A DNA stretch of 64,000 nt from Bacteroidota bacterium (GCA_018267475.1 JAFDYI010000018.1:1-64000); one strand, 5' to 3'. Numbered from the stretch's first letter, positions 1 to 64,000 are shown. Notes: a model not told the origin generated them from the sequence alone. Numbers and translations are program-made.

Positions 1-2943
1 TTGCGCATCGGATACAATACAGGTGTAGGTTCCTGCTATGAGCGCGGTATCTTGGTTGTTGTTTTGCCCGTTGCTCCACGCATAGTGATAGGGAGCCGTT
101 CCGCCCGTAGCGGTAGCCGTAGTGCTTCCGGTGCTAAAACCAAAACAAGAAGCATTAATGGTATTGGTAATAGTGGCTACTAAAACAGTAGGTTGGGTGA
201 TGGTAACGGATAAAGTATCTTGACATCCGTTAGCATCTTGTACACCGGCGGTGTAAACACCTGCTGCCATACCCGTAGCAATGCCTGTAACGGATATTTG
301 AGGAGGGGCTGTGCTCCACGCATACATATAGGGACCGGTGCCTCCAACAGCGGTAGCCGTTCCCGATCCATTGCTCATACCGTTGCAACTTACATTAGTT
401 TGAGATACGGTGAGTGTGAGGGCTGGGGGCTGACTAATACTTACCGAAGCAGTTGTAGTACATCCTTTCGCATCGGTAGCTAAAACAGTATAAGTTCCGA
501 AGGATAAGTTGATGGCAGTGGTAGTGGTTTGCACCGGAGTGGTAGTCCAAGCGTAGGTATAAGGGGCTGTTCCACCTACTATGGCTGAAACGGCATTTCC
601 ATTATGTGTACCAAAACACGAATCGTTTTTAAACGAAGTTATGGATACGGAAAACACAGAGGGTTGTGTAATGGCAACGGTGGTGGTAGCGGTGCAACTA
701 TTGGCGTCAGTAACTACAAGCGTATAAGTACCTGCCGGTAAATTAGTGGCATTGGCGGTAGTTTGTGCAGGGCTTGTGCTCCACGCGTATGTGTATGGGC
801 TAATGCCTCCTTTTGTGCCTGATACGGCAAGTCCGTTGCTGTTTCCGTAACACGAATCGTTTTTAAACGAAGTGATAGAGTCTTTTAACACAGACGGCTG
901 TGTAATGGTAAGAACAAAAGCCATTTGGCAGCCATTAGCATCTTGTACGCCGGCCGTATAAACACCCGCTGCCATGCCGGTAGCAATGCCTGTAGCAGAT
1001 ATTTGTGGCGGGCTTGTGCTCCAACCATATAGGTAGGGAGCTACACCGCCTGTAGCGGTAGCTGTGGCCGAACCGTTGCTGAGTCCGTTGCAGGTTACGC
1101 TGCTTTGTGTAGCCGTGAGCGTAAGTGCCGGTGGTTGACTAATGCTGACTGAGACTGTACTTACGCATCCTTTTATATCGGTAGCGGTAAGTGTGTAAAC
1201 ACCAAACGGTAAATTATTTGCATTAGCTGTGGTTTGTGTGGGGGTGGTATTCCAAGAATAAGTATAAGGAGCTGTTCCGCCCACTATGGCTGAAACAGCG
1301 TTACCATTATGTGTACCAAAACACGAATCGTTTTTAAAAGAAGCGATGGAAACTGAAAAAGCGGAGGGTTGCGTAATAGTAACGGTGGTTGTAGCACTGC
1401 AAGCATTAGCATCGGTAACTACTAAAGTATAGGAGCCGGCCGGTAAATTAGTAGCATTGGCCGTAGTTTGTATCGGTGAGCTGTTCCACGAGTAAGAATA
1501 CGGAATGGTGCCTCCGGTGGTGTTAGAGTTAGCTGAACCGTTGCTGTTGCCAAAGCACGAATCATTTTTAAAGGAACCAATAGTGGTTGCTAAAATGGCG
1601 GGCTGTGTAATGGTGATAGATACCGTATCGCGGCAACCATTAGCATCTTGTACTCCGGCGGTATAGCTGCCCGCTGCTAAGCCGGTTGCAATGCCGGTAG
1701 TGGATATTTGTGGAGGCGACGTATTCCAACCGTAGGTATAGGGCGCTACACCACCTGTAGCAGTAGCAGTGGCTGAGCCGTTGCTAAGCCCGTTGCAGCT
1801 TACGTTATTATGAACGGCCGTTAGGGTAAGAGCAGGGGGTATATTTATTACGGCGGAAACCGATATGGTGCAGGTATTAGCATCTTTTATAGTGGCTGTA
1901 TAGGTACCTGAAACAAGTATTGTAGCTGTTGGCGTAACTTGCACCGGCATCGTGCTCCATGAATATGCGTATGGTGCTGCCCCTCCTGTTACATTTACTG
2001 TAGCAGTAGCAGCTCCGCATAGAATAGTGCTGGTAATACCTGCCCCTAAATTAGGCACAGGAGTAGGGTATGAGATTTGGAGGAAACCATTGCCTCCGGC
2101 ACTTCCGTATGCCGGTTGTATTCCCGTTCCACTACCGCCACTAGAGCAGGTAGCACACAAACCGCCCAAAGTACCTGAATTTCCAGATGTCTGACCTGCC
2201 CCGTTGGCTATAGTAGTACCCAAGCTGGTTCCACCGGCACCGCCCGCTCCACCATCGTCAGAGGTAAGGGAAGAGCCGCCACCGCCGCCTGCTAAGCCGC
2301 CACCGCCGCCACCGCCACCGCCTCCATCATTAGCAATACAAGTGCCTACCCCTCCATTATTTCCGCTACCACCGCTTAAAGACCCCGCCGTAGCTGCATT
2401 ATTACTATTGCCTGCTACACCACCGCCGCCGCCCGTTCCGGCTTTACTAAAATTGCCGCCGCCACCGCCGCCGCCACCGCCTGCTGCTACTATCATAGGG
2501 CTTGCTCCATTTAAAATACCGGTGCCGCCACCGCCACCGCCGCCCGCTCCCGAGCAACCGCTTGGCCCGGCATTACCACCAGCACCACCCGTGCCTAAAC
2601 CAAAGCCACCGCCACCACCCGGTGCGCTTCCCAAACAGCCATAGCCACCGGCACCGCCACCACCTACTACTATAGTTAAAACTTGCCCTGGAGTTACTGC
2701 TATAACTGAAGAGGCATACGCACCCCCCCCTCCGGCATTACCTGCCTGCGTATCGGTACCGCCACCGCCGCCGCCGCCGCCCCATGCCTGCACCGTAACA
2801 GAGCACACGCCCGATGGTATGGTAAACGATTGGTTAGCCCCTGTATAATTAAACGATTGTGTTGTTTGCGCATGGATATACGCACTTAGATACATTAAAA
2901 ATGCAAAAAATAAAACGCTCCTTTTTGTTAAAAAGAAATTCAT
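1..2943 (-). CDS. Secreted adhesin, glycine-rich then SprB-like repeats (C-terminus off window)
   Basis: The reading frame is open from an ATG at 2943 down to base 1, giving 981 visible codons with no stop; the C-terminus lies beyond the left edge. Residues 1-26 form a signal peptide ending in HAQ. The following segment starts like a Gly_rich_2 domain (IPSGVCSVTVQAWGGGG) and stays very glycine-rich to about residue 290. From about residue 300 the protein is a chain of 78-79-residue units with the SprB-repeat pattern (SCxGxxNGxA, GGxxPYxYxW, AGxYTxxVxDxxGC, ITQP). SprB-type proteins are surface adhesins exported by the type IX system in gliding Bacteroidota. A C-terminal sorting domain would be expected but cannot be seen. 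The start is fixed by a TACATTTG box seven bases upstream. The adhesin role is inferred. Confidence 0.88.
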   Translation of the reverse strand, partial: MNFFLTKRSVLFFAFLMYLSAYIHAQTTQSFNYTGANQSFTIPSGVCSVTVQAWGGGGGGGGTDTQAGNAGGGGAYASSVIAVTPGQVLTIVVGGGGAGGYGCLGSAPGGGGGFGLGTGGAGGNAGPSGCSGAGGGGGGGTGILNGASPMIVAAGGGGGGGGGNFSKAGTGGGGGVAGNSNNAATAGSLSGGSGNNGGVGTCIANDGGGGGGGGGGLAGGGGGSSLTSDDGGAGGAGGTSLGTTIANGAGQTSGNSGTLGGLCATCSSGGSGTGIQPAYGSAGGNGFLQISYPTPVPNLGAGITSTILCGAATATVNVTGGAAPYAYSWSTMPVQVTPTATILVSGTYTATIKDANTCTISVSAVINIPPALTLTAVHNNVSCNGLSNGSATATATGGVAPYTYGWNTSPPQISTTGIATGLAAGSYTAGVQDANGCRDTVSITITQPAILATTIGSFKNDSCFGNSNGSANSNTTGGTIPYSYSWNSSPIQTTANATNLPAGSYTLVVTDANACSATTTVTITQPSAFSVSIASFKNDSCFGTHNGNAVSAIVGGTAPYTYSWNTTPTQTTANANNLPFGVYTLTATDIKGCVSTVSVSISQPPALTLTATQSSVTCNGLSNGSATATATGGVAPYLYGWSTSPPQISATGIATGMAAGVYTAGVQDANGCQMAFVLTITQPSVLKDSITSFKNDSCYGNSNGLAVSGTKGGISPYTYAWSTSPAQTTANATNLPAGTYTLVVTDANSCTATTTVAITQPSVFSVSITSFKNDSCFGTHNGNAVSAIVGGTAPYTYAWTTTPVQTTTTAINLSFGTYTVLATDAKGCTTTASVSISQPPALTLTVSQTNVSCNGMSNGSGTATAVGGTGPYMYAWSTAPPQISVTGIATGMAAGVYTAGVQDANGCQDTLSVTITQPTVLVATITNTINASCFGFSTGSTTATATGGTAPYHYAWSNGQNNNQDTALIAGTYTCIVSDAQ
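231..1640 (-). repeat. Two tandem 705-nt higher-order repeat periods in the adhesin gene
   Basis: The string tagcatcttg starts at 231, 936 and 1641, exactly 705 nt apart. A second marker, cacga followed by at, starts at 617, 851, 1322 and 1556, giving 234 nt inside a period and 705 nt between periods. One period is therefore 235 codons, made of three SprB-like units of 78-79 residues. A diverged partial copy continues to about 1840 and another lies left of 231. The length preserves the reading frame. Confidence 0.85.
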
Positions 2944-2950
2944 AAGACAA

Positions 2951-2958
2951 CAAATGTA
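2951..2958 (-). promoter_or_regulatory. Bacteroidota -7 box for the adhesin gene
   Basis: Read on the minus strand this is TACATTTG, a full match to the TAnnTTTG consensus. It ends seven bases before the adhesin ATG, so the transcript is predicted to have little or no leader. Confidence 0.6.
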
Positions 2959-3112
2959 AGACGAAATGTTAAAACTTGTATGTTAAAAGTTATTAAAAAA
3001 TTCCGGTTATACAAACTCGTTTCAAAAGAAAAAGCCCACTAAATGAGGGCAATTTCATTACGCGGCCACTATTTAATTTTAAACAAACAGCAATCTTTTA
3101 ATTTCTTTTCCC

Positions 3113-3120
3113 TACCTTTG
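3113..3120 (+). promoter_or_regulatory. Bacteroidota -7 box for dxs
   Basis: TACCTTTG matches TAnnTTTG and ends four bases before the dxs ATG. Transcription would start at or next to the start codon. No clear -33 TTTG was seen. Confidence 0.6.
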
Positions 3121-3124
3121 TAAG

Positions 3125-5074
3125 ATGCAAATTGTAAAAGGAGACGATTTTGTAGCCGGTGAGTTATTGGCTGGCATCAACTCATCTGATGATTTAAAAA
3201 AGATAGAACTGGAAAAATTACCACAAGTATGCAATGAACTGCGCCAGTATATCATTGATTTAGTATCCGTAAAAGGCGGGCATTTTGGGGCTTCCTTGGG
3301 TGTAATAGAACTTACCACGGCGCTGCATTACGTTTTTAATACCCCTTACGATCAATTAGTGTGGGACGTGGGGCATCAAGCCTATGGGCATAAAATTCTT
3401 ACCGGCAGACGCGATCTGTTTCATACCAATCGTAAGTACAAAGGCATTAGCGGTTTTCCAAAAAGAGAGGAAAGCATCTACGATACTTTTGGTGTAGGGC
3501 ATTCTTCTACTTCCATATCAGCAGCCTTAGGCATGGCTCTTGCATCAGATTATAAAAACGAAAAAAACAAACATCATATTGCCGTTATTGGTGATGGTGC
3601 CTTAACAGCAGGGCTTGCCTTTGAAGGCTTAAACCATGCAGGCTCTTCGCATGCCAATTTATTGGTAGTGCTTAATGATAACTGCATGAGCATTGACCCG
3701 AACGTGGGCGCACTAAAAGAATATCTTACCGACATTACTACTTCGCATACCTATAATAACGTAAAAGACGAAGTGTGGAAGCTGCTGGGCAAGCTTAGTA
3801 ATTTTGGTACCAGCGCTCGCGATATTGTGTCTAAAGTACAGTTAGCCATGAAAACCTCTTTGCTGAAGCAAAGCAATATGTTTGAGTCGTTGAAGTTTCG
3901 CTACTTTGGCCCGGTTGATGGGCATGATGTGCACCGTTTGGTACAGGTTATGCAAGACCTTAAAGACATTCCCGGCCCTAAAATTTTGCATGTACTTACT
4001 AAAAAAGGGAAAGGCTATAAATTTTCGGAAGAAGGAGACGAAACTACCTGGCATGCGCCGGGTTTGTTTAATAAAGACACCGGAGAAATCATTAAAGTAA
4101 CGCCCAAAGAGCCTCAGCCCCCTAAATATCAAGACGTGTTTGGACATACTTTAGTAGAGTTAGCTGAAAAAAACGAAAAAATTATGGGCATCACTCCGGC
4201 TATGCCTAGTGGTTGCTCGCTCAACATTATGATGAAAGCCATGCCGCATCGCGCTTTTGATGTAGGTATTGCAGAGCAGCATGCCGTTACTTTTTCGGCC
4301 GGACTGGCCACGCAAGGTCTTGTGCCTTTTTGCAACATATATTCATCTTTTATGCAACGCGCTTACGACCAAGTAATACACGATGTAGCCTTGCAGAAAT
4401 TGCACGTAGTGTTTTGTTTAGACAGGGGTGGATTGGTAGGAGCCGATGGAGCCACGCACCATGGTACTTTTGATATAGCCTACTTTAGGTGCATACCCAA
4501 CATGATAGTGGCAGCGCCCATAAACGAGCAAGAACTGCGCAACCTTATGTACACCGCTCAATTAGAAAAAAATGCCGGCGCCTTTAGCATTCGCTACCCA
4601 CGCGGCAACGGGGTAATGCCCCAATGGAAAACACCTTTTGAAGAAATAAAAATAGGAACCGGAAAAAAACTAAAAGAAGGTAAAGATGTGGCCTTTCTTA
4701 GCTTCGGCACTATAGGAAATAATACCGCCCGAGCCATACAGCAATTAGAAGCTCAGGGCATCTATGCAGCCCATTATGATATGCGCTTTGCAAAACCTTT
4801 GGACGAAGAATTATTGCACCAGGTTTTTTCTTCTTATAAAAAAATAATAACTGTAGAAGACGGCTGCCTGCAAGGCGGATTTGGCAGCGCTATAGCTGAA
4901 TTTATGACCGATAACCAGTACACCGCTCATATAAAACGGTTGGGCATTATGGATGAATTTATAGAACACGGTGAACCTGATGAGCTGTATGAAGAAGTGG
5001 GCTTATCAATAAACGCCATAGCGCAAGAGGCTGTAAAATTTTTGTCTGTTAATACCCAAACCAAAATAGCATGA
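3125..5074 (+). CDS. dxs: 1-deoxy-D-xylulose-5-phosphate synthase
   Basis: DXS condenses pyruvate and glyceraldehyde 3-phosphate to 1-deoxy-D-xylulose 5-phosphate, the first step of the non-mevalonate isoprenoid pathway, using thiamine diphosphate in the cytoplasm. At 649 residues it has the usual length. Visible motifs are GHQAYGHKILTGR near residue 77, the ThDP/metal motif GDGALTAG at about 156 through NDN near 184, PVDGHD near 265, and IAEQHAV with the catalytic Glu near 383. The C-terminal transketolase domain is complete. The TGA stop overlaps the ATG of the next gene (ATGA), suggesting translational coupling. The start is supported by the promoter box four bases upstream. Confidence 0.97.
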   Translation: MQIVKGDDFVAGELLAGINSSDDLKKIELEKLPQVCNELRQYIIDLVSVKGGHFGASLGVIELTTALHYVFNTPYDQLVWDVGHQAYGHKILTGRRDLFHTNRKYKGISGFPKREESIYDTFGVGHSSTSISAALGMALASDYKNEKNKHHIAVIGDGALTAGLAFEGLNHAGSSHANLLVVLNDNCMSIDPNVGALKEYLTDITTSHTYNNVKDEVWKLLGKLSNFGTSARDIVSKVQLAMKTSLLKQSNMFESLKFRYFGPVDGHDVHRLVQVMQDLKDIPGPKILHVLTKKGKGYKFSEEGDETTWHAPGLFNKDTGEIIKVTPKEPQPPKYQDVFGHTLVELAEKNEKIMGITPAMPSGCSLNIMMKAMPHRAFDVGIAEQHAVTFSAGLATQGLVPFCNIYSSFMQRAYDQVIHDVALQKLHVVFCLDRGGLVGADGATHHGTFDIAYFRCIPNMIVAAPINEQELRNLMYTAQLEKNAGAFSIRYPRGNGVMPQWKTPFEEIKIGTGKKLKEGKDVAFLSFGTIGNNTARAIQQLEAQGIYAAHYDMRFAKPLDEELLHQVFSSYKKIITVEDGCLQGGFGSAIAEFMTDNQYTAHIKRLGIMDEFIEHGEPDELYEEVGLSINAIAQEAVKFLSVNTQTKIA

Positions 5075-5835
5075 ACACTTGCATCTCCATTGGCGTAAAG
5101 CAAATTAAAAACGTATTTTTTTTATTCTTGTTTTTTTGTTGGAGCCTAATAAAGGCACAAACGCAAACCCTTACGGATAATGCCCAGCCAAGAGTAGAAC
5201 AATCGTTTAGGCCTGTGTTTGCCGTGGGCGCACTGGGTTCGCAAATAGATGGCGATACGTACTCGGGCTACAAGCATTTGGGTTTTTTTTTAGGAGCAGG
5301 CATCAATCGCCAGCTATCTAAAGTAATAGAAGTGGAATTTATGCTTACCTTTTTACAAAAAGGCGTACGCAGCAATTACCGCACCGATTCTGCTTCGCTC
5401 AACAACCCCAACAACCCCTTTACCCTTACTCGCCTTAATTACTTAGAAATACCTTTGTATTTTAGGTTTGCCTGGAAAAAATTTAAAGCCGAAGCGGGAG
5501 GTGCTGCCGGTTTTTTGGTGCGCTACCCACCCTACAACCACACACAAGCCGGGCAAGTACCCGATTATCAAAACAAAAATTGGAATCGCTTTGATTATAG
5601 CTTTTTAATAGGCGTAGGGTATCAAATTACACACGAGTTTTTTATTGATATACGTTGGGAATACTCTTTGGTGCCGATGAGCCCTTACAATTATGGACAA
5701 AGCACGGGGGTATATCGTGGGCCGCTGGGAGGTATTTTTCACAAAGGCCTGTATAACAACTGCTTGATGCTATTGCTTAGCTATAAATTACCATACAAGG
5801 CAAAAGCCGTATCCATCGGTTCTAATGGGCACTAA
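5071..5835 (+). CDS. PorT-family outer-membrane beta-barrel protein
   Basis: This 254-residue protein has a signal peptide (about residues 12-29, ending in KAQ) and alternating hydrophobic/aromatic strands typical of the outer-membrane beta-barrel family PF13568 (PorT-like). Visible strand-like patterns include LNYLEIPLYFRF, FKAEAGGAAGFL and a C-terminal CLMLLLSYKL strand. Family members sit in the outer membrane; one, PorT, serves the type IX secretion system, but most have no known role and this one cannot be called PorT itself. It overlaps dxs by four bases and the following ubiX by about 11, so the three genes are probably one transcript. Confidence 0.75.
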   Translation: MNTCISIGVKQIKNVFFLFLFFCWSLIKAQTQTLTDNAQPRVEQSFRPVFAVGALGSQIDGDTYSGYKHLGFFLGAGINRQLSKVIEVEFMLTFLQKGVRSNYRTDSASLNNPNNPFTLTRLNYLEIPLYFRFAWKKFKAEAGGAAGFLVRYPPYNHTQAGQVPDYQNKNWNRFDYSFLIGVGYQITHEFFIDIRWEYSLVPMSPYNYGQSTGVYRGPLGGIFHKGLYNNCLMLLLSYKLPYKAKAVSIGSNGH

Positions 5836-6394
5836 GCCTATAAATATAGTATTGGCCATTACAGGATCCAGCGGTTCTGTTTACGCTAAGGTTGTGCTTG
5901 ACACGTTACAAGAGTATCAAAGTGCATTGGGCAATATAGCGGTGGTAATGAGCGATAACGCCAAGTACAACTGGCAACTTGAATTAAACAATAACGATTA
6001 CAACAACTACCCATTTCATTTTTTTGAGAAGCATGATTTTAATGCGCCTTTTGCTTCGGGCTCCTCTTCTTATCAAGCTTTTCTTATTTGCCCCTGCAGC
6101 ATGGGCACCTTAGGCCGTATAGCATCAGGTGTCAGCAACGATTTAATAACCCGCGCCGCCGATGTGATGCTAAAAGAACGACGAAAACTTATTTTAGTAA
6201 CTCGCGAAAGCCCGCTTAGCCTCATTCATATAAAAAATATGGAGGCTGTAACCCTGGCAGGCGGTATTATTTGTCCGGCAAATCCTTCTTTTTATAGCAA
6301 GCCAAAAAATTTTGAAGAGTTGGCCAAAACGGTAAGCAACCGCGCCTTGCATTTAGCCGGCATTGAGATACCCGCCTACCGCTGGAACGAGTGA
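5825..6394 (+). CDS. ubiX: UbiX-family flavin prenyltransferase
   Basis: UbiX joins a dimethylallyl group to FMN to make prenylated FMN, the cofactor of UbiD-type decarboxylases. The 189-residue length fits the family. Motifs seen are the N-terminal ITGSSGSVYAK nucleotide-binding loop, PCSMGTLGRIASGVSNDLITRAADV from about residue 90 (shown here as family pattern), KERRKLILVTRESPLS, and the C-terminal PANPSFYSKP. In Bacteroidota the partner decarboxylase often works in menaquinone synthesis, which is inference here since no ubiD is in the window. It overlaps the preceding gene and shares its transcript with dxs, whose pathway supplies the prenyl donor. Confidence 0.92.
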   Translation: MGTKPINIVLAITGSSGSVYAKVVLDTLQEYQSALGNIAVVMSDNAKYNWQLELNNNDYNNYPFHFFEKHDFNAPFASGSSSYQAFLICPCSMGTLGRIASGVSNDLITRAADVMLKERRKLILVTRESPLSLIHIKNMEAVTLAGGIICPANPSFYSKPKNFEELAKTVSNRALHLAGIEIPAYRWNE

Positions 6395-6819
6395 GCTTTG
6401 TGCAAAAAGTTATTTGCTGTTAGCTGCTTTGGCTCCGCATTTTAGTTGTAAACAGCATAAAATAACCGCTAATAAAATGATGGCGGTAAAACAAAAAAAA
6501 CACTCGTTTATCTTTAAAACCCTTCCGAAAGGGCGGCCTTTTGGATACAAAAATCTTCCTCATTTTTACCGAATTTTTACTCAAACCGACCAGATATAAA
6601 AAAAATACCGCCAGATATATAATTTTTCATTTTTCTGTTTTTTTGTATCGTAACTTTGCCCTGTGAACGTTTTTTTTACCAAAAATTAAGATAGAAATAA
6701 GCTAAAAGCACGTACAAATACTAAAAAAACAAAACCTATTTTTTAAATTAAAACTATTTTAGTAGGTTTGGCAACTTAAAAAGAATAAAACAAAAATAAA
6801 CTAACCAAAAATCACAAAT
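6395..6819. other. 425-base noncoding stretch between ubiX and exbB
   Basis: No convincing gene is present. It holds a short GC-containing hairpin just after ubiX (CCCTT at 6520-6524 with AAGGG at 6529-6533) that may help end the upstream transcript, a -7 box at 6651, and an AT-rich leader of about 155 bases before exbB. In the leader, AAACCTA and TAGGTTT form a possible seven-base-pair stem around a large loop (about 6738-6771). No riboswitch family was recognised. Confidence 0.5.
6651..6658 (+). promoter_or_regulatory. Bacteroidota -7 box for the exbB-exbD-tonB operon
   Basis: TAACTTTG matches TAnnTTTG. Unlike most boxes in this window it is far from the start codon (about 160 bases), so this operon has an unusually long AT-rich leader. 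Confidence 0.55.
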
Positions 6820-7617
6820 ATGAGCACAAAAAAAACCTCAGGCGGCTTTCCGCTAATCGTTTCAGCACTGGCAATTGCAATCTGTATCGCTATAGGCTGG
6901 TTTCTTTACTTAACCGTATTGGGTGCGCCCGGAAACTTTGATGCCGAAGGACACCCGAAACCCGGAAACCTAATGGGCATTATGTATAAAGGAGGTTTTA
7001 TTGTGCCCTTTTTATTAGGATTTTTTCTAACTGTACTTACCTTTGCGGTAGAACGCTTTATAACCATACAAAAAGCAAGCGGTAAAGGCAGCACCGATAA
7101 ATTTGTATCTAAAATAAAACAATTAGTAGCCGCTCATGATTTAGATGGAGCTCTTGCCGAATGCGATAAACAACAAGGCTCTTTGGCTAACGTGGTACAC
7201 GAAGGCATTGAAAAATACAAATTTGTAGAAAACGATCCTAAAATGGATAAAGAAGCTAAAGTAGCTGCTATACAAAAAGCCATTGAAGAAGCAACCGCCC
7301 TTGAGTTGCCTATGCTCTCTAAAAACATGGTTGTTATATCAACCTTAGCCTCTATCGGTACTTTAACAGGTTTGATAGGTACGGTAGTAGGTATGATTCG
7401 CGCATTTAGCGCCTTAGCTGCAGCCGGTACTCCCGATACAGCCGCCCTTTCAACCGGTATCTCCGAGGCTCTTGTAAATACCCTGGTAGGTATCTTAACC
7501 TCAGCATGCGCCATCATTTTTTACAACGTGTTTTCAAATCGTGTAGATCAATTAACGTATGCTATGGATGAGGCCGGATTCTCTATCATTCAAGAATTTC
7601 AATCTTCAGGAAAATAA
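6820..7617 (+). CDS. exbB: ExbB/TolQ/MotA-family proton channel subunit
   Basis: ExbB forms the inner-membrane pentamer that, with ExbD, uses the proton gradient to drive TonB. The 265-residue protein has a first membrane segment at about 11-33, a second at about 60-80, and a conserved MotA_TolQ_ExbB block from about 165 to 235 (STLASIGTLTGLIGTVVGMIRAF, given as a family pattern, then a segment around LVGILTSACAIIFYNVF). A cytoplasmic loop lies between. It begins a cluster with two exbD genes, tonB and a small membrane gene, the normal Bacteroidota order. The A-rich sequence before the ATG is typical of translation starts in this phylum. Confidence 0.92.
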   Translation: MSTKKTSGGFPLIVSALAIAICIAIGWFLYLTVLGAPGNFDAEGHPKPGNLMGIMYKGGFIVPFLLGFFLTVLTFAVERFITIQKASGKGSTDKFVSKIKQLVAAHDLDGALAECDKQQGSLANVVHEGIEKYKFVENDPKMDKEAKVAAIQKAIEEATALELPMLSKNMVVISTLASIGTLTGLIGTVVGMIRAFSALAAAGTPDTAALSTGISEALVNTLVGILTSACAIIFYNVFSNRVDQLTYAMDEAGFSIIQEFQSSGK

Positions 7618-7678
7618 TTTTTCTGAATAAAGAAAACAAATAAAGAATTACAGTATTCACTCTTAAAAAGAAGAAAGC

Positions 7679-8362
7679 ATGTCAAAAATAAAAATGGCAA
7701 AAGGCTCCCCCTCTTTGGATATGACGCCAATGGTGGATTTAGCGTTTCTGCTCGTTACATTTTTTATGCTTACCGCCTCTTTTCGCATGGCCGAACCCGT
7801 AGTGGTGGATCCGCCGGCATCGCACTCTGACAAAACCCTGCCCGATAATACCATACTGGTAACCGTAGATAACCAAGGCAGACCGTATTTTGGAGTAAGT
7901 AACGCCGAAGCCAAATTAGCTACACTAATGAAAATGAGCGATAAGTATAAAGTAAAATTTACCGACGACCAGATACGCAAGTTTGGCGGTATGAGCAGCT
8001 TTGGGGTGGACATAAACGACCTGCCCAAATACATTGATGCCTCAGAAAACGAACGCCAAAAATTTCCAACAAAAGGGGTGCCTAACGATTCTCTAAAAAA
8101 TCCGCAATTAAGCGACTGGGTGCGTTACGCTGCGCAAGAAACCAACGGTATTTATATACGCGAGCGCGATGCTGCTAAAGCAGCCGGAAAAGATTTTATG
8201 GGCGAAAAAGTGCGCTATGCTATTAAAGCAGACGGAAAGGCGAAATACATCTCGGTAAAAGCCGTGCTAAAAACCTTTACCGATATGAAAATTTATAGAT
8301 TTAATTTAATAACCTCTTTAGAAGGCGGCGAGAAAAAAGCTACCGAAGAAGAGAAAAAATAA
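7679..8362 (+). CDS. exbD: ExbD-family proton channel subunit, first copy
   Basis: ExbD sits in the pore of ExbB and carries the proton-conducting Asp. This 227-residue copy has one membrane segment at about 18-36 beginning DMTPMVDLAFLLVTFFML, with the key Asp at residue 20. The long periplasmic part (about 190 residues) exceeds that of classic ExbD (about 140 residues in total) and ends in a lysine/glutamate-rich tail. It lies 61 bases after exbB and nine before the second copy. Having two different ExbD copies in one TonB cluster is common in Bacteroidota. Confidence 0.88.
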   Translation: MSKIKMAKGSPSLDMTPMVDLAFLLVTFFMLTASFRMAEPVVVDPPASHSDKTLPDNTILVTVDNQGRPYFGVSNAEAKLATLMKMSDKYKVKFTDDQIRKFGGMSSFGVDINDLPKYIDASENERQKFPTKGVPNDSLKNPQLSDWVRYAAQETNGIYIRERDAAKAAGKDFMGEKVRYAIKADGKAKYISVKAVLKTFTDMKIYRFNLITSLEGGEKKATEEEKK

Positions 8363-8371
8363 ACTTGTACC

Positions 8372-9004
8372 ATGGCAGAAATTGCAGACGATGGCGGCGG
8401 CCACAAAAAAGGTGGTAAAAAACGCGCCAAGAAACAATCAACCCGCATAGATATGACACCTATGGTGGATTTAGGCTTCTTACTGCTTACGTTTTTTGTA
8501 TTAACATCAACGTTTAGCAAACCTAAATCTATGGAAATTAGTTTTCCCGCCCCCATTGATAACCAAACCAAACCACCCGAAGTAAAAAACGGAATTACCC
8601 TTATTCTTACTAAAGACAATCGTATTTTTTACTACAAAGGCCAGTTTAATGCCCCTAACAACCCCGATGGAAAACCCGCTACTGAGCTAAGCGAAACTAC
8701 GTTCTCTTCAGGAGGCTTACACAAAATTTTGTTGGAAATGAACACCTATGCCAACGATGAAATAGCCAAACTGGAAACTAAAGTGAAAAACCGACAGTTG
8801 GCTGATACCGCCTTTAAACGATTGGCTATGGATGCCAAAGGCGATAAACGCTCGCTTACAGCGCTAGTAAAAACAGACGACCAAGCCACTTATAAAAATG
8901 TGGTGGACGCGGTAGATGAACTGAACGTGTGCTTGGTGGGTAAATACGTAATTGTAGATATGACCGCACCCGAGTACGCACTATTAACCGCAAAAATTAA
9001 ATAA
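8372..9004 (+). CDS. exbD: ExbD-family proton channel subunit, second copy
   Basis: This 210-residue ExbD has a lysine-rich cytoplasmic N-terminus (HKKGGKKRAKKQ), then the membrane segment RIDMTPMVDLGFLLLTFFVL with the conserved Asp at residue 33, and a periplasmic domain ending near the stop. It differs clearly from the first copy outside the membrane segment, so it is not a recent duplication. Nine bases separate it from the first exbD and two from tonB, so all are probably translated from one message. Pairing of unlike ExbD copies in one ExbB pore is an inference. Confidence 0.88.
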   Translation: MAEIADDGGGHKKGGKKRAKKQSTRIDMTPMVDLGFLLLTFFVLTSTFSKPKSMEISFPAPIDNQTKPPEVKNGITLILTKDNRIFYYKGQFNAPNNPDGKPATELSETTFSSGGLHKILLEMNTYANDEIAKLETKVKNRQLADTAFKRLAMDAKGDKRSLTALVKTDDQATYKNVVDAVDELNVCLVGKYVIVDMTAPEYALLTAKIK

Positions 9005-9006
9005 AA

Positions 9007-9819
9007 ATGAGTATGTTCAATAATTGGAATAATGTTTCGTCCGATACCAGAAACGACCTCGTTTTTGAAGGAAGAAACCAAGCCTATGGGGCTTATCCCA
9101 TACGCAAAGAGTACAATAAACGAATTACCTTTATTGTATGTGGTCTGTTGGTGCTTTCTATTGCTTTATCTGGATTGAAATACCTTTTAGACAATAAAAA
9201 AGACGATGCTTTAGATAAAGATGTAAAACTAGATGTAACACAAATAGACCTTACGCCTCCGGCTGAAAAAAACGAGCCGCCACCACCACCGCCACCACCA
9301 CCACCGCCAGTGGCCGAAACTATAAAATTTGTGCCACCTGTAATTAAAGAAGATGCGCATGAAGACGAGCCACCACCACCACAAGAAAAAGTAGCTGAAA
9401 CCAACGTAGGAACCACCACTCAAGCCGGAAGCGGAGAAGACGTGGTAGTACCCGGCGATGGAGATGGAAAAGCAGGACCGGTGGAAGAAAAAGCACCGGA
9501 AATTTTTACAGTAGTAGAGCAAATGCCCGAATTTCCAGGTGGGCCGGCTGAGATGATGAAATACATTCAAAAAAACATTCATTACCCTGAAGTAGCTAAG
9601 GAGGCCGGAATACAAGGTCGTTGCTTTGTGAAATTTGTAGTAGAATCTGATGGAAGCATTAGCAACGTAGAAGTTTTGAAAGGTGTAACCGGCGGTGCCG
9701 ATTGCGATAAAGAAGCCATGCGCGTAGTGAAAAGCATGCCTAAGTGGAGCGCCGGCAAACAAAATGGTCGCTCGGTAAGGGTTTGGTTTAACCTACCTAT
9801 TGTGTTCCGCCTGCAATAA
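9007..9819 (+). CDS. tonB: TonB energy-transducing protein
   Basis: TonB carries energy from ExbB/ExbD to outer-membrane TonB-dependent transporters. The 270-residue protein starts with a cytoplasmic segment containing the Bacteroidota feature FEGRNQAYGAYPIRKEY. One membrane helix follows at about 39-57, then a periplasmic proline-rich spacer with an 11-proline run near residue 93 and a second PPPP, and a C-terminal TonB domain at about 180-270 (MPEFPGG, YPEVAKEAGIQGRCFVKFVV, VRVWFNLPIVF). The domain order is standard. Antisense glycine-rich frames over the proline run are artefacts. Confidence 0.95.
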   Translation: MSMFNNWNNVSSDTRNDLVFEGRNQAYGAYPIRKEYNKRITFIVCGLLVLSIALSGLKYLLDNKKDDALDKDVKLDVTQIDLTPPAEKNEPPPPPPPPPPPVAETIKFVPPVIKEDAHEDEPPPPQEKVAETNVGTTTQAGSGEDVVVPGDGDGKAGPVEEKAPEIFTVVEQMPEFPGGPAEMMKYIQKNIHYPEVAKEAGIQGRCFVKFVVESDGSISNVEVLKGVTGGADCDKEAMRVVKSMPKWSAGKQNGRSVRVWFNLPIVFRLQ

Positions 9820-9824
9820 AACAC

Positions 9825-10022
9825 ATGCACAAAGCTTTTTTAATTTCAGGATTTATATTTGCCGCACTCTTTATGGGGTGCGGCTTTGCTTTACTATGCA
9901 CTTCTTTTTTAATAGAAAAAATACCCGAGCCCAACCGTACCTGGGGCGGCTTCGTTTTTATAGCCTATGGAGCCTTTAGGCTTTATCGACAAATAAAAAC
10001 AGTAAAAAGCACCTCCTTGTAA
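9825..10022 (+). CDS. Small membrane protein after tonB
   Basis: This 65-residue protein has two hydrophobic segments (about 4-27 and 41-56) linked by a short polar loop, ending in a basic tail (RLYRQIKTVKS). It starts five bases after the tonB stop, so it belongs to the same operon. Small two-segment membrane proteins follow tonB in many Bacteroidota genomes, where a phosphate-binding protein often comes next; that gene is absent here. No function is known to me. Confidence 0.7.
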   Translation: MHKAFLISGFIFAALFMGCGFALLCTSFLIEKIPEPNRTWGGFVFIAYGAFRLYRQIKTVKSTSL

Positions 10023-10121
10023 AAGCTCTATTAAAATTTATTGGTCGTTTTACAGCGTGTTTTTTTCTAAAAAAACAAACACCTCTATTAAACTTTCGGG
10101 TTTTATTCTCATCTTTATAGT

Positions 10122-11456
10122 ATGAAGATAGAGCATGTTTATCATTTATACAGCAGAGCGGGCTTTGGCATTTCCATAAGCGATGCCCAAGCTTTAGTAA
10201 ATAAAAAGGTAGAAGAAGTGGTAGAAGCTTTGCTAAACATAAACAACCCCGCTTTTATAACTTGCGTCTCTTTAGACGAATTGCCCAGCAAAGCAGAAAT
10301 GAAGAGCATGACAAAAAGCGAGAAAAGAGATTTGCTGCAAGAGTCAAAAGAAAAAATAAAACAACTTAATGTGAAGTGGGTGCAGCAAATGACAAACTCT
10401 ACCAGTCCTTTGTTAGAAAAAATAACGTTGTTTTGGCATGGGCATTTCGCTTGTCATATAGAAAACGCTTATACCACGCAAACGCTGCACAACATCACTA
10501 GGCAAAACGGCTTAGGTCTTTTTAAAAATTTGTTGGTACCCGTTTCTAAATCGGCAGCTATGCTGCAGTTTTTAAACAACAATCAAAACAAAAAACAACA
10601 CCCCAACGAAAATTTTGCACGCGAGCTGATGGAACTTTTTACTATAGGAAGAGATCATTATACCGAGCAAGATATTAAAGAATCAGCCCGCGCCTTTACC
10701 GGCTGGAATTTTAGCCCCGACACCTATGAGTTTGTACTAAAAGAACCCCAACACGATGAAGGTATTAAAACTTTTATGGGGCAAAGCGGTAATTTACAAG
10801 GTGAGGATATTATAGATATTATTTTAAGCAAAAAACAAACGGCTGTTTTTTTATGCAGAAAAATATATAGGTTTTTTGTAAACGAAACCGTAAACGAAAA
10901 ACAAGTATCCAACTTGGCTGATTTTTATTACAAAAACAACTACGATACAGGTTTGTTGTTGCATCAAATTTTTACTTCAAAGTGGTTTTATGATGATGAA
11001 AATATAGGCTGTAACATTAAATCTCCTATAGAATTTATAGTAGGTTTTGCCAAGCAATTCAGTATTATGCCCGACGATAAAACGATATTAAAAATGCAAC
11101 AAGCCTTAGGGCAGGTATTGTTTTACCCCCCTAACGTAGCAGGCTGGCCGGGTGGAAAAAACTGGATTGACAATTCTACCTTACTGCTTCGTTTAAAAAC
11201 AGCTTCGGTGATATTGAATGGAGGCAAAATAGATATAAAAGATAAAGAGGATATGCCGGAAGAATCGTTCGATTTGCCCGAAAGTATTACGGTAGTACAA
11301 ACAAAACCTTTTTACAGCAACCAGTCGGCAACCGATTTGCTTACCTGCTTGCTGCGCGTACCATTAGACGATAGTCGCTTAGCCTTTTTAAAAAGTGAAC
11401 ACAACAAACAATTGGTGCTAAAAATAGTTTCTATGCCCGAATATCAACTTTGTTAA
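10122..11456 (+). CDS. DUF1800 domain-containing protein
   Basis: The 444-residue protein matches the DUF1800 pattern: N-terminal HLYSRAGFG, the middle LFWHGHFAC, NENFARELMELFTIG, YTEQDIKESARAFTGW, and the C-terminal PPNVAGWPGGKNWIDNSTLLLR. Molecular function is unknown. DUF1800 genes nearly always sit beside a DUF1501 gene, as here with three bases between. No signal peptide is evident, so it may act in the cytoplasm or help the partner; that is inference. The start has only a weak promoter-like box (CATCTTTA). Confidence 0.9.
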   Translation: MKIEHVYHLYSRAGFGISISDAQALVNKKVEEVVEALLNINNPAFITCVSLDELPSKAEMKSMTKSEKRDLLQESKEKIKQLNVKWVQQMTNSTSPLLEKITLFWHGHFACHIENAYTTQTLHNITRQNGLGLFKNLLVPVSKSAAMLQFLNNNQNKKQHPNENFARELMELFTIGRDHYTEQDIKESARAFTGWNFSPDTYEFVLKEPQHDEGIKTFMGQSGNLQGEDIIDIILSKKQTAVFLCRKIYRFFVNETVNEKQVSNLADFYYKNNYDTGLLLHQIFTSKWFYDDENIGCNIKSPIEFIVGFAKQFSIMPDDKTILKMQQALGQVLFYPPNVAGWPGGKNWIDNSTLLLRLKTASVILNGGKIDIKDKEDMPEESFDLPESITVVQTKPFYSNQSATDLLTCLLRVPLDDSRLAFLKSEHNKQLVLKIVSMPEYQLC

Positions 11457-11459
11457 GCG

Positions 11460-12644
11460 ATGAACAGAAGACATTTTATAAAACAAACCGGATTAGCTGC
11501 CGCAGCCCTTTGGGTTCCTAATTTTTTAAAACCGATGGAACGCTTTGCTGTAGAGGGCTACAAAAATTTAGTTATCATTCAACTTTCGGGAGGTAACGAT
11601 GGGCTAAACACGGTTATTCCTTTTGAAAATGATGTGTATTACAACAGCCGTGCTACGCTTGCCATTGCTAAAAATGAAGTGCTAAAACTCAACGAACAAT
11701 TAGGTTTTCATCCTGCCATGAGTGGACTGCATCAATTATATAAAGAAGGTTTGCTAACCATCATAAACAGTGTAGGCTACCCTAACCCAAACCGTTCGCA
11801 TTTTCGCTCGATGGATATATGGCAAAGCGCTTCCGGCACTAACGAATATCTTAACAATGGTTGGATTGGGCGCTACCTTGACTCTTCTTGTGCCGAATGC
11901 AACCATCCCTATTTAGCCATTGAAGCCGATCAGACCTTGTCTTTAGCCTTAAAAGGAGCTATAAAAAAAGGCTTTGCTGTAAATAATGCTAAGCAATTGT
12001 ACAACGAAACGCGCGAGCCTTTTTTTGAGCAGCTAAGAAATATATCCAACCATCATTCAAATGATAACGTGGCTTACCTATACAAAACGATGGCCGACAC
12101 GTACTCGGGCGCTCAATATATTTTCGAAACTTCTAAAACATACACGAACACGTATGAATACCCTAAAAATGCGTTAGGAAAACAATTAAAACAGATAGCT
12201 ACATTTATAAATTCAGGAATGCAAACCCGCGTGTATTACGCCTCTATGGGGGGCTTTGATACGCACGTAGGGCAGCTCGCCCGGCAGCAAAAACTGTTAC
12301 ACGATTTTTCGGAAAGTACTAGCGCTTTTGTGAAAAATTTACAACAAAGCGGAACCTTGGATAACACCTTAGTATTGGTTTTTTCTGAGTTTGGAAGAAG
12401 AGTAAGTCAAAATGCCAGCAACGGCACCGACCACGGCACCGCTAGTAATTTGTATGTAATAAGTTCTAAATTAAAAACACCGGGCATGTACAATGCAGGC
12501 CCCAACCTTATTGATTTAGACAACGGCGACCTTAAATACCAAATAGATTTTAGAGCTGCCTACGCTTCGTTGTTGCAACAGTGGTTAGGCGTAAGTACCA
12601 GCGGCATCATCACTTCGCGTCATGAATTGTTAAACTTAGTTTAA
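11460..12644 (+). CDS. DUF1501 domain-containing secreted protein (Tat signal)
   Basis: This 394-residue protein begins with a twin-arginine signal (NRRHFIKQTGLAAAALWVP) and is probably exported folded. The body shows DUF1501 features: LVIIQLSGGNDGLNTVIP, FHPAMSGLHQLYKEGLL, NRSHFRSMDIWQSA, MGGFDTHVGQLARQQ and VFSEFGRRVSQNASNGTDHGTA. The family belongs to the alkaline phosphatase/sulfatase-like fold, and these Asp, His and Ser residues resemble its metal sites, but no substrate is known. It is coupled to the DUF1800 gene three bases upstream. Its stop overlaps the stop of the convergent gene by four bases. Confidence 0.9.
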   Translation: MNRRHFIKQTGLAAAALWVPNFLKPMERFAVEGYKNLVIIQLSGGNDGLNTVIPFENDVYYNSRATLAIAKNEVLKLNEQLGFHPAMSGLHQLYKEGLLTIINSVGYPNPNRSHFRSMDIWQSASGTNEYLNNGWIGRYLDSSCAECNHPYLAIEADQTLSLALKGAIKKGFAVNNAKQLYNETREPFFEQLRNISNHHSNDNVAYLYKTMADTYSGAQYIFETSKTYTNTYEYPKNALGKQLKQIATFINSGMQTRVYYASMGGFDTHVGQLARQQKLLHDFSESTSAFVKNLQQSGTLDNTLVLVFSEFGRRVSQNASNGTDHGTASNLYVISSKLKTPGMYNAGPNLIDLDNGDLKYQIDFRAAYASLLQQWLGVSTSGIITSRHELLNLV

Positions 12645-12877
12645 TCTTCTTTTTTTTGATACGATTTGTTTTGTAGTTTTTTTCGTCGGCTTCTATTAAA
12701 AGAATACAACAAGCCCGCAAAAAACATTAGCACAATAAAGTAGATGCTTTGTTCTCTATCTCCTTGTATTAAACTATATACAGAGAGGATTACGGAAAGC
12801 ACTAAAAACACCAGCCATAAATACTCTTTCCCTTTGTAGGTCAGGTACAAATAATCTTTCTTAGGGTTTTGCTGCAT
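12641..12877 (-). CDS. Small two-helix membrane protein
   Basis: The frame is open from 12937, but the ATG at 12877 (MQQNPKKDYLYL) is preferred: it avoids overlap with the sulfotransferase gene and lies after a near-consensus promoter (TACCTTG). The 78-residue product has two membrane segments (about 18-36 and 42-60) with a charged linker (QGDREQS) and a strongly basic C-terminus (RSRRKKLQNKSYQKKED). No family was recognised. Its stop overlaps that of the convergent DUF1501 gene within TTAA. Confidence 0.65.
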   Translation of the reverse strand: MQQNPKKDYLYLTYKGKEYLWLVFLVLSVILSVYSLIQGDREQSIYFIVLMFFAGLLYSFNRSRRKKLQNKSYQKKED

Positions 12878-12911
12878 GGTATTTTGGGTGCAAGGTACGC
12901 GTTTTTTTGTA

Positions 12912-13901
12912 TTATATGTTACTCCTGTTTCTATCATTCAAATACATATTGATTTTTAAAGAACTCATTTTAAAATAAACCCAAGCTCTTAGGTAATAAA
13001 AAGAAGATATAATGCTTATATATACGGTCTCTATGAAAGAAATGTGCGTTGTTTTTTTATATCCTAGCTTAGCCCCAATATTTCCGCACCAAAAATCCAT
13101 TATTTTATGCTCTATCTGTGCGAAATGCTTTCCTTTTTTCCATGCCCCTGATCTGTCTTCATTAATAGGCTTAAGTAACGAATTATATTTATATAAGACT
13201 CTCTCGTTCATCTTTTTTTCTTCGATATTTTTTTTAATTCTATCTTGGTAGTTAAAGCTATGTTCATCGTATTCAATGCTTAAAAAAGAACAAACCTCTT
13301 TCAATACAGACTCTTTATTTTCCACAAAATTTTCGTAAAACACAAAAAGTGTTTTTGTTGGATATTTTTTCTTGGTTTCTAAAACCAGTTTGTTGTAAAA
13401 ACGCCATATAATACTATAATTAATAACTGAAAATTTTTTTGAAAAATGTTCTCTGCTTTGTTTATTAGACAATACAAAATCCCTATAATCTCTAATGGTA
13501 CACAAAAATTTAGCATCGGGTACTATTTCCATTAGTTCTTTGGTTTTTAAAGTATAAAATGGATTTTTATCTATAATAGCGCATACTTCTTTTTTATTTT
13601 CTTTTTTATGAAAATAAATACGCCTACAAAGTTCAAAATAATTCATTTTTTCTCCTATCTTTAAAAAAGTAGGAATTTCTTTTTTTCGCCTATAAATAGA
13701 AATATCTTTTAATAAAGATTCTGTTACTTCACTCATATTGCCGTATTTTTTGTAACCCAGTAGTAAGTGCTTTGACTCGCCCATAGCGACACAGTTTTTA
13801 TGGTGATTTAACACCTCTTGTAATAAAGTTGTTCCGCTACGGGTAGAGCCAATAATAAAATGAATTTTTATATTATTGGGTTTTTCTAAGGTTTGTAGCA
13901 T
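12912..13901 (-). CDS. Sulfotransferase-family protein
   Basis: Sulfotransferases move sulfate from PAPS to a sugar, lipid or protein. Near the N-terminus is the 5'-phosphosulfate-binding loop IIGSTRSGTTLL (about residues 16-27), and near residue 137 the 3'-phosphate-binding motif TIRDYRDFVLS. The ATG at 13901 is chosen over a GTG at 13922; it lies inside the end of the upstream APS kinase gene (29-base overlap), so translation is probably coupled. The acceptor is unknown. Base composition is strikingly AT-rich: the lines at 13381-13440 and 13561-13620 have 12 and 11 G/C of 60. That suggests acquisition by transfer. Confidence 0.85.
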   Translation of the reverse strand: MLQTLEKPNNIKIHFIIGSTRSGTTLLQEVLNHHKNCVAMGESKHLLLGYKKYGNMSEVTESLLKDISIYRRKKEIPTFLKIGEKMNYFELCRRIYFHKKENKKEVCAIIDKNPFYTLKTKELMEIVPDAKFLCTIRDYRDFVLSNKQSREHFSKKFSVINYSIIWRFYNKLVLETKKKYPTKTLFVFYENFVENKESVLKEVCSFLSIEYDEHSFNYQDRIKKNIEEKKMNERVLYKYNSLLKPINEDRSGAWKKGKHFAQIEHKIMDFWCGNIGAKLGYKKTTHISFIETVYISIISSFYYLRAWVYFKMSSLKINMYLNDRNRSNI

Positions 13902-14418
13902 AATGTATCTGTATAAAATCACTTACTTTTTTAGCAGATTCTTCTGCTGTTTCAGCATCGCTATGAATTTCTAAATCGGGATAAGTGGGAGGCTCAAACG
14001 GGTCGTTTACTCCTGTAAGGTTATGAATTTTTTCCGGATGCGTATCGGGCAAGTATGCTTTTTGGTATAAGCCTTTAGTATCTCTTTTAATAAGTTCTTT
14101 TATGTTGCAGGTAATAAAAATGGTTTTTGAATGAGGGTATTTTTCTTTCATCTCTTGTCGCACTTCTTCATAAGGGTTGATAGCACAAACAATAGCTACT
14201 ATATGATGCTGAGAAAATTTGTTTGCTACAAAAGCCAAACGCCTGATGTTTTCGCCCCTGTCGGCTTTACTAAAGCCTAATTCTTTTATGATATTTTTTC
14301 TATAATCATCGGCATCAAGCACCTCTACTGCTATGTTTTGTTTAGAAAGGCGGCTCTTTACCAATTGGGCTAAAGTAGATTTTCCTGCGCCGCTCATGCC
14401 GCAAAATAATACAACCAT
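13873..14418 (-). CDS. cysC: Adenylylsulfate (APS) kinase
   Basis: APS kinase phosphorylates adenosine 5'-phosphosulfate to PAPS, the universal sulfate donor. The 181-residue length fits single-domain CysC. Seen are the P-loop GMSGAGKST (residues 7-15), DADDYRKNIIKELGFSKADR (Asp and Arg of the APS site), RGENIRR, KRDTKGLYQKA and the lid segment TGVNDPFEPP. The gene overlaps the sulfotransferase by 29 bases and so makes the donor for the enzyme translated next. No ATP sulfurylase (cysD/cysN or sat) is in the window, so APS must come from elsewhere. A near-consensus box TATCTTTA lies at 14435-14442. Confidence 0.93.
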   Translation of the reverse strand: MVVLFCGMSGAGKSTLAQLVKSRLSKQNIAVEVLDADDYRKNIIKELGFSKADRGENIRRLAFVANKFSQHHIVAIVCAINPYEEVRQEMKEKYPHSKTIFITCNIKELIKRDTKGLYQKAYLPDTHPEKIHNLTGVNDPFEPPTYPDLEIHSDAETAEESAKKVSDFIQIHYATNLRKTQ

Positions 14419-14453
14419 TTATCAAAAATTTTATTAAAGATACTTATTTTTTT

Positions 14454-14461
14454 TATATTTG
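14454..14461 (+). promoter_or_regulatory. Bacteroidota -7 box
   Basis: TATATTTG matches TAnnTTTG and ends seven bases before the ATG at 14469. It lies back-to-back with the weaker TATCTTTA box serving cysC on the other strand. Confidence 0.6.
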
Positions 14462-14468
14462 CTTATCT

Positions 14469-14738
14469 ATGGAAGAAAAATATCTTGTAAAAATACGGTT
14501 TAACACTCATTATAAACCAAATGATGGCAGCAAAGAATGGCGCGTTTTAGTAAATGATTTTGAAAATTTTTGCAATCACATTTCTATCAATTGCCCCGCG
14601 CTTACTACTAAAGATTTTATTGAAGGGGTGGGCGATAAATGGCATATAAGTTGTTCGCCCCAAAAAATAGAGTATATAAAAGACGATAGCCTAAAAGAGG
14701 CCCCTGCTCACTACTTTAAAGAAATTATTTTACGATAA
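14469..14738 (+). CDS. Small protein of unknown function
   Basis: This 89-residue soluble protein has no signal peptide or membrane segment. It contains a basic, aromatic N-terminal half (YLVKIRFNTHYKPNDGSKEWRVLV) and two Cys residues near the middle (FCNHISINCPAL), plus a third in HISCSP. A consensus promoter box seven bases upstream supports it as a real, single-gene transcript. It faces convergent tilS, with eight bases between the stops. No family was recognised. Confidence 0.72.
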   Translation: MEEKYLVKIRFNTHYKPNDGSKEWRVLVNDFENFCNHISINCPALTTKDFIEGVGDKWHISCSPQKIEYIKDDSLKEAPAHYFKEIILR

Positions 14739-14746
14739 ACAGCGCG

Positions 14747-16081
14747 TTATTCTTTAAGTTCTATTACGCAAATGCGTTTGGTAACTTCTGTAACCTTGTA
14801 TCGGTCATCGCTGCGGCTACCCAATAACCACACTATTTCGTTGTTAGAGCGCAGTATCCATTGCTTTTGCTTATCAAACAAAGAAGTTTTTTTGCTGATA
14901 AAAAAATCGCTTACTTTTTTAAAACCATGCATGCCTAATGGCTTAAAAACATCGCCTTTTTGCCAATGATTAACGAGCAAAGGAAATTTTAAAGTGTCGG
15001 CATCGGCGTATAATTTATTGACTGCAAAATCGTTTTTATTAAGTGTTTTGATGTTTCCTTTTTTAAACGAAATAGAGATACTAATGGGGCTTTGTATTTC
15101 GGTGTCGTTGCGTGTAATGAAGAATGCGGACTCATCTTCCTTATCTTGCTTTTTTTTTACAAACAGGTTTTCTCGGTCTTTTAATAAAATATGCGTGGGG
15201 CTTTCAAAAATTTTACCGGAGGGGCTGTTTAATGTTTTAAAAACATCATGCACCTGCGATGGATTAAAAGAAAATTCTTGTAACAACTCAAACAAAAAAA
15301 GGGTAGGGGCTGTGCTGAGCAATAGCTTTTTTATGTTAATACTAAAACCATCTTGTGTACGTACACCTAGTTTTTTCTTTTGTTTTTCGCTTTCTTTTTG
15401 AATCACTTTGTAGCTCTGTTGCAAAATGTCTAACTCGCCGGCAAAGGTTTGCAACAAAGAGGGGTTTATTTTTTTTAGCTTAGGTATAATATGCAATCGC
15501 AAATGGTTGCGCAGGTATTTATCTTCTTTATTACTGCTGTCTTCTCGGTAAGGAATACGGTGCTTGTTACAATAGATTTCTATCTCTTTTTTTGAAGCAA
15601 ATAACAGCGGGCGCAATACCTTATTGTTTTTTGGCTCCATGCTTTTTAAACCTTTTAACCCCGATCCACGCAATAGGTTTATAAAAAAAGTCTCTAAATT
15701 ATCATCAGCATGATGCGCCGTAAGCAGATAATCAAAGTGTTCTTTTTCCATCAATTCGTTAAACCAAGCATAGCGCAACTCGCGGGCAGCCATTTGTATA
15801 GAGCTGTTTTTTTGCTCGGCATAAGCCGAAGTGTTAAAACAATTAAAAAAAGCAGGTATTTTATTCTTTTTAGCGTAACTCCTTACCATTTTTTCGTCGG
15901 CATCCGACTCTTCCCCCCTCAGTAAAAAATTAGCGTGGGCTATTGAAAATGAAAAACCATGCTTTTGCAACAAATGGCATAAAACCATCGAATCCATGCC
16001 GCCGCTAAGGGCTAACAGCAACTTACTTTTTTTATTAAAAAGTTGTTTTTCTTTTATGTATTGAATAAATTGCCGTTCCAT
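14747..16081 (-). CDS. tilS: tRNA(Ile)-lysidine synthase
   Basis: TilS attaches lysine to C34 of the CAU-anticodon tRNA(Ile), changing its reading from AUG to AUA; it is essential in nearly all bacteria. The PP-loop ATPase motif SGGMDS is at residues 26-31, followed by AHHADDNLETFFINLLRGSG and the C-terminal TilS domains (HWQKGDVFKPLGMHGFKKVSDFF as family pattern). The frame is open from 16132, but the ATG at 16081 (MERQF) is right because a consensus promoter box lies between the two and residue spacing to the PP-loop is normal. Length from this start is 444 residues. Confidence 0.95.
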   Translation of the reverse strand: MERQFIQYIKEKQLFNKKSKLLLALSGGMDSMVLCHLLQKHGFSFSIAHANFLLRGEESDADEKMVRSYAKKNKIPAFFNCFNTSAYAEQKNSSIQMAARELRYAWFNELMEKEHFDYLLTAHHADDNLETFFINLLRGSGLKGLKSMEPKNNKVLRPLLFASKKEIEIYCNKHRIPYREDSSNKEDKYLRNHLRLHIIPKLKKINPSLLQTFAGELDILQQSYKVIQKESEKQKKKLGVRTQDGFSINIKKLLLSTAPTLFLFELLQEFSFNPSQVHDVFKTLNSPSGKIFESPTHILLKDRENLFVKKKQDKEDESAFFITRNDTEIQSPISISISFKKGNIKTLNKNDFAVNKLYADADTLKFPLLVNHWQKGDVFKPLGMHGFKKVSDFFISKKTSLFDKQKQWILRSNNEIVWLLGSRSDDRYKVTEVTKRICVIELKE

Positions 16082-16089
16082 TTCCTGCC

Positions 16090-16097
16090 CAAAGATA
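16090..16097 (-). promoter_or_regulatory. Bacteroidota -7 box for tilS
   Basis: Read on the minus strand this is TATCTTTG, a full TAnnTTTG match eight bases before the tilS ATG. It decides the start at 16081, because the upstream candidate would lie before the promoter. Confidence 0.65.
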
Positions 16098-16150
16098 GCG
16101 CAGCTAAAAGATATTTTAGTTAAAAAAAACACATTTAGAGGAAAAAATAA

Positions 16151-16158
16151 TACATTTG
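16151..16158 (+). promoter_or_regulatory. Bacteroidota -7 box for the OppA-like gene
   Basis: TACATTTG matches TAnnTTTG and lies 27 bases before the ATG at 16186. It overlaps the TTG at 16156 that would otherwise extend the frame, ruling that start out. Confidence 0.6.
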
Positions 16159-16185
16159 TGGTTTACAACTCATATTAAAGATGTT

Positions 16186-17949
16186 ATGATAAAACGAATA
16201 TTATTGATAACCGGGGCAGCAGCTATATTGGCTACGTCCTGCGGAGGAGAGAAAGAGCAACACCAAACGAAACAAGCTAAGGGTGGGGTGTATTATGGCG
16301 GCGTTTTTAGAATCAATGAGTTAGAAGATTTTAAAAGCCTATACCCTTTATCCATAGCCGACGTTATTTCATGGCGTATATCTACGCAAGTATATGAAGG
16401 GCTTATCAAATTTAATCAAGGCGATTTATCTCCCATACCTGCGTTGGCAAGCCGCTGGGAAAGCAATACCGATGCTACCGTGTGGAAGTTTTATTTGCGC
16501 AAAGGCGTAAAGTTTCATAACGATCCCTGCTTTCCTGACGGAAAAGGAAGGGAGCTAACTATAACAGATGTAAAATATTGCCTTGATAAATTGTGTGAAA
16601 ATTCACCCCTAAACGCTTCTTTTGATGTTACTTTTAAAGGGCGCGTAAAAGGAGCTGATGAATATTTTGAGGCCAGCAAAATAGGAAAGCTACCCGAAGG
16701 CGGTGTAAGTGGGGTAAAGGTTTTAAACGACTCTACCTTAGAAATAGATCTGGTGCACCCATTTTCTGAGTTTTTTAATATCATTGCCCACTCAGGCTGT
16801 TTTATATATCCTAAAGAAGCCTTTGAAAAATACGGTATTGATATGCGCGCGAAATGCGTGGGAACAGGGGCCTTTATGGTAAAAACAATTAAAGAAGGAG
16901 AAACCGTTATTTTAGAAAAAAATCAAGACTACTGGGGTGTAGATAAAGATGGGAACCAGCTACCTTACTTAGACGCTATAAAAATTTCTTTTATCAAAGA
17001 AAAGAAAGCCGAAATGTTGGAATTTCAGCGTGGAAATTTAGACTTAGTGTACCGTATTCCGGTTGAAATGTATAAAGAAATTATGGGCACCTACGATAAT
17101 GCCAACGCCAAAAAAAATGATTTTGATATACAAACCGTTGCTGCTTTGCAAACCACTATGTATAGCATGTTATTTACCAGCAACAATATCTTTTCTACCA
17201 GTAAAGATATTCGTTTAGCCTTTAACTACGCTCTTGATCGCAATAAATTAGTGGATTATATTTTGCAAGGAGAAGGGCTACCCGGCTCATACGGTATTGT
17301 GCCTCCGGTAAATGCCTTTAAAAAAATGGGATACGATTTTTCTCAAATAAAAGGATATGAGTTTGATGCTGCAAAAGCAAAAGAATACATGAAAAAAGCC
17401 GGATATCCTGATGGAAAAGGATTTCCTAAAGTAACTCTAACCATAAACTCGGGCGGCGGCGAACGAAATGAGCAAATAGCAGAAGCCGCACAAAAAATGT
17501 GGAAAGAAAATTTAGGAGTAGAAGTAGCCATTAATGTAATACCACTTACCGAAATGATAGACGCATATTCATCAGCTAAACTTCCTTTTTATCGTCGTGG
17601 TTGGGCTGCTGATTACCCAGATCCAGAGATATTTTTAACCCTGTATTACAGCAAAAATATTCCCAATAACTTAGGAGACCGCTCCTATATCAACTCCGAT
17701 CGGTATAAAAACACCAAGTTCGACTCTTTATATACCCTGGCTTTAGGCGAGGTTGATCAGAAAAAACGCATGACCTTGTATATGCAAGCCGATCAATTAT
17801 TGATTGATGACGGCGCTTTTATTCCGGTGTTTTATGATGAAACGGATAGGCTTATTCAAAAAAATATCCGCAACTTCCCCGCTAACTCTCTTGAGTTTAG
17901 AGATTTAAGCACCGTGTACGTAATCCCAAATAAAAAAGGAGATAAGTAA
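16186..17949 (+). CDS. OppA/DppA-like extracytoplasmic binding lipoprotein
   Basis: The 587-residue protein is a family 5 solute-binding protein (SBP_bac_5), the kind that delivers peptides or nickel to ABC importers. It begins with a lipoprotein signal (MIKRILLITGAAAILATSC), the Cys being lipidated. Family features are YEGLIKF, PALASRWESN, WKFYLRKGVKFH, LTITDVKYCLDKL, CVGTGAFMVK, DIRLAFNYALDRNKLV and the GWAADYPDPEIFLTLYYS segment lining the ligand site. No permease or ATPase gene is adjacent, so it is an orphan here; it may serve a transporter encoded elsewhere or have another envelope role. Confidence 0.92.
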   Translation: MIKRILLITGAAAILATSCGGEKEQHQTKQAKGGVYYGGVFRINELEDFKSLYPLSIADVISWRISTQVYEGLIKFNQGDLSPIPALASRWESNTDATVWKFYLRKGVKFHNDPCFPDGKGRELTITDVKYCLDKLCENSPLNASFDVTFKGRVKGADEYFEASKIGKLPEGGVSGVKVLNDSTLEIDLVHPFSEFFNIIAHSGCFIYPKEAFEKYGIDMRAKCVGTGAFMVKTIKEGETVILEKNQDYWGVDKDGNQLPYLDAIKISFIKEKKAEMLEFQRGNLDLVYRIPVEMYKEIMGTYDNANAKKNDFDIQTVAALQTTMYSMLFTSNNIFSTSKDIRLAFNYALDRNKLVDYILQGEGLPGSYGIVPPVNAFKKMGYDFSQIKGYEFDAAKAKEYMKKAGYPDGKGFPKVTLTINSGGGERNEQIAEAAQKMWKENLGVEVAINVIPLTEMIDAYSSAKLPFYRRGWAADYPDPEIFLTLYYSKNIPNNLGDRSYINSDRYKNTKFDSLYTLALGEVDQKKRMTLYMQADQLLIDDGAFIPVFYDETDRLIQKNIRNFPANSLEFRDLSTVYVIPNKKGDK

Positions 17950-18008
17950 GGTAGCGCGTTATTTAAAAAAATGATAGAAAGGGTGCATCGTTTTTATCAG
18001 TACTTGAT

Positions 18009-21000
18009 TTAGAAAAACGCTCGTATTTGAGCGCTGCCTATGTTTACCATTTTGTAGTTAGGTGTTTTTCTACCTTGATAGCCAATACTTATTTGAATGT
18101 TCCCTGAGATATTTCGTTGGTACGAGGCCTCCCAAGTAATGTTGTTGCCCGCTTGCAAGGCGTTTAGCATCTCAAAAGAAACCGCAGAGTTGGAAGCCCC
18201 TGTATAAGCAATACTAATATAATCTATTTTCATAGTAAAGCTGCCCTGTGTCAGTTTATTGACCTTAAACTCAGCGCCAAAATCTTGAATAGTGGCTTTT
18301 TCTCCCGCGCCTATCATATTAAGTTTGTTGGAGTATTGGTAGCTTAAACTAACTCTAAAAGCAGTAGTAGGTTGGTAGCTAATTTTGGGTTGCGTTTGAT
18401 ACATAAATATCTGATAATTCCGGTTGTCGTAAAATTGATAATTGCTGTATTTGGTACTGATAGCATTGCTGGTAAAAAAGCCCCATGCATGTGAAATATT
18501 CCAACGGGTGTTAAGCTGGTCGTTTTGCAAACGGTGCGATTCAAAACCGTTCGTAACTAATTGTTTGCTGCGGTTATCTTCGTGGGTATAGTCAAATCCA
18601 AATACCGGACTGGTTTGATTAAAAAACACAGCTTGCCTGAAAGAAAAATTGGAAGAAAGCAAACTGGTATCGTTTAAGTTTGTTTTAAAGGGGTTTATCT
18701 CTATAATTTGATTGTTGGATATATTTTTTTGATCTACCTTATAGGTTGTTTGCGAAACAAACCTTCCCATAAAAGTAGCAAATTTGCTGCTTCCCTCATG
18801 CACAAAAACCCTTGGACGTAGATATACGCTTAAGCTAAACTGGTCGCGTACCGATTTGATGTACGTATTAGTAGGGGTGTACACGCGTATATAGGTAGCT
18901 TGGTCGGGGTATTGGGCTATTTCAAATTCATTAAGTTGTTTAATGCCGTCGTGATTGTAATCAATCCATGTGTATTGCCCCTGTCCGGCCGCTACTTGAA
19001 TATACGAGTATTGTTGTTTTTGCTCAAAGCCATAGCCTACCTCATAAAAAGTATTAGCCTGAAAAAAACCTTTTATCAATTTAGGTAAATACTCTATCCT
19101 CCCCAGTAAGTTATTATCGGGACGTGTTTTAATTAAATTACTGTCTATAATTTGTAGTTTTCGATAGGTTATAGTGGTGCGTATAATGTGATTTTTTACC
19201 GAAGATAGGTTCGCCGATAAGCCAAAATTTTGCGCATAAGCGGCTTTTTTTAAATAGGTATTAGATCCAAATTTATCCGTACGTTCTCTGTAAAAAAGTT
19301 TTATTTTGTTTTTTGTAGTGTCTGCGTTGGTTATATTTCCTTCCCATTCCCAAAATTGATAGCTTTTTCCTAAAAGCAGTTCGCTGGCTTTGTTTACAAA
19401 TTTGTTATGTTCAAATTCATCTAAGTAGGTAAGCATTATTTTTTTTATTTGTCTTGATACTTTTGATTTATGCCGGTAAAAATTAGTACGCAGGGTATTA
19501 TCCTCGGTGTTTAGATAGGAGCCTACGTAAAAAAAGGTTGTATTTTTCACATTAAAATTGGTAGCTAAATTTTGTTTAATAGCCTTGTAGCTGTTGCCTT
19601 CCATAAAACCATTAGCTGCGTACTGAGCCGATAGTGTTTTTCCTTTTGATATGCCCGCTGAAGCGCTAAGCAAATGTTGGTCGTTGTAAATGGTATCGCT
19701 GGTGCGGTTCCAGTCTCTAAAAAATTCTACGCTTCTAAAGCGCTCTACCTGTGTAAAGTTTTTTTGTACGTATTCGTAGTTGCCTCCGTAATTTACTACC
19801 AAGGGGGTGCTTAACGTGTCTTGTTGGTTTACTATTTTTTTGTCGTTGTAATAAAGTTTGGCTCCTTGCCCGTTATCGTTTTTCTTTCCATAAGGCGAGA
19901 AAGTATTTACGTCATAATTGGTAACGGCCCCTTCGGCTCCCAACACACCGTTTTCTGATGTTTTTATTTCGGCATAGGCAGTAGCCATAATTTTTTGGGT
20001 AGGGGCTACCAAAGGTATGATGGGCTCATACATACCTTGTTTAAGGCCGCCTATAGGTGCCACCCATTGATACACTACCCCATTGGCAGCGCTTTGTATT
20101 TGTATGTAGTTTCCTCTATTTAAACCCACATTGCTAAAACTTACTTTGTAGGCCGAATCGTTGGCATCGGCTACGGTAGTATAAATAAAAATGTTTTTGT
20201 ATAGCATGCTGTTGTTCGTGCTATCCATTTTACGATAAAAAACGTCGGTGTTATTAAAGGGCTGGCGGCTGTACCCATTGGTATAGGCTTTTCCTAGCGT
20301 ATCGCCTATGTTATGCAAAATTATTTTATCGGTATCTGAAAGAGTTTGTTGCAACGACTTGTTTTTATTATCCTGCTCATCATAAAAACTAATTCCTGTT
20401 TTAAATTTTTTAGTTTGAATTTCTTCATTTACAAAATAAACCGAGCGCGAATAGCTTTTTACGGAGTACTGAAACTCCACTTCTATACGCCTGTCTTTAG
20501 TAATAAGTTGTTTGGCTGTAAAGGTAATTTTACCTGCGTTGTAGTCAATTATATAATCATTTTCTTGCCCGCGCTTTAGCTGTACACCATTAATAAATAC
20601 GCGCTCTGTACCCGATAAAATAGTAATGTACATTTCTCCGTCAGCTCCCGTTAAACGATAGGGACCTTGGCTTCCTTCTATTCCAATCAACACATCGCGC
20701 GCAAAACGCCCTCCTGTTACAGCGCCCGATGCGGTAGATTTTAGTATGACTCCTTTTGCTATTTCATAATCGTTGGTAACCATAAGGCCTTGTGTACGTT
20801 TGTAAAAGTTAAGAAAATATCCGCTGGGTTTTTGCATCTGATAATTTCCGGCTATGAGCTTTGATTTTTTATCTTTTAGCTGGATATACACATTGTCAAA
20901 TTCTTGCAGTTGTTGCGAAGTGCCATCGGGTTGTACCGGAATGTTGTTGTCGGTAGCGGCCATTGATACTTCTAAATCTTTACTAAGCTTACCCGATATT

Positions 21001-21506
21001 TGTAAATTTAGATTGGAGTTTACTACCATATCTTGATTGTTCCCAAAACTGATTCCTCTGGATATGCTCCCGTTTTTGGTAAGCCCATCAGGGGCAAAAA
21101 AGTCTTGCACCTCTTTGTTTTGATTGTATCTTATGGTAAAAGGGCGCTGCGGTATGCTAATGTCGCGTTGCAGGTCTTTAATGTCTTTATGAAACACCTC
21201 TTTTTGAAAATCTATAGGAAACACTTTATACATGGCTTGAAGCGAATCGGTATAGATGTTGTGCTCGTTTAGCTTGGTTTTGTTCAGCAGCAAGGCTTTT
21301 TTTTCGGGAAGGAGTTTGTAGAAACCGGTATCTAACAACGTACCGTGACTAAATAAATTCATGCTGTTAGTAACCAAGCTTAGGGTATCTAAGCTGATAG
21401 TATCACTGGTTATTGGTATTTTTTTAGCACGAAAAAGGCTCTGTTGCCCAAAAACGGTAGAGCAAAACAGAAGGGAACCTAAAAATATGAAGCCAAAAAA
21501 GCGCAC
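18009..21506 (-). CDS. Large conserved outer-membrane protein of unknown function
   Basis: The frame is open from a TTG at 21566; the GTG at 21506 gives a clean signal peptide (MRFFGFIFLGSLLFCSTVFGQ) and about 1165 residues. The N-terminal third has GSISRGISFGNNQDM, LNLQISGKLSKDLEVSMAATD and DGTSQQLQEFDNVYIQLKD, then EGSQGPYRLTGADGEMYI, GTERVFINGVQLKRGQ and NDYIIDYNAGKITFTAKQL. I recall this block from large uncharacterised proteins in Bacteroidota and related phyla, without a database check. The rest alternates polar and aromatic residues like a large beta-barrel and ends in the aromatic ...SAQIRAFF, as outer-membrane proteins do. It is not full SprA, which is about twice as long. Function unknown. 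Confidence 0.78.
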   Translation of the reverse strand: MRFFGFIFLGSLLFCSTVFGQQSLFRAKKIPITSDTISLDTLSLVTNSMNLFSHGTLLDTGFYKLLPEKKALLLNKTKLNEHNIYTDSLQAMYKVFPIDFQKEVFHKDIKDLQRDISIPQRPFTIRYNQNKEVQDFFAPDGLTKNGSISRGISFGNNQDMVVNSNLNLQISGKLSKDLEVSMAATDNNIPVQPDGTSQQLQEFDNVYIQLKDKKSKLIAGNYQMQKPSGYFLNFYKRTQGLMVTNDYEIAKGVILKSTASGAVTGGRFARDVLIGIEGSQGPYRLTGADGEMYITILSGTERVFINGVQLKRGQENDYIIDYNAGKITFTAKQLITKDRRIEVEFQYSVKSYSRSVYFVNEEIQTKKFKTGISFYDEQDNKNKSLQQTLSDTDKIILHNIGDTLGKAYTNGYSRQPFNNTDVFYRKMDSTNNSMLYKNIFIYTTVADANDSAYKVSFSNVGLNRGNYIQIQSAANGVVYQWVAPIGGLKQGMYEPIIPLVAPTQKIMATAYAEIKTSENGVLGAEGAVTNYDVNTFSPYGKKNDNGQGAKLYYNDKKIVNQQDTLSTPLVVNYGGNYEYVQKNFTQVERFRSVEFFRDWNRTSDTIYNDQHLLSASAGISKGKTLSAQYAANGFMEGNSYKAIKQNLATNFNVKNTTFFYVGSYLNTEDNTLRTNFYRHKSKVSRQIKKIMLTYLDEFEHNKFVNKASELLLGKSYQFWEWEGNITNADTTKNKIKLFYRERTDKFGSNTYLKKAAYAQNFGLSANLSSVKNHIIRTTITYRKLQIIDSNLIKTRPDNNLLGRIEYLPKLIKGFFQANTFYEVGYGFEQKQQYSYIQVAAGQGQYTWIDYNHDGIKQLNEFEIAQYPDQATYIRVYTPTNTYIKSVRDQFSLSVYLRPRVFVHEGSSKFATFMGRFVSQTTYKVDQKNISNNQIIEINPFKTNLNDTSLLSSNFSFRQAVFFNQTSPVFGFDYTHEDNRSKQLVTNGFESHRLQNDQLNTRWNISHAWGFFTSNAISTKYSNYQFYDNRNYQIFMYQTQPKISYQPTTAFRVSLSYQYSNKLNMIGAGEKATIQDFGAEFKVNKLTQGSFTMKIDYISIAYTGASNSAVSFEMLNALQAGNNITWEASYQRNISGNIQISIGYQGRKTPNYKMVNIGSAQIRAFF

Positions 21507-21591
21507 GACATATAACAAACGAAAGATAAAGATATAAATTGTTTTTTGAGTATGAAAATTACACAAAAATAAGCTAAAAAAGGTATAAATG

Positions 21592-22152
21592 TTATTGTTT
21601 GGGTATAATTCGTTCTACTACCGTTTCGTTGTTTTTAGCAACATCGGTGCCGCTTATTTCTATGTACACTACATGCGGTACCCAAAAACTGCCGCCCTCT
21701 ATTTGAATAAATACGCGATCTAAGCTTATCATGCGGTTATTTACTTCGCAAAACGCACGAAATTTGCCATCGCTAGGCGATTTCATCAGGTATAGTTTTT
21801 TCTTTTTGTACGACACAAAATTAAAACAATAGGTTTGTTTTTCGGCATCAATAAGTTTGGCTTCTAAGCCGTAAGCATACTTACGCTGTATATAATTAAG
21901 TCCTTCGGTTGATTGGTCGGTAGCGTAGTTTACCCAGTGAATGACGATAGGTTCTTTTTCGTTTACGGTGCCATTTGGCTGCACGTTAAGGTCGTAAATA
22001 AGGGTATTGGTATTGAAGGTGCGTTGCACATAAAAAAGCATATTACCTGTTTTTTCAGGTTTGGGAAAAACTTTGTGCTCTCTTGGACGAGGCTCGTCAG
22101 AGAAGCTGCAAAGCCCCAAAAAAATAAGTACAAAAAGTATTGTTTTTTGCAT
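21592..22152 (-). CDS. DUF4833 secreted protein
   Basis: The 186-residue protein has an N-terminal signal peptide (QKTILFVLIFLGLCSFS) and the DUF4833 pattern: MLFYVQRTFNTNTLIYDLN, NEKEPIVIHWVNYATD and LNYIQRKYAYGLEAKLID. The family is widespread in Bacteroidota and has no known function. It is the last of five minus-strand genes with gaps of 4-19 bases and follows the ketoreductase by four bases, so it is co-transcribed with an acyl-chain-building module. Lipid or polyketide export or binding would be a natural guess, but nothing in the sequence shows it. Confidence 0.8.
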   Translation of the reverse strand: MQKTILFVLIFLGLCSFSDEPRPREHKVFPKPEKTGNMLFYVQRTFNTNTLIYDLNVQPNGTVNEKEPIVIHWVNYATDQSTEGLNYIQRKYAYGLEAKLIDAEKQTYCFNFVSYKKKKLYLMKSPSDGKFRAFCEVNNRMISLDRVFIQIEGGSFWVPHVVYIEISGTDVAKNNETVVERIIPKQ

Positions 22153-22156
22153 TTTT

Positions 22157-22897
22157 TTAGTCGGCCCAGTCTAAGCCTCCGTTTACTTCGATGGTTTGTC
22201 CGTTTACAAAGCTAGCAGCGTCGGTTCCTAAAAATAAAATTACTTCGGCTACTTCTTCCAGATGGCCTAAGCGTTTGGTAGGGCAGTGTTGTATCCAAAA
22301 ACCACGCAGCGCCGAGCTTAAATTTTCTTTTACCATATCGGTTTCAAACATGCCGGGTGCTACTACGTTGCTGGTAATTCCTTTAGAGCCATATTCTTTG
22401 GCTATGGTTCTGGATAAACCTATCAAACCTGCTTTGCTGGCAGCATAGTTGGCTTGCCCGGATAATCCGTCTTTAGCAATAGAAGACAAGCTAATAAAAC
22501 GGCCTTTTCTTTTCGATAAAAATTCGGGTAAGAAAGCACGCATTACATAAAAAGTGCCGCTAAGGTTGGTTCCTATCACGTCGTCCCACTCTTCGTCGGT
22601 CATGCTGAAGGCTAAGTTGTTTCGGTTAATGCCTGCGTTATTAACCACTACATCAATGGTGTCAAAATCCATCAGTACTGAGTCCACCACATCAAGTACT
22701 TGTTCGTTATAGCGTACATTTAATTGATAGCCTTTGCATAGTTGGTTGGGGGCTATTTTTTTTGCCTCGGCTATTATTTTAGCTACATCGGTGTTGGGGT
22801 TGTTATAGGTAAAAGCCACGTCGTGCCCTCGTTCTAAGGCCATCATCATTGTTTTGTATCCAATACCTCTTGAGGCTCCGGTAATAAAAATTTTCAT
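22157..22897 (-). CDS. FabG-like 3-oxoacyl-ACP reductase of the acyl-module operon
   Basis: This 246-residue short-chain dehydrogenase/reductase has TGASRGIG at residues 6-13, NNAGI, the catalytic Ser in SLSSIA, and YAASK with the catalytic Tyr and Lys. That is the full SDR tetrad, with a C-terminal GGLDWAD. It would reduce 3-oxoacyl thioesters to 3-hydroxyacyl thioesters with NADPH. A second FabG is encoded at 41446-42192 and is a better match to the housekeeping enzyme. This copy is tightly packed with a ketosynthase, dehydratase and acyltransferase, so it probably works only in that module. Confidence 0.88.
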   Translation of the reverse strand: MKIFITGASRGIGYKTMMMALERGHDVAFTYNNPNTDVAKIIAEAKKIAPNQLCKGYQLNVRYNEQVLDVVDSVLMDFDTIDVVVNNAGINRNNLAFSMTDEEWDDVIGTNLSGTFYVMRAFLPEFLSKRKGRFISLSSIAKDGLSGQANYAASKAGLIGLSRTIAKEYGSKGITSNVVAPGMFETDMVKENLSSALRGFWIQHCPTKRLGHLEEVAEVILFLGTDAASFVNGQTIEVNGGLDWAD

Positions 22898-22916
22898 GGG
22901 TTGGGTGTGCTGTTTG

Positions 22917-24218
22917 TTATTTTATCACGGAACCTTTTCCGGTATATTTTTTTATTAAGCTGATGCTGTTTAATCCGCCAAAGCCAAACGAGTTTTTTAA
23001 TAAGATGTTGATGTTGTGTTTCACTTTTTGGTTGCGACACACGTCTATATCTACTTCAGCATCTAGGTTTTCTATGTTGATAGAGGGGTGTAGTTCATTT
23101 CTGTTCATTTGCAGTATGGCGGCTACAGTTTCTACAGTAGCGGCACTCCAGCAGGTATGGCCTAACATAGATTTGGGTGCATTTATTTTTACTGTTTTGC
23201 AATGAGCGCCAAACACATCTTTTATAGAGCGCAGTTCCGTTAAATCGCCTAAGGGGGTAGAGGTAGCGTGTGCGCTTATATAATCTACTTCTTCTGGTTT
23301 TACGTTGCAATTTTTTAATAGACGTTTCATTAAACGTGCTTGCCCTATTTGTGAAGGTTGCGGTAAGTGGTTACCATCAGATGACGACTCTACGCCTAAT
23401 ATTTCGGCATAAATTTTGGCTCCGCGGGCTATGGCGTGTTCGTACTCTTCTACTACTAATACGGCCGCTCCGTGAGAGGGTACAAAACCTTCGCGTTTGG
23501 TATCATACGGGCGACTGGCACGGTGGGGCTCGTCAATAAACGATTTGTATGAAATAGCACCCATAATGGCCATACCTTGCAAATCAAGTGGAGAATAATC
23601 TAATACAGGGGCTACTACCGCTGCCACAGGCACATCGTGTTGCTGAATTTCATCTACGGCACAGCGCAAAGCTACGTTTCCGCTAGCGCAGGCTGCCCCT
23701 ACGGTATAGGCGGGGCCGTGCAGTTGTAATACGTCGGTAACGCTGCCCACGTGATGGGTATCCAAACCATATAAGGCAAATAAGCCATCTACATAATCCG
23801 GATCTTCATTAAAAGCATCGTGATTTTCAAAAGTATATTTTTGATTAAGATTGTGGCCGGCTACTACCGTAGCAATGTTGTTGCCCTCTTGTATTTTATC
23901 AATATAGCCGGCATCTAAAAAGGCTTCTACCGCTGTTTGCAGTGAAACAGCAATAGAAAACGGCGATTTTTTTCCTAATTTAGCAAAGCGATTAAAGACC
24001 TCAGTAGGTATTTTTCCTTGATAGCTGTCTATTTTAGCGCTGATGTCGTATTCACCTAAATCGCCCCCTACTTTGCTGTATATTTTGCTTGAGTTTAGGG
24101 TTTTCCAATTACAGATAGCCGATTTACCAGCCAATAGATTATTAATAAAGGTTTCTAAATTGTCTCCTAAGGGAGTATTGATAGACATGCCTGTTATTAC
24201 TACGCGTTTTTTTAACAT
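22917..24218 (-). CDS. Beta-ketoacyl synthase (FabF-like, polyketide-type)
   Basis: Condenses an acyl chain with a malonyl-derived extender. The 433-residue protein begins RVVITGMSINTPLGDN like KAS I/II. All three catalytic residues are present: Cys in GAACASGN, His in SAHATSTPLGD, and His in KSMLGHTCWSA. Unlike ordinary FabF it has an unusual middle (NLNQKYTFENHDAF, LFALYGLDTHHVGSVTDVLQ) and ACAS rather than ACSS/ACAT at the nucleophile. Those features remind me of free-standing synthases in polyketide clusters, which is a recollection and not a search result. The gene lies 19 bases from each neighbour in the operon. Confidence 0.88.
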   Translation of the reverse strand: MLKKRVVITGMSINTPLGDNLETFINNLLAGKSAICNWKTLNSSKIYSKVGGDLGEYDISAKIDSYQGKIPTEVFNRFAKLGKKSPFSIAVSLQTAVEAFLDAGYIDKIQEGNNIATVVAGHNLNQKYTFENHDAFNEDPDYVDGLFALYGLDTHHVGSVTDVLQLHGPAYTVGAACASGNVALRCAVDEIQQHDVPVAAVVAPVLDYSPLDLQGMAIMGAISYKSFIDEPHRASRPYDTKREGFVPSHGAAVLVVEEYEHAIARGAKIYAEILGVESSSDGNHLPQPSQIGQARLMKRLLKNCNVKPEEVDYISAHATSTPLGDLTELRSIKDVFGAHCKTVKINAPKSMLGHTCWSAATVETVAAILQMNRNELHPSINIENLDAEVDIDVCRNQKVKHNINILLKNSFGFGGLNSISLIKKYTGKGSVIK

Positions 24219-24237
24219 AGGTTTTTTTATTTTTTAA

Positions 24238-24768
24238 TTATGGATAATATACTTCTAAAATGCTGTGTGAATAAATTTCGTTGTTTACCAAAGCTTGGGC
24301 TTGCATCACTCCCATAAAATCATCGTCTTCTATTGATTTTACACGAATGGTTAGTACATCGCCGGGCTTTACCGCTTTATTAAATCCGGCATTGTGTACG
24401 CGGGTAAACAAGCCTTGTACCGGCTTGCTTTTTTCATTTATTTGTGTGGTTTTATTTTTAATAAAGTACGATAAGCACAAGCCTGCCTGCCCCATGCTTT
24501 CTATCTGAAATACGCCCGGAAATACCGGCATACCCGGAAAATGTCCTGCGAAAACGGGGTCTTTAGGGTTTACCAGGTAGCTTACTTCGATGCACGCTTG
24601 CTCAATATGGATAGCGTGAATGGTACTTACCAAAACAAAAGGATTTCGGTGCGGAATAATTTTTTGAATGTCGGGCAGGCCGTACGAAACCGATGCAGCG
24701 CCTAAGGGCATCTCTATCTTGTCGCGTTTCAGGCTGTTTATTAAAATTTCTTTTGCTTCGGTATTCAC
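24238..24768 (-). CDS. FabZ-like 3-hydroxyacyl-ACP dehydratase
   Basis: Predicted to remove water from 3-hydroxyacyl-ACP to give the trans-2-enoyl product. The 176-residue protein has the hot-dog motifs of FabZ: IQKIIPHRNPFVLV, then AGHFPGMPVFPGVFQIESMGQAG, in which His of GHFPG and Glu of QIESM are the catalytic pair. About 25 extra residues precede the usual FabZ start. The start codon is GTG, four bases after the acyltransferase stop. No enoyl reductase is encoded in this operon, so products could keep double bonds if no outside reductase acts. Confidence 0.87.
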   Translation of the reverse strand: MNTEAKEILINSLKRDKIEMPLGAASVSYGLPDIQKIIPHRNPFVLVSTIHAIHIEQACIEVSYLVNPKDPVFAGHFPGMPVFPGVFQIESMGQAGLCLSYFIKNKTTQINEKSKPVQGLFTRVHNAGFNKAVKPGDVLTIRVKSIEDDDFMGVMQAQALVNNEIYSHSILEVYYP

Positions 24769-24772
24769 AAAC

Positions 24773-25618
24773 TTAGCTTTTTATTTTTTTTAAGATATTG
24801 GTAAGCACTTCTCCGGGGCCTATTTCTACAAAATCACATTCGCCCTGGTAGGTAAGGTATTCGATGCTTTGCAACCATTTTACGCGATTATCCAATTGGT
24901 TTGCCATGTTTTTTAAAATACCCTGTGCGTCATCTGGATAAGGCGAAGCGGTGTAATTAGATAATACGGGTATTTTGCATGCGTTTACTTTTGTTTGAGA
25001 AATGAATTGTTCAAACTGTATTTTTACAGAGGTCATATAGCGCGAATGGAATGCGCCGCTTACTTTTAGCGGAATATATACAAAGCCTTCTTCTTCAAAT
25101 ACGTCGGCGGCCTTATCTAAGCTTGTTAAAGGACCTGATATTACTAATTGAGCCGGTGTATTTACATTGGCTATATCAATATCGGTAAAATGTTGTTGCA
25201 ATATCTCTTTTACTTCTTTGTACTCGGCGCCTACTATGGCTGCCATACCGGTGCCGGGTATAGAGAACATTAATTCGCCTCGTTTTTGCACTATTTTTAG
25301 ACCGGTTTCAAAGTCAAAAACACCGGCGGCGTTTAGCGCGTTAAATTCACCTAAGCTGTGCCCTATGTAGTAGTCTGGGGTTTTATGCTCTTGCAAATGT
25401 TTTTGCAGGTGGAGGTAGTTTACTACGTACAAAGCGGGTTGTGTGTAGGAGGTAAGATTTAATTTATTGTCGGGGTTGTGCAGGCATATCTCGGCTACAT
25501 TATATCCCAAAACGGTATTGGCTTTGGCCACTATGTCGGCAAATTCTGTAAATAAAGCGCCGCCCATGCCCGCATACTGCGAGCCCTGCCCAGGAAACAT
25601 AATGGTTTTGAGGGTCAT
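24773..25618 (-). CDS. Malonyl-CoA:ACP acyltransferase, FabD/trans-AT-like
   Basis: Loads malonyl groups onto an acyl carrier protein. The 281-residue protein shows FPGQGSQYAGMG at the N-terminus, the nucleophile motif GHSLGEFNAL, the partner His in GAFHSRYM and FVEIGPGEVL at the end. The segment after the nucleophile (NALNAAGVFDFETGLKIVQKRGELM, given as pattern) looks more like free-standing acyltransferases of trans-AT polyketide systems than housekeeping FabD. That resemblance is my recollection and needs a tree. It is the first gene of the five-gene operon and has a promoter box 21 bases upstream. Confidence 0.86.
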   Translation of the reverse strand: MTLKTIMFPGQGSQYAGMGGALFTEFADIVAKANTVLGYNVAEICLHNPDNKLNLTSYTQPALYVVNYLHLQKHLQEHKTPDYYIGHSLGEFNALNAAGVFDFETGLKIVQKRGELMFSIPGTGMAAIVGAEYKEVKEILQQHFTDIDIANVNTPAQLVISGPLTSLDKAADVFEEEGFVYIPLKVSGAFHSRYMTSVKIQFEQFISQTKVNACKIPVLSNYTASPYPDDAQGILKNMANQLDNRVKWLQSIEYLTYQGECDFVEIGPGEVLTNILKKIKS

Positions 25619-25639
25619 TATCTGTTTTAAAATTTAGGG

Positions 25640-25647
25640 CAAAAATA
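25640..25647 (-). promoter_or_regulatory. Possible -7 box for the acyl-module operon
   Basis: Read on the minus strand this is TATTTTTG, matching TAnnTTTG, 21 bases before the acyltransferase ATG. The region is AT-rich so a chance match is possible; no -33 TTTG stands out. Confidence 0.45.
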
Positions 25648-25756
25648 TACTTTTTTATCGATAGTTTATCTTTTTGTTTGTTTAATTTTTTAACACACAG
25701 TTTTGCTGATTTTCTTCGCAATTGCAGTCGTAGCAATAGGAGGTATTCAAACTAAA

Positions 25757-25784
25757 AAAAGGAGAGGTGAGCTTCCCTGTTTTT
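25757..25784 (-). terminator. Possible terminator after the M28 peptidase gene
   Basis: On the minus strand AGGGA can pair with TCTCCT (one-base bulge) around an eight-base loop, followed by a run of seven T. It lies about 40 bases after the peptidase stop and before the acyl-module operon. Confidence 0.4.
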
Positions 25785-25822
25785 TTTAAAAAATAGTTAA
25801 AAAAAAGAGAGTTAAAGCAACC

Positions 25823-27331
25823 TTATTTTTTATGAGAATCTATTTTTAACCGTTCTGTTTTATTCGCTATTTCCCACGCGGTAAAAAATACCAATCGGGT
25901 TATTTTTTCCATTTTATTAAAATTTATTTTTTGCACCTCGTCTGTTTCTTGATGATAATCTTCGTGTACGCCATTAAAATAAAAAATAACCGGCACTTTG
26001 TGTTTTGCAAAATTGTAATGGTCGCTTCGGTAGTAAAAACGGTTGGGGTCGTTTTCATTATTAAACGTATAATCTAATTGCAGCTGGGTATAGGTTTTGT
26101 TGGCTTGTTCAGACAGGGTGTGCAGTTCGCTGCTTAATTTATCGCTGCCAATTAAATATACGTAATTGGGGTTTTTAGCGTGTTCTTCATCAAGCCGCCC
26201 TATCATATCTATGTTCAAATCGCAAACGGTGGCAGCAAGCGGAAACACCGGGTTCTCAGTATAATATTCGCTGCCCAGCAGGCCTTTTTCTTCACCCGAA
26301 ACGTTTAAAAACAACAAACTTCTGCGCATGCCTTTTCCTTGTTTTTTTGCCTCTTGAAACGCTTTAGCCAATTGCATGATGGCCGCAGTACCGCTGCCAT
26401 CATCATCAGCTCCGTTATATACTTTATCGTTTATAATGCCTAAGTGGTCGTAGTGTGCCGACAGCACCAGCACCTCATTTTTTAAATCAGTTCCTTCTAT
26501 ATAAGCCATCACATTTTCGGCTTGCACGCTGTGCTTTTCTTGTGTCAATTGTATATGAATACTTTCTTTTAGTGTTTCCGGCGCTAAATCGGAAGCCATT
26601 TGTTTGGATATGTATATCACAAAAGGATAAGAAAGTGTTTTTTTATCTTCAATACTCATTTTAGAAGCGGTAATGCGATGCTCTTGTTCTATCATGCTTT
26701 TTGATAAATCGCTTTCTACAACAAACAGGTATTTTATTCCCTGTTTACGTGCTTCTTGCAACTTCATGCGGTAGTTGGTAGTCCACTCGCTGGGTTTATT
26801 GGTTTGGGTAAGTTCTGATTTTCCAGCTTTAAAAGGCTCTCCGGATAAAATAAGTACCGCATCGTGCGGTGCTTGTATGTTTTTATAATCGTTGTAACTT
26901 TCTGTTTTTATACCGTAGCCACAAGAGGTTATTTTTTGAATAGAAAAAGAAGTATCGCCTGTAATAGCGTTCCAAGTATAAAAATCCACGTTTTGTTTAT
27001 ATTCTTTTGTTGGTGTAGAAATTTTTACCGTTTGTGGCTTAAATACGTGTAGTGGGTAGCTTTGCTGATAACCGTATTTTAGCTGGTTGATAGGCGGAAT
27101 ACTTAATTCTTTGTAATAATTAGATATATACGCAGCGGCCATTTTTTGGCCCGCTTCACCTGTTTCGCGCCCTTCATATTCATCAGAAGCTAATACAACA
27201 AGGTTTTTTTTCATATCCTCGGCTTTGATGTATTTGGCAAAACGAAGTGCCGTGGTATCTGCGTGCTGGGCTAGCAGCGCCAAAGGAAAGGCAATGAAAA
27301 GATATTTAAAATTCATGTGCGTTTTATTCAT
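25823..27331 (-). CDS. M28-family secreted metallopeptidase
   Basis: A zinc aminopeptidase-like enzyme of family M28 with an inserted PA-type domain. It has a signal peptide (MNFKYLFIAFPLALLAQ). ATG codons at 27331 and 27316 are both possible starts; the first follows an A-rich stretch, the second gives the tighter signal. Zinc ligands are visible in HYDHLG, GADDDGSG, SGEEKGLLGSEYY, LNIDMIGR and YRSDHYNFA, the full set expected. N-terminal LASDEYEGRETGEAGQKMAAAY is typical. It follows argS by 18 bases and may be co-transcribed. Likely periplasmic peptide breakdown; the substrate is not evident. Confidence 0.93.
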   Translation of the reverse strand: MNKTHMNFKYLFIAFPLALLAQHADTTALRFAKYIKAEDMKKNLVVLASDEYEGRETGEAGQKMAAAYISNYYKELSIPPINQLKYGYQQSYPLHVFKPQTVKISTPTKEYKQNVDFYTWNAITGDTSFSIQKITSCGYGIKTESYNDYKNIQAPHDAVLILSGEPFKAGKSELTQTNKPSEWTTNYRMKLQEARKQGIKYLFVVESDLSKSMIEQEHRITASKMSIEDKKTLSYPFVIYISKQMASDLAPETLKESIHIQLTQEKHSVQAENVMAYIEGTDLKNEVLVLSAHYDHLGIINDKVYNGADDDGSGTAAIMQLAKAFQEAKKQGKGMRRSLLFLNVSGEEKGLLGSEYYTENPVFPLAATVCDLNIDMIGRLDEEHAKNPNYVYLIGSDKLSSELHTLSEQANKTYTQLQLDYTFNNENDPNRFYYRSDHYNFAKHKVPVIFYFNGVHEDYHQETDEVQKINFNKMEKITRLVFFTAWEIANKTERLKIDSHKK

Positions 27332-27349
27332 TTTTAGTTTAATAAAAAA

Positions 27350-29143
27350 TTACATTCTTTCGGGCACCTCTATACAAAGAAGTTTCATGGCTTGTTTTAT
27401 TGTTAAGGCGCATTGACATGAAAGTTGTATTCTGAAATTTTTTTGATCTTCATTTTCTGCATTCAGTACCGACAACTCGTGATAAAATTGATTGTATAAT
27501 TTAGCTACTTCATATACGTAGTTGGCTATTAAAGCCGGACTGTATGCCTGTGCTGCCTCTTGCAATACGTTTTTAAAATCAGAAATTAAATGAATCAGCT
27601 CGGTTTCTTTTTGATGCAAAGGGTAATCCGTATTTATATTGGTTTTTTTTATTTCGTTAGTAGTTAGTGCTGCTTTGCGCAAAACCGACTGAATGCGCGC
27701 ATGCGTATATTGTATAAAAGGAGCTGTGTGCCCATTAAAATCAATACTTTCTGCGGGATCAAACAGCATTTTCTTTTTAGGATCTACCTTTAAGATAAAA
27801 TACCTAAGCGCACCTAATCCAATCATTTTAAAAAGTTGTTGCGCCTCTACTTCTGATAAGCCTTCTGTTTTACCCAGTTCGGTAGTGGTGTTTTTAGCTG
27901 AATCTATCATGTCGCTTATCAAATCATCGGCATCTACTACGGTGCCTTCTCGGCTTTTCATCTTTCCGCTGGGTAACTCCACCATTCCGTATGATAAATG
28001 ATAAAGATTATCGGCGTATTTTTTTCCTAATTTTTTCAAAATAAGAAACAGTACTTTAAAATGATAATCTTGCTCGTTGCCCACTACATAAATAGAGGTA
28101 TCGATATTAAAATCGTTGTCTTTTTCGTTGGCTGTTGCGATGTCTTGTGTTATATATACGCTGGTGCCGTTGCTACGAAGTACCAATTTATGGTCTAAAC
28201 CCTCTTTGGTTAAATCAATCCACACCGACCCATCTTCTTTTTTATAGAAGATATTTTTTTGAAGGCCTTCATGCACCGTTTCCTTGCCTAAATGATACAC
28301 ATCGCTCTCGTAGTAGGTTTTGTCCACTTTTAGATTTAATGTTGTGTATGTTTGCTCGATACCCTCGTAAAACCAGGTGTTCATTTTTTTCCAAAGAGTA
28401 CGGGTTTCCACATCGTTTTTTTCCCAAAGTACGGTTAGCTCATTTACTTGCTGAGCAAGCACCGATTTTTTTTCAGCATCTTCTTCGCTAAGTCCTTGTT
28501 TTTTTAGTTCCTCTATTTCTTTTTTGTACGCATTGGCATATTCTACATAAAAATGACCAACAAAATGGTCGCCTTTTTTATGAGTGCTGTTGGGCGTTTC
28601 ATTATTCCCGAACAACTTCCAAGCCAGCATCGATTTAGAAATGTTGGTACCTCTATCATTATACAAACAAGTGTGAACCACCTTATGGCCACAGGCTTTT
28701 AGTATCTCCGACAAAGAAGCCCCTAAAAAAACATTACGCAAGTGCCCCAAGTGCAAGGGTTTGTTGGTGTTGGGCGATGGGTATTCAATCATGATCGAGC
28801 GCCCCGTAGATTGAGGTTGGGATAAGCCGTAGCTTTCTTCTTTCAAAATATCCGAAAAACAACGCAGCCACATAGCATCGGCAACACTTATATTTAAAAA
28901 ACCTTTTACCACATTGTATTTCTTTACCAGCAATGTTTTTTCTTGCAAATAGTTTCCTATATCGGCTCCGGTATTTTCAGGGTTTTTCTCTGATATTTTT
29001 AATAAAGGAAACGTTACCAAGGTAATTTCTCCCTCAAACTCTTTGCGTGTTTTTTGGAAAGACAAACTCCCCTCAAAAGGCTTATGATACAAATCTATAA
29101 CGGCTTTTTTTATTGCTTCTTCATATATTTTTAATAGTTCCAT
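27350..29143 (-). CDS. argS: Arginine-tRNA ligase
   Basis: Class I synthetase that charges tRNA(Arg). The 597-residue length fits bacterial ArgRS. The HIGH-type signature is in PNTNKPLHLGHLRN near residue 133; the KMSKS-like region is GKMKSREG near residue 396, a variant found in many ArgRS. The N-terminal tRNA-recognition domain and the C-terminal anticodon-binding DALR domain (YTHARIQSVLRKA and onwards) are complete. It starts at an ATG with AGGAG about ten bases upstream, one of the few clear Shine-Dalgarno sites here. A consensus promoter box sits just past the end of lptC. Confidence 0.96.
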   Translation of the reverse strand: MELLKIYEEAIKKAVIDLYHKPFEGSLSFQKTRKEFEGEITLVTFPLLKISEKNPENTGADIGNYLQEKTLLVKKYNVVKGFLNISVADAMWLRCFSDILKEESYGLSQPQSTGRSIMIEYPSPNTNKPLHLGHLRNVFLGASLSEILKACGHKVVHTCLYNDRGTNISKSMLAWKLFGNNETPNSTHKKGDHFVGHFYVEYANAYKKEIEELKKQGLSEEDAEKKSVLAQQVNELTVLWEKNDVETRTLWKKMNTWFYEGIEQTYTTLNLKVDKTYYESDVYHLGKETVHEGLQKNIFYKKEDGSVWIDLTKEGLDHKLVLRSNGTSVYITQDIATANEKDNDFNIDTSIYVVGNEQDYHFKVLFLILKKLGKKYADNLYHLSYGMVELPSGKMKSREGTVVDADDLISDMIDSAKNTTTELGKTEGLSEVEAQQLFKMIGLGALRYFILKVDPKKKMLFDPAESIDFNGHTAPFIQYTHARIQSVLRKAALTTNEIKKTNINTDYPLHQKETELIHLISDFKNVLQEAAQAYSPALIANYVYEVAKLYNQFYHELSVLNAENEDQKNFRIQLSCQCALTIKQAMKLLCIEVPERM

Positions 29144-29197
29144 ATAGTATGCTCCTGTTGTTTTTATCTTTTTTTACTAGCACATCTGTTTTGTATT

Positions 29198-29205
29198 CAA
29201 AGATA
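29198..29205 (-). promoter_or_regulatory. Bacteroidota -7 box for argS
   Basis: Read on the minus strand this is TATCTTTG, a full match, 54 bases before the argS ATG and only eight bases beyond the lptC stop. Confidence 0.55.
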
Positions 29206-29212
29206 CGCACTT

Positions 29213-29764
29213 TTATTCATCTACATGGGTGCCTACGGGGTTTTGTATTTCCCATTCCGAAAAATCTTCGTTGGCTTCCAAGCCTTTGCCTTGCAAAACT
29301 TCTTTTTTTGTAGTTATTTTTACAAATTCTTGTGTGTATATTTTGTGTGTGTTTTCGTCCCAAAAAAGTTGCTCGGTATTTAATACTTCGTGGTTTATGT
29401 TCGTAACAACTACATGGTATTTCACTTCTATTTTTTTGCTTTCGGTGTATTTTATTCCGTAGTTGGCTTTTAAGGTGGTTTTTACTTCTCCTTTGTCGTT
29501 GTAAAATTCTACATACAAACCTTTGGGCATTTCGGTATAATGTTCCTTTACGTTGTAGGTGTAGTTATTCATAACAGAGGCTTTGATGCGTACTTTTACT
29601 TGCCCCGAATCGGTGTAAAAAATTTCTACTTCTTTTCCACTCTCGGTAGGAAATAAGGTGTCTTTTTTTGTTACTCGTTCTATTTCTTTAGCATCATTCT
29701 GGCAAGAAAAAAAAGAGCTTCCTATAAAGGCGATAAAAAAAAATATCTTTATACAAGAGCGCAT
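29213..29764 (-). CDS. lptC: LPS transport protein LptC (lipoprotein form)
   Basis: LptC is the membrane-anchored periplasmic link that passes LPS from the LptBFG transporter to LptA. This 183-residue protein has a lipoprotein signal ending GSSFFSC, unlike E. coli LptC, which uses an uncleaved helix; the lipid-anchored form is usual in Bacteroidota. The body has beta-jellyroll spacing (EVEIFYTDSGQVKVRIKA, VEFYNDKGEVKTTLKANYGI, LFWDENTHKIYTQEFVKITT, LQGKGLEAN). The gene abuts the upstream outer-membrane gene with shared stop/start bases at 29764, implying coupling. A matching LptF/G permease is at 45709-46803. Confidence 0.88.
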   Translation of the reverse strand: MRSCIKIFFFIAFIGSSFFSCQNDAKEIERVTKKDTLFPTESGKEVEIFYTDSGQVKVRIKASVMNNYTYNVKEHYTEMPKGLYVEFYNDKGEVKTTLKANYGIKYTESKKIEVKYHVVVTNINHEVLNTEQLFWDENTHKIYTQEFVKITTKKEVLQGKGLEANEDFSEWEIQNPVGTHVDE

Positions 29765-31407
29765 TAGTCGTATCTTGATTTAATAAACCAGCGGTCGTTG
29801 AAGGTAAAGCCTATGGCAAAACGGATGTATTTTTCTTGTATTAAGCCATTAACCTGCGTTCCGTTTACGCCGTACTCTGCCGATATGTTAAGCATGGTAA
29901 ATAATCTAAAACGCCCTCCTCCTGAAGGCAAGCCTACCCCTGCCGTAACCGCATAGGTGGATATAGGGGTGTTGTTAAAAACCAGGTTGCCGGAATTGTA
30001 TCGCGCGCCTATTCTATAATTTATTTTTTTTAAATACGAAAGGCTACCTACTGCATTGCGCTGAGGTACGTACAAAACGCCGATATTAAAATTGTACGCA
30101 TCGCGCATGGTATTTTGGTTCATTCCAAAAAATTTATATTGACTCCATTGCTGCATGCCTACATCAAATAATACGGTAAGATTGTCGCCTCTTTTTATAC
30201 CTAAACCCAAGCTTTGTATAAGAGGCAAATAGATAGTCCCTTTGGTTAAAGCCTGGTTGTAAAACGTATCGAAAGGCTGTTCCATACCACTTGATTGTGA
30301 AGAAAACGTGTAGGCCAACTGGCTAACCTGTGCGGATATGTTTTTAGGAACAGAAACCGAATACCCCAAACTTAGTTTTACATCTTTCTTTAATTTATGT
30401 TTGCCTAAGTAGTATATATTAAAAGCCATTTGCATGCCCGCCTCGCTATAAAAATCGCGAACCCGCATTTCGGTTATTTGTTTCGTATTAAAGGTAATGC
30501 CATATTGAAAAGGAAAATAAGCGTAGGATAGATACTGAATATCGCCATACAAATAACCCGCATTGCTTCCTATGGATAAAGAAGAAAGAGCGTAGCGCCA
30601 AAAACGATTTCTTCTTATTATGGCATCGGCATGGTGTTTGGGATGGGTGATGGCTAGTAAAACACTATCGTTGTTTATATATTGATAATAGCGTACAGTA
30701 TGTGTGCTATCGTCGTTTTGACTTACTTTTTTTATCAACTCACCATCTTCTCTTCTCAGCATGTTTACAATGCTGTCTTCATCAATTTCAATACTGTCTT
30801 TTTTGTAAGGGTATATTTTTAATGCACAAGCGCTATCATATAAGCTCCTATATCCATTGGTGTTGTGATAACGACGCAATACTTTATCGAAAGGGCGAAT
30901 AGCTAAGCCTAAAAAAGCTTTGTTTAAACCTCCTGTACCTTGATAATTATAGGTTACTTGCCCAATACTGTCCACATTGGCTGAATTAGATGCGTTATAT
31001 CCCACGTTAGAAAAAGGCATTAGCCCGGCAGCCAAGCCCATTCTTCTTTTCAAAGGTACAGCTAGGGCAATATAGTTAAATCCGGCTGTGTTTTTTCTAA
31101 CAGCCCCTTGCGAGCTGATAAAGTTAGTAGAGGCTACACGGGCACCGATTTCAAAAGTAGTGAGGCGGTTGGTTGAGTATGAGGCAGGGTTACCTGGGTT
31201 GATAAACATAGGTACCAAGGTGTCGTTCATATAAGCGGTGTAGCAACCGCCTAAGCCCGTGTTTGAAGACAGAGAGGCAGGTTCCATAAGCCCCATGCCA
31301 AAGCGCGAATACGGCGAGGAGGTAGATGTTTGAGCTTGTCCGTTTATACAAAAAAGGATACAAAAAAGAAAAGTAAATCTAACTATGTTGGTATAATAAA
31401 ATTTCAT
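29764..31407 (-). CDS. Outer-membrane beta-barrel protein between coaX and lptC
   Basis: The 547-residue protein has a signal peptide ending NGQAQ and starts its mature part with TSTSSPYSRFGMGLMEPAS, a beginning I associate with FadL/PorV-like Bacteroidota outer-membrane proteins. Later segments (GFNYIALAVPLKRRMGLAAGLMPFS, LGLGIKRGDNLTVLFDVGMQQWS, FRLFTMLNISAEYGVNG) alternate like membrane strands, and the C-terminus ends with FNDRWFIKSRYD. It overlaps coaX by 29 bases and lptC by one, so all three are read from one message. Exact function unknown; a link with LPS transport or lipid uptake is only suggested by position. Confidence 0.78.
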   Translation of the reverse strand: MKFYYTNIVRFTFLFCILFCINGQAQTSTSSPYSRFGMGLMEPASLSSNTGLGGCYTAYMNDTLVPMFINPGNPASYSTNRLTTFEIGARVASTNFISSQGAVRKNTAGFNYIALAVPLKRRMGLAAGLMPFSNVGYNASNSANVDSIGQVTYNYQGTGGLNKAFLGLAIRPFDKVLRRYHNTNGYRSLYDSACALKIYPYKKDSIEIDEDSIVNMLRREDGELIKKVSQNDDSTHTVRYYQYINNDSVLLAITHPKHHADAIIRRNRFWRYALSSLSIGSNAGYLYGDIQYLSYAYFPFQYGITFNTKQITEMRVRDFYSEAGMQMAFNIYYLGKHKLKKDVKLSLGYSVSVPKNISAQVSQLAYTFSSQSSGMEQPFDTFYNQALTKGTIYLPLIQSLGLGIKRGDNLTVLFDVGMQQWSQYKFFGMNQNTMRDAYNFNIGVLYVPQRNAVGSLSYLKKINYRIGARYNSGNLVFNNTPISTYAVTAGVGLPSGGGRFRLFTMLNISAEYGVNGTQVNGLIQEKYIRFAIGFTFNDRWFIKSRYD

Positions 31408-32107
31408 TTAGTCCACTAAGAATTAAATCAGGCGCGGCAAAGATGCTATTTTTTAGCGCATTTGCCAAAAAATGCGCATCGCCGCCTGTGAGCAGCACGA
31501 TGCCTTGTTTATATTCTTTTTTAAACAGATGAATATACCCTTCTATTTCAAACAGAGCGCCCCGTTGCACCCCGCTTTTTATAGATTCGGAAGTAGAGGT
31601 GCCTATTGTGTTTTTTATTTTTTTTTCTATAGTAAGCAAAGGCAATTTATCAGTAAAATGATGCAAGGCTTTGTAACGCATAGCCAAGCCCGGTGAAATA
31701 GCGCCTCCTATAAATTCAGATTTAGAAGTAAGCACATTGTATTTGATGCAGGTGCCGGCATCAATAATTAAAATGTTTTTTTTAGGAAATAAAGCCAATG
31801 CTCCCACGGCCGCAGCTATACGGTCTTTTCCTAATGTATTAGGAGTTTTGTAGCGTATAGAAAGAGGAATTTTTGTTTTATGATCTAACGCTACGATGTT
31901 TATTTGTTTTTTTAAATAATGGATTGCGCTTTGTTTTTCATCAACAACCGAACTTACAATGCCTTGTTTTATACCCGGATAGCGTATCAATAGATTTTTT
32001 ATCTCATTTAACGCATCTTTTTGGAACACATATTTTTTTACCATTTTTTTTTGCAAAAAAACAGCGGCTTTGGTTTGTGTGTTTCCTAAATCAAGAATTA
32101 AGTTCAT
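31379..32107 (-). CDS. coaX: Type III pantothenate kinase
   Basis: Phosphorylates pantothenate, the first step of coenzyme A synthesis. The 242-residue length fits CoaX. Seen are the ASKHA phosphate motif DLGNTQTKAAVF at residues 6-17, the Asp/Gly motif IIDAGTCIKYNV near 115, GGAISPGLAMRYKALHHFT, and the C-terminal LLTGGDAHFLA. Type III enzymes need a monovalent cation and are not feedback-inhibited by CoA. It leads the coaX, outer-membrane protein, lptC transcript, and its end overlaps the next gene by 29 bases. Confidence 0.95.
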   Translation of the reverse strand: MNLILDLGNTQTKAAVFLQKKMVKKYVFQKDALNEIKNLLIRYPGIKQGIVSSVVDEKQSAIHYLKKQINIVALDHKTKIPLSIRYKTPNTLGKDRIAAAVGALALFPKKNILIIDAGTCIKYNVLTSKSEFIGGAISPGLAMRYKALHHFTDKLPLLTIEKKIKNTIGTSTSESIKSGVQRGALFEIEGYIHLFKKEYKQGIVLLTGGDAHFLANALKNSIFAAPDLILSGLNEILLYQHS

Positions 32108-32125
32108 AAAACAAATTAATAAGTA

Positions 32126-33985
32126 CTAATCGCTCAGTCCAAGCCACGCATTTCGGGTTCGAATTTGTTTTTCAGAGGCCTCTTTATTTACCCCTATGTT
32201 GTTTAAGAGCGTGGTTTTTACCGGAGCCACTTTAGCCGAAAGTGTTTTTATTTTTTCACTTTTTTTCTTTTTTCGCGCTACCTCTACCACTAGTTTATCT
32301 CCTGTTTTTGCGTCTTTTAAAAAACCGAAAAGTACTTCTTTATAATTTTCTAAAGTTACTGCTTTACCATTAAAAAGCACTATTTCATCACCGTCTTTGT
32401 ATTTCATTTTTTTCCCGAACGCATCGGCTTTGTCCACATCAAAAATAACAGCACGGTTGGTTTGTGGGTTAAATCCCATGCTCACTCCTCCCAAGCTTAT
32501 CTGTTCTATTTCTTCTTTTTCGTTATAAATAAGCCCTACTTTATTGAATATCTCTTTTAATGGTAATTTTTTGTTTCCGGCTACATAAGTTTCTAAAAAA
32601 TGACGCACTTCTGGCGAAGTTAATTTTTCTATATCCGAAAACAAGTCATCGTCTTTAAACGCTTTTTCTTTACCATATTGTTTGGATAAGTCGCTCATCA
32701 AATCTTGAGTGCCATACTTTCCGTTGCTGTTGTAGCGCAGCAAAATATCCAAGCACATATTGATCAGGGCTCCTTTGGCATACACATTGTTGTACTGTGT
32801 GTGGTACTTAGGTTCTAAAACGTGCTTGCTCATAAACGTAAAGGGCAGGGTATCATTAAACTCCGTTTGCGATTCGTTCATTTTTCCTTGCATTACTTCT
32901 ATGAATTTATCTACATCTATCAAACCGTAAAGGGTTTGTACGTGGTGGGCGTTGTACTCAGTAAGGCCTTCGTACAGCCACAGATGCTTGCTCATTTTCG
33001 GGTTATTAAAATCAAAATTGCCTATCTCTTCGCTATGAATGCTGAGCGGCGTAACAATATGAAAAAATTCATGAGCCGCTACGTTTTTCATTTCTTGTGC
33101 AATGTAAATAGAGTCTATTTCGGGCATTACATAAAAAGAGGAGTAACAGTGTTCCAAGGCCCCATTAGCCCCCGATTTAGTAGGTTTATCGTTCAAATAA
33201 ATAATAAAAGCATATTTATTTACCGGCAGGGTGCCGCCTAAATACTGACGTTGCGCATCTAATACGCTGGCTAAATTTTTAGCTATGTAAGCGGCTGTTA
33301 TTTTTTTATTAGGCGAGTACACCGATACCAACACGCGAGCGCCTCCTACTTCTACAAAGGCAGTATCGGGTATGTTGTACATAATGGGAGAGTCAACTAG
33401 TTTGTGATAACTCTCTGCTACAACAGTATCGGTATTTATTCCGTTTTTTATAGTGCTTAAACCGCTTGAAGCATAAAAGCCGTGTTCTTTTTTTATTTCT
33501 ATAACAAACTTTTTATCTAAGTAATTTTTAAAGTATCCAAAAAAACCATGCGTGTTTAGTACGAAAACTTTTTGAGCTTCAATATCAGTACCGGCGGGTT
33601 CAAATACAATATCATCTTTTGTTTCTTGTTTTTTTAGAGTATAGTTCCAGGTGTCTTCTACTTTATAGGTAATATAATTTATATTTTTGGCATTGGGTAT
33701 TTTATAGGTGTTTTCATCTGTTTTAGTATATGGTATTTCTTTTCCTTCTTTGTCTATTACTTTTACATCTGATATGAAACGACCAAAATTATATATGGCA
33801 TAGGTTCCGGGCACTATGGCCGGAAATGTAAAAGTGGCTTCCTCTTCTGATATAGCAGGAGGTAAAAGCTTTACTTGTAGCTTGTGATTTTCGGCTTGAG
33901 TAAGGTCCACAAAGTAGTGGTACTCATTTGATGCGCTTAGTATGACGCTATGCGTAAGTGCAAGAACAAATAAAAAACGTTTCAT
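32126..33985 (-). CDS. M61-family metallopeptidase with PDZ domain
   Basis: Glycyl-aminopeptidase-like enzyme of family M61. It has a signal peptide (KRFLFVLALTHSVILSAS) and an N-terminal beta domain. The zinc motif HEFFH is near residue 304 with the third ligand Glu in LWLYEGLTEYNAHH, and a C-terminal PDZ-like domain (about 490-570) contains GGVSMGFNPQ and FGKKMKYKDGDEIVLFNGK. The ATG at 33985 is preferred to the TTG at 33991. It starts seven bases beyond the stop of the PorE-like gene, so the two are probably co-transcribed. Likely periplasmic. Confidence 0.92.
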   Translation of the reverse strand: MKRFLFVLALTHSVILSASNEYHYFVDLTQAENHKLQVKLLPPAISEEEATFTFPAIVPGTYAIYNFGRFISDVKVIDKEGKEIPYTKTDENTYKIPNAKNINYITYKVEDTWNYTLKKQETKDDIVFEPAGTDIEAQKVFVLNTHGFFGYFKNYLDKKFVIEIKKEHGFYASSGLSTIKNGINTDTVVAESYHKLVDSPIMYNIPDTAFVEVGGARVLVSVYSPNKKITAAYIAKNLASVLDAQRQYLGGTLPVNKYAFIIYLNDKPTKSGANGALEHCYSSFYVMPEIDSIYIAQEMKNVAAHEFFHIVTPLSIHSEEIGNFDFNNPKMSKHLWLYEGLTEYNAHHVQTLYGLIDVDKFIEVMQGKMNESQTEFNDTLPFTFMSKHVLEPKYHTQYNNVYAKGALINMCLDILLRYNSNGKYGTQDLMSDLSKQYGKEKAFKDDDLFSDIEKLTSPEVRHFLETYVAGNKKLPLKEIFNKVGLIYNEKEEIEQISLGGVSMGFNPQTNRAVIFDVDKADAFGKKMKYKDGDEIVLFNGKAVTLENYKEVLFGFLKDAKTGDKLVVEVARKKKKSEKIKTLSAKVAPVKTTLLNNIGVNKEASEKQIRTRNAWLGLSD

Positions 33986-33991
33986 GTTCAA

Positions 33992-35644
33992 TTACTTATT
34001 CAGCAAAAATTGTTTTTCTAAGGTGTAGGTAGCTCCGGTTTTGTTTAGCGGCAGCATTACTTTTTCGGTAGCGGCTTTATATCCTTGCCTGCTGATATTT
34101 ATTTGATACTCGGTATTCCCTTTTAGTGTAATCAGGTATTCGCCGTTTTCGTTGGTGGTGATGTTTGTTTTTTCGCCGGCGGGGTTGGTCAGTGTGATAT
34201 CGGCGTTGGCAAGGGGGGTGCCTTCTATTCCGTCGCGCACCAAGCCTTTCAGAATGCTAATAGTATTATCGGCATGGTGTTTAAAATCTTTTTCTAAAAG
34301 GGCGTACTCTTGCAAATCGATTTTGTAAATATCGCTTTCGCCAAATCCTCCGGGGCGGTCGGTAGAGAAGTAGGCATAGCGTGTATCGGCGCTCATAACT
34401 AAAGGGCCATCTCTTTTTACGGTATTGATGGGGTAGCCCAGGTTTTCGGGCGTAGTCCATTTTCCATCTTCAAGGCGAGTTCTAAAAATATCATAACCTC
34501 CCATGCTGTTGGCATTGTTGCTGCAAAAGAAAAGGGTTTTTCCATCGGGTGCTAAAAATAAGCCGGCTTCGTCGCTGGGGCTATTTATAGGCGCGCCCAT
34601 ATTTACGGGTACGCCCCATTCTTTTTTGCTGATGCGTTGTACCACCCAAATGTCGCTATTGCCTAAGCCGCCTTTGCGTTCAGAAGTAAAATACAAAGTT
34701 TTTCCGTCGGGCGAGATACATGCGCCTCCTTCCCAGTAATCTGTGTTGATAGGTTTGCCCATAGGCTCGGGGGTTTTCCATTTGTTGTTTAGTACTTTTG
34801 ATACGAAGATATCGCCGCCGCGTGACTCCGGGTTATTTAAATCGTTTTTGTAAATAAAAATTTGCTTGCCATCGGGCGATATGCCGGTACAAGCCACGTG
34901 CGAGCGGTCTTGGTTTATTTGACCGGGTATTTGGCTGGCTTCCGTCCATTGTTGGGCGGCGCTATCCCAGGTGGTGTAATAAATGCTTTCAAAATACTTT
35001 CCATCGCCTTCTACATCTATTGGCGACTCATCGCTTTCGGGGCGACGCGAGTTAAAAAATAGTTTTTTTCCGTCGGCGGTAATGGCAGGGCCTTTGTCGT
35101 CGTATTTAGAATTTACTTTTTGCCCCAAATTTTCTACTTGCACACTTACCGGCGCTACCATATATTTTTTTGCATTATTACATTGACTGATGTTTATATC
35201 TACATCGGTTTCTTTTAACTCTCCGCTTGATGCTTTGCTTTTAAACGTATTAAACTCGGCCAAGGCTTCATCTGTTTTTCCTTGTCCTTGATAAATAACA
35301 CCTAACAAATAGTAGGTTTCATTTTTTACAGATGTGGCGTTTTTTCCTGTTTGCAGGTATTGTACAGCCGTTTCATCATCACCTAACTTATGCGAACAAT
35401 CGGCTACATAATATAAAACCGAACTGTTTTTCGGGCTTTCTATAAGCACTTCTTTAAATAAACCCATAGCCGGCTTGTATTGCCCGCTGTACATTTTTTG
35501 TTTGGCAATTTCTACCTGAGCAATGCCTTTTACGCTCAGTTTCTCCGGGTCTGATGTTTTGGGGGCTTTTTGAGGTTTTGGGGTTTGCGCAAAAGCTCCG
35601 TAGCTTAGCGTTCCGAAACATAAAATGGTAAAAATTCTTTTCAT
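33992..35644 (-). CDS. PorE-like TPR/PD40/carboxypeptidase-regulatory protein without OmpA domain
   Basis: The 550-residue exported protein has a signal peptide (KRIFTILCFGTLSYGAFAQ). TPR repeats run about 38-155 (AKQKMYSGQYKPAMGLFKE, YLQTGK), then a WD40-like PD40 propeller at about 170-430 with repeated SPDGKxxxFxS blades and GGxDIW/F motifs. A carboxypeptidase-regulatory-like fold follows at about 455-540 (LKGLVRDGIEGTPLANADITL). This is the domain order of PorE, a peptidoglycan-binding type IX secretion component, but it stops before the OmpA-like domain that completes PorE. It may be a paralogue that does not bind peptidoglycan. Confidence 0.82.
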   Translation of the reverse strand: MKRIFTILCFGTLSYGAFAQTPKPQKAPKTSDPEKLSVKGIAQVEIAKQKMYSGQYKPAMGLFKEVLIESPKNSSVLYYVADCSHKLGDDETAVQYLQTGKNATSVKNETYYLLGVIYQGQGKTDEALAEFNTFKSKASSGELKETDVDINISQCNNAKKYMVAPVSVQVENLGQKVNSKYDDKGPAITADGKKLFFNSRRPESDESPIDVEGDGKYFESIYYTTWDSAAQQWTEASQIPGQINQDRSHVACTGISPDGKQIFIYKNDLNNPESRGGDIFVSKVLNNKWKTPEPMGKPINTDYWEGGACISPDGKTLYFTSERKGGLGNSDIWVVQRISKKEWGVPVNMGAPINSPSDEAGLFLAPDGKTLFFCSNNANSMGGYDIFRTRLEDGKWTTPENLGYPINTVKRDGPLVMSADTRYAYFSTDRPGGFGESDIYKIDLQEYALLEKDFKHHADNTISILKGLVRDGIEGTPLANADITLTNPAGEKTNITTNENGEYLITLKGNTEYQINISRQGYKAATEKVMLPLNKTGATYTLEKQFLLNK

Positions 35645-35725
35645 ATAGTTATATAATTCAAAGAGATAAAGATATACGTTTAAATTGATATTGCCATCAT
35701 TTTTTAATAATTTTTCACAAGATTT

Positions 35726-38185
35726 TTATTCTTGCCAATATACCCGTTTTACTCGTGCCGAAACAGAGGTAAGTACCTCGTAAGCAATCGTTCCTAAGGC
35801 TGCGGCCATATTTTGTAATGTATGGGCTGAGTTAAACACAATTACTTCATCACCCTCTTGGGCTTCTATACCTGTAATGTCTATCATGCACATATCCATA
35901 CATATATTGCCCACAATAGGAGCCGCCTTACCGTGTACGTATAAGCAACCTATCCCATTACCTAATTTGCGATTTAAACCATCGGCATAGCCAATAGGAA
36001 GAGTAGCTATATGGGTATCTTTCGTTATTTTCCCTTTTCGGCTATATCCTACAGAATCTCCTGCCTGTAGTTTTTTTATTTGAGAAATAGTGGTTTTTAA
36101 CGTACTAACGTGCTGTAATTTTTTTTGTTCGTCGGCATTGGCGCCTACGCCGTACAAACCAATTCCTAATCGTACCATATCAAAATGCGCTTGTGGGAAA
36201 CGGGTAATGGCTCCTGAATTGCAGATATGGCGCACAATGGGGTAGGGGAGTTGGCGTGCTACAGTTTGACTCATAGTTTCAAAAAGGGCCATTTGTTTTT
36301 TTGTGAAATCATCAAAGGCGGCATCATCGCTGGCTACTAAATGCGAAAAAATACTTTTTATTTGAAGAAAAGGGTATTGCTTTATTTTTTCTATCAGCTT
36401 AGGCAGGTCTTTTTCTTCAAAGCCTAAGCGGTGCATACCGGTATCTAATTTAATATGTACGGGTATATGGTTTTGTTTGTTTTCTTGTGCATAAGCAGCT
36501 ATTTTTTCTAAAATTGAAAAAGAAAAAAGCTCTGGCTCTAATTGGTATTTTTGTAATTGTTCAAAGCTTTGCACTTCCGGATTCATAACCATAATGGGGG
36601 TTGTAATGCCGTTTTTTCTAAGTTCTACGCCCTCATCAGCATAAGCTACCGCAAAATAATTTACATGTGTGTGTTGCAGCGCCGCGGCTATTTCAAAGCT
36701 GCCGCTTCCATAGGAAAAAGCTTTTACCATAGGCATAATGCCCACTCCGGGTTTTAATAAACTCCGATAATAGTTTAGGTTATGAACGATATGGTTTAAA
36801 TTTATTTCTAAAACAGTGTCGTGGCTTTTTTGTTGTAACAATTGGTGTATGCGTTCAAAGCCAAAGCGGCGAGCTCCTTTTATTAAAACCAAACTGTTTT
36901 TTATAGATAAAGGTTCTTTTTTAAAAGCCGCCATAAAATCTTGAGTGGTATTAAAAAACGTTTTTTTCATAGAAAAAACGGCTTCTTGCGATAGTATATC
37001 GGGGCCAATGCCAAATAAATGTTGAATGTTTTTTTCTTGCAACAAGCTGTTTACTTCTTTATATAAGGCTGTTTTGTTTTTTCCGGATTGAAGAATATCA
37101 CTTAAAATTATTATTTTGTTTTGTTTTTTTTGTTGTTGCAAAAAATCTAAGGCAATAGCCAGCGAGTGTATATCATTGCTGTACGAGTCGTTAAGAAGCA
37201 AACAATCATTAATGCCTTGTTTCATTTCCAAACGCATGCTAAGAGGCTCTATCTTTGAAAAACGATGTTGAATAACATCGTTACTATATGAAAGGTGCAG
37301 CATAAAAAGCCAGCAGTGTATGCTGTTTTCTATAGAGGCCTTATCGGTAAAAGGAATAAGAAGCTGTAGCGTTTTGTTTTTATATATCGCTTTTAGTAAG
37401 GTATCTTTTTGTTGTACTTTCGTTTCTTTTATTTGCAAATCAGCTTCTGTTAAAAACGACCAGCTTTTACTTTTTATTTTTTGTTTTTTTATTTCATTAT
37501 CTAAATCAAGATAATCTTTGCAGTAAAAAAGGTGCTCTGTGTTTTTAAAAAGAGCTAATTTTTCTGTTATTTTTTGATTTTTATCCACAAAATTTTCATC
37601 GTGTGCGCTGCCCACATTTGTAAAAATACCGATGCTGGGACGTATCATCGGTTCCAGTTTTTGCATTTCGTTAGGTTGTGAAATTCCGGCTTCAAACAAA
37701 GCTAAGGTATCTTCTTCCTTAAGTTGCCATACCGATAGCGCCACGCCTAACTGCGAATTGTAGCTTTTTGGGTTTTTACAAATATGATAGTCGGCTTGGA
37801 GCAGTTGCCACAGCCATTCTTTTACAATGGTTTTTCCATTACTTCCGGTAATGCCTACTACAGGAATAGAGAATAAATCTCTTTTATAGGCGGCTAATTT
37901 TTGTAAGGCTTCAAGAGTGTTGCTTACCAACAAAAAGGAAGCTTCGTTCATATCGTAGTAAGTTTCGTTTTCCTCGCTTACCAAAAAACAACGACAACCC
38001 TGCTCGTACAAATTATGGATATATAAATGCCCGTTATGCCGATCTCCTTTAATAGCTATAAAAAGACCTTCTGTGACAAAACCGGCGGTACGACTATCTG
38101 TAATAAGTTGAGAAAAGGAATGGTCTTTGGCGCCTATTATTTGCGCCGACACTATAGAAGCTGCTTGCTGAATGGTGAAAAACAT
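35726..38185 (-). CDS. MurF-alanine racemase fusion
   Basis: A bifunctional 819-residue protein. Residues 1 to about 430 are UDP-MurNAc-tripeptide:D-Ala-D-Ala ligase, with the ATP loop GITGSNGKTIVKEW near 113, ESGISQPNEM-like FEAGISQPNEM, and NDSYSNDIHSL. Residues about 440-819 are alanine racemase, with the PLP Lys in MVKAFSYGSG near 485, HIKLDTGMHRLGF, and the C-terminal catalytic Tyr in GDSVGYSRKGK. The racemase makes D-Ala and the ligase adds D-Ala-D-Ala to the cell-wall precursor. This fusion is a known Bacteroidota feature. It lies three bases from tdk and is probably co-transcribed with it. Confidence 0.95.
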   Translation of the reverse strand: MFFTIQQAASIVSAQIIGAKDHSFSQLITDSRTAGFVTEGLFIAIKGDRHNGHLYIHNLYEQGCRCFLVSEENETYYDMNEASFLLVSNTLEALQKLAAYKRDLFSIPVVGITGSNGKTIVKEWLWQLLQADYHICKNPKSYNSQLGVALSVWQLKEEDTLALFEAGISQPNEMQKLEPMIRPSIGIFTNVGSAHDENFVDKNQKITEKLALFKNTEHLFYCKDYLDLDNEIKKQKIKSKSWSFLTEADLQIKETKVQQKDTLLKAIYKNKTLQLLIPFTDKASIENSIHCWLFMLHLSYSNDVIQHRFSKIEPLSMRLEMKQGINDCLLLNDSYSNDIHSLAIALDFLQQQKKQNKIIILSDILQSGKNKTALYKEVNSLLQEKNIQHLFGIGPDILSQEAVFSMKKTFFNTTQDFMAAFKKEPLSIKNSLVLIKGARRFGFERIHQLLQQKSHDTVLEINLNHIVHNLNYYRSLLKPGVGIMPMVKAFSYGSGSFEIAAALQHTHVNYFAVAYADEGVELRKNGITTPIMVMNPEVQSFEQLQKYQLEPELFSFSILEKIAAYAQENKQNHIPVHIKLDTGMHRLGFEEKDLPKLIEKIKQYPFLQIKSIFSHLVASDDAAFDDFTKKQMALFETMSQTVARQLPYPIVRHICNSGAITRFPQAHFDMVRLGIGLYGVGANADEQKKLQHVSTLKTTISQIKKLQAGDSVGYSRKGKITKDTHIATLPIGYADGLNRKLGNGIGCLYVHGKAAPIVGNICMDMCMIDITGIEAQEGDEVIVFNSAHTLQNMAAALGTIAYEVLTSVSARVKRVYWQE

Positions 38186-38188
38186 AGG

Positions 38189-38773
38189 TTATGTTTCTTC
38201 GGGGTAATGACTGTTGTAACAAGTTCTGCACAAAGGTTCGTATCTATCTGTTTCCCCCAGTACTACTAACGATTTTTCAGTTGTTTTTCTAAAACTAAAC
38301 TGCGCTACGCTTCCACATTGTACGCAAATAGCATGTACTTTATCTACATGCTCGGCTATAGCCATTAAATGAGGTACAGGACCAAAAGGTTTTCCGGTAA
38401 AATCCATATCTAAGCCTGCTACAATAACGCGAACCCCATTGTTAGCCAGGGTGTTGCATACTTGAATCAAACCCATATCAAAAAATTGAGCTTCATCAAT
38501 GCCCACTACATCGGCATTAATGGCTAAAAGCAAAATGTTTTCACTAGACGGAACCGGTGTGCTCATAATGGTAGTGTCGTTGTGCGATACCACCGCTTGT
38601 TCATCATAACGCGTATCTATTTTAGGTTTAAAAATTTCTACTTTTTGCTTGGCAAACTGGGCGCGGCGCAAGCGACGAATCAGCTCTTCGGTTTTGCCCG
38701 AAAACATGCTGCCACACACTACCTCTATACTTCCTCTTTTTGGACTTTGATGGTTATGAAATTCTAAAAACAT
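38189..38773 (-). CDS. tdk: Thymidine kinase
   Basis: Salvages thymidine by phosphorylation. The 194-residue protein is type II: the P-loop is [17 protein letters not shown] from about residue 22, the catalytic Glu lies in [11 protein letters not shown], and the structural zinc is held by Cys pairs in CVQCG and CRTCY. The lasso-loop segment [14 protein letters not shown] lies between. The start is an ATG 11 bases after a consensus promoter box; murF-alr follows three bases after the stop. Confidence 0.96.
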
Positions 38774-38784
38774 AAGAAATTACA

Positions 38785-38792
38785 CAAAAATA
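38785..38792 (-). promoter_or_regulatory. Bacteroidota -7 box for tdk and murF-alr
   Basis: On the minus strand this is TATTTTTG, matching TAnnTTTG, 11 bases before the tdk ATG. Confidence 0.55.
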
Positions 38793-38822
38793 CGTTATTT
38801 TTACACATTAAATACCTACTCT

Positions 38823-39377
38823 ATGCAAAGAGATATTTTGTTTCAGCAATTAAAAGAAGAAGTTGAAAAAGCGGAACGCTTTATAACTTTGTTACAAAGC
38901 AAAGACGAGCTCTCTTTAGCAGAGGCCGAGCAATGGTTAAGCGCATCAGAAAAGCTAACAAAGTACTTGGTTGTATATACCTATCTTTTAAAAAATGAAA
39001 CTAGTTTGCACGTAAAGCTAATGCAAGTGGCACAAGAAGAAGAAAAGGCAGAGCCGGCGCCCTTAGCAAGCACAGAAGCCCTCCCGCCAGAAGTTGTAAA
39101 AGAAGAAAAGGCGGAGCCTGCTGCTTTGACTTATGAAAGAATACCGGAACATACTAAAAAAGTAGAATTAAGCCTTAACGACCGTTTTAGAATTATTAAT
39201 GAATTGTTTGCTCAAAACCAGCAGGAGTTTCAAGCAGCTTTGCAACAGCTAAATGCCACTCACACTAAGGAGGAAACACTTTTGTATCTCAATTCTTTAA
39301 AAGAAATTTATAAGTGGAAAGATGAGAATGCGTTAGTAAAAACCCTATACTTAACCGCTCAAAAACGTTTTGCCTAA
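38823..39377 (+). CDS. Protein of unknown function with Glu/Pro-rich linker
   Basis: The 184-residue protein has no signal peptide or membrane helix. A helical N-terminal part (to about 65: LFQQLKEEVEKAERFITLLQ) is joined by an acidic, proline/alanine-rich linker (about 72-110, with KEEKAEPAAL-like repeats EEKAEPA twice) to a helical C-terminal part (about 118-184: LNDRFRIINELFAQNQQEFQAAL). Two helical ends around a flexible linker suggest a bridging or scaffold role, which is inference. It converges with the VWA gene, the stops seven bases apart. No family was recognised. Confidence 0.7.
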   Translation: MQRDILFQQLKEEVEKAERFITLLQSKDELSLAEAEQWLSASEKLTKYLVVYTYLLKNETSLHVKLMQVAQEEEKAEPAPLASTEALPPEVVKEEKAEPAALTYERIPEHTKKVELSLNDRFRIINELFAQNQQEFQAALQQLNATHTKEETLLYLNSLKEIYKWKDENALVKTLYLTAQKRFA

Positions 39378-39384
39378 GTATCTT

Positions 39385-41442
39385 TCAATATAAACCGCTG
39401 TATTTTCTTGCAAACCACTCAACCGAAAGTAATACGAGCAACAAGCCAAACAGCCAGCGTATATTTATAAAACCATTTACTTGTTTTTGCTCATGAATAA
39501 GCGTTTTAATGCTGTTATTATCCAACAGTTTTTGCTGTAGTTGATTTAGCTGAGAGGGATAAAATAACTCGCCGCCTGTTTTTTTGCTTATGCTATATAA
39601 TAATGAGTGATTGGCAGCAAGGCTCATGAATTCAACCATTAAAGGTTTTATCGTAAACTCGCCTTTTTGCTGATGCACTTCGTTGTTTATTTTTACTTGC
39701 GCGGTGTAGCTGTAGCTTCCTGCAGGGAATATACCCACATTGAGGCGATACGCATTGCTTGTTTTTGAAAAAGTGTAGGTAAATTGTTTGTTGGCCTCAT
39801 TTGTAATAAGCATGCTTACATCGGGTTCGTTAATAAGTTCGTAGCTGGGGTTAAATGCTTCTGCATCAAACTCTACCGATTCATTTTCATTTCGTATTTT
39901 TTTTGTAAAAATTCTAAAAAAGCTCTTATCGGCTTTAATTGAAAGATATTGCACCGTTTTTTGTATTAATTCATTAAAAATATCGTTATTTTCATGTTCA
40001 GAAAAATCGCGAAGCTTCCAACGCCACAGCCCATCTGCACAAAATAAGGCTGTTTTTTGAATACTGTTGTCGGCAAATAATAAAATAGGGTTTTCGGTTT
40101 GTACTTGTCCTATTTGTTGGTTTATTAAGGCAACGGCTCCGTTAGATACTTTAAAAGAAGATAACATACAGCTAACGGCAGGCATTTCTTTTATGTAGTT
40201 TTTTAATTCATTGCTGATGCTAAACAAAGAAAATCCCTTGTTAATAATAGGCTCTGCATCGGTATAACGGTTGTTTGTACCACTGTATTGCAAGGAAGGG
40301 AATGCCCAAAAATCATTTTTAGAAAATTGCCAAACCGGTATTTTATTTAGAGCCATTTCATTTTGTATTTGTTTTGCAATCGGGTTATTTTTAGAGATAT
40401 AATGCAGCATCAGCAGGCTGTATGGTTTAAGCGATGGGGGAGGGTTGTCTGTAGAAAAAAGTACCACTTCATAGCTTTGATTGTTTTCTATCGCTTGTTT
40501 TAATGTTGCTACATCGGGGTGTGGTGCTTCATACAGCAGTGCTATTTTTTCGCGTTTATCAATCACATCTACCAAAAAAGGATAGGTGTTGTTTGTTTTT
40601 ATTTGTTCTTCGCTAAGCAGACTTAATACGGCTTGATAATGCCTGATGCCCGGCTTATCGGCTTCTAATAAGAAATTAAAAATTCCGGTATAGGTATCGC
40701 TGCTGTAGCGTATGTTTTGTTCGTTTATTTTTTTTCCTTCTTCGTATATGCTAAGCGTAGCTTCTTTTCCTTGCAAAGAAGCGGCTTGCACTTGTATTTC
40801 TACGGGAAACCGATTTCCTATATAGGCTGTTTGATTGTGATTGGCGTTTTTAATAAGTGCGTCTTTTTGAATGGTAGTATCGCCTAATGCTATCGTATAT
40901 ATTGGGTAATTAAGTTCTTGCATTTCTTGCAAAGGGTTGCTCCCGCTGTTGTATAAGCCATCGCTCGCTAATACTACGGCCCCTATATTTTTTCCTTCAA
41001 AATTATTTTTTATATCTGCAAAGGCGTTGGATATATTGGTTTCTTTTCCTAAAAAGGTAAGAGAGTCGTTGTTTTTTAATTCAGCATCAAAGTGTACAAT
41101 AAGTGGTTCGTATTTTTGGGAGATTGCTTCAGAAAAAGCATGTATTTCTTTCAAGAAATTATTTTTATAAAAAACAGAATCTTTGTTTTTTGCAATGGAG
41201 GCGGAATTGTCAAGCGCTATTACTACAATGGGTTTTTCGGTATAAGTGCTTGTGTTTTTTAATAAGGGATTCAATAAAAAAAAACATAGAAAAGAGATGC
41301 AGGAAAAACGCAAGGCAAATAATAGATAGCGAATGTTTTTAGCAATTTCTTTATTGCTTTTTTGATATAATAAAAAGGCCAAGCCCGCGCCCACTAATAA
41401 GCACACACACACAAGCCATATAGGATATTCGGTGGTTATCAA
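39385..41442 (-). CDS. VWA-domain membrane protein
   Basis: The 685-residue protein has two N-terminal membrane helices (about 8-26 and 38-60). A VWA-type domain follows, with the MIDAS motif DNSAS at about 78-82, NISNAFADI and VVLASDGLYNSGSNP. A long, probably periplasmic beta-rich part includes SIYEEGKK and PGIRHYQAVL, and a C-terminal helix (about 660-676: WLFGLLLVLLSVEW) re-enters the membrane. Such proteins resemble Bat and other chaperone-associated VWA proteins of Bacteroidota, but no MoxR ATPase gene is adjacent. It ends three bases after fabG and may share its transcript. Function unknown. Confidence 0.8.
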   Translation of the reverse strand: MITTEYPIWLVCVCLLVGAGLAFLLYQKSNKEIAKNIRYLLFALRFSCISFLCFFLLNPLLKNTSTYTEKPIVVIALDNSASIAKNKDSVFYKNNFLKEIHAFSEAISQKYEPLIVHFDAELKNNDSLTFLGKETNISNAFADIKNNFEGKNIGAVVLASDGLYNSGSNPLQEMQELNYPIYTIALGDTTIQKDALIKNANHNQTAYIGNRFPVEIQVQAASLQGKEATLSIYEEGKKINEQNIRYSSDTYTGIFNFLLEADKPGIRHYQAVLSLLSEEQIKTNNTYPFLVDVIDKREKIALLYEAPHPDVATLKQAIENNQSYEVVLFSTDNPPPSLKPYSLLMLHYISKNNPIAKQIQNEMALNKIPVWQFSKNDFWAFPSLQYSGTNNRYTDAEPIINKGFSLFSISNELKNYIKEMPAVSCMLSSFKVSNGAVALINQQIGQVQTENPILLFADNSIQKTALFCADGLWRWKLRDFSEHENNDIFNELIQKTVQYLSIKADKSFFRIFTKKIRNENESVEFDAEAFNPSYELINEPDVSMLITNEANKQFTYTFSKTSNAYRLNVGIFPAGSYSYTAQVKINNEVHQQKGEFTIKPLMVEFMSLAANHSLLYSISKKTGGELFYPSQLNQLQQKLLDNNSIKTLIHEQKQVNGFINIRWLFGLLLVLLSVEWFARKYSGLY

Positions 41443-41445
41443 AAT

Positions 41446-42192
41446 TTAAGTAAGCATGCCGCCACAAACATGAATGCATTGCCCGGTGATATAGGCGCTC
41501 ATGCTGCTTCCTAAAAATAAACAAGCGTTAGCAATATCTTCCGTAGTTCCGCCTCGTTTTAGGGGTATGCCATCGCGCCAGGCTTGTACGGTTTTTTCAT
41601 CTAGTACGGCTGTCATTTCAGTTTCTATAAAACCGGGGGCTATAGCATTGCAACGTATGTTGCGCGAGCCTAACTCTAAGGCAATCGATTTGGTAAAGCC
41701 AATAATACCTGCTTTTGATGCCGCATAATTGCTCTGCCCAGCATTGCCCTTTACGCCCACTACCGAACTCATATTGATGATGGAGCCCGCTTTTGCTTTT
41801 AGCATGGGTTTGGTAACGGCTTTAGTAAGGTTAAAAACTGATTTTAGGTTGGCGTTCATCACCTCGTCCCACTGTTGTTCGCTCATACGCATAAGCAGGG
41901 TGTCGCGGGTAATGCCGGCATTGTTTACCAAAACATCGATGCTGCCAAACTCGGATACTACTTGATTTACTAATTCTTCTGCGGCTTTAAAATCAGCAGC
42001 ATCGCTTTTGTATCCTTTGGCTTTAATACCAAAAGCCATCAACTCTTGCTCTAAAGCCCGGGCTTTTTCATCTGAACTAAGATATGTAAAAGCTACATTA
42101 GCTCCATTTTGAGCATAAGCTAAAGCTATACCACGGCCAATACCTCGGGTGGCCCCTGTTACCAGTGTATTTTTTTCTTTTAATAATTGCAT
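41446..42192 (-). CDS. fabG: 3-oxoacyl-ACP reductase FabG
   Basis: NADPH-dependent reduction of 3-oxoacyl-ACP in fatty-acid elongation. Starting at the ATG at 42192, the 248-residue protein has the cofactor motif TGATRGIGRG (about 12-21), VNNAGITRDTLLMRM, NMSSVVGVKGNAGQ with the catalytic Ser, YAASKAG with Tyr and Lys, and NAIAPGFIETEMT. It is a much closer match to classical FabG than the paralogue at 22157. The upstream frame extends to 42210, but a consensus -7 box at 42208 rules that start out. Confidence 0.94.
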   Translation of the reverse strand: MQLLKEKNTLVTGATRGIGRGIALAYAQNGANVAFTYLSSDEKARALEQELMAFGIKAKGYKSDAADFKAAEELVNQVVSEFGSIDVLVNNAGITRDTLLMRMSEQQWDEVMNANLKSVFNLTKAVTKPMLKAKAGSIINMSSVVGVKGNAGQSNYAASKAGIIGFTKSIALELGSRNIRCNAIAPGFIETEMTAVLDEKTVQAWRDGIPLKRGGTTEDIANACLFLGSSMSAYITGQCIHVCGGMLT

Positions 42193-42207
42193 CGTTTGTG
42201 TTTTAGG

Positions 42208-42215
42208 CAAATATA
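42208..42215 (-). promoter_or_regulatory. Bacteroidota -7 box for fabG
   Basis: On the minus strand this is TATATTTG, a full match, 15 bases before the ATG at 42192. It fixes the fabG start. Confidence 0.6.
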
Positions 42216-42256
42216 CTACTTAGTAGCGTTGTTTGGCTATAAGAATATAATTTTTT

Positions 42257-43201
42257 TTAACCTTCGTTGTAGCGGGAAATAATTTCTTTTACCAACTTAT
42301 GCCTTATGATGTCTTCGCTTTTTAAATAAATAAAATCAATACCTGCTACTCCGGATAAAAGTTGCACGCTTTGCAAGAGTCCGGATGATTGATTTTTTGG
42401 CAAATCTACCTGGGTGGTATCTCCGGTAATGATAAATTTGGCATTAGCTCCCATGCGGGTTAAAAACATTTTCATCTGACTTTGAGTTGTGTTTTGCGCC
42501 TCGTCTAAAATTACAAAAGCATTATCGAGGGTGCGCCCGCGCATAAAAGCCAAAGGGGCTATCTGTATCATTTGTGTTTCTATGTATTGATTTAGTTTTT
42601 CAACCGGAATCATGTCGTATAAAGCATCATAAAGAGGTTGTAGGTAGGGATCTAGCTTTTCTTTTAAATCGCCGGGCAAAAAACCCAAGTTTTCTCCGGC
42701 TTCTACTGCCGGCCGGGTAAGGATAATTTTTTTTACTTCTTTATTTTTTAACGCGCGTACGGCTAAAGCTACGGCGGTGTATGTTTTTCCGCTTCCGGCA
42801 GGGCCAATGGCAAAAAGCATGTCGTTTTTAGCTATAGACTGCACCATTCGTTTTTGATTTTCGGTACGCGCCTTTATGGGCATACCCTTAGAGCCAAATA
42901 AAATAACATCGTGGTTGGCCTCGCTGGCCTTCTCTAGTATGTTATCGCCTGTTTGTCCAAAAATTCTATCAATAGCAGCTTCAGAGATGGTATTGGTTTT
43001 ATGATATTGCTCACCCAGCAGGTTTAATTTTTTTTCAAAATAAGCCACGTCTGCCTCGGCACCTGCCACCTTTATTTCGGAGCCACGCGCTACAATGCGC
43101 AGATTAGGTAGGTGCTTTTTTATTTGCTTTAGTTTGGCGTCGTTTACCCCATATAGTTCCAGTGGGTCAAAAGCATCGATATAGAAAGTTTTTTCGTTCA
43201 A
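42257..43201 (-). CDS. PhoH-family ATPase
   Basis: Cytoplasmic P-loop ATPase of the PhoH/YbeZ family, linked in other bacteria to RNA handling and ribosome maturation with YbeY. The 314-residue protein has the Walker A motif FAIGPAGSGKTYTA near residue 133, TRPAVEAGENLGFLPGDL, MRGRTLDNAFVILDEAQN (Walker B) and KFIITGDTTQVDLP. The start appears to be a TTG: MNEKT matches the beginning I recall for Bacteroidota relatives, no in-frame ATG lies before the conserved residues, and a consensus promoter box is 25 bases upstream. The gene diverges from the SAM hydrolase gene. Confidence 0.9.
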   Translation of the reverse strand: MNEKTFYIDAFDPLELYGVNDAKLKQIKKHLPNLRIVARGSEIKVAGAEADVAYFEKKLNLLGEQYHKTNTISEAAIDRIFGQTGDNILEKASEANHDVILFGSKGMPIKARTENQKRMVQSIAKNDMLFAIGPAGSGKTYTAVALAVRALKNKEVKKIILTRPAVEAGENLGFLPGDLKEKLDPYLQPLYDALYDMIPVEKLNQYIETQMIQIAPLAFMRGRTLDNAFVILDEAQNTTQSQMKMFLTRMGANAKFIITGDTTQVDLPKNQSSGLLQSVQLLSGVAGIDFIYLKSEDIIRHKLVKEIISRYNEG

Positions 43202-43226
43202 AATAAAAATACAAAATGATTTGCTT

Positions 43227-43234
43227 CAAAATTA
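43227..43234 (-). promoter_or_regulatory. Bacteroidota -7 box for phoH
   Basis: On the minus strand this is TAATTTTG, matching TAnnTTTG, 25 bases before the TTG start of the PhoH gene. A near match for the divergent gene (TACTTTTA, 43240-43247, plus strand) lies only a few bases away. Confidence 0.45.
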
Positions 43235-43280
43235 TGTATTACTTTTACGGCAATCTTTTTTTTTACTAACAAAATATACG

Positions 43281-44102
43281 ATGCCACTCATAACTCTTAC
43301 CAGCGATTTGGGTACCAAAGACCACTATGTAGCTTTAGTAAAAGCCGCTTTACTTTCGCAAATAGAAGAAAGTTCGGTTATAGATGTCAGTCATCATATT
43401 TTGAAATATAATATAAGCAACGCGGCTTATGTTTTTGATAGTGTATATAAATGTTTCCCTAAAGATACGTTTCATTTGGTGGGAGTAACGGCTAAAAATA
43501 TCCAAAATCGCTTACTATATGTAGAGCTAAACCAACAAAAAATTATCTGTTTAGATAACGGCTTTATCACCCTGCTAAAAAATCACGAAGAAGCGCGCGT
43601 TTTTTATTTTAATGAACAAGAGTTTACCCCTTCTCTTTTTTTTATGGGCGATACGATGGTAAAAGCCTTGCAGGCTCTGTTAAAAAATGCAACCCAGCCA
43701 AGCCCTTGTACCGATTATATACAGCTTATGGCTTTGCAACCTATTTATATGTCTGATTTTGTTAGAGGAAGTTGTATTCATATAGATAGTTTTGGCAACG
43801 TGGTGTTTAATATCACTAAAGATTTTTTTGAAAGCGCAAGAAAAGGAAGAAAGTTCACCATCAGCATGCCTCAAGCAGGCAACCCTATCACAAAAATTTC
43901 GACAGCATATAGAGAAGGAGGAGAAGAAAAAGCAATAGCTTTGTTTAACAGCTCAGGTCATTTAGAAATTGCTATAAACCAAGAATTTGCAAACAAACGT
44001 TTATTTCAACGCGATTTAAAACCCGTTTCTTATAGCAATAACAGCAACGATTTTTATACACCCCAATCCAACTTCAGCCTATCCATACACTTTTATGACT
44101 AA
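43281..44102 (+). CDS. SAM hydroxide adenosyltransferase (DUF62 family)
   Basis: Members of this family split S-adenosylmethionine with water to adenosine and methionine; chlorinases and fluorinases are rare specialised relatives. The ATG at 43281 (MPLITLTSDLGTKDHYVALVK) is preferred to 43221 because it begins exactly at the family start. Other motifs are VSHHI, YVFDSVYKCFPKDTFHLVGV, CLDNGFITLL, and in the C-terminal domain IDSFGNVVFNI. Nothing points to halogenation. At 273 residues it is normal. It overlaps the following monooxygenase gene by eight bases. Confidence 0.9.
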   Translation: MPLITLTSDLGTKDHYVALVKAALLSQIEESSVIDVSHHILKYNISNAAYVFDSVYKCFPKDTFHLVGVTAKNIQNRLLYVELNQQKIICLDNGFITLLKNHEEARVFYFNEQEFTPSLFFMGDTMVKALQALLKNATQPSPCTDYIQLMALQPIYMSDFVRGSCIHIDSFGNVVFNITKDFFESARKGRKFTISMPQAGNPITKISTAYREGGEEKAIALFNSSGHLEIAINQEFANKRLFQRDLKPVSYSNNSNDFYTPQSNFSLSIHFYD

Positions 44103-44415
44103 AAAAAACAACATTATACGCATTGTAAAACTTAGTTTTTATCCGGAAAAGGTGCCTCATTTTATTGCCCTTTTTGAGCAAACAAAAGAAAAAATACGAA
44201 ATACAACGGGCTGCACGCATTTAGAATTGTGGTGCGATGCCAACACCCCTCATGTGTATTTTACATACAGCCATTGGGAAGACGCCTCTTTTTTAGAAGC
44301 CTACAAAAACTCTGATTTGTTTAAAACCACATGGGCAAAAACAAAAATACTTTTTAACGATGCACCCCAGGCTTGGAGCGTGCAATCGCTAATGCGCGGG
44401 GAACCAAAAGTATAA
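44095..44415 (+). CDS. Antibiotic biosynthesis monooxygenase (ABM) domain protein
   Basis: A 106-residue dimeric-ferredoxin-like protein of the ABM superfamily: IIRIVKLSFYPEKVPHFIALF, TTGCTHLELWCDA, YFTYSHWEDASFLEAYKNSDLF. The name of the family is broad; members include quinol oxygenases and haem-degrading enzymes, and the reaction here is unknown. It overlaps the SAM hydrolase gene by eight bases and is probably coupled to it. It is followed by two intergenic hairpins, one terminator-like. Confidence 0.85.
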   Translation: MTKKNNIIRIVKLSFYPEKVPHFIALFEQTKEKIRNTTGCTHLELWCDANTPHVYFTYSHWEDASFLEAYKNSDLFKTTWAKTKILFNDAPQAWSVQSLMRGEPKV

Positions 44416-44440
44416 AGTCAGGTATAAATTCTGAAGATAA

Positions 44441-44507
44441 TTTACTATTTCCCTCTTGCTTTGGGCGTATTCTCTTATTTTTTTCTATGAAAAAGGAGGA
44501 TAGTAAA
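44441..44507 (+). repeat. Inverted repeat after the ABM gene
   Basis: TTTACTAT at 44441-44448 pairs with ATAGTAAA at 44500-44507. After a three-base bulge, CCTCTT (44452-44457) can pair with AGGAGG (44494-44499), with one G-T pair. The loop is about 36 bases and T-rich. It could be an RNA structure or a protein-binding palindrome. Confidence 0.45.
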
Positions 44508-44520
44508 ATAAAACAACCCG

Positions 44521-44561
44521 CCCCCCTATTTTTTAATCCGCTTTAAAAAGGGTGGTTTTTT
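44521..44561 (+). terminator. Probable Rho-independent terminator
   Basis: CCCCCCT at 44521-44527 pairs with AGGGTGG at 44549-44555 with one mismatch, extended inward by an A/T stem, and is followed at once by six T. It would end the SAM hydrolase/ABM transcript. Confidence 0.6.
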
Positions 44562-44569
44562 GTGATTGA

Positions 44570-44650
44570 TTTAAACGCGTTAGGGATTGCAGCGGATACC
44601 CCACAGCGCAGCGAGGAGTATGAGCGTAAAGCCCGCCTTTTTTTATAGGT
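44570..44650. repeat. GC-rich intergenic element before the dus gene, possibly a dispersed repeat
   Basis: A GC-rich stretch (from about acgcgttagggattgcagcg to tgcgcagcaa) sits in otherwise AT-rich spacer and encodes no protein. It holds GGG and CCCC arms around TTGCAGCGGATA, two copies of GCGCAGC (44606 region and 44653 region) and ends in CCCGCC plus seven T. It reminds me of dispersed intergenic elements in other Bacteroidota genomes, but I see only one copy here and cannot search. Confidence 0.4.
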
Positions 44651-44690
44651 TGCGCAGCAAGAGCAGCAAAAAAGGAACGCCAAAAAACAG

Positions 44691-44698
44691 TATCTTTG
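44691..44698 (+). promoter_or_regulatory. Bacteroidota -7 box for the dus gene
   Basis: TATCTTTG is a full TAnnTTTG match ending seven bases before the ATG at 44706. Confidence 0.62.
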
Positions 44699-44705
44699 CG
44701 GCCTT

Positions 44706-45689
44706 ATGCCCAAAATAGCTCATATTGATTTAGGTGATTTTCCGTTGCTTTTGGCTCCTATGGAAGATGTAAGCGATCCGCCTTTTAGATATGTATGTAA
44801 AAAAAACGGGGCAGACCTTATGTACACCGAATTTATTTCGTCGGAGGGTTTGATACGCGATGCCATAAAAAGTAAAAAAAAGCTGGATATTTTTGATTAC
44901 GAGCGTCCTATTGGCATTCAAATTTTTGGCGGCGATGAAGATGCTATGGCCATGAGCGCTAAAATTGTAGAGGCTACCAACCCTGATATTTTAGATATCA
45001 ATTTTGGTTGTCCGGTAAAAAAAGTAGTGTGTAAAGGTGCGGGCGCCGGTGTGCTAAAAGATGTAGAACTGATGGTGCGCCTTACCCAATCGGTAATAAA
45101 ATCAACCCGGCTGCCGGTAACGGTAAAAACTCGTTTGGGTTGGGACGAAAGTTCTATAAACATTATGGAGGTAGCCGAGCGCTTGCAAGATATAGGCGTG
45201 CAAGCCCTAAGCATACATGGACGTACCCGGGCGCAGATGTATAAAGGCCATGCCGATTGGACGATGATAGGCCGGGTAAAAAACAACCCCAGAATAAAAA
45301 TACCCATTTTTGGTAACGGCGATATTGAAACACCGGAGCAAGCATGGGATATGAGAAATAAATTTGGAGTAGATGGTGTTATGATTGGTAGAGCCAGCAT
45401 AGGATACCCTTGGATATTTAATGAAATAAAACATTTTTTGAAAACCGGAACCCACGCAGCTAAACCCACTTTAGAACAACGTATAGAAGTATGCAAAACC
45501 CATTTATTAAAATCGGTAGAATGGAAAGGAGAGAAGCTGGGTATAGTAGAAATGCGCAGGCACTACACCAACTATTTTAGGGGCTTAGACCACTTTAAAG
45601 AAACCCGCATGATATTGGTAACATCTACTCATTTGCAACAATTGATAGAAACCATTGAAGGCGTGAAACAGCAATACCAAGAGGTTTAG
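44706..45689 (+). CDS. dusB: tRNA-dihydrouridine synthase (DusB type)
   Basis: Flavoenzyme that reduces uridine to dihydrouridine in tRNA using NADPH. The 327-residue protein has the FMN-barrel start LLAPMEDVSDPPFRYVCKK, MYTEFISSEGL, IGIQIFGGDE and DINFGCPVKKVVCKGAGAGVL. Cys102 is the expected catalytic residue. VKTRLGWDE, SIHGRTRAQMYKGHADW, GNGDIETPEQAW and GVMIGRASIGYPWIF follow. The first 240 residues are the barrel, the rest the helical tRNA-binding domain. It is monocistronic, with its own promoter box seven bases upstream, and converges on the LptF/G gene. Confidence 0.94.
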   Translation: MPKIAHIDLGDFPLLLAPMEDVSDPPFRYVCKKNGADLMYTEFISSEGLIRDAIKSKKKLDIFDYERPIGIQIFGGDEDAMAMSAKIVEATNPDILDINFGCPVKKVVCKGAGAGVLKDVELMVRLTQSVIKSTRLPVTVKTRLGWDESSINIMEVAERLQDIGVQALSIHGRTRAQMYKGHADWTMIGRVKNNPRIKIPIFGNGDIETPEQAWDMRNKFGVDGVMIGRASIGYPWIFNEIKHFLKTGTHAAKPTLEQRIEVCKTHLLKSVEWKGEKLGIVEMRRHYTNYFRGLDHFKETRMILVTSTHLQQLIETIEGVKQQYQEV

Positions 45690-45708
45690 TTTCGTTAAAA
45701 AAAACACT

Positions 45709-46803
45709 TTATTTTTGCGCCGTCGTGTATAAATAAAAGGCCACACTGCCGTATAGTATGTTGGGCACCCACACTGCCAACAAAGGAGGCATAATACCAT
45801 TGATAGCAAAGATAGACGACACCTGCGAAAACAGCACATACGAGGAGGCCAACAACAAACCCATGGCCAAATGCAAGCCAATACCCCCACGCACCCGGCG
45901 CGAAGAAATACAAACTCCAATAATAGTAAGGATAAAGGTAGAAAAAGGATAAGCGGTACGCAAGTAATTTTCCACCTCAAAACGTTCAATGCCACTAGAG
46001 CCCTTTTCTTTTTCAGCAGCTATGTATTTTTTCAATTCGCTATAGGTCATAACTTCTACTTTGCTTTCCAAACGCCCCATATCAGCCGGTTTAAAGTTAA
46101 TATCAAGATCTTTGGTTTGCCCAAATTTCAAATCTTCTTTATACGTTTTGTCTGCATGTGTAGTAGGCATAAAACGTTCGTAATAATCGTGAGCCACCCA
46201 TTTTTGCTTGGTAGAATCCCATTCTACCCAGTTGGCACTAAGCATATAGTACTGCTTATAATTTTTTACCTTCTCTACCGTAAACAAATTCCCTCTTTTG
46301 GCTCCATTAGAATAGCTATCCATATAAATAAGAGTATTTTTATCTAACTGGCGGTGTATATTACGCTCGCTGGTTTGGTAGTTTTTGTTAATGTATTTAT
46401 CTTCAAAAGCTTGGCGCACTCGATTGGCTTTAGGAATAACAAAATGGCTAAGCCACAAAGAGCTAAAGGCGATGAGGCCGGCTCCAATCATATAGGGCCT
46501 AAGAAAACGCTTGTAGGTAACCCCGCTGCTCAGTATAGCCACTGTTTCGTAGCGGCTGGCCATTTTTGAAGTAAAAAATATAACCGATATAAAAGTAAAA
46601 AGCGAACTTAGTTTATTGATAAAAAAAGGAACGAAATTGATATAGTGTTCGAAAATGATTTCTTTAAGAGGAATGTTGATGAAGTTATCTATCTTCTCGG
46701 ATATATCAAAAATAATAACAATGCTGATGATGAGAAGGGTGCAAAAAATAAAAGTACCTAAAAATTTTTTTAAAATATATTTATCTATTGTTTTTAGCAA
46801 CAT
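45709..46803 (-). CDS. LptF/LptG-family LPS export permease
   Basis: YjgP/YjgQ-family inner-membrane permease of the LPS exporter, which works with the LptB ATPase and LptC to extract LPS. The 364-residue protein has three N-terminal helices (about 15-38, 53-78, 98-118), a periplasmic jellyroll domain at about 130-260 (NIHRQLDKNTLIYMDSYSNG), and three C-terminal helices from about 280 on. Which of LptF or LptG it is cannot be told. The start at 46803 is set by the -7 box six bases upstream; the frame's earlier codon at 46812 overlaps that box. Confidence 0.92.
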   Translation of the reverse strand: MLLKTIDKYILKKFLGTFIFCTLLIISIVIIFDISEKIDNFINIPLKEIIFEHYINFVPFFINKLSSLFTFISVIFFTSKMASRYETVAILSSGVTYKRFLRPYMIGAGLIAFSSLWLSHFVIPKANRVRQAFEDKYINKNYQTSERNIHRQLDKNTLIYMDSYSNGAKRGNLFTVEKVKNYKQYYMLSANWVEWDSTKQKWVAHDYYERFMPTTHADKTYKEDLKFGQTKDLDINFKPADMGRLESKVEVMTYSELKKYIAAEKEKGSSGIERFEVENYLRTAYPFSTFILTIIGVCISSRRVRGGIGLHLAMGLLLASSYVLFSQVSSIFAINGIMPPLLAVWVPNILYGSVAFYLYTTAQK

Positions 46804-46809
46804 AAGCGG

Positions 46810-46817
46810 CAAAGGTA
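46810..46817 (-). promoter_or_regulatory. Bacteroidota -7 box for the LptF/G gene
   Basis: On the minus strand this is TACCTTTG, ending six bases before the ATG at 46803; it excludes the earlier frame start at 46812. Confidence 0.62.
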
Positions 46818-46900
46818 AGGAATATCAAATACATACTACTTTATAACGAATATAATACACTTGACAAACAAACTTTTGTAATGTGTAATAAAAAAATAAG

Positions 46901-46908
46901 TACCTTTG
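46901..46908 (+). promoter_or_regulatory. Bacteroidota promoter, -7 box with upstream TTTG
   Basis: TACCTTTG matches TAnnTTTG, and a TTTG at 46875-46878 lies 22 bases upstream, close to the expected -33 position. The next start is the ATG at 46944. The box lies inside the longer open frame, so the ATG at 46881 cannot be the start. Confidence 0.6.
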
Positions 46909-46943
46909 GGTTTCTAAACGCTTCTTTATTTAAATCTAAAAAA

Positions 46944-48251
46944 ATGCACCTATTGCTTCACAAAAAAACAGTTTCTTATTGGATGGCTTCCTGTTTTTTT
47001 ATTCTTTATTTTTTTCTTTTTTCTGCTAAATGCTTCTCTTCGCAACTTCTTATTCCTATGGATGGTACCCAAAAAAACCATCTAAAAGCATACGGTTTGG
47101 CCTACTTTGCCCTAAAACACGATATAGAAATTTATTGGCTTCTTAATTACCGAGGGGGCAGCTTTATGTTTAGAAACGATAAAGTTTTTACCGACGAGTG
47201 TAATATACGAGGCATCTCTTACGAGGTAATTCCAGATGCAAAAAGCAGCGCTCTTTTGCAAGAAATAGCCAACCCCGAAATAAATCAAGATGCTGTAAAA
47301 TTAGAAAAAGCACCCAAAATTGCGGTGTACTCGCCTAAAGGAAAACAACCTTGGGACGATGCCGTAACCCTGGTGCTTAATTACGCCGAAATACCTTACG
47401 ATATTGTGTATGATGAAGAACTGTTGAATAATAAGTTGGCCGAATACGATTGGTTGCACCTGCACCACGAAGATTTTACCGGACAATATGGGCGCTTTTG
47501 GGCTAGCGCTCGTAACACGGCCTGGTACCAAACCGAAGTACGCGAAAACGAAGCCACTGCAAAAAAAATGGGTTTCAATAAAGTATCGCAGCTAAAGCTG
47601 GCTGTAGCAAAAAAAATACGCGATTTTGTTTCAGGCGGAGGTTTTATGTTTGCTATGTGCTCGGCTACCGATAGCTACGATATTGCCTTAGCGGCTGATG
47701 GGGTAGATATTTGCGCCGAGGTTTTTGATGGCGACCCTACCGACCCCAACATGAATCAAAAAATAGACTTCAATAAATGCTTTGCCTTCGAAAAATTTTC
47801 GCTAAGCACCAATCCCGCCGAGTACGAATTTTCTAATATAGACACCTATGGAACGCGTATGCAAAGATACGGCGTAACTAAAGAAAACGACTATTTCTCG
47901 CTCTTTGATTTTTCGGCTAAATGGGACCCCGTGCCCAGTATGCTATGCCAGAACCACGAACAACTAATAAAAGGGTTTTGGGGGCAAACCGTAGCCTTTG
48001 ATAGGAGTTTTGTAAAAAAAAACGTACTTATTATGGGCGAAAACAAAGCTGCCAATGAAGCCCGCTATATACATGGCGAATACGGCAAAGGCACTTGGAC
48101 CTTTTACGGAGGGCACGACCCGGAAGACTACCAACATCGTGTAGAAGACCCACCCACCGATTTAAGCCTGCACCCAAACTCGGCCGGCTATCGCCTTATT
48201 TTAAACAATGTATTGTTTCCGGCAGCTAAAAAGAAAAAACAAAAAACATAG
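46944..48251 (+). CDS. Secreted protein of unknown function (often labelled asparagine synthetase B)
   Basis: The 435-residue protein starts at 46944, after the promoter box, with a signal peptide (about 12-32, WMASCFFILYFFLFSAKCFS). The mature part opens LLIPMDGTQKNHLKAYGLAYF, then WLLNYRGGSFMF, IAVYSPKGKQPWDDAVTLVLNYAEIPY (a class I amidotransferase-like start), WLHLHHEDFTGQYGRF, FVSGGGFMFAMCSATD and HGEYGKGTWTFYGGHDPEDY. Relatives in Bacteroidota carry the name asparagine synthetase B, but neither the AsnB N-terminal Cys nor its ATP motif is present. The GGGFMFAMCSATD piece resembles ThuA/glutaminase-like nucleophile elbows. Function open. Confidence 0.8.
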   Translation: MHLLLHKKTVSYWMASCFFILYFFLFSAKCFSSQLLIPMDGTQKNHLKAYGLAYFALKHDIEIYWLLNYRGGSFMFRNDKVFTDECNIRGISYEVIPDAKSSALLQEIANPEINQDAVKLEKAPKIAVYSPKGKQPWDDAVTLVLNYAEIPYDIVYDEELLNNKLAEYDWLHLHHEDFTGQYGRFWASARNTAWYQTEVRENEATAKKMGFNKVSQLKLAVAKKIRDFVSGGGFMFAMCSATDSYDIALAADGVDICAEVFDGDPTDPNMNQKIDFNKCFAFEKFSLSTNPAEYEFSNIDTYGTRMQRYGVTKENDYFSLFDFSAKWDPVPSMLCQNHEQLIKGFWGQTVAFDRSFVKKNVLIMGENKAANEARYIHGEYGKGTWTFYGGHDPEDYQHRVEDPPTDLSLHPNSAGYRLILNNVLFPAAKKKKQKT

Positions 48252-48327
48252 GCCGGCCTTCTTTGTTAGAAACTGAAATTTTAAGCAAACCCAAAACAGA
48301 ATTAGGGATATATTGCTTTTTTGTTTA

Positions 48328-48335
48328 TATATTTG
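48328..48335 (+). promoter_or_regulatory. Bacteroidota -7 box for the coiled-coil lipoprotein
   Basis: TATATTTG matches TAnnTTTG, 29 bases before the ATG at 48365. It supports that start over the longer frame from 48263. Confidence 0.55.
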
Positions 48336-48364
48336 CGCTTATTAAAACAAAAAAAAATAAAAAA

Positions 48365-49228
48365 ATGAAAAAAGTATGGAGCCTGCTAAGTCTTAGCATC
48401 TTATTTTTTGCGCTTGTAAGCACAAGTTCTTGTGGCGAAAAATCAGAACAAAGTCAAAACCCATTAGCTGATAGTTTAGCTACCGATAACTCTAACCTAA
48501 AAGGCGAGTTAAGCGAAAAAGAGGCCTCTTTGCAAAATTTTGTAAACGGCTTTAACGACATTCAAAGCACCCTAGATTCTATCAAAGAAAAAGAAAAAAT
48601 AGTGAGCAACGTTTCGCAAACAGGCGATGTAAAAAGTAAAGAAGAGCAAATACAACAAGACATTCAAAGCATTTATGCTTTGATGGCTAAAAATAAATCG
48701 CGCATTGCTTCGCTTAGCAAAAAGTTAAAAACGGCCAACACCAAAATAGACGGCTTAGAAAAAATGCTGGCCTCTTTAGAAGCCCAACTGAACGAAAAAG
48801 ACGCACAGATAAATGATTTAAAAAATCAATTACAACAAAAAAACATCGAGCTTAGCAATCTGAATGCCAATTATGAAAGTTTACAACAAGAAAGCAATCA
48901 AAAAACGGTGCAAATTAACACCGTTTATTACATTATCGGTACCGGAAAAGAATTAAAAGCCGATGGTGTTACTGAAAAAGAAGGCGGTTTTATAGGTCTT
49001 GGAAAAACAACCGAAATAAAAAAAGACTTTGCTAAAGATAAATTTACCAAAGTAGATGCCAGCCAAACTACTGAAATACCTATTGGAGCTAAAAAAGTAA
49101 AAATACTAACCAGTCACCCCAGCTCTTCGTATAAATTAGTAGGCGAAAAACCGGTTCAAAAAATAGAAATCACCAATACTACCGATTTTTGGAGTGCATC
49201 TAAATACTTGGTGATATTAGCCGAATAA
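48365..49228 (+). CDS. Coiled-coil lipoprotein
   Basis: The 287-residue protein has a lipoprotein signal (MKKVWSLLSLSILFFALVSTSSC, given as two parts: signal to residue 22, lipidated Cys23). Residues about 40-185 are a long coiled coil with heptads (LSKKLKTANTKIDGLEKML, LEAQLNEKDAQINDLKNQL). The globular C-terminus (about 195-287) contains TVYYIIGTGKELKADGVTEKEGG and KKVKILTSHPSSSYKLV. Such lipoproteins are conserved in Bacteroidota without known function; the coil could span the periplasm or form oligomers. A near-perfect terminator follows seven bases after the stop. Confidence 0.82.
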   Translation: MKKVWSLLSLSILFFALVSTSSCGEKSEQSQNPLADSLATDNSNLKGELSEKEASLQNFVNGFNDIQSTLDSIKEKEKIVSNVSQTGDVKSKEEQIQQDIQSIYALMAKNKSRIASLSKKLKTANTKIDGLEKMLASLEAQLNEKDAQINDLKNQLQQKNIELSNLNANYESLQQESNQKTVQINTVYYIIGTGKELKADGVTEKEGGFIGLGKTTEIKKDFAKDKFTKVDASQTTEIPIGAKKVKILTSHPSSSYKLVGEKPVQKIEITNTTDFWSASKYLVILAE

Positions 49229-49234
49229 TTTTTC

Positions 49235-49271
49235 ATAAAACAATCTCTCATCTTCTGAGAGATTGTTTTAT
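49235..49271 (+). terminator. Strong hairpin terminator
   Basis: A perfect 16-base-pair stem (49235-49250 with 49256-49271) with a five-base loop TCTTC. The lower stem is A on the left and T on the right (GTTTTAT), so the hairpin carries its own U tract. It ends the lipoprotein transcript. Confidence 0.8.
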
Positions 49272-49291
49272 TGTAACCCCATTTTGTACGT

Positions 49292-50170
49292 ATGCAACTG
49301 CTTAGTCCACAACACTGGAATCAATACGAATTGCTTGATGCCGGTAATTTTGAAAAACTAGAACGCTTTGGCGATTTTATCACCATTCGCCCCGAACCCC
49401 AAGCCGTATGGAACAAAGTATGGAACGAGGCCGATTGGGAAAAACACGCACATGTGAAATTTATTCCACGTTCCAGCTCATCGGGCGACTGGAAAAAAAT
49501 AAAAAAAATGCCCGACCAATGGAACATCAGCTACAAAATTCCGCAAGCAGTTCACTCTTTAGTATTTCGTTTAGGGCTTACCTCTTTTAAGCACGTAGGC
49601 GTTTTTCCCGAACAGGCGGTAAACTGGGATGCTATTTACTCTTTTTTTTCTACTCAAAAACAAGCCAAATTTTTAAATTTGTTTGCCTATACGGGGGGCG
49701 CTTCATTGGCCGCACGAGCTGCCGGTGCCGATGTTACTCATGTAGATAGCATAAAACAAGTAGTTACTTGGGCTAATGAAAACAGGCAACTTTCAAAATT
49801 AGATGAAATACGGTGGCTGATTGATGATGCGCTGAAGTTTGTAAAAAAAGAAGTGCGCCGAGGCAATTTATATCAAGGCGTTATATTAGACCCCCCTGCT
49901 TACGGGCATGGGCCAAACGGCGAAAAATGGAAATTGGAAGGCAACATAGCCGAAATGATGAACGAAGTATTAAAACTACTAAACCCCGACAAACACTTAT
50001 TTATTTTAAACGCATATTCATTAGGTTTTTCCTCTATCATCATTGAAAACTTTTTGAGAACGTACGCACTTAAAAACACATCAGACATGCAAAGTGGGGA
50101 ACTTTTTTTGCAAGCTAAAAGCGGCATTAAACTCCCTTTGGGCGTATGGGGTAAACTTACCAAACAATAA
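49292..50170 (+). CDS. Class I SAM-dependent methyltransferase (RlmI/RlmK-like)
   Basis: The 292-residue protein has the AdoMet motif NLFAYTGGASLAARAAGA near residue 129, the acidic motif VTHVDSIKQVVTWANEN, and the catalytic-type motif VILDPPAYGHG. DPPxYG is typical of rRNA m5C/m2G methyltransferases such as RlmI and RlmK. The PUA domain of RlmI is missing; the N-terminal 90 residues form a different domain (WNQYELLDAGNFEKLERFGDF). The target is probably RNA, but which base is unknown. It follows the terminator by 20 bases and has no clear promoter box. Confidence 0.87.
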   Translation: MQLLSPQHWNQYELLDAGNFEKLERFGDFITIRPEPQAVWNKVWNEADWEKHAHVKFIPRSSSSGDWKKIKKMPDQWNISYKIPQAVHSLVFRLGLTSFKHVGVFPEQAVNWDAIYSFFSTQKQAKFLNLFAYTGGASLAARAAGADVTHVDSIKQVVTWANENRQLSKLDEIRWLIDDALKFVKKEVRRGNLYQGVILDPPAYGHGPNGEKWKLEGNIAEMMNEVLKLLNPDKHLFILNAYSLGFSSIIIENFLRTYALKNTSDMQSGELFLQAKSGIKLPLGVWGKLTKQ

Positions 50171-50213
50171 AAAGGTGTTTTTTTCGTATAGTATAAAATA
50201 AATAGCCAAACAC

Positions 50214-51782
50214 ATGCGCAGTGAGCAGCTAAAAAAATACCTAAGCCATTCTAACCTCTTTTTTTTCGGACTTATGCTGTTTGTGGTGGGTATGCCTTTA
50301 TCTCGCTTTTTGGTCAGCGTATCTCAATTTGTTTTGCTGGGAAATTGGCTCATAGAACGCGATTTTTTAAACAAATGGAATACCCTGAAAAAATCAAAAG
50401 CATTTTGGGCTTTTACCGCTTTTTACCTTTTTTGTGCACTCAGCGTGCTTTGGTCAAATGATTTTTCTTACGCCACTAAAGATTTACGAGTAAAATTACC
50501 CATGCTGTGGTTACCGCTGTTGTTTTTTACCACACAGCCCCTCAATAAACAAAAATACCATCTGTTAATGCACTTTTTCGTGTTGGCTTGTATTATAGCT
50601 TCTTTTTGTAGTGTGGCGGTATATTTTGGGATAGGACACAAGAAAATAAAGGATATACGCGACATATCCATTTTTGAATCGCATATACGTTTTTCTTTAA
50701 TGTTAGTGCTATCTGTGTGCTATACCGTTTTTTGTTTGTTTTATTTACCGCTTACAAAACAAAAAGTAGGGTACTTGTTTGCGTTAGCCTGGTTGCTATT
50801 TTTTATTGTTTTTTTACAATCTGTTACCGGTCTTATTATTCTTATTGTGTTAGCCTTTTTAGGGATGATGTTTTTTTTATTTTCCAAGCAGTCAGGGATA
50901 TTAAAAATATCTTTACTAACTGTTTTTATGCTAGTAGGCTCGTATCTTTTTTATGTGATACGCGATGAATACAAAAAACTTTTTTTAATATATCCTATAG
51001 AAGTAAGCGCGCTGCCAAAAGTTACTCAAAGCGGCAATGCGTACCAAATCGATTCTGCTTTTTATTTTATAGAAAATGGAAACAGTGCCTGCATTTTAAT
51101 TTGTCAAGAAGAATTAAAAAAAGCATGGAACATACGTAGTAAAATACCTATTGATAGTCTAGATGCTAAGAAAAATTTCATTCGATACACACTCATTCGA
51201 TACCTTACTTCAAAAGGTTTTACAAAAGACTCGGCAGGAGTAGCACATCTTAATAAAGAAGATATAACGTGTGTTGAAAAAGGGTATGCCAATTGCTTAT
51301 ATACGAAGCCAGCTCGTTTACGCACCCGCATACATGAATTATTATGGGAAACAGAGCACAGCACACATAATGACGATGCCAACGGGCATTCGTTATCTAT
51401 GCGGTTTGAATTTTGGAAAACCGCTTTTTTTATTATTAAAAAACACACATTGTGGGGCGTAGGAGCCGGTGATGTAAAACAATCTTTTAATGAGGCCTAC
51501 CAACAACAACAAAGTAGTTTAACGGAGCAGTTTAGGCTGCGTTCGCACAATCAATATCTTTCTGTATTAGTTGCTTTAGGAGTAATCGGTTTGTTGCTTT
51601 TTCTTCTTCACCTATGCGCACCCTTTATCACAAAAAACAAACTTTCCGTTTTATATCTATCGTACCTGCTTATTGTGTGGCTTTCCTACCTTAATGAAGA
51701 TACCCTTGAAACACAAGCAGGAGTGAGTTTCTGTGTATTTTTTACTCAACTTTTTTTTCACCACGACGCCTATAACACCTAA
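50214..51782 (+). CDS. O-antigen ligase family protein
   Basis: Multi-pass inner-membrane protein of the WaaL/Wzy_C family that transfers polymer to lipid A core or joins repeats. About ten hydrophobic segments are seen over 522 residues. A large periplasmic loop at about 250-405 contains IRYLTSKGFTKDSAGVAHLNKEDI and CVEKGYAN, then the ligase signature SMRFEFWKTAFFIIKKHTLWGVGAGD, with Arg (SMRFEFW) and Arg/His (LRSHNQYLSVLVALG) that match the family's active site. It may act with the LPS transport proteins LptC and LptF/G also encoded here. It lies 43 bases after the methyltransferase gene. Confidence 0.88.
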   Translation: MRSEQLKKYLSHSNLFFFGLMLFVVGMPLSRFLVSVSQFVLLGNWLIERDFLNKWNTLKKSKAFWAFTAFYLFCALSVLWSNDFSYATKDLRVKLPMLWLPLLFFTTQPLNKQKYHLLMHFFVLACIIASFCSVAVYFGIGHKKIKDIRDISIFESHIRFSLMLVLSVCYTVFCLFYLPLTKQKVGYLFALAWLLFFIVFLQSVTGLIILIVLAFLGMMFFLFSKQSGILKISLLTVFMLVGSYLFYVIRDEYKKLFLIYPIEVSALPKVTQSGNAYQIDSAFYFIENGNSACILICQEELKKAWNIRSKIPIDSLDAKKNFIRYTLIRYLTSKGFTKDSAGVAHLNKEDITCVEKGYANCLYTKPARLRTRIHELLWETEHSTHNDDANGHSLSMRFEFWKTAFFIIKKHTLWGVGAGDVKQSFNEAYQQQQSSLTEQFRLRSHNQYLSVLVALGVIGLLLFLLHLCAPFITKNKLSVLYLSYLLIVWLSYLNEDTLETQAGVSFCVFFTQLFFHHDAYNT

Positions 51783-51831
51783 TTATTTTTAAAAAAAAAG
51801 AGACTATCTTCTATACAAGCGAAAAAAAACG

Positions 51832-51839
51832 CATATTTG
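51832..51839 (+). promoter_or_regulatory. Near-consensus -7 box for gldF-gldG
   Basis: CATATTTG differs from TAnnTTTG at the first base only and lies 19 bases before the GTG start of gldF. Confidence 0.4.
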
Positions 51840-51858
51840 TCGTTCAAAAAAAACAGTT

Positions 51859-52605
51859 GTGTTTGTTCTGTATCTCAAAGAAATAAAAAGCTTTTTAACC
51901 TCATTAGTAGGTTATATTGCTATTGGTGTTTTTTTAACCGTTACCGGCCTTTTTTTATGGATCATATCTTCCGAAAGCTCAGGAGGGTACAACATCTTAG
52001 ATAACGGCTTTGCAACCTTAGAACCCCTTTTTGGCATAGCGCCCGTGGTGTATTTATTTTTAATACCCGCTATTACCATGCGTAGCTTTGCTGAAGAAAA
52101 AAAAACAGGTACCATAGAATTGCTGTTTACGCGCCCTCTTACGGAACTACAAATTGTTTGGGCCAAATATCTTGCTGGAGTTACCCTGGTGCTTATATCC
52201 TTACTGCCTACTTTGTTTTACTATTATTCGGTATATAAAATAGGCTACCCGGTAGGTAATATAGATACCGGCGGCACTTGGGGTTCTTATATTGGTTTAT
52301 TGCTGTTAGGAGCCGGCTTTGTTTCTATAGGCGTGTTTGCCTCATCGCTTACCGATAATCAGGTTATTGCTTTTATATTAGCCATGGTGCTGTGCTTTTT
52401 ATGCTTTAGCGGATTTGATTATATAGGGCAATCGGGGGTTGCAGGTAAGTTAGAACCCTTTGTCGTGTCGCTGGGTATTAACGATCATTATCATTCGCTA
52501 AGCCGTGGCGTAGTAGATACACGTGATGTTTTGTATTTTTTTAGTTTAATATTTTTCTTTGTGTTGCTAACCCGTTTTATGCTAGAAAAGCGCAAGTGGA
52601 AATAA
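51859..52605 (+). CDS. gldF: Gliding motility ABC transporter permease GldF
   Basis: Permease of the GldA-GldF-GldG complex, required for gliding and chitin use in Flavobacterium johnsoniae but dispensable in other gliders. The 248-residue protein has six membrane helices and GldF motifs: LKEIKSFLTSLVGYIAIGVFLTVTGLFLW as pattern, NILDNGFATLEPLFGIAP, LIPAITMRSFAEEKKTGTIELLFTRPL, and IGYPVGNIDTGGTWGSYIGLL. It starts at a GTG. gldG follows after three bases. No gldA ATPase gene is in the window; it is often encoded apart. Confidence 0.93.
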   Translation: MFVLYLKEIKSFLTSLVGYIAIGVFLTVTGLFLWIISSESSGGYNILDNGFATLEPLFGIAPVVYLFLIPAITMRSFAEEKKTGTIELLFTRPLTELQIVWAKYLAGVTLVLISLLPTLFYYYSVYKIGYPVGNIDTGGTWGSYIGLLLLGAGFVSIGVFASSLTDNQVIAFILAMVLCFLCFSGFDYIGQSGVAGKLEPFVVSLGINDHYHSLSRGVVDTRDVLYFFSLIFFFVLLTRFMLEKRKWK

Positions 52606-52608
52606 AAT

Positions 52609-54300
52609 ATGAGTACCAAGTCAAAACATATTATACAATTAGTAGTGTGGCTGCTTATATTGATTTTGCTGAACTTTTCAGGAAGTTACTTCTTTAAGCG
52701 TTTTGATTTAACCAGTGAAAAACGCTACACACTAAACCCCGAAACCATAAAAATGCTTCAAAACTTAGATGATGAAGTATATGTAAAAGTATATTTAGAA
52801 GGCGATTTTAATTCGGCCTTTACGCGCTTGAAAACAGCTACTCGCGAGATGTTAGACGAGTTTAGAGTGTATGCAAAAAAAGGGTTGAACTACGAATTTG
52901 TAAATATCTATGACCAAAAAAACAAAGGAGATATTACCGCTCTGCAGCGCGATTTATACGAAAAAGGTATAGATCCCACGGAGCTTAGAACCAAAAGCAG
53001 CAAGGGCGAACAAACACAAATTTTATTTCCGGGTGCCGTTGTCTATTTCAAAACTAAAGAGGGGATTTGGCAAATTTTTAATAAACAAGATGGTATTCCG
53101 GCTGATGAGTGCGTAAATAATTCGGTGCAAAACTTAGAGTATGGCTTATCCAACACCATTCGCAAACTGCAACAAAATATCCGTCCGCGTGTCGCCTTTA
53201 TAAGAGGGCATCATGAGTTGGATACCACCCAAACAAAAGATCTCTATTTTGCCCTTAGCGAGTATTATGATGTAGAATTTATTCGCATTAAAAAACAACT
53301 GAAAGCACTAAAACCCTATTCAGCCATTATTTTGGCATGGCCCGATACCGTAGTAAACGAGCAAGATAAATTTATTATAGACCAATACGTAATGCATGGC
53401 GGTAAAGTATTGTGGTGCTTAGAGCCCGTTTATACTAATTATGATTCGCTAAAACTAAAAGGCTATACGTTAGGGCTTAATAACAATATAAATTTAGACG
53501 ATATTTTATTTAACTACGGTGTCCGCATCAATCCCTCTTTAGTGCAAGATATGAATTGCGGTTTTATCCCTATAAACAGAGGGTTTAAAGGCGGTAAAGC
53601 CGATTTACAAATGTTTCCGTGGATATATAAGCCCCTGGTTACCCCGCCCGGCACACACCCCATTACCAAAAATTTAGGGCTCATTCGTTTTGAATTTTCG
53701 GGATATATAGATACGGTAAAAGCCGATGACGTAAAAAAAACAATTCTTTTATCTTCTTCAAAAAACTCAAGAGTGCAATCAGTTCCGGCACGTATTAGCT
53801 TAGGCATGGTAGGTACGCGCCTTAATGAAAAACAATTTGCTAACGGCAACAAACCTATGGCCGTTTTGTTGGAAGGTACTTTTAAATCTAATTATCAAAA
53901 CAGAATAACCGATACCATTGCTCGCGATAGCGCTATTGGCTTTAAATCGGTAAGCAAGCCTACTGCTATGATTGTAGTGGCCGATGGCGATATTATAAAA
54001 AACGATTTTAATTTTCAAACCATGTCTATCAGTCCGCTGGGTTATGATAGATATATGAAACAACAATTTGCCAACAAAACATTTTTACTCAATTGCATGA
54101 ACTATCTTATTGATGGCCCTGATTTTATGAGCGTGCGCTCGCGCGAGGTACAATTGCGTTTATTGGATCGAAAAAAAATAAGCACCAACCCCACCCAATG
54201 GAAATTATATAATGTGTTGTTCCCTCTACTTATTTTAATAGCATCAGGCATACTGCTTACCAACTGGAGAAGAAAAAAATACACCCGAAACACTAAATAA
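52609..54300 (+). CDS. gldG: Gliding motility ABC transporter auxiliary protein GldG
   Basis: Partner of GldF in an ABC-2 type complex. The 563-residue protein has an N-terminal membrane helix (about 9-30), then FKRFDLTSEKRYTLNPETIKML as in GldG, an ABC_transp_aux (GldG/DUF) domain with VKVYLEGDFNSAFTRLKTATREMLDEF, RPRVAFIRGHHELDT and LAWPDTVVNEQDKFIIDQYV, and a C-terminal helix (about 532-552). The large middle part is periplasmic. It lies three bases after gldF and six before the DUF4340 gene. Confidence 0.92.
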   Translation: MSTKSKHIIQLVVWLLILILLNFSGSYFFKRFDLTSEKRYTLNPETIKMLQNLDDEVYVKVYLEGDFNSAFTRLKTATREMLDEFRVYAKKGLNYEFVNIYDQKNKGDITALQRDLYEKGIDPTELRTKSSKGEQTQILFPGAVVYFKTKEGIWQIFNKQDGIPADECVNNSVQNLEYGLSNTIRKLQQNIRPRVAFIRGHHELDTTQTKDLYFALSEYYDVEFIRIKKQLKALKPYSAIILAWPDTVVNEQDKFIIDQYVMHGGKVLWCLEPVYTNYDSLKLKGYTLGLNNNINLDDILFNYGVRINPSLVQDMNCGFIPINRGFKGGKADLQMFPWIYKPLVTPPGTHPITKNLGLIRFEFSGYIDTVKADDVKKTILLSSSKNSRVQSVPARISLGMVGTRLNEKQFANGNKPMAVLLEGTFKSNYQNRITDTIARDSAIGFKSVSKPTAMIVVADGDIIKNDFNFQTMSISPLGYDRYMKQQFANKTFLLNCMNYLIDGPDFMSVRSREVQLRLLDRKKISTNPTQWKLYNVLFPLLILIASGILLTNWRRKKYTRNTK

Positions 54301-54306
54301 TTTTTT

Positions 54307-55353
54307 ATGACAAAAAATAAAATCACCCTCCTTCTGCTTGTTGCACTACTTGTAGCAGGTGTTTTTGTACTAATAAAAAAAAATAAAAGAAGCACCCTCA
54401 CCGGCGACGATTCTGATTTTGCCGTGCCCGATACAGCCAGCATTGATAAACTTTTTATTGCCAATAAAAAAGGAGGTGCCGCTTTGCTTGAAAAAGACCA
54501 ACAAGGCAATTGGCTTATAAATGGAAAATACCCGGCGCGCAAAGATGCCATACACATGCTGATGATTGCTTTTTTAAATACACAGATAAAATTTCCGGCA
54601 CCCAAAAACGCACAAGAAAATTTATTGAAAAACATTGCTTCAAACGGAGTAAAGTGCGAGATTTATCAAAATAAAAAATTAAGTAAAACATGGTATATAG
54701 GCCACGAAACGCAAGATTTGCGCGGTACCTATTGTTTGTTACAAGGGGCAGACAACGAGCAACCATACAACACAGTATATGCAGTTGAAATACCCGGTTT
54801 TATAGGCACGGTGGTACCTCGTTTTTTTCTTAAAGAAGACGAGTGGCGCGAAAAACAAGTGCTAGCCCTAACACCCGATAAAATAAAAAGTGTTACGCTC
54901 AACTTGGTTGGTTTTCCAGATTCTTCTTTTGTGATAAATGTAGCCGGCTTGCATAGCTTTAATGTGAGTACACTATCCGGTAAAAAAATAATACCTTTCG
55001 ATACTTTAGCCGTACAGCAATACCTTTCGTACTTTATGAATCTGAGTGTAGAAGGCTGGTTTAGCCGCACAGAGGGCTTGCCGCAAACCGACTCGGTACG
55101 CAAATCAAACTACTTTTTACAACTCTCTATTACAGACATAAATAATAAAATAGACAGCTATAAGTTTTATCACAAACCAACCGAAGAAAATCACACGGAA
55201 GATGAAAAAGGAAACAAACTCCCTTACGATCCCAACCAAATGCTGATGAAATTTAAAAACGACCAAGAGTTTGCAGCGGTATCGGTTACCTCATGGGGCA
55301 AGCTGTTCCAATCGTCGTATTATTTTGTGCCTAAAGCGGGTGTAAAAAAATAA
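54307..55353 (+). CDS. DUF4340 domain-containing protein
   Basis: This 348-residue protein has one N-terminal helix (about 4-23) and the DUF4340 layout: VPDTASIDKLFIANKKGGAALLEK, WLINGKYPARKDAIHMLMIAF, TWYIGHETQDLRGTYCLL and VYAVEIPGFIGTVVPRFF. The family commonly follows gldG or ABC-2 auxiliary genes in Bacteroidota, so it probably works at the periplasmic face of the GldFG complex; that is inference from position. It lies six bases after gldG and ends at a terminator. Confidence 0.88.
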   Translation: MTKNKITLLLLVALLVAGVFVLIKKNKRSTLTGDDSDFAVPDTASIDKLFIANKKGGAALLEKDQQGNWLINGKYPARKDAIHMLMIAFLNTQIKFPAPKNAQENLLKNIASNGVKCEIYQNKKLSKTWYIGHETQDLRGTYCLLQGADNEQPYNTVYAVEIPGFIGTVVPRFFLKEDEWREKQVLALTPDKIKSVTLNLVGFPDSSFVINVAGLHSFNVSTLSGKKIIPFDTLAVQQYLSYFMNLSVEGWFSRTEGLPQTDSVRKSNYFLQLSITDINNKIDSYKFYHKPTEENHTEDEKGNKLPYDPNQMLMKFKNDQEFAAVSVTSWGKLFQSSYYFVPKAGVKK

Positions 55354-55385
55354 TATTGCCCAAGTATATTGATGACGATACAGGG

Positions 55386-55409
55386 TACCCACTTTGGGTA
55401 GCTTTTTTT
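55386..55409 (+). terminator. Terminator after the gldF-gldG-DUF4340 operon
   Basis: TACCCA (55386-55391) and TGGGTA (55395-55400) form a perfect six-base-pair stem with loop CTT, followed by GC and seven T. It acts on the plus strand only, as no T run lies on the other side. Confidence 0.75.
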
Positions 55410-55422
55410 ACTGTGTTTTAAA

Positions 55423-56184
55423 TTACAATATGTTTTCTTCGTTCCATATTCGCCAAGCCTCATCAGCCTGAAAGCAAAGCATGTTATAACCGTTGCAAAT
55501 AAGAGCGCCTTGTTGCTTGGCTTTTTGTAAAAAAACAGTTTCGGCGGGGTTGTATATAAGGTCGTAAGCCAAGTGCTGTGCGCTTATAGCGTGATAAGGT
55601 ATGGGTAAGGCCTCCATTGCCTTAGCACCCATACCTAGTGGGGTGGCCTGTATCAGTAATTTGCACATACCTATAATAGCTTCGTTAAGTTGCTCATACG
55701 TTAAGAAAGAAACGATTTCTGTATGATCAACAGGCAGGGTGCGCACAACAAAAGCATAATCAATAGCCCTTTTTTTTAGCGCGTAAGCTACTGCTTTTGC
55801 GGCGCCGCCGTATCCAAAAATCAATGCTTTTTGATGGTTGGTATCTAAAAAAGGGCGCAGGCTTTGACTAAAACCAAAAGCATCGGTATTGTATCCTTTT
55901 ATTTTTCCTTTTGTTATTTTCAAACAATTAACGGCACCAATTTGTTGGGCAGCCTCATCTATTTCATCTAAAAAGGGAATAATATGCTGCTTGTGTGGGC
56001 TTGTAACGCTTACTCCTACTAAGTTGGGATTTTCTTTTAAAATACGAGGAAAATCGGTTATGTTTTCTAAAGAAAAAGCATGATACGCACAATCGGTTAG
56101 ATGTAAGTCTTGAAACTTTTTATCAAAATACTTTTTAGAAAAAGAGTGTGATAGCGGATAGCCAATTAAGCCAAAACTCTTCAT
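55423..56184 (-). CDS. aroE: Shikimate dehydrogenase
   Basis: Reduces 3-dehydroshikimate to shikimate with NADPH in the aromatic amino-acid pathway. The 253-residue protein has the shikimate-binding start FGLIGYPLSHSFSKKYFDKKF, the catalytic Lys in VGVSVTSPHKQHI, the Asp in GYNTDAFGFSQSL, the dinucleotide-binding loop IFGYGGAAKAVAYAL, and DLIYNPAETVFL. Typical AroE is about 270 residues, so it is slightly short. It lies three bases after the LolA-like gene and probably shares its transcript. Confidence 0.94.
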   Translation of the reverse strand: MKSFGLIGYPLSHSFSKKYFDKKFQDLHLTDCAYHAFSLENITDFPRILKENPNLVGVSVTSPHKQHIIPFLDEIDEAAQQIGAVNCLKITKGKIKGYNTDAFGFSQSLRPFLDTNHQKALIFGYGGAAKAVAYALKKRAIDYAFVVRTLPVDHTEIVSFLTYEQLNEAIIGMCKLLIQATPLGMGAKAMEALPIPYHAISAQHLAYDLIYNPAETVFLQKAKQQGALICNGYNMLCFQADEAWRIWNEENIL

Positions 56185-56187
56185 GCC

Positions 56188-56883
56188 TTAGTTGCTATCG
56201 CGCTCATCTACTATTTGGTCGGCCTTAAAGCCTTTGGTGTCAAACACAAACATATTATCCGTTAAAACAGCATTAGGAGTAAACGCTTTTACGGTGTATA
56301 TTTGAGTACCTCCATCTTTCATCAACATTTTTATTTGGTGTACTTGTTTTTTTACTTTATCTACAAATAGTTTTACCGTATGAAATTTTTTCTTTTCGGG
56401 TTTTACGGTAGGATACAGATTGATGATGCTATAAGTTACAGCTCCTTCTTTTTCTTCTTTATCAAATTTGTATTTGTAGCCTTTTTCGTATAGAGTAAAG
56501 ATGTTGGTAGGGTTTAATCCATCTTCGCTGTTGGCTTCAAAATTTTTAATGGTAATTTCTTGCGCATCTTTGTTGTGTGTCCACACGGTTTTGCCATCGC
56601 ATACAATGGTATTGCCGGGTATTTCCAAACGGTATTTGCTCCCCTTCACTTGTATTTTCCCGTCTTGTTTATCGGTTTGTTTTTTATCTTTATTAAGCAG
56701 CACCAACTCGTACTCGGCGCTAATGGTTTTGTAGGTTTTAGTGGTTTTGCTTACTTCGTCTAAAATAGCTTTTGCTTTAGTATCTTGCTCAGCAACGTTT
56801 TGCGCTATCGTTTTTTTGCTCCCTACAAAGAAAGTTCCTACTACTAACAGACAGCTAAAAATAAATTTTGTTTTTTTCATCAT
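56188..56883 (-). CDS. LolA-like outer-membrane lipoprotein carrier
   Basis: The 231-residue protein has a signal peptide (about 3-27) and the LolA-type half-open barrel pattern: AKAILDEVSKTTKTYKTISAEYELVL, QDGKIQVKGSKYRLEIPGNTIVCDGKTVWTHNKDAQEI (as pattern), YKYKFDKEEKEGAV and FVDKVKKQVHQIKMLMKDGG. LolA carries lipoproteins from the inner to the outer membrane; Bacteroidota have several such proteins and this one may instead carry other lipids. TTG at 56886 precedes ATG at 56883; the ATG is used. A consensus promoter box is 41 bases upstream. Confidence 0.85.
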   Translation of the reverse strand: MMKKTKFIFSCLLVVGTFFVGSKKTIAQNVAEQDTKAKAILDEVSKTTKTYKTISAEYELVLLNKDKKQTDKQDGKIQVKGSKYRLEIPGNTIVCDGKTVWTHNKDAQEITIKNFEANSEDGLNPTNIFTLYEKGYKYKFDKEEKEGAVTYSIINLYPTVKPEKKKFHTVKLFVDKVKKQVHQIKMLMKDGGTQIYTVKAFTPNAVLTDNMFVFDTKGFKADQIVDERDSN

Positions 56884-56924
56884 CAAATAGTTTTACAAAT
56901 TTTATACCAAAAAATAACGGGCAT

Positions 56925-56932
56925 CAAAGGTA
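56925..56932 (-). promoter_or_regulatory. Bacteroidota -7 box for the LolA-like gene and aroE
   Basis: On the minus strand this is TACCTTTG, 41 bases before the ATG. It is divergent from the plus-strand box at 56990. Confidence 0.55.
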
Positions 56933-56989
56933 CAAACATTTTAGCGTATTTTTAAAAAGAAACCCATTACGGCATTACGTAGTTTCTTA

Positions 56990-56997
56990 TATCTTTG
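56990..56997 (+). promoter_or_regulatory. Bacteroidota -7 box for the TlpA-like gene
   Basis: TATCTTTG matches TAnnTTTG and lies 15 bases before the ATG at 57013. Confidence 0.58.
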
Positions 56998-57012
56998 CAA
57001 ACCAAATAATTC

Positions 57013-58170
57013 ATGTATATGACAAAATTCTTGTATCTGCTTCCCTTATCCGTTTTATTATTTTCTTGCGGAAACGATAAAAACGAACACTTTACACTAA
57101 GCGGAACTCTAAAAAACGCCACTGCCGGTGATATGTTGTACTTAGAAGAGCTGGCGCCCGGCTCTAAAGCCACTATCGACTCTACAGCTATAGATGACAA
57201 AGGCTATTTTATATTTAAAAACGCCCAACCCGAACCGGGTTTTTACCGTATAAAAGCCAACGAGCAAAATTTTGCCATGTTGGTTTTAAATAAAGAAAAT
57301 AAGGTCGTGTTAAATGCAGATTACAAAAATATAGGCAACACTTACACCGCAGAGGGCTCTGCTGATACTAAATCTTTTTTAGAATTTAATACTTTAGGCA
57401 AGCAACTGCAACAACAAACCGACAGCATGCAGCGTAGCTTCCAGGCACTTATAGGAACCATAGGTATGGATAGTATTAAAACCGATTCGCTAAGCAAAGT
57501 GATTGGCGATATTTACAATAAAATAGTAGATGCCTACCAAATTAAATTTTCGGCCTTAGTAGAAAAAAATAAAAATTCTTTAGCCGTGCTGGCGGGCATT
57601 CAACAATTAGATCCCAACAAGTACCTGTCTTTATATAAAGAAGTAGCCGCTTCTTTAGAGAAAAACTACCCTAACAGCAAGTATTTAATCAATTTAAAAC
57701 GCGATATATTAGCTTTTGAAGCGCAAAAGGCAAAAGCAGCCACCTTATCGGTAGGAAACGCTCCGCAAGATTTTACCATGCCTACGCCCGAAGGCAAACA
57801 GCTATCCTTAGCTTCTTTTAAAGGCAAGGTTTTATTGGTTGATTTTTGGGCTAGTTGGTGTGGCCCCTGCCGAAAAGAAAACCCGAACGTAGTAGCTATG
57901 TACAAAAAATACCACAGTAAAGGTTTTGAAATTCTAAGCGTTTCGTTAGATGAGGATAAAGATAAATGGCTAAACGCTGTTAAGAGCGACGGGCTTACCT
58001 GGAACCATGTAAGTGATTTAAAAGGTTGGGATAATCAAGCGGCTAAAATGTACGGCATAGAGTCTATACCTTTTACTATGTTGCTGGATAAAGAAGGAAA
58101 AGTAGTAGCAAAAGGCCTGCGTGGAGCCGAGTTAGAAGCTGCCGTGGTGGCCGCCTTATCCAAAAAATAA
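57013..58170 (+). CDS. TlpA-like thiol-disulfide lipoprotein with DUF4369 domain
   Basis: The 385-residue protein is anchored by a lipoprotein signal (LLPLSVLLFSC). An N-terminal DUF4369 domain (about 25-125; FTLSGTLKNATAGDMLYLEEL) is joined by a helical region to a C-terminal thioredoxin domain at about 245-385. The active site is WCGPC at 282-286, preceded by LLVDFWAS and followed by SIPFTMLLDKEGKV, with the cis-Pro. It probably reduces or shuffles disulfides in the periplasm, for example in cytochrome maturation or oxidative defence. ATG codons at 57013 and 57019 are both possible. Confidence 0.93.
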   Translation: MYMTKFLYLLPLSVLLFSCGNDKNEHFTLSGTLKNATAGDMLYLEELAPGSKATIDSTAIDDKGYFIFKNAQPEPGFYRIKANEQNFAMLVLNKENKVVLNADYKNIGNTYTAEGSADTKSFLEFNTLGKQLQQQTDSMQRSFQALIGTIGMDSIKTDSLSKVIGDIYNKIVDAYQIKFSALVEKNKNSLAVLAGIQQLDPNKYLSLYKEVAASLEKNYPNSKYLINLKRDILAFEAQKAKAATLSVGNAPQDFTMPTPEGKQLSLASFKGKVLLVDFWASWCGPCRKENPNVVAMYKKYHSKGFEILSVSLDEDKDKWLNAVKSDGLTWNHVSDLKGWDNQAAKMYGIESIPFTMLLDKEGKVVAKGLRGAELEAAVVAALSKK

Positions 58171-58172
58171 AT

Positions 58173-58487
58173 TTAGCTGCCTAAATCATCAAAATTCACA
58201 CTGCTGCCATCAGCCTCTGGTGTAGCGGGGGCGTTTTTCTTAATGAAGTTAATGGCATCATTAAAGCTTTCTGTGAATTTCTCGAAATCCTCTTTATACA
58301 AGAAAATTTTGTGTTTTTCAAAAACAAATTTCCCATCTTCTAAAAAGCGTTTTTTGCTTTCGGTAATGGTTAAATAACAATCGCCAGCACGGGTAGCACG
58401 CACATCAAAAAAATAGGTACGTTTGCCTGCTCGCACTGATTTTGAATACAGGCCATCTTCATTTTTTATAGCATCATCTTGCGTCAT
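58173..58487 (-). CDS. DUF3276 (PUR-alpha-like nucleic-acid-binding) protein
   Basis: This 104-residue protein matches DUF3276, the bacterial form of the PUR-alpha fold that binds single-stranded DNA or RNA: GLYSKSVRAGKRTYFFDVRATRAGDCYLTITESKKR (as pattern), KHKIFLYKEDFEKFTESF. It has one PUR repeat and an acidic C-terminal tail (PEADGSSVNFDDLGS). The relative in Borrelia (BpuR) binds RNA and DNA and regulates expression. A consensus promoter box is 30 bases upstream. Its stop lies two bases from that of the convergent TlpA-like gene. Confidence 0.88.
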   Translation of the reverse strand: MTQDDAIKNEDGLYSKSVRAGKRTYFFDVRATRAGDCYLTITESKKRFLEDGKFVFEKHKIFLYKEDFEKFTESFNDAINFIKKNAPATPEADGSSVNFDDLGS

Positions 58488-58517
58488 ACAGTTAATTTTT
58501 TAAACTTTTATATATAA

Positions 58518-58525
58518 CAAAGATA
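58518..58525 (-). promoter_or_regulatory. Bacteroidota -7 box for the DUF3276 gene
   Basis: On the minus strand this is TATCTTTG, 30 bases before the ATG at 58487. Confidence 0.55.
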
Positions 58526-58643
58526 GTGCTTTATCGATAGAAAACAAAATTCTGTCTAATTTTTTTTAAAAAAGGCCGTTTTACATCCTTTTTTGGTTGA
58601 GAAAAATATAAAGCATAGCTGGCAAAATATAAGCTAAAAACTG

Positions 58644-58651
58644 TACTTTTG
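58644..58651 (+). promoter_or_regulatory. Bacteroidota -7 box for the cysteine desulfurase gene
   Basis: TACTTTTG matches TAnnTTTG and lies 25 bases before the ATG at 58677. Confidence 0.55.
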
Positions 58652-58676
58652 AAGCCCATTAACGCATTCATTATTC

Positions 58677-59816
58677 ATGAAAATATACTTAGATAACGCC
58701 GCCACCACTCGCTTAGATGAAGAAGTATTTGAAGCCATGCTTCCCTTTATGAAAGAAGAGTTTGGCAACCCTTCATCTATTCATGCCTTTGGTAGAAAAA
58801 CACGCACGGCTATTGAAAATGCGCGAAAAACAGTGGCTAAGCATCTAAATGTTACGCCTGCTGAAATTTTCTTCACTTCGGGCGGCACCGAAGCGGACAA
58901 CATGGCTTTGGTAAAAACCATTGAGACCTTAGGCGTGCAACACGTTATCTCATCAAAAATAGAGCACCATGCCGTAGAACATACCTTAGTACAGCTTGAA
59001 CAACAAGGAAAAATAAAGCTAAGCTGGGTAAACATAGACGCTAAAGGCAATGTTGATTTAAAACATTTAGAAACATTGCTGGCGGCTAATCCTAAATCGT
59101 TGGTATCTTTAATGCACGCCAACAACGAGGTAGGCACCTTACTTCCCTTTAAAAAGGTGGGCGAATTATGCGAAAAATACCAATCTTTCTTCCATAGTGA
59201 TACAGTGCAAACGATGGGGCATTTTCCTATGGATTTGCGCAACATAAAAGTACATTTTGTTACCTGCGCCGCTCATAAATTTCACGGGCCTAAAGGGGTA
59301 GGTTTTATATACATTCATCACGGAGTAAAGTTGCATCCTTTTATACAAGGAGGCGCTCAAGAACGCAATATGCGCGGAGGCACCGAAAACGTGTATGGTA
59401 TTGTGGGCTTAGCCAAGGCTTTTGATATTTGCCATAGAGATATGGAGGCGCATCAGCAACACATTCGTTCGTTAAAAAACTACATGATAGAAGCGTTAAA
59501 AAAATACATACCCGGCGTATCTTTTAATGGCGAGATAGGTGAGAACAGTTTATATACGGTGCTTAATGTGCATTTGCCTCCCAGCCAAGATGCCGAAATG
59601 GTTTTGTTTAATTTAGATATTCAAGGGGTGGCCGCTTCGGGCGGCAGCGCTTGCTCATCGGGTAGCAATCAAGGCTCTCATGTGTTGCGTGGTTTGGGCG
59701 TGGATCAAAGCCGCCCGTCGGTTCGTTTTTCCTTTAGCAAGTACAACACTAAAGAAGAGATAGATTACGCTATAACCAAGCTAAAAGAGATTTTGAAAGT
59801 ACCGGCTTCAGTGTAG
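58677..59816 (+). CDS. Cysteine desulfurase (NifS/IscS class)
   Basis: PLP enzyme that takes sulfur from cysteine for Fe-S clusters or tRNA thiolation. The 379-residue protein has YLDNAATTRLDEEVFEAM at the start, TSGGTEADNMAL, the PLP Lys201 in CAAHKFHGPKG, and the persulfide Cys326 in ASGGSACSSGSNQGSH. That loop is of the longer, class I (NifS/IscS) form. No IscU or Fe-S scaffold gene is adjacent, so its partner cannot be read from context. It is monocistronic with its own promoter box and converges with the TolC-family gene. Confidence 0.94.
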   Translation: MKIYLDNAATTRLDEEVFEAMLPFMKEEFGNPSSIHAFGRKTRTAIENARKTVAKHLNVTPAEIFFTSGGTEADNMALVKTIETLGVQHVISSKIEHHAVEHTLVQLEQQGKIKLSWVNIDAKGNVDLKHLETLLAANPKSLVSLMHANNEVGTLLPFKKVGELCEKYQSFFHSDTVQTMGHFPMDLRNIKVHFVTCAAHKFHGPKGVGFIYIHHGVKLHPFIQGGAQERNMRGGTENVYGIVGLAKAFDICHRDMEAHQQHIRSLKNYMIEALKKYIPGVSFNGEIGENSLYTVLNVHLPPSQDAEMVLFNLDIQGVAASGGSACSSGSNQGSHVLRGLGVDQSRPSVRFSFSKYNTKEEIDYAITKLKEILKVPASV

Positions 59817-59842
59817 CAGTAGTGCCGAACAAAGGTTGTTGA

Positions 59843-59861
59843 TGAAGCATGCTCCGCTTCA
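59843..59861. repeat. Short inverted repeat between convergent genes
   Basis: TGAAGC (59843-59848) and GCTTCA (59856-59861) form a six-base-pair stem with a seven-base loop. No T run follows on either strand, so it is not a standard terminator, though its place between two convergent genes suggests transcript ends. Confidence 0.3.
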
Positions 59862-59929
59862 GGAAATAAGCCCCCAGCCCTTGCGCATGGATTTATTTAC
59901 AAACCTAAGCGACTGAGTTTACTTTGCTG

Positions 59930-61381
59930 TTACTTCCAACCGCCTCCTAAAGCACGATAAGCATCTACCATAGCGTTCATCTGTTTCTTTTTGGTTTCAA
60001 TCAACTCCATTTGCGCATCTAAGGCATCGCGTTGGGTAAACAACACGTCCATATAATCGGTACGTGCCGATTTAAATAAATTGATAGAGATGGTGATTGA
60101 TTGTTTTAGCGCATCAACCTGTTTAGCTTTGTAATCGTATGTTTTTTTCAAATTGGTTATATTAGCCATGCTGTTGGATACTTCTACATAAGCGTTCAAC
60201 ATGGTTTTTTCGTAATTAAAAATAGCTCTTGATTGGCGAGCGCTGGCAGCATAATATTGCGCACGTATATCGTTTCGGTTAAATACCGGAGTCATTAAGC
60301 CTCCTATTAAAGAATACAGCATAGACATGGGAGCTTGCAGCAAGTAGGTAGGGCTAAACGCATCTAAACCCAAAGAAGCCGACAGCATAAGAGTAGGGTA
60401 AAAATAGGCTTTGGCTGATTTCACATCTAATTTTGCGGCCTGCATTCTTTTTTCTGATTGACGAATATCGGGGCGGTTTTGCAATAGCTGAGAAGGACTC
60501 CCTGTCTGGATAGAATCGGGGTTTAAAGTTTGAAAAGTAGTAGAATTACGTTGTATAGGCTGCGGAAAGCGGCCGATTAAGAAATTAATATGATTTTCGG
60601 TTTGAATAATTTGCTGATGAATATAGTATAAACGGCTTTGATTTTTTAATACCTCGGCAGTAAAACGTTTTACAGCCAACTCGTTAGAACGAGCGTAGGC
60701 TTTTTCCATCTTTACCATATCCAAAGCATCTTGTTGAATTTGAATATACTTTTGTAAAATATCCAACTCATTATCCAAGGCCATAATCTCGTAGTAAGAG
60801 CTGGCTACTTCGGCTACTAAATTGGTAATCATAAAGTTTTTTCCTTCTACGCCTGCTAAGTACTTATACATAGCCGATTTTTTAGAGTTGCGCAGTTTTT
60901 TCCAAATGTCTATTTCCCACGAAACATTTACAGCCAATAAAAAATCGGGAAGCACTTTAGGTATGGGCTTGCCGGAAGGGGTAATGGCTATGTTTTCATT
61001 ATCATCTACGGAGCCGTTGCGGGTATAGCGGCTCGACTTTTCAAAGCCAACCGCAGGCCCCACGCCTACAAAAGGCAAGTAGGCTCCTTTTTTTGCAATC
61101 ACCTCGCTGCGCAAGCTGTTTATTTCCTGCATTACTATGTTCAACTCCTGATTGTTTTTTAAAGCCGTATCAATAAGGGCACGCAGATTTTGGTCTTTAA
61201 AAAAATCGTTGTGCTTAATTTTTGCCGTATTGTTGGTGCTATCGCTAGAGGCTACATTTGTAAAGGCTTTTGGGGCTACCTGATTTTGGTCTTTTTTTCC
61301 TATCCACGAAGGCACTTTGCAAGAGGCCAAAGCCGCAACACCTACTAAAGCAAGGTATGTAATGATTTTATTTTTAATCAT
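59930..61381 (-). CDS. TolC-family outer-membrane channel (RND efflux)
   Basis: Outer-membrane exit duct of a tripartite efflux pump. The 483-residue protein is a lipoprotein (signal ending ALASC, Cys21), as in OprM/NodT proteins. Two outer-membrane efflux repeats are seen: FFKDQNLRALIDTALKNNQELNIVMQEI to AEVASSYYEIMALDNEL, and LLQNRPDIRQSEKRMQAAKLDVKSAKAYFYPTLMLSASLG to YVEVSNSMANITNLKKTYDY (as patterns). The C-terminus YRALGGGWK is typical. Its ATG overlaps the end of the RND pump gene by eight bases, so both are translated from one message. Confidence 0.94.
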   Translation of the reverse strand: MIKNKIITYLALVGVAALASCKVPSWIGKKDQNQVAPKAFTNVASSDSTNNTAKIKHNDFFKDQNLRALIDTALKNNQELNIVMQEINSLRSEVIAKKGAYLPFVGVGPAVGFEKSSRYTRNGSVDDNENIAITPSGKPIPKVLPDFLLAVNVSWEIDIWKKLRNSKKSAMYKYLAGVEGKNFMITNLVAEVASSYYEIMALDNELDILQKYIQIQQDALDMVKMEKAYARSNELAVKRFTAEVLKNQSRLYYIHQQIIQTENHINFLIGRFPQPIQRNSTTFQTLNPDSIQTGSPSQLLQNRPDIRQSEKRMQAAKLDVKSAKAYFYPTLMLSASLGLDAFSPTYLLQAPMSMLYSLIGGLMTPVFNRNDIRAQYYAASARQSRAIFNYEKTMLNAYVEVSNSMANITNLKKTYDYKAKQVDALKQSITISINLFKSARTDYMDVLFTQRDALDAQMELIETKKKQMNAMVDAYRALGGGWK

Positions 61382-64000
61382 GATGATGTCCGTTATCGTT
61401 ATCTTTTTCTTTTGGAAATTTATCTACTGCGTGGGCAAAGCCATCAGATGCCGAATGTTCTTCTTCGTTTTTAATCAGTCTTTTACCATCGGCCAATGAG
61501 CCAAAAATATAGTAAAGCCCGGGCACAATTACTACCCCGAAAATAGTTCCAAAAAGCATACCACCTAACGACGACCAACCTATAGTATGGCTTCCTACGG
61601 CTCCGGGGCCATGGGTAAACACCAAAGGTATAAGCCCTGCTATGAAGGCAAAAGAAGTCATTAATATAGGGCGGAAACGCGCTTTGGCGCCTGCAATAGC
61701 CGCTTCTAATACCGTAGCGCCTTCGGCTCTTTTTTGTATAGCAAACTCTACAATCAATACGGCATTTTTACCTAATAAACCTACCAGCATCACCAGTCCT
61801 ACTTGGGCATATATATCGTTGGCTAAGCCTGATAGCTTGATGAGTAAGAACGAGCCAAACACACCCGCAGGCAGCGAAAGAATTACAGAAAGAGGCAGGA
61901 TAAAACTTTCATACTGCCCGGCTAATACAAAGTAAACGAATAACAACACGATTAAGAAGATATAAATAGCTTCGTTTCCGCGTTTTACTTCATCTTTTTG
62001 CAAACCGGCCCAGTCAATAGCAAAACCTTTTGGCAAGTTTTTTTCGGCTACTTCTTTAATGGCTGCAATGGCTTGCCCGCTGCTGTATCCTTTAGCGGGG
62101 TCGCAACGTATAGAGGCAGTGGTGTACATGTTGTAACGGTTTACCTCATAAATGCCCTGTGTTTTTTTCATTTGCATAAAGGAAGAGTATGGAACCATCT
62201 CGCCTTTATCGTTTTTCACATACATAATGTTTAAAATATCGGAAGGTAATCTTCTAAAAGAAGGATCGGCTTGTACGAATACTTTGGTGTAATAGCTGTA
62301 TTTGATATAACCAATATCGTATGTACTACCTACCATTAACGAAAGGTTGTCCAAAGCTTTACCAATAGAAACCCCTTTTTGCATGGCTAATTTATTGTCA
62401 AACACCAATTCGTATTGAGGGTAATCGGTGCGGTAAAAAGTAAACAAGGCGGTAAGCTCTTTGCGTTTAGCCAATTCTTTCATAAAATCTTTGGTTACGC
62501 GGTCGCAACGCTCGTAATCGATGGTATTGTTTTTATCTAATAATTGTAGCGAAAGACCACCGGCCGAGCCATATCCCGGTACTGCAGGCGGGTTAAAAAA
62601 TTCTATTTTAGCGCCCGGAATATCTTTTACTTTTTCTTCTAATTCTCTAATAATATCTTTGGCTGTGGCTTTACGTTCGCTCCAAGGCTTTAAGTTTATT
62701 AAACAAGTACCTGAGTTAGAGCCCCGTCCTTGTGTTAAAATCTCGTACCCTGCTAAAGACGATACCGATTCTACACCCTCTACTTTTTTGGCTGCTTCTT
62801 TTAACTGCAAACTTACGGCATACGTTCTTTCTAAGGTAGAGCCCGGAGGAGTTTGTAATACAGCATATATCATACCTTGGTCTTCATCAGGCACGAAACC
62901 GGAAGGAGTAATGCTGCTTATCAAATAAATACCAAAAGCAAAGATGATGAGCAAGCCCCAAGTAACTGTTTTGCGGTGTGCTATGGTTTTTAAAACTCCT
63001 ACATATTTATTGGTTACTTTATCAAAACCACTGTTAAAGCCATCTAAGGCGCGATTTAAAATCGTTTTCTTTTTGGGTTTGCCGTGTGTGTTTTTTAAAA
63101 TCATGGCGCAAAGCACAGGGGTAAGCGTAAGTGCCACCATACCGGATATAACGATGGCTCCGGCCATAGTAATAGAAAACTGACGGTAAAACGTTCCTAC
63201 CGGGCCCGACATAAAAGATACCGGTACAAACACCGACACCATGAGTAACGTAATGGCGATGATGGCTCCGCTTATTTCGCCCAACACTTCTTTTACGGCT
63301 TTAAAAGGCGGCAGGTGCTTTTCCTCCATCTTGGCGTGCACGGCCTCCACCACTACAATGGCATCATCTACCACAATACCGATGGCCAGTACTAAGGCAA
63401 ACAAGGTAATTAAGTTTAGCGTTAAGCCAAAGGCTTGCATAATAAAGAAAGCCCCAATTAACGACACCGGAACGGCTAAGGTAGGGATAAGGGTAGAGCG
63501 CCAATCGCCTAAGAATACAAACACTACCAAGGCTACCAGTATAAACGCATCGCGCAGGGTGTGTATTACCTCTTCTACAGAAGCATCTAAGAAGGTAGAA
63601 ACGTCGTAACTAACCTCGTAGGTCATACCCGGCGGAAAATCTTTTTCTAATTCTTTTAGTTTTTCTTTTAGGTTATCAATTACCTCTAACGCGTTACTAC
63701 CGTATGTTTGGTTAATCATGATAGCGGCAGAGGGGTACTCATCTTTAGTAGAGTACAAATCGTAGTATTCGCTACCAAACTCTACGCGGGCTACGTCTTT
63801 TAGTTTTACAATTTCCCCTTTGGGGTTGGCTCGTATAATAATGTTTTCGTACTGGCTTACCTCGTCGTACCTTCCGGGATAGGTAAGTACATATTCTATA
63901 CCTTCCGAGCGTTTGCTGTCTGCGCGCCCTAACCTGCCGGGGGTTCCCCATACGCTTTGTTCGTCTATAGCCTCCATCACCTCGCTAGAGTTGATGTTGT
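61374..64000 (-). CDS. RND-family multidrug efflux permease (N-terminus off window)
   Basis: Inner-membrane proton-driven pump of the HAE1 (AcrB/MexF-like) class. About 875 residues are visible; the first frame codon at the right edge continues upstream, so roughly the first 170 residues are outside. The visible part starts in the porter domain (SVWGTPGRLGRADSKRS). It holds the membrane helix with the relay Asp pair GIVVDDAIVVVEAVH, SVFVPVSFMSGPVGTFYRQFS, the PGYGSAGGLSLQLLD docking loop, and the second membrane bundle ending in a His-rich tail (DNDNGHHHD). A membrane fusion protein gene is expected just beyond the edge. Confidence 0.94.
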   Translation of the reverse strand, partial: NINSSEVMEAIDEQSVWGTPGRLGRADSKRSEGIEYVLTYPGRYDEVSQYENIIIRANPKGEIVKLKDVARVEFGSEYYDLYSTKDEYPSAAIMINQTYGSNALEVIDNLKEKLKELEKDFPPGMTYEVSYDVSTFLDASVEEVIHTLRDAFILVALVVFVFLGDWRSTLIPTLAVPVSLIGAFFIMQAFGLTLNLITLFALVLAIGIVVDDAIVVVEAVHAKMEEKHLPPFKAVKEVLGEISGAIIAITLLMVSVFVPVSFMSGPVGTFYRQFSITMAGAIVISGMVALTLTPVLCAMILKNTHGKPKKKTILNRALDGFNSGFDKVTNKYVGVLKTIAHRKTVTWGLLIIFAFGIYLISSITPSGFVPDEDQGMIYAVLQTPPGSTLERTYAVSLQLKEAAKKVEGVESVSSLAGYEILTQGRGSNSGTCLINLKPWSERKATAKDIIRELEEKVKDIPGAKIEFFNPPAVPGYGSAGGLSLQLLDKNNTIDYERCDRVTKDFMKELAKRKELTALFTFYRTDYPQYELVFDNKLAMQKGVSIGKALDNLSLMVGSTYDIGYIKYSYYTKVFVQADPSFRRLPSDILNIMYVKNDKGEMVPYSSFMQMKKTQGIYEVNRYNMYTTASIRCDPAKGYSSGQAIAAIKEVAEKNLPKGFAIDWAGLQKDEVKRGNEAIYIFLIVLLFVYFVLAGQYESFILPLSVILSLPAGVFGSFLLIKLSGLANDIYAQVGLVMLVGLLGKNAVLIVEFAIQKRAEGATVLEAAIAGAKARFRPILMTSFAFIAGLIPLVFTHGPGAVGSHTIGWSSLGGMLFGTIFGVVIVPGLYYIFGSLADGKRLIKNEEEHSASDGFAHAVDKFPKEKDNDNGHHHD

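Follow-up and report, generated by a model that had tools for sequence, protein, structure and literature searches.

Four chain-building enzymes encoded in one operon, with no acyl carrier protein (ACP) among them, raise the question of what they build and with which partners. The operon specifies an acyltransferase (AT), a dehydratase (DH), a ketosynthase (KS) and a ketoreductase (KR), and lies in a 64,000-nucleotide stretch of an uncultured Bacteroidota genome (the window, G000:C9:1-64000) known from a 37-contig draft assembly of 2.76 Mb that is 99% complete. An earlier note on the window had proposed a minimal system, perhaps making a lipid or polyene, that borrows its ACP. Here we present evidence that the operon is rather probably one piece of a type II trans-AT acyl synthase whose enzymes are all discrete and whose genes are dispersed, equipped for beta-branching by an HMG synthase (HMGS) and feeding an alpha-oxoamine synthase to yield an amino-lipid.

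An operon distinct from primary fatty acid synthesis

The operon consists of five open reading frames, separated by 4, 19, 19 and 4 bases:

24773..25618, minus strand: AT, 281 amino acids, of the trans-AT polyketide synthase (PKS) kind, active-site Ser88 in GHSLGE
24238..24768, minus strand: DH, hot-dog protein, FabZ-like, GTG start, GHFPG and QIESM intact
22917..24218, minus strand: KS, with Cys177 (codon 23690-23688), His317, Lys349 and His354
22157..22897, minus strand: KR, FabG-type SDR, Yx3K motif (Y-A-A-S-K)
21592..22152, minus strand: DUF4833 protein, secreted, fifth gene of the operon (PF16117, 1.6e-39)

The tight packing reported in the earlier note is thus borne out, as is its statement that the catalytic residues of AT, DH, KS and KR are all present. 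By profile score, the AT clears the fabD model TIGR00128 (296 vs a cut-off of 261), the DH is FabA/FabZ-like yet falls under both FabZ cut-offs, the KS is matched best by PRK07103 (347, cut-off 445) and next by FabF (304, cut-off 494), and the KR scores under the cut-off for its FabG-type assignment. The AT-DH-KS-KR order repeats in relatives, with proteins 63-91% identical, which places the arrangement far beyond chance; the GTG start of the DH is common to these relatives. The operon contains no ACP, KS III, chain-length factor or enoyl reductase, and contig C9, which carries it, yields no ACP match. Its GC content is slightly above that of the flanking DNA, and scans for an operon promoter and terminator gave no excess over shuffled sequences. 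No solved structure matched the DUF4833 protein at E <= 0.001. A second DUF4833 gene (C31:52545-53069) is 45% identical to the window copy and has relatives in cluster-free genomes as well.

The passage of the AT over the FabD cut-off might suggest that the operon is the organism's primary fatty acid synthase, an idea to which we give next to no credence. The same genome encodes a canonical FabD (C3:156437-157300; 337 bits on TIGR00128) and a FabF with an ACP (C3:199874-201432), the trees described below put KS and AT outside the FabF and FabD clades, and most genomes of the family lack the operon altogether. On the separate FabD, FabF and ACP and on these trees the primary-synthase reading is rejected; as had been claimed, this is not the housekeeping set. 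The earlier note had taken placement of both proteins within the housekeeping FabD and FabF clades, in a genome with no other fabD/fabF, as the refuting outcome; the trees and the separate gene copies show the opposite.

Every KS match in the genome sits in an open frame of only 334-440 amino acids, so no multidomain or modular PKS is seen among these matches. Three other KS loci are separate from the operon. At C8:10.5-20 kb (L057:7551-17322), a multi-KS cluster with two ACPs, hot-dog proteins, an acyltransferase and membrane proteins looks like an aryl-polyene or flexirubin-type locus; C16:73.7-76.3 kb (L058:11772-14291) holds an ACP-KS pair followed by another KS-like protein, and C4:240-2191 a KR-KS pair. 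The window KS stands outside the C8 group, as a single KS of another clade with no chain-length-factor partner, and membership of the aryl polyene or flexirubin type II class was dropped as a candidate; a polyene product is not indicated.

Relationships of the ketosynthase and acyltransferase

A tree of 40 ketosynthases places the window family and a homologue from Serratia fonticola together on one side of a branch (100/99), and a second branch (100/99) separates these and nine KSs of HMG-synthase (HCS) beta-branching cassettes from the FabF-type KSs. The reference KSs and ATs were sampled from plasmid records and a small number of genomes, short of a full survey; on this sampling the window KS is resolved as sister to the decarboxylating ketosynthases of HCS cassettes. 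These have been described as condensation-inactive (PMC10006238) and assigned to a separate type II class of decarboxylating enzymes (PMC9582728). The nucleophile position is occupied by Ser in eight of the nine cassette KSs, by Met in the ninth, and by Cys in the window family and the Serratia homologue; because Cys is retained where the cassette enzymes have Ser, the window KS is expected to remain competent for condensation.

The AT tree, rebuilt after a first version had been distorted by one broken row and two distant rows, sets the FabD clade apart from a group made up of the window family and trans-ATs (97/99). Sequence identity of the window AT is 49% with a trans-AT from Bacillus and 35.5% with the FabD of its own genome, and its closest solved structures are PksE, PksC and DisD (255-276 bits, vs about 175 for the best housekeeping-type FabD). 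Trees and structural matches agree in grouping it with the acyltransferases of trans-AT PKSs, a likeness of both AT and KS that the earlier note had recognized.

Dispersed partner genes and their co-occurrence

In relatives the four genes are conserved within a cluster of about 15, PPTase-GNAT-PAP2-AT-DH-KS-KR-HMGS-ECH1 / SDRb-ECH2 / ACP-SDRa-alpha-oxoamine synthase-SDRc. PPTase, GNAT and PAP2 precede AT-DH-KS-KR, and HMGS and ECH1 follow; SDRb-ECH2 forms a divergent pair and ACP-SDRa-oxoamine synthase-SDRc an operon, both near the four genes. A DUF4833 gene is often present, at several different positions adjoining SDRc or PPTase. Relatives carry the parts in one or two clusters, and one stretch (L096) holds the entire set. 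Two relatives, G009 and G023, have tandem repeats between genes that can be read as short peptide motifs in repetition; some of these lie within the cluster region (L054:3084-3317 and 5040-5315; L170:1161-1667 and 10629-11306).

All parts tested are also present in the window genome, spread over six contigs, each piece amid unrelated genes:

C9, window operon: AT, DH, KS, KR, DUF4833
C5, 69.8-73.0 kb: ACP, SDRa, oxoamine synthase (AOS), SDRc
C37, 7.7-9.2 kb: SDRb, ECH2
C34, 96.8-98.0 kb: HMGS, 75% identical to a relative's HMGS
C33, 130.1-130.8 kb: ECH1 (54%)
C24, 108.9-111.0 kb: GNAT, PAP2

The system is therefore not minimal: HMGS, ECH1, ECH2, oxoamine synthase, ACP and SDRs lie at other loci here and beside the four genes in relatives. 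The lack of an ACP and enoyl reductase holds for the operon itself and fails for the genome, which has SDRa, SDRb and, besides the FabF-linked ACP on C3, a dedicated ACP of AcpK type on C5, so that none need be borrowed. This ACP has PRK07117 as its sole NCBIfam match (51.6 bits, cut-off 79) and, aligned with cassette ACPs, does not carry the Trp flag of acceptor ACPs. The closest solved relatives of the HMGS are CurD and PksG, and its catalytic Cys, Glu and His are kept; ECH2 passes the PRK07110 cut-off (277.8 bits vs 215), as does a relative's ECH2, and ECH1 has PRK07112 as its top profile, under the cut-off. A Yx6K spacing characterizes FabI/FabL-type enoyl reductases and Yx3K ketoreductases; SDRa and SDRb have Yx6K and would be two enoyl-reductase-like SDRs, and SDRc has Yx3K. 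Weighed as a candidate serine palmitoyltransferase (SPT) equivalog, the oxoamine synthase is a clear member of the AOS family with its PLP lysine kept (TFSKAFGG), yet at 226-264 bits, against cut-offs of 500-670, it stays under every NCBIfam cut-off, for which reason any amino acid and acyl chain assigned to it are putative.

Although unlinked in the window genome, KS, HMGS, oxoamine synthase and GNAT show near-perfect co-occurrence. The KS is found in 12 of 61 family genomes at 79-89% identity, well separated from the next-best matches at 37%; oxoamine synthase (11 genomes), HMGS (11) and the GNAT orthologue (10) all fall within these 12, and some of the absences are in incomplete assemblies. 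For both oxoamine synthase and HMGS the association with KS gives a Fisher p of 3e-11 over the 61 genomes, a value that ignores shared ancestry. DUF4833, which the earlier note had named as the fifth gene, is likewise linked to the system (11 of 12 KS genomes vs 6 of 49 others). Between the window genome and its relatives the KS (79-89% identity) diverges at the pace of FabF (76-84%), which suggests vertical descent with losses over recent transfer; a recent horizontal arrival within the family is unsupported, given this divergence and an operon GC near that of the flanks. The system occurs in two of 395 sampled genomes of the class Bacteroidia. All 17 close matches in the named collection come from environmental assemblies, most of them under the label Bacteroidetes or Sphingobacteriaceae. 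One record (L092, CAJCJB010000183.1), labelled Candidatus Saccharibacteria, holds this Bacteroidota cluster and is probably mislabelled or a mixed bin.

A candidate amino-lipid pathway and its alternatives

The product is probably a methyl-branched, sphingolipid-like amino-lipid. From the parts, motifs, neighbourhoods and co-occurrence we infer the substrate, amino acid, reaction order, branch position and lipid product as follows. The trans-AT-type AT would load malonate onto the AcpK-type ACP, the Cys-KS would elongate, and KR, DH and the FabL-like SDRa and SDRb would finish reduction. At one step a beta-ketoacyl-ACP, perhaps acetoacetyl-ACP leading to an isovaleryl-type starter, would be attacked by acetyl-ACP on the HMGS, after which dehydration by ECH1 and decarboxylation by ECH2 would leave a beta-methyl branch. 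The oxoamine synthase would then join acyl-ACP and amino acid with loss of CO2, and SDRc would reduce the ketone of the resulting amino-ketone. N-acylation by the GNAT and action of PAP2 on a phosphorylated lipid may then give a ceramide-like amino-lipid, roles suggested by family names and by a model of moderate confidence (pLDDT 73), and the DUF4833 protein would be a secreted accessory. Since the window KS keeps its Cys, the acetyl-ACP donor would have to be made by this KS in a second role or by a different enzyme. Tentatively, and with only a modest chance of being right, we suggest that a single Cys-KS performs elongation and also provides the acetyl donor, giving a beta-methyl-branched sphingoid-type membrane lipid. 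The need for such a donor, the missing Trp flag of the ACP, the low scores of the oxoamine synthase and its absence from the Serratia stretches described below count against the pathway.

Its parts recall three known kinds of system. HCS cassettes (acpK-pksF-pksG-pksH-pksI with pksC in bacillaene; VirC/D/E in virginiamycin), whose chemistry provides a precedent (PMC10006238), are beta-branching add-ons of trans-AT PKSs and share with the window system an AcpK-type ACP, a sister-clade KS, a PksG/CurD-type HMGS, ECH1, ECH2 and a trans-AT-type AT. Unlike them, the window system has a Cys rather than Ser KS, no modular PKS seen, and its own KR, DH, enoyl-reductase-like SDRs and oxoamine synthase. 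In PfSgaAB(C) of Pseudomonas fluorescens MYb115, a PKS is proven to pass its chain to an oxoamine synthase to make sphingolipids (PMC12134224); both systems combine a polyketide-type synthase, an alpha-oxoamine synthase and a ketodihydrosphinganine-reductase-like SDR, but SgaA is a single iterative type I PKS, whereas the window system is all discrete and has an HMGS branching set. The SPT of Rhodobacteria uses a dedicated ACP, AcpR (PMC9386255), and here too the oxoamine synthase gene adjoins its own ACP gene, although the rhodobacterial ACP is charged by an acyl-ACP synthetase and the window ACP apparently by AT and KS. Housekeeping FAS II (FabD/FabF/FabZ/FabG) performs the same reaction types. 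What sets the system apart is that its HMGS set accompanies a condensing KS while no modular PKS is seen. In the open-licence literature we found no described equivalent of the whole system and no paper linking an HCS cassette with an oxoamine synthase.

Among other readings, the set might build isovaleryl- or 3-methylcrotonyl-ACP from acetate as an iso-starter for membrane fatty acids, the oxoamine synthase being a parallel user. HMGS, ECH1 and ECH2 acting on acetoacetyl-ACP would yield 3-methylcrotonyl-ACP, which the enoyl-reductase-like SDRs could reduce; a comparable route to isovaleryl-CoA is described in Myxococcus (PMC7756340), and the Serratia cassette described below has no oxoamine synthase in the stretches examined. 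We nevertheless regard this as unlikely, as one operon encodes the oxoamine synthase together with the dedicated ACP and one of the enoyl-reductase-like SDRs, all 11 genomes with the synthase also have the KS, and KR, DH and a condensing KS suggest more elongation.

Less likely again is a diffusible alpha-aminoketone-derived product (signal, pyrrole or antibiotic) in place of a membrane lipid. Oxoamine synthases also work in signal and pigment pathways, and the cluster is patchy within family and class; yet KS divergence at FabF pace and survival of all parts while unlinked suit a stable cell constituent, the PAP2 and GNAT genes fit lipid tailoring, and no transporter or regulator was seen conserved with the cluster. 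That KS, AT, HMGS, ECH2 and ACP simply form a standard HCS cassette for a modular trans-AT PKS encoded at another locus of this genome is highly improbable: they resemble its parts, and the discrete AcpK-type ACP, HMGS homologue, ECH1 and ECH2 are all there, but the window KS is not the Ser-type, condensation-inactive decarboxylase, and a PKS partner with acceptor ACPs is largely ruled out by the short KS frames.

If correct, the tentative reading in which a single Cys-KS has both roles would represent a new lipid class and possibly an ancestral HCS cassette, from a time when the KS still had its cysteine and did not yet assist modular PKSs. Beta-branching by HMGS has been known as an accessory of giant modular PKSs. 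In a stand-alone form, with its own condensing KS, a full reduction set and an oxoamine synthase, it would enter lipid synthesis and offer a testable hypothesis on the origin of the decarboxylating cassette KS. The scattered parts illustrate how a pathway can escape operon-by-operon annotation.

Plasmid pSF001 of Serratia fonticola GS2 (CP013914) carries ACP, AT, DH, KS, KR, HMGS, ECH1, ECH2 and SDR genes of the same kinds. Identity to the window system is 59% for ACP, up to 50% for KS, 47% for KR and HMGS, 52% for ECH2, 40% for DH and 38% for AT, and the KS is of the Cys type. The record has duplicate overlapping cassette ends and frameshifts (L131, 110-131.5 kb; L130, 1-9 kb), which leave the intactness of the cassette unsure; the duplication probably arose when the circular junction was misassembled. 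The stretches examined hold no modular PKS and no match to oxoamine synthase, GNAT, PAP2 or DUF4833, and it follows that the branching core may occur by itself in discrete form; the oxoamine synthase step may be an add-on.
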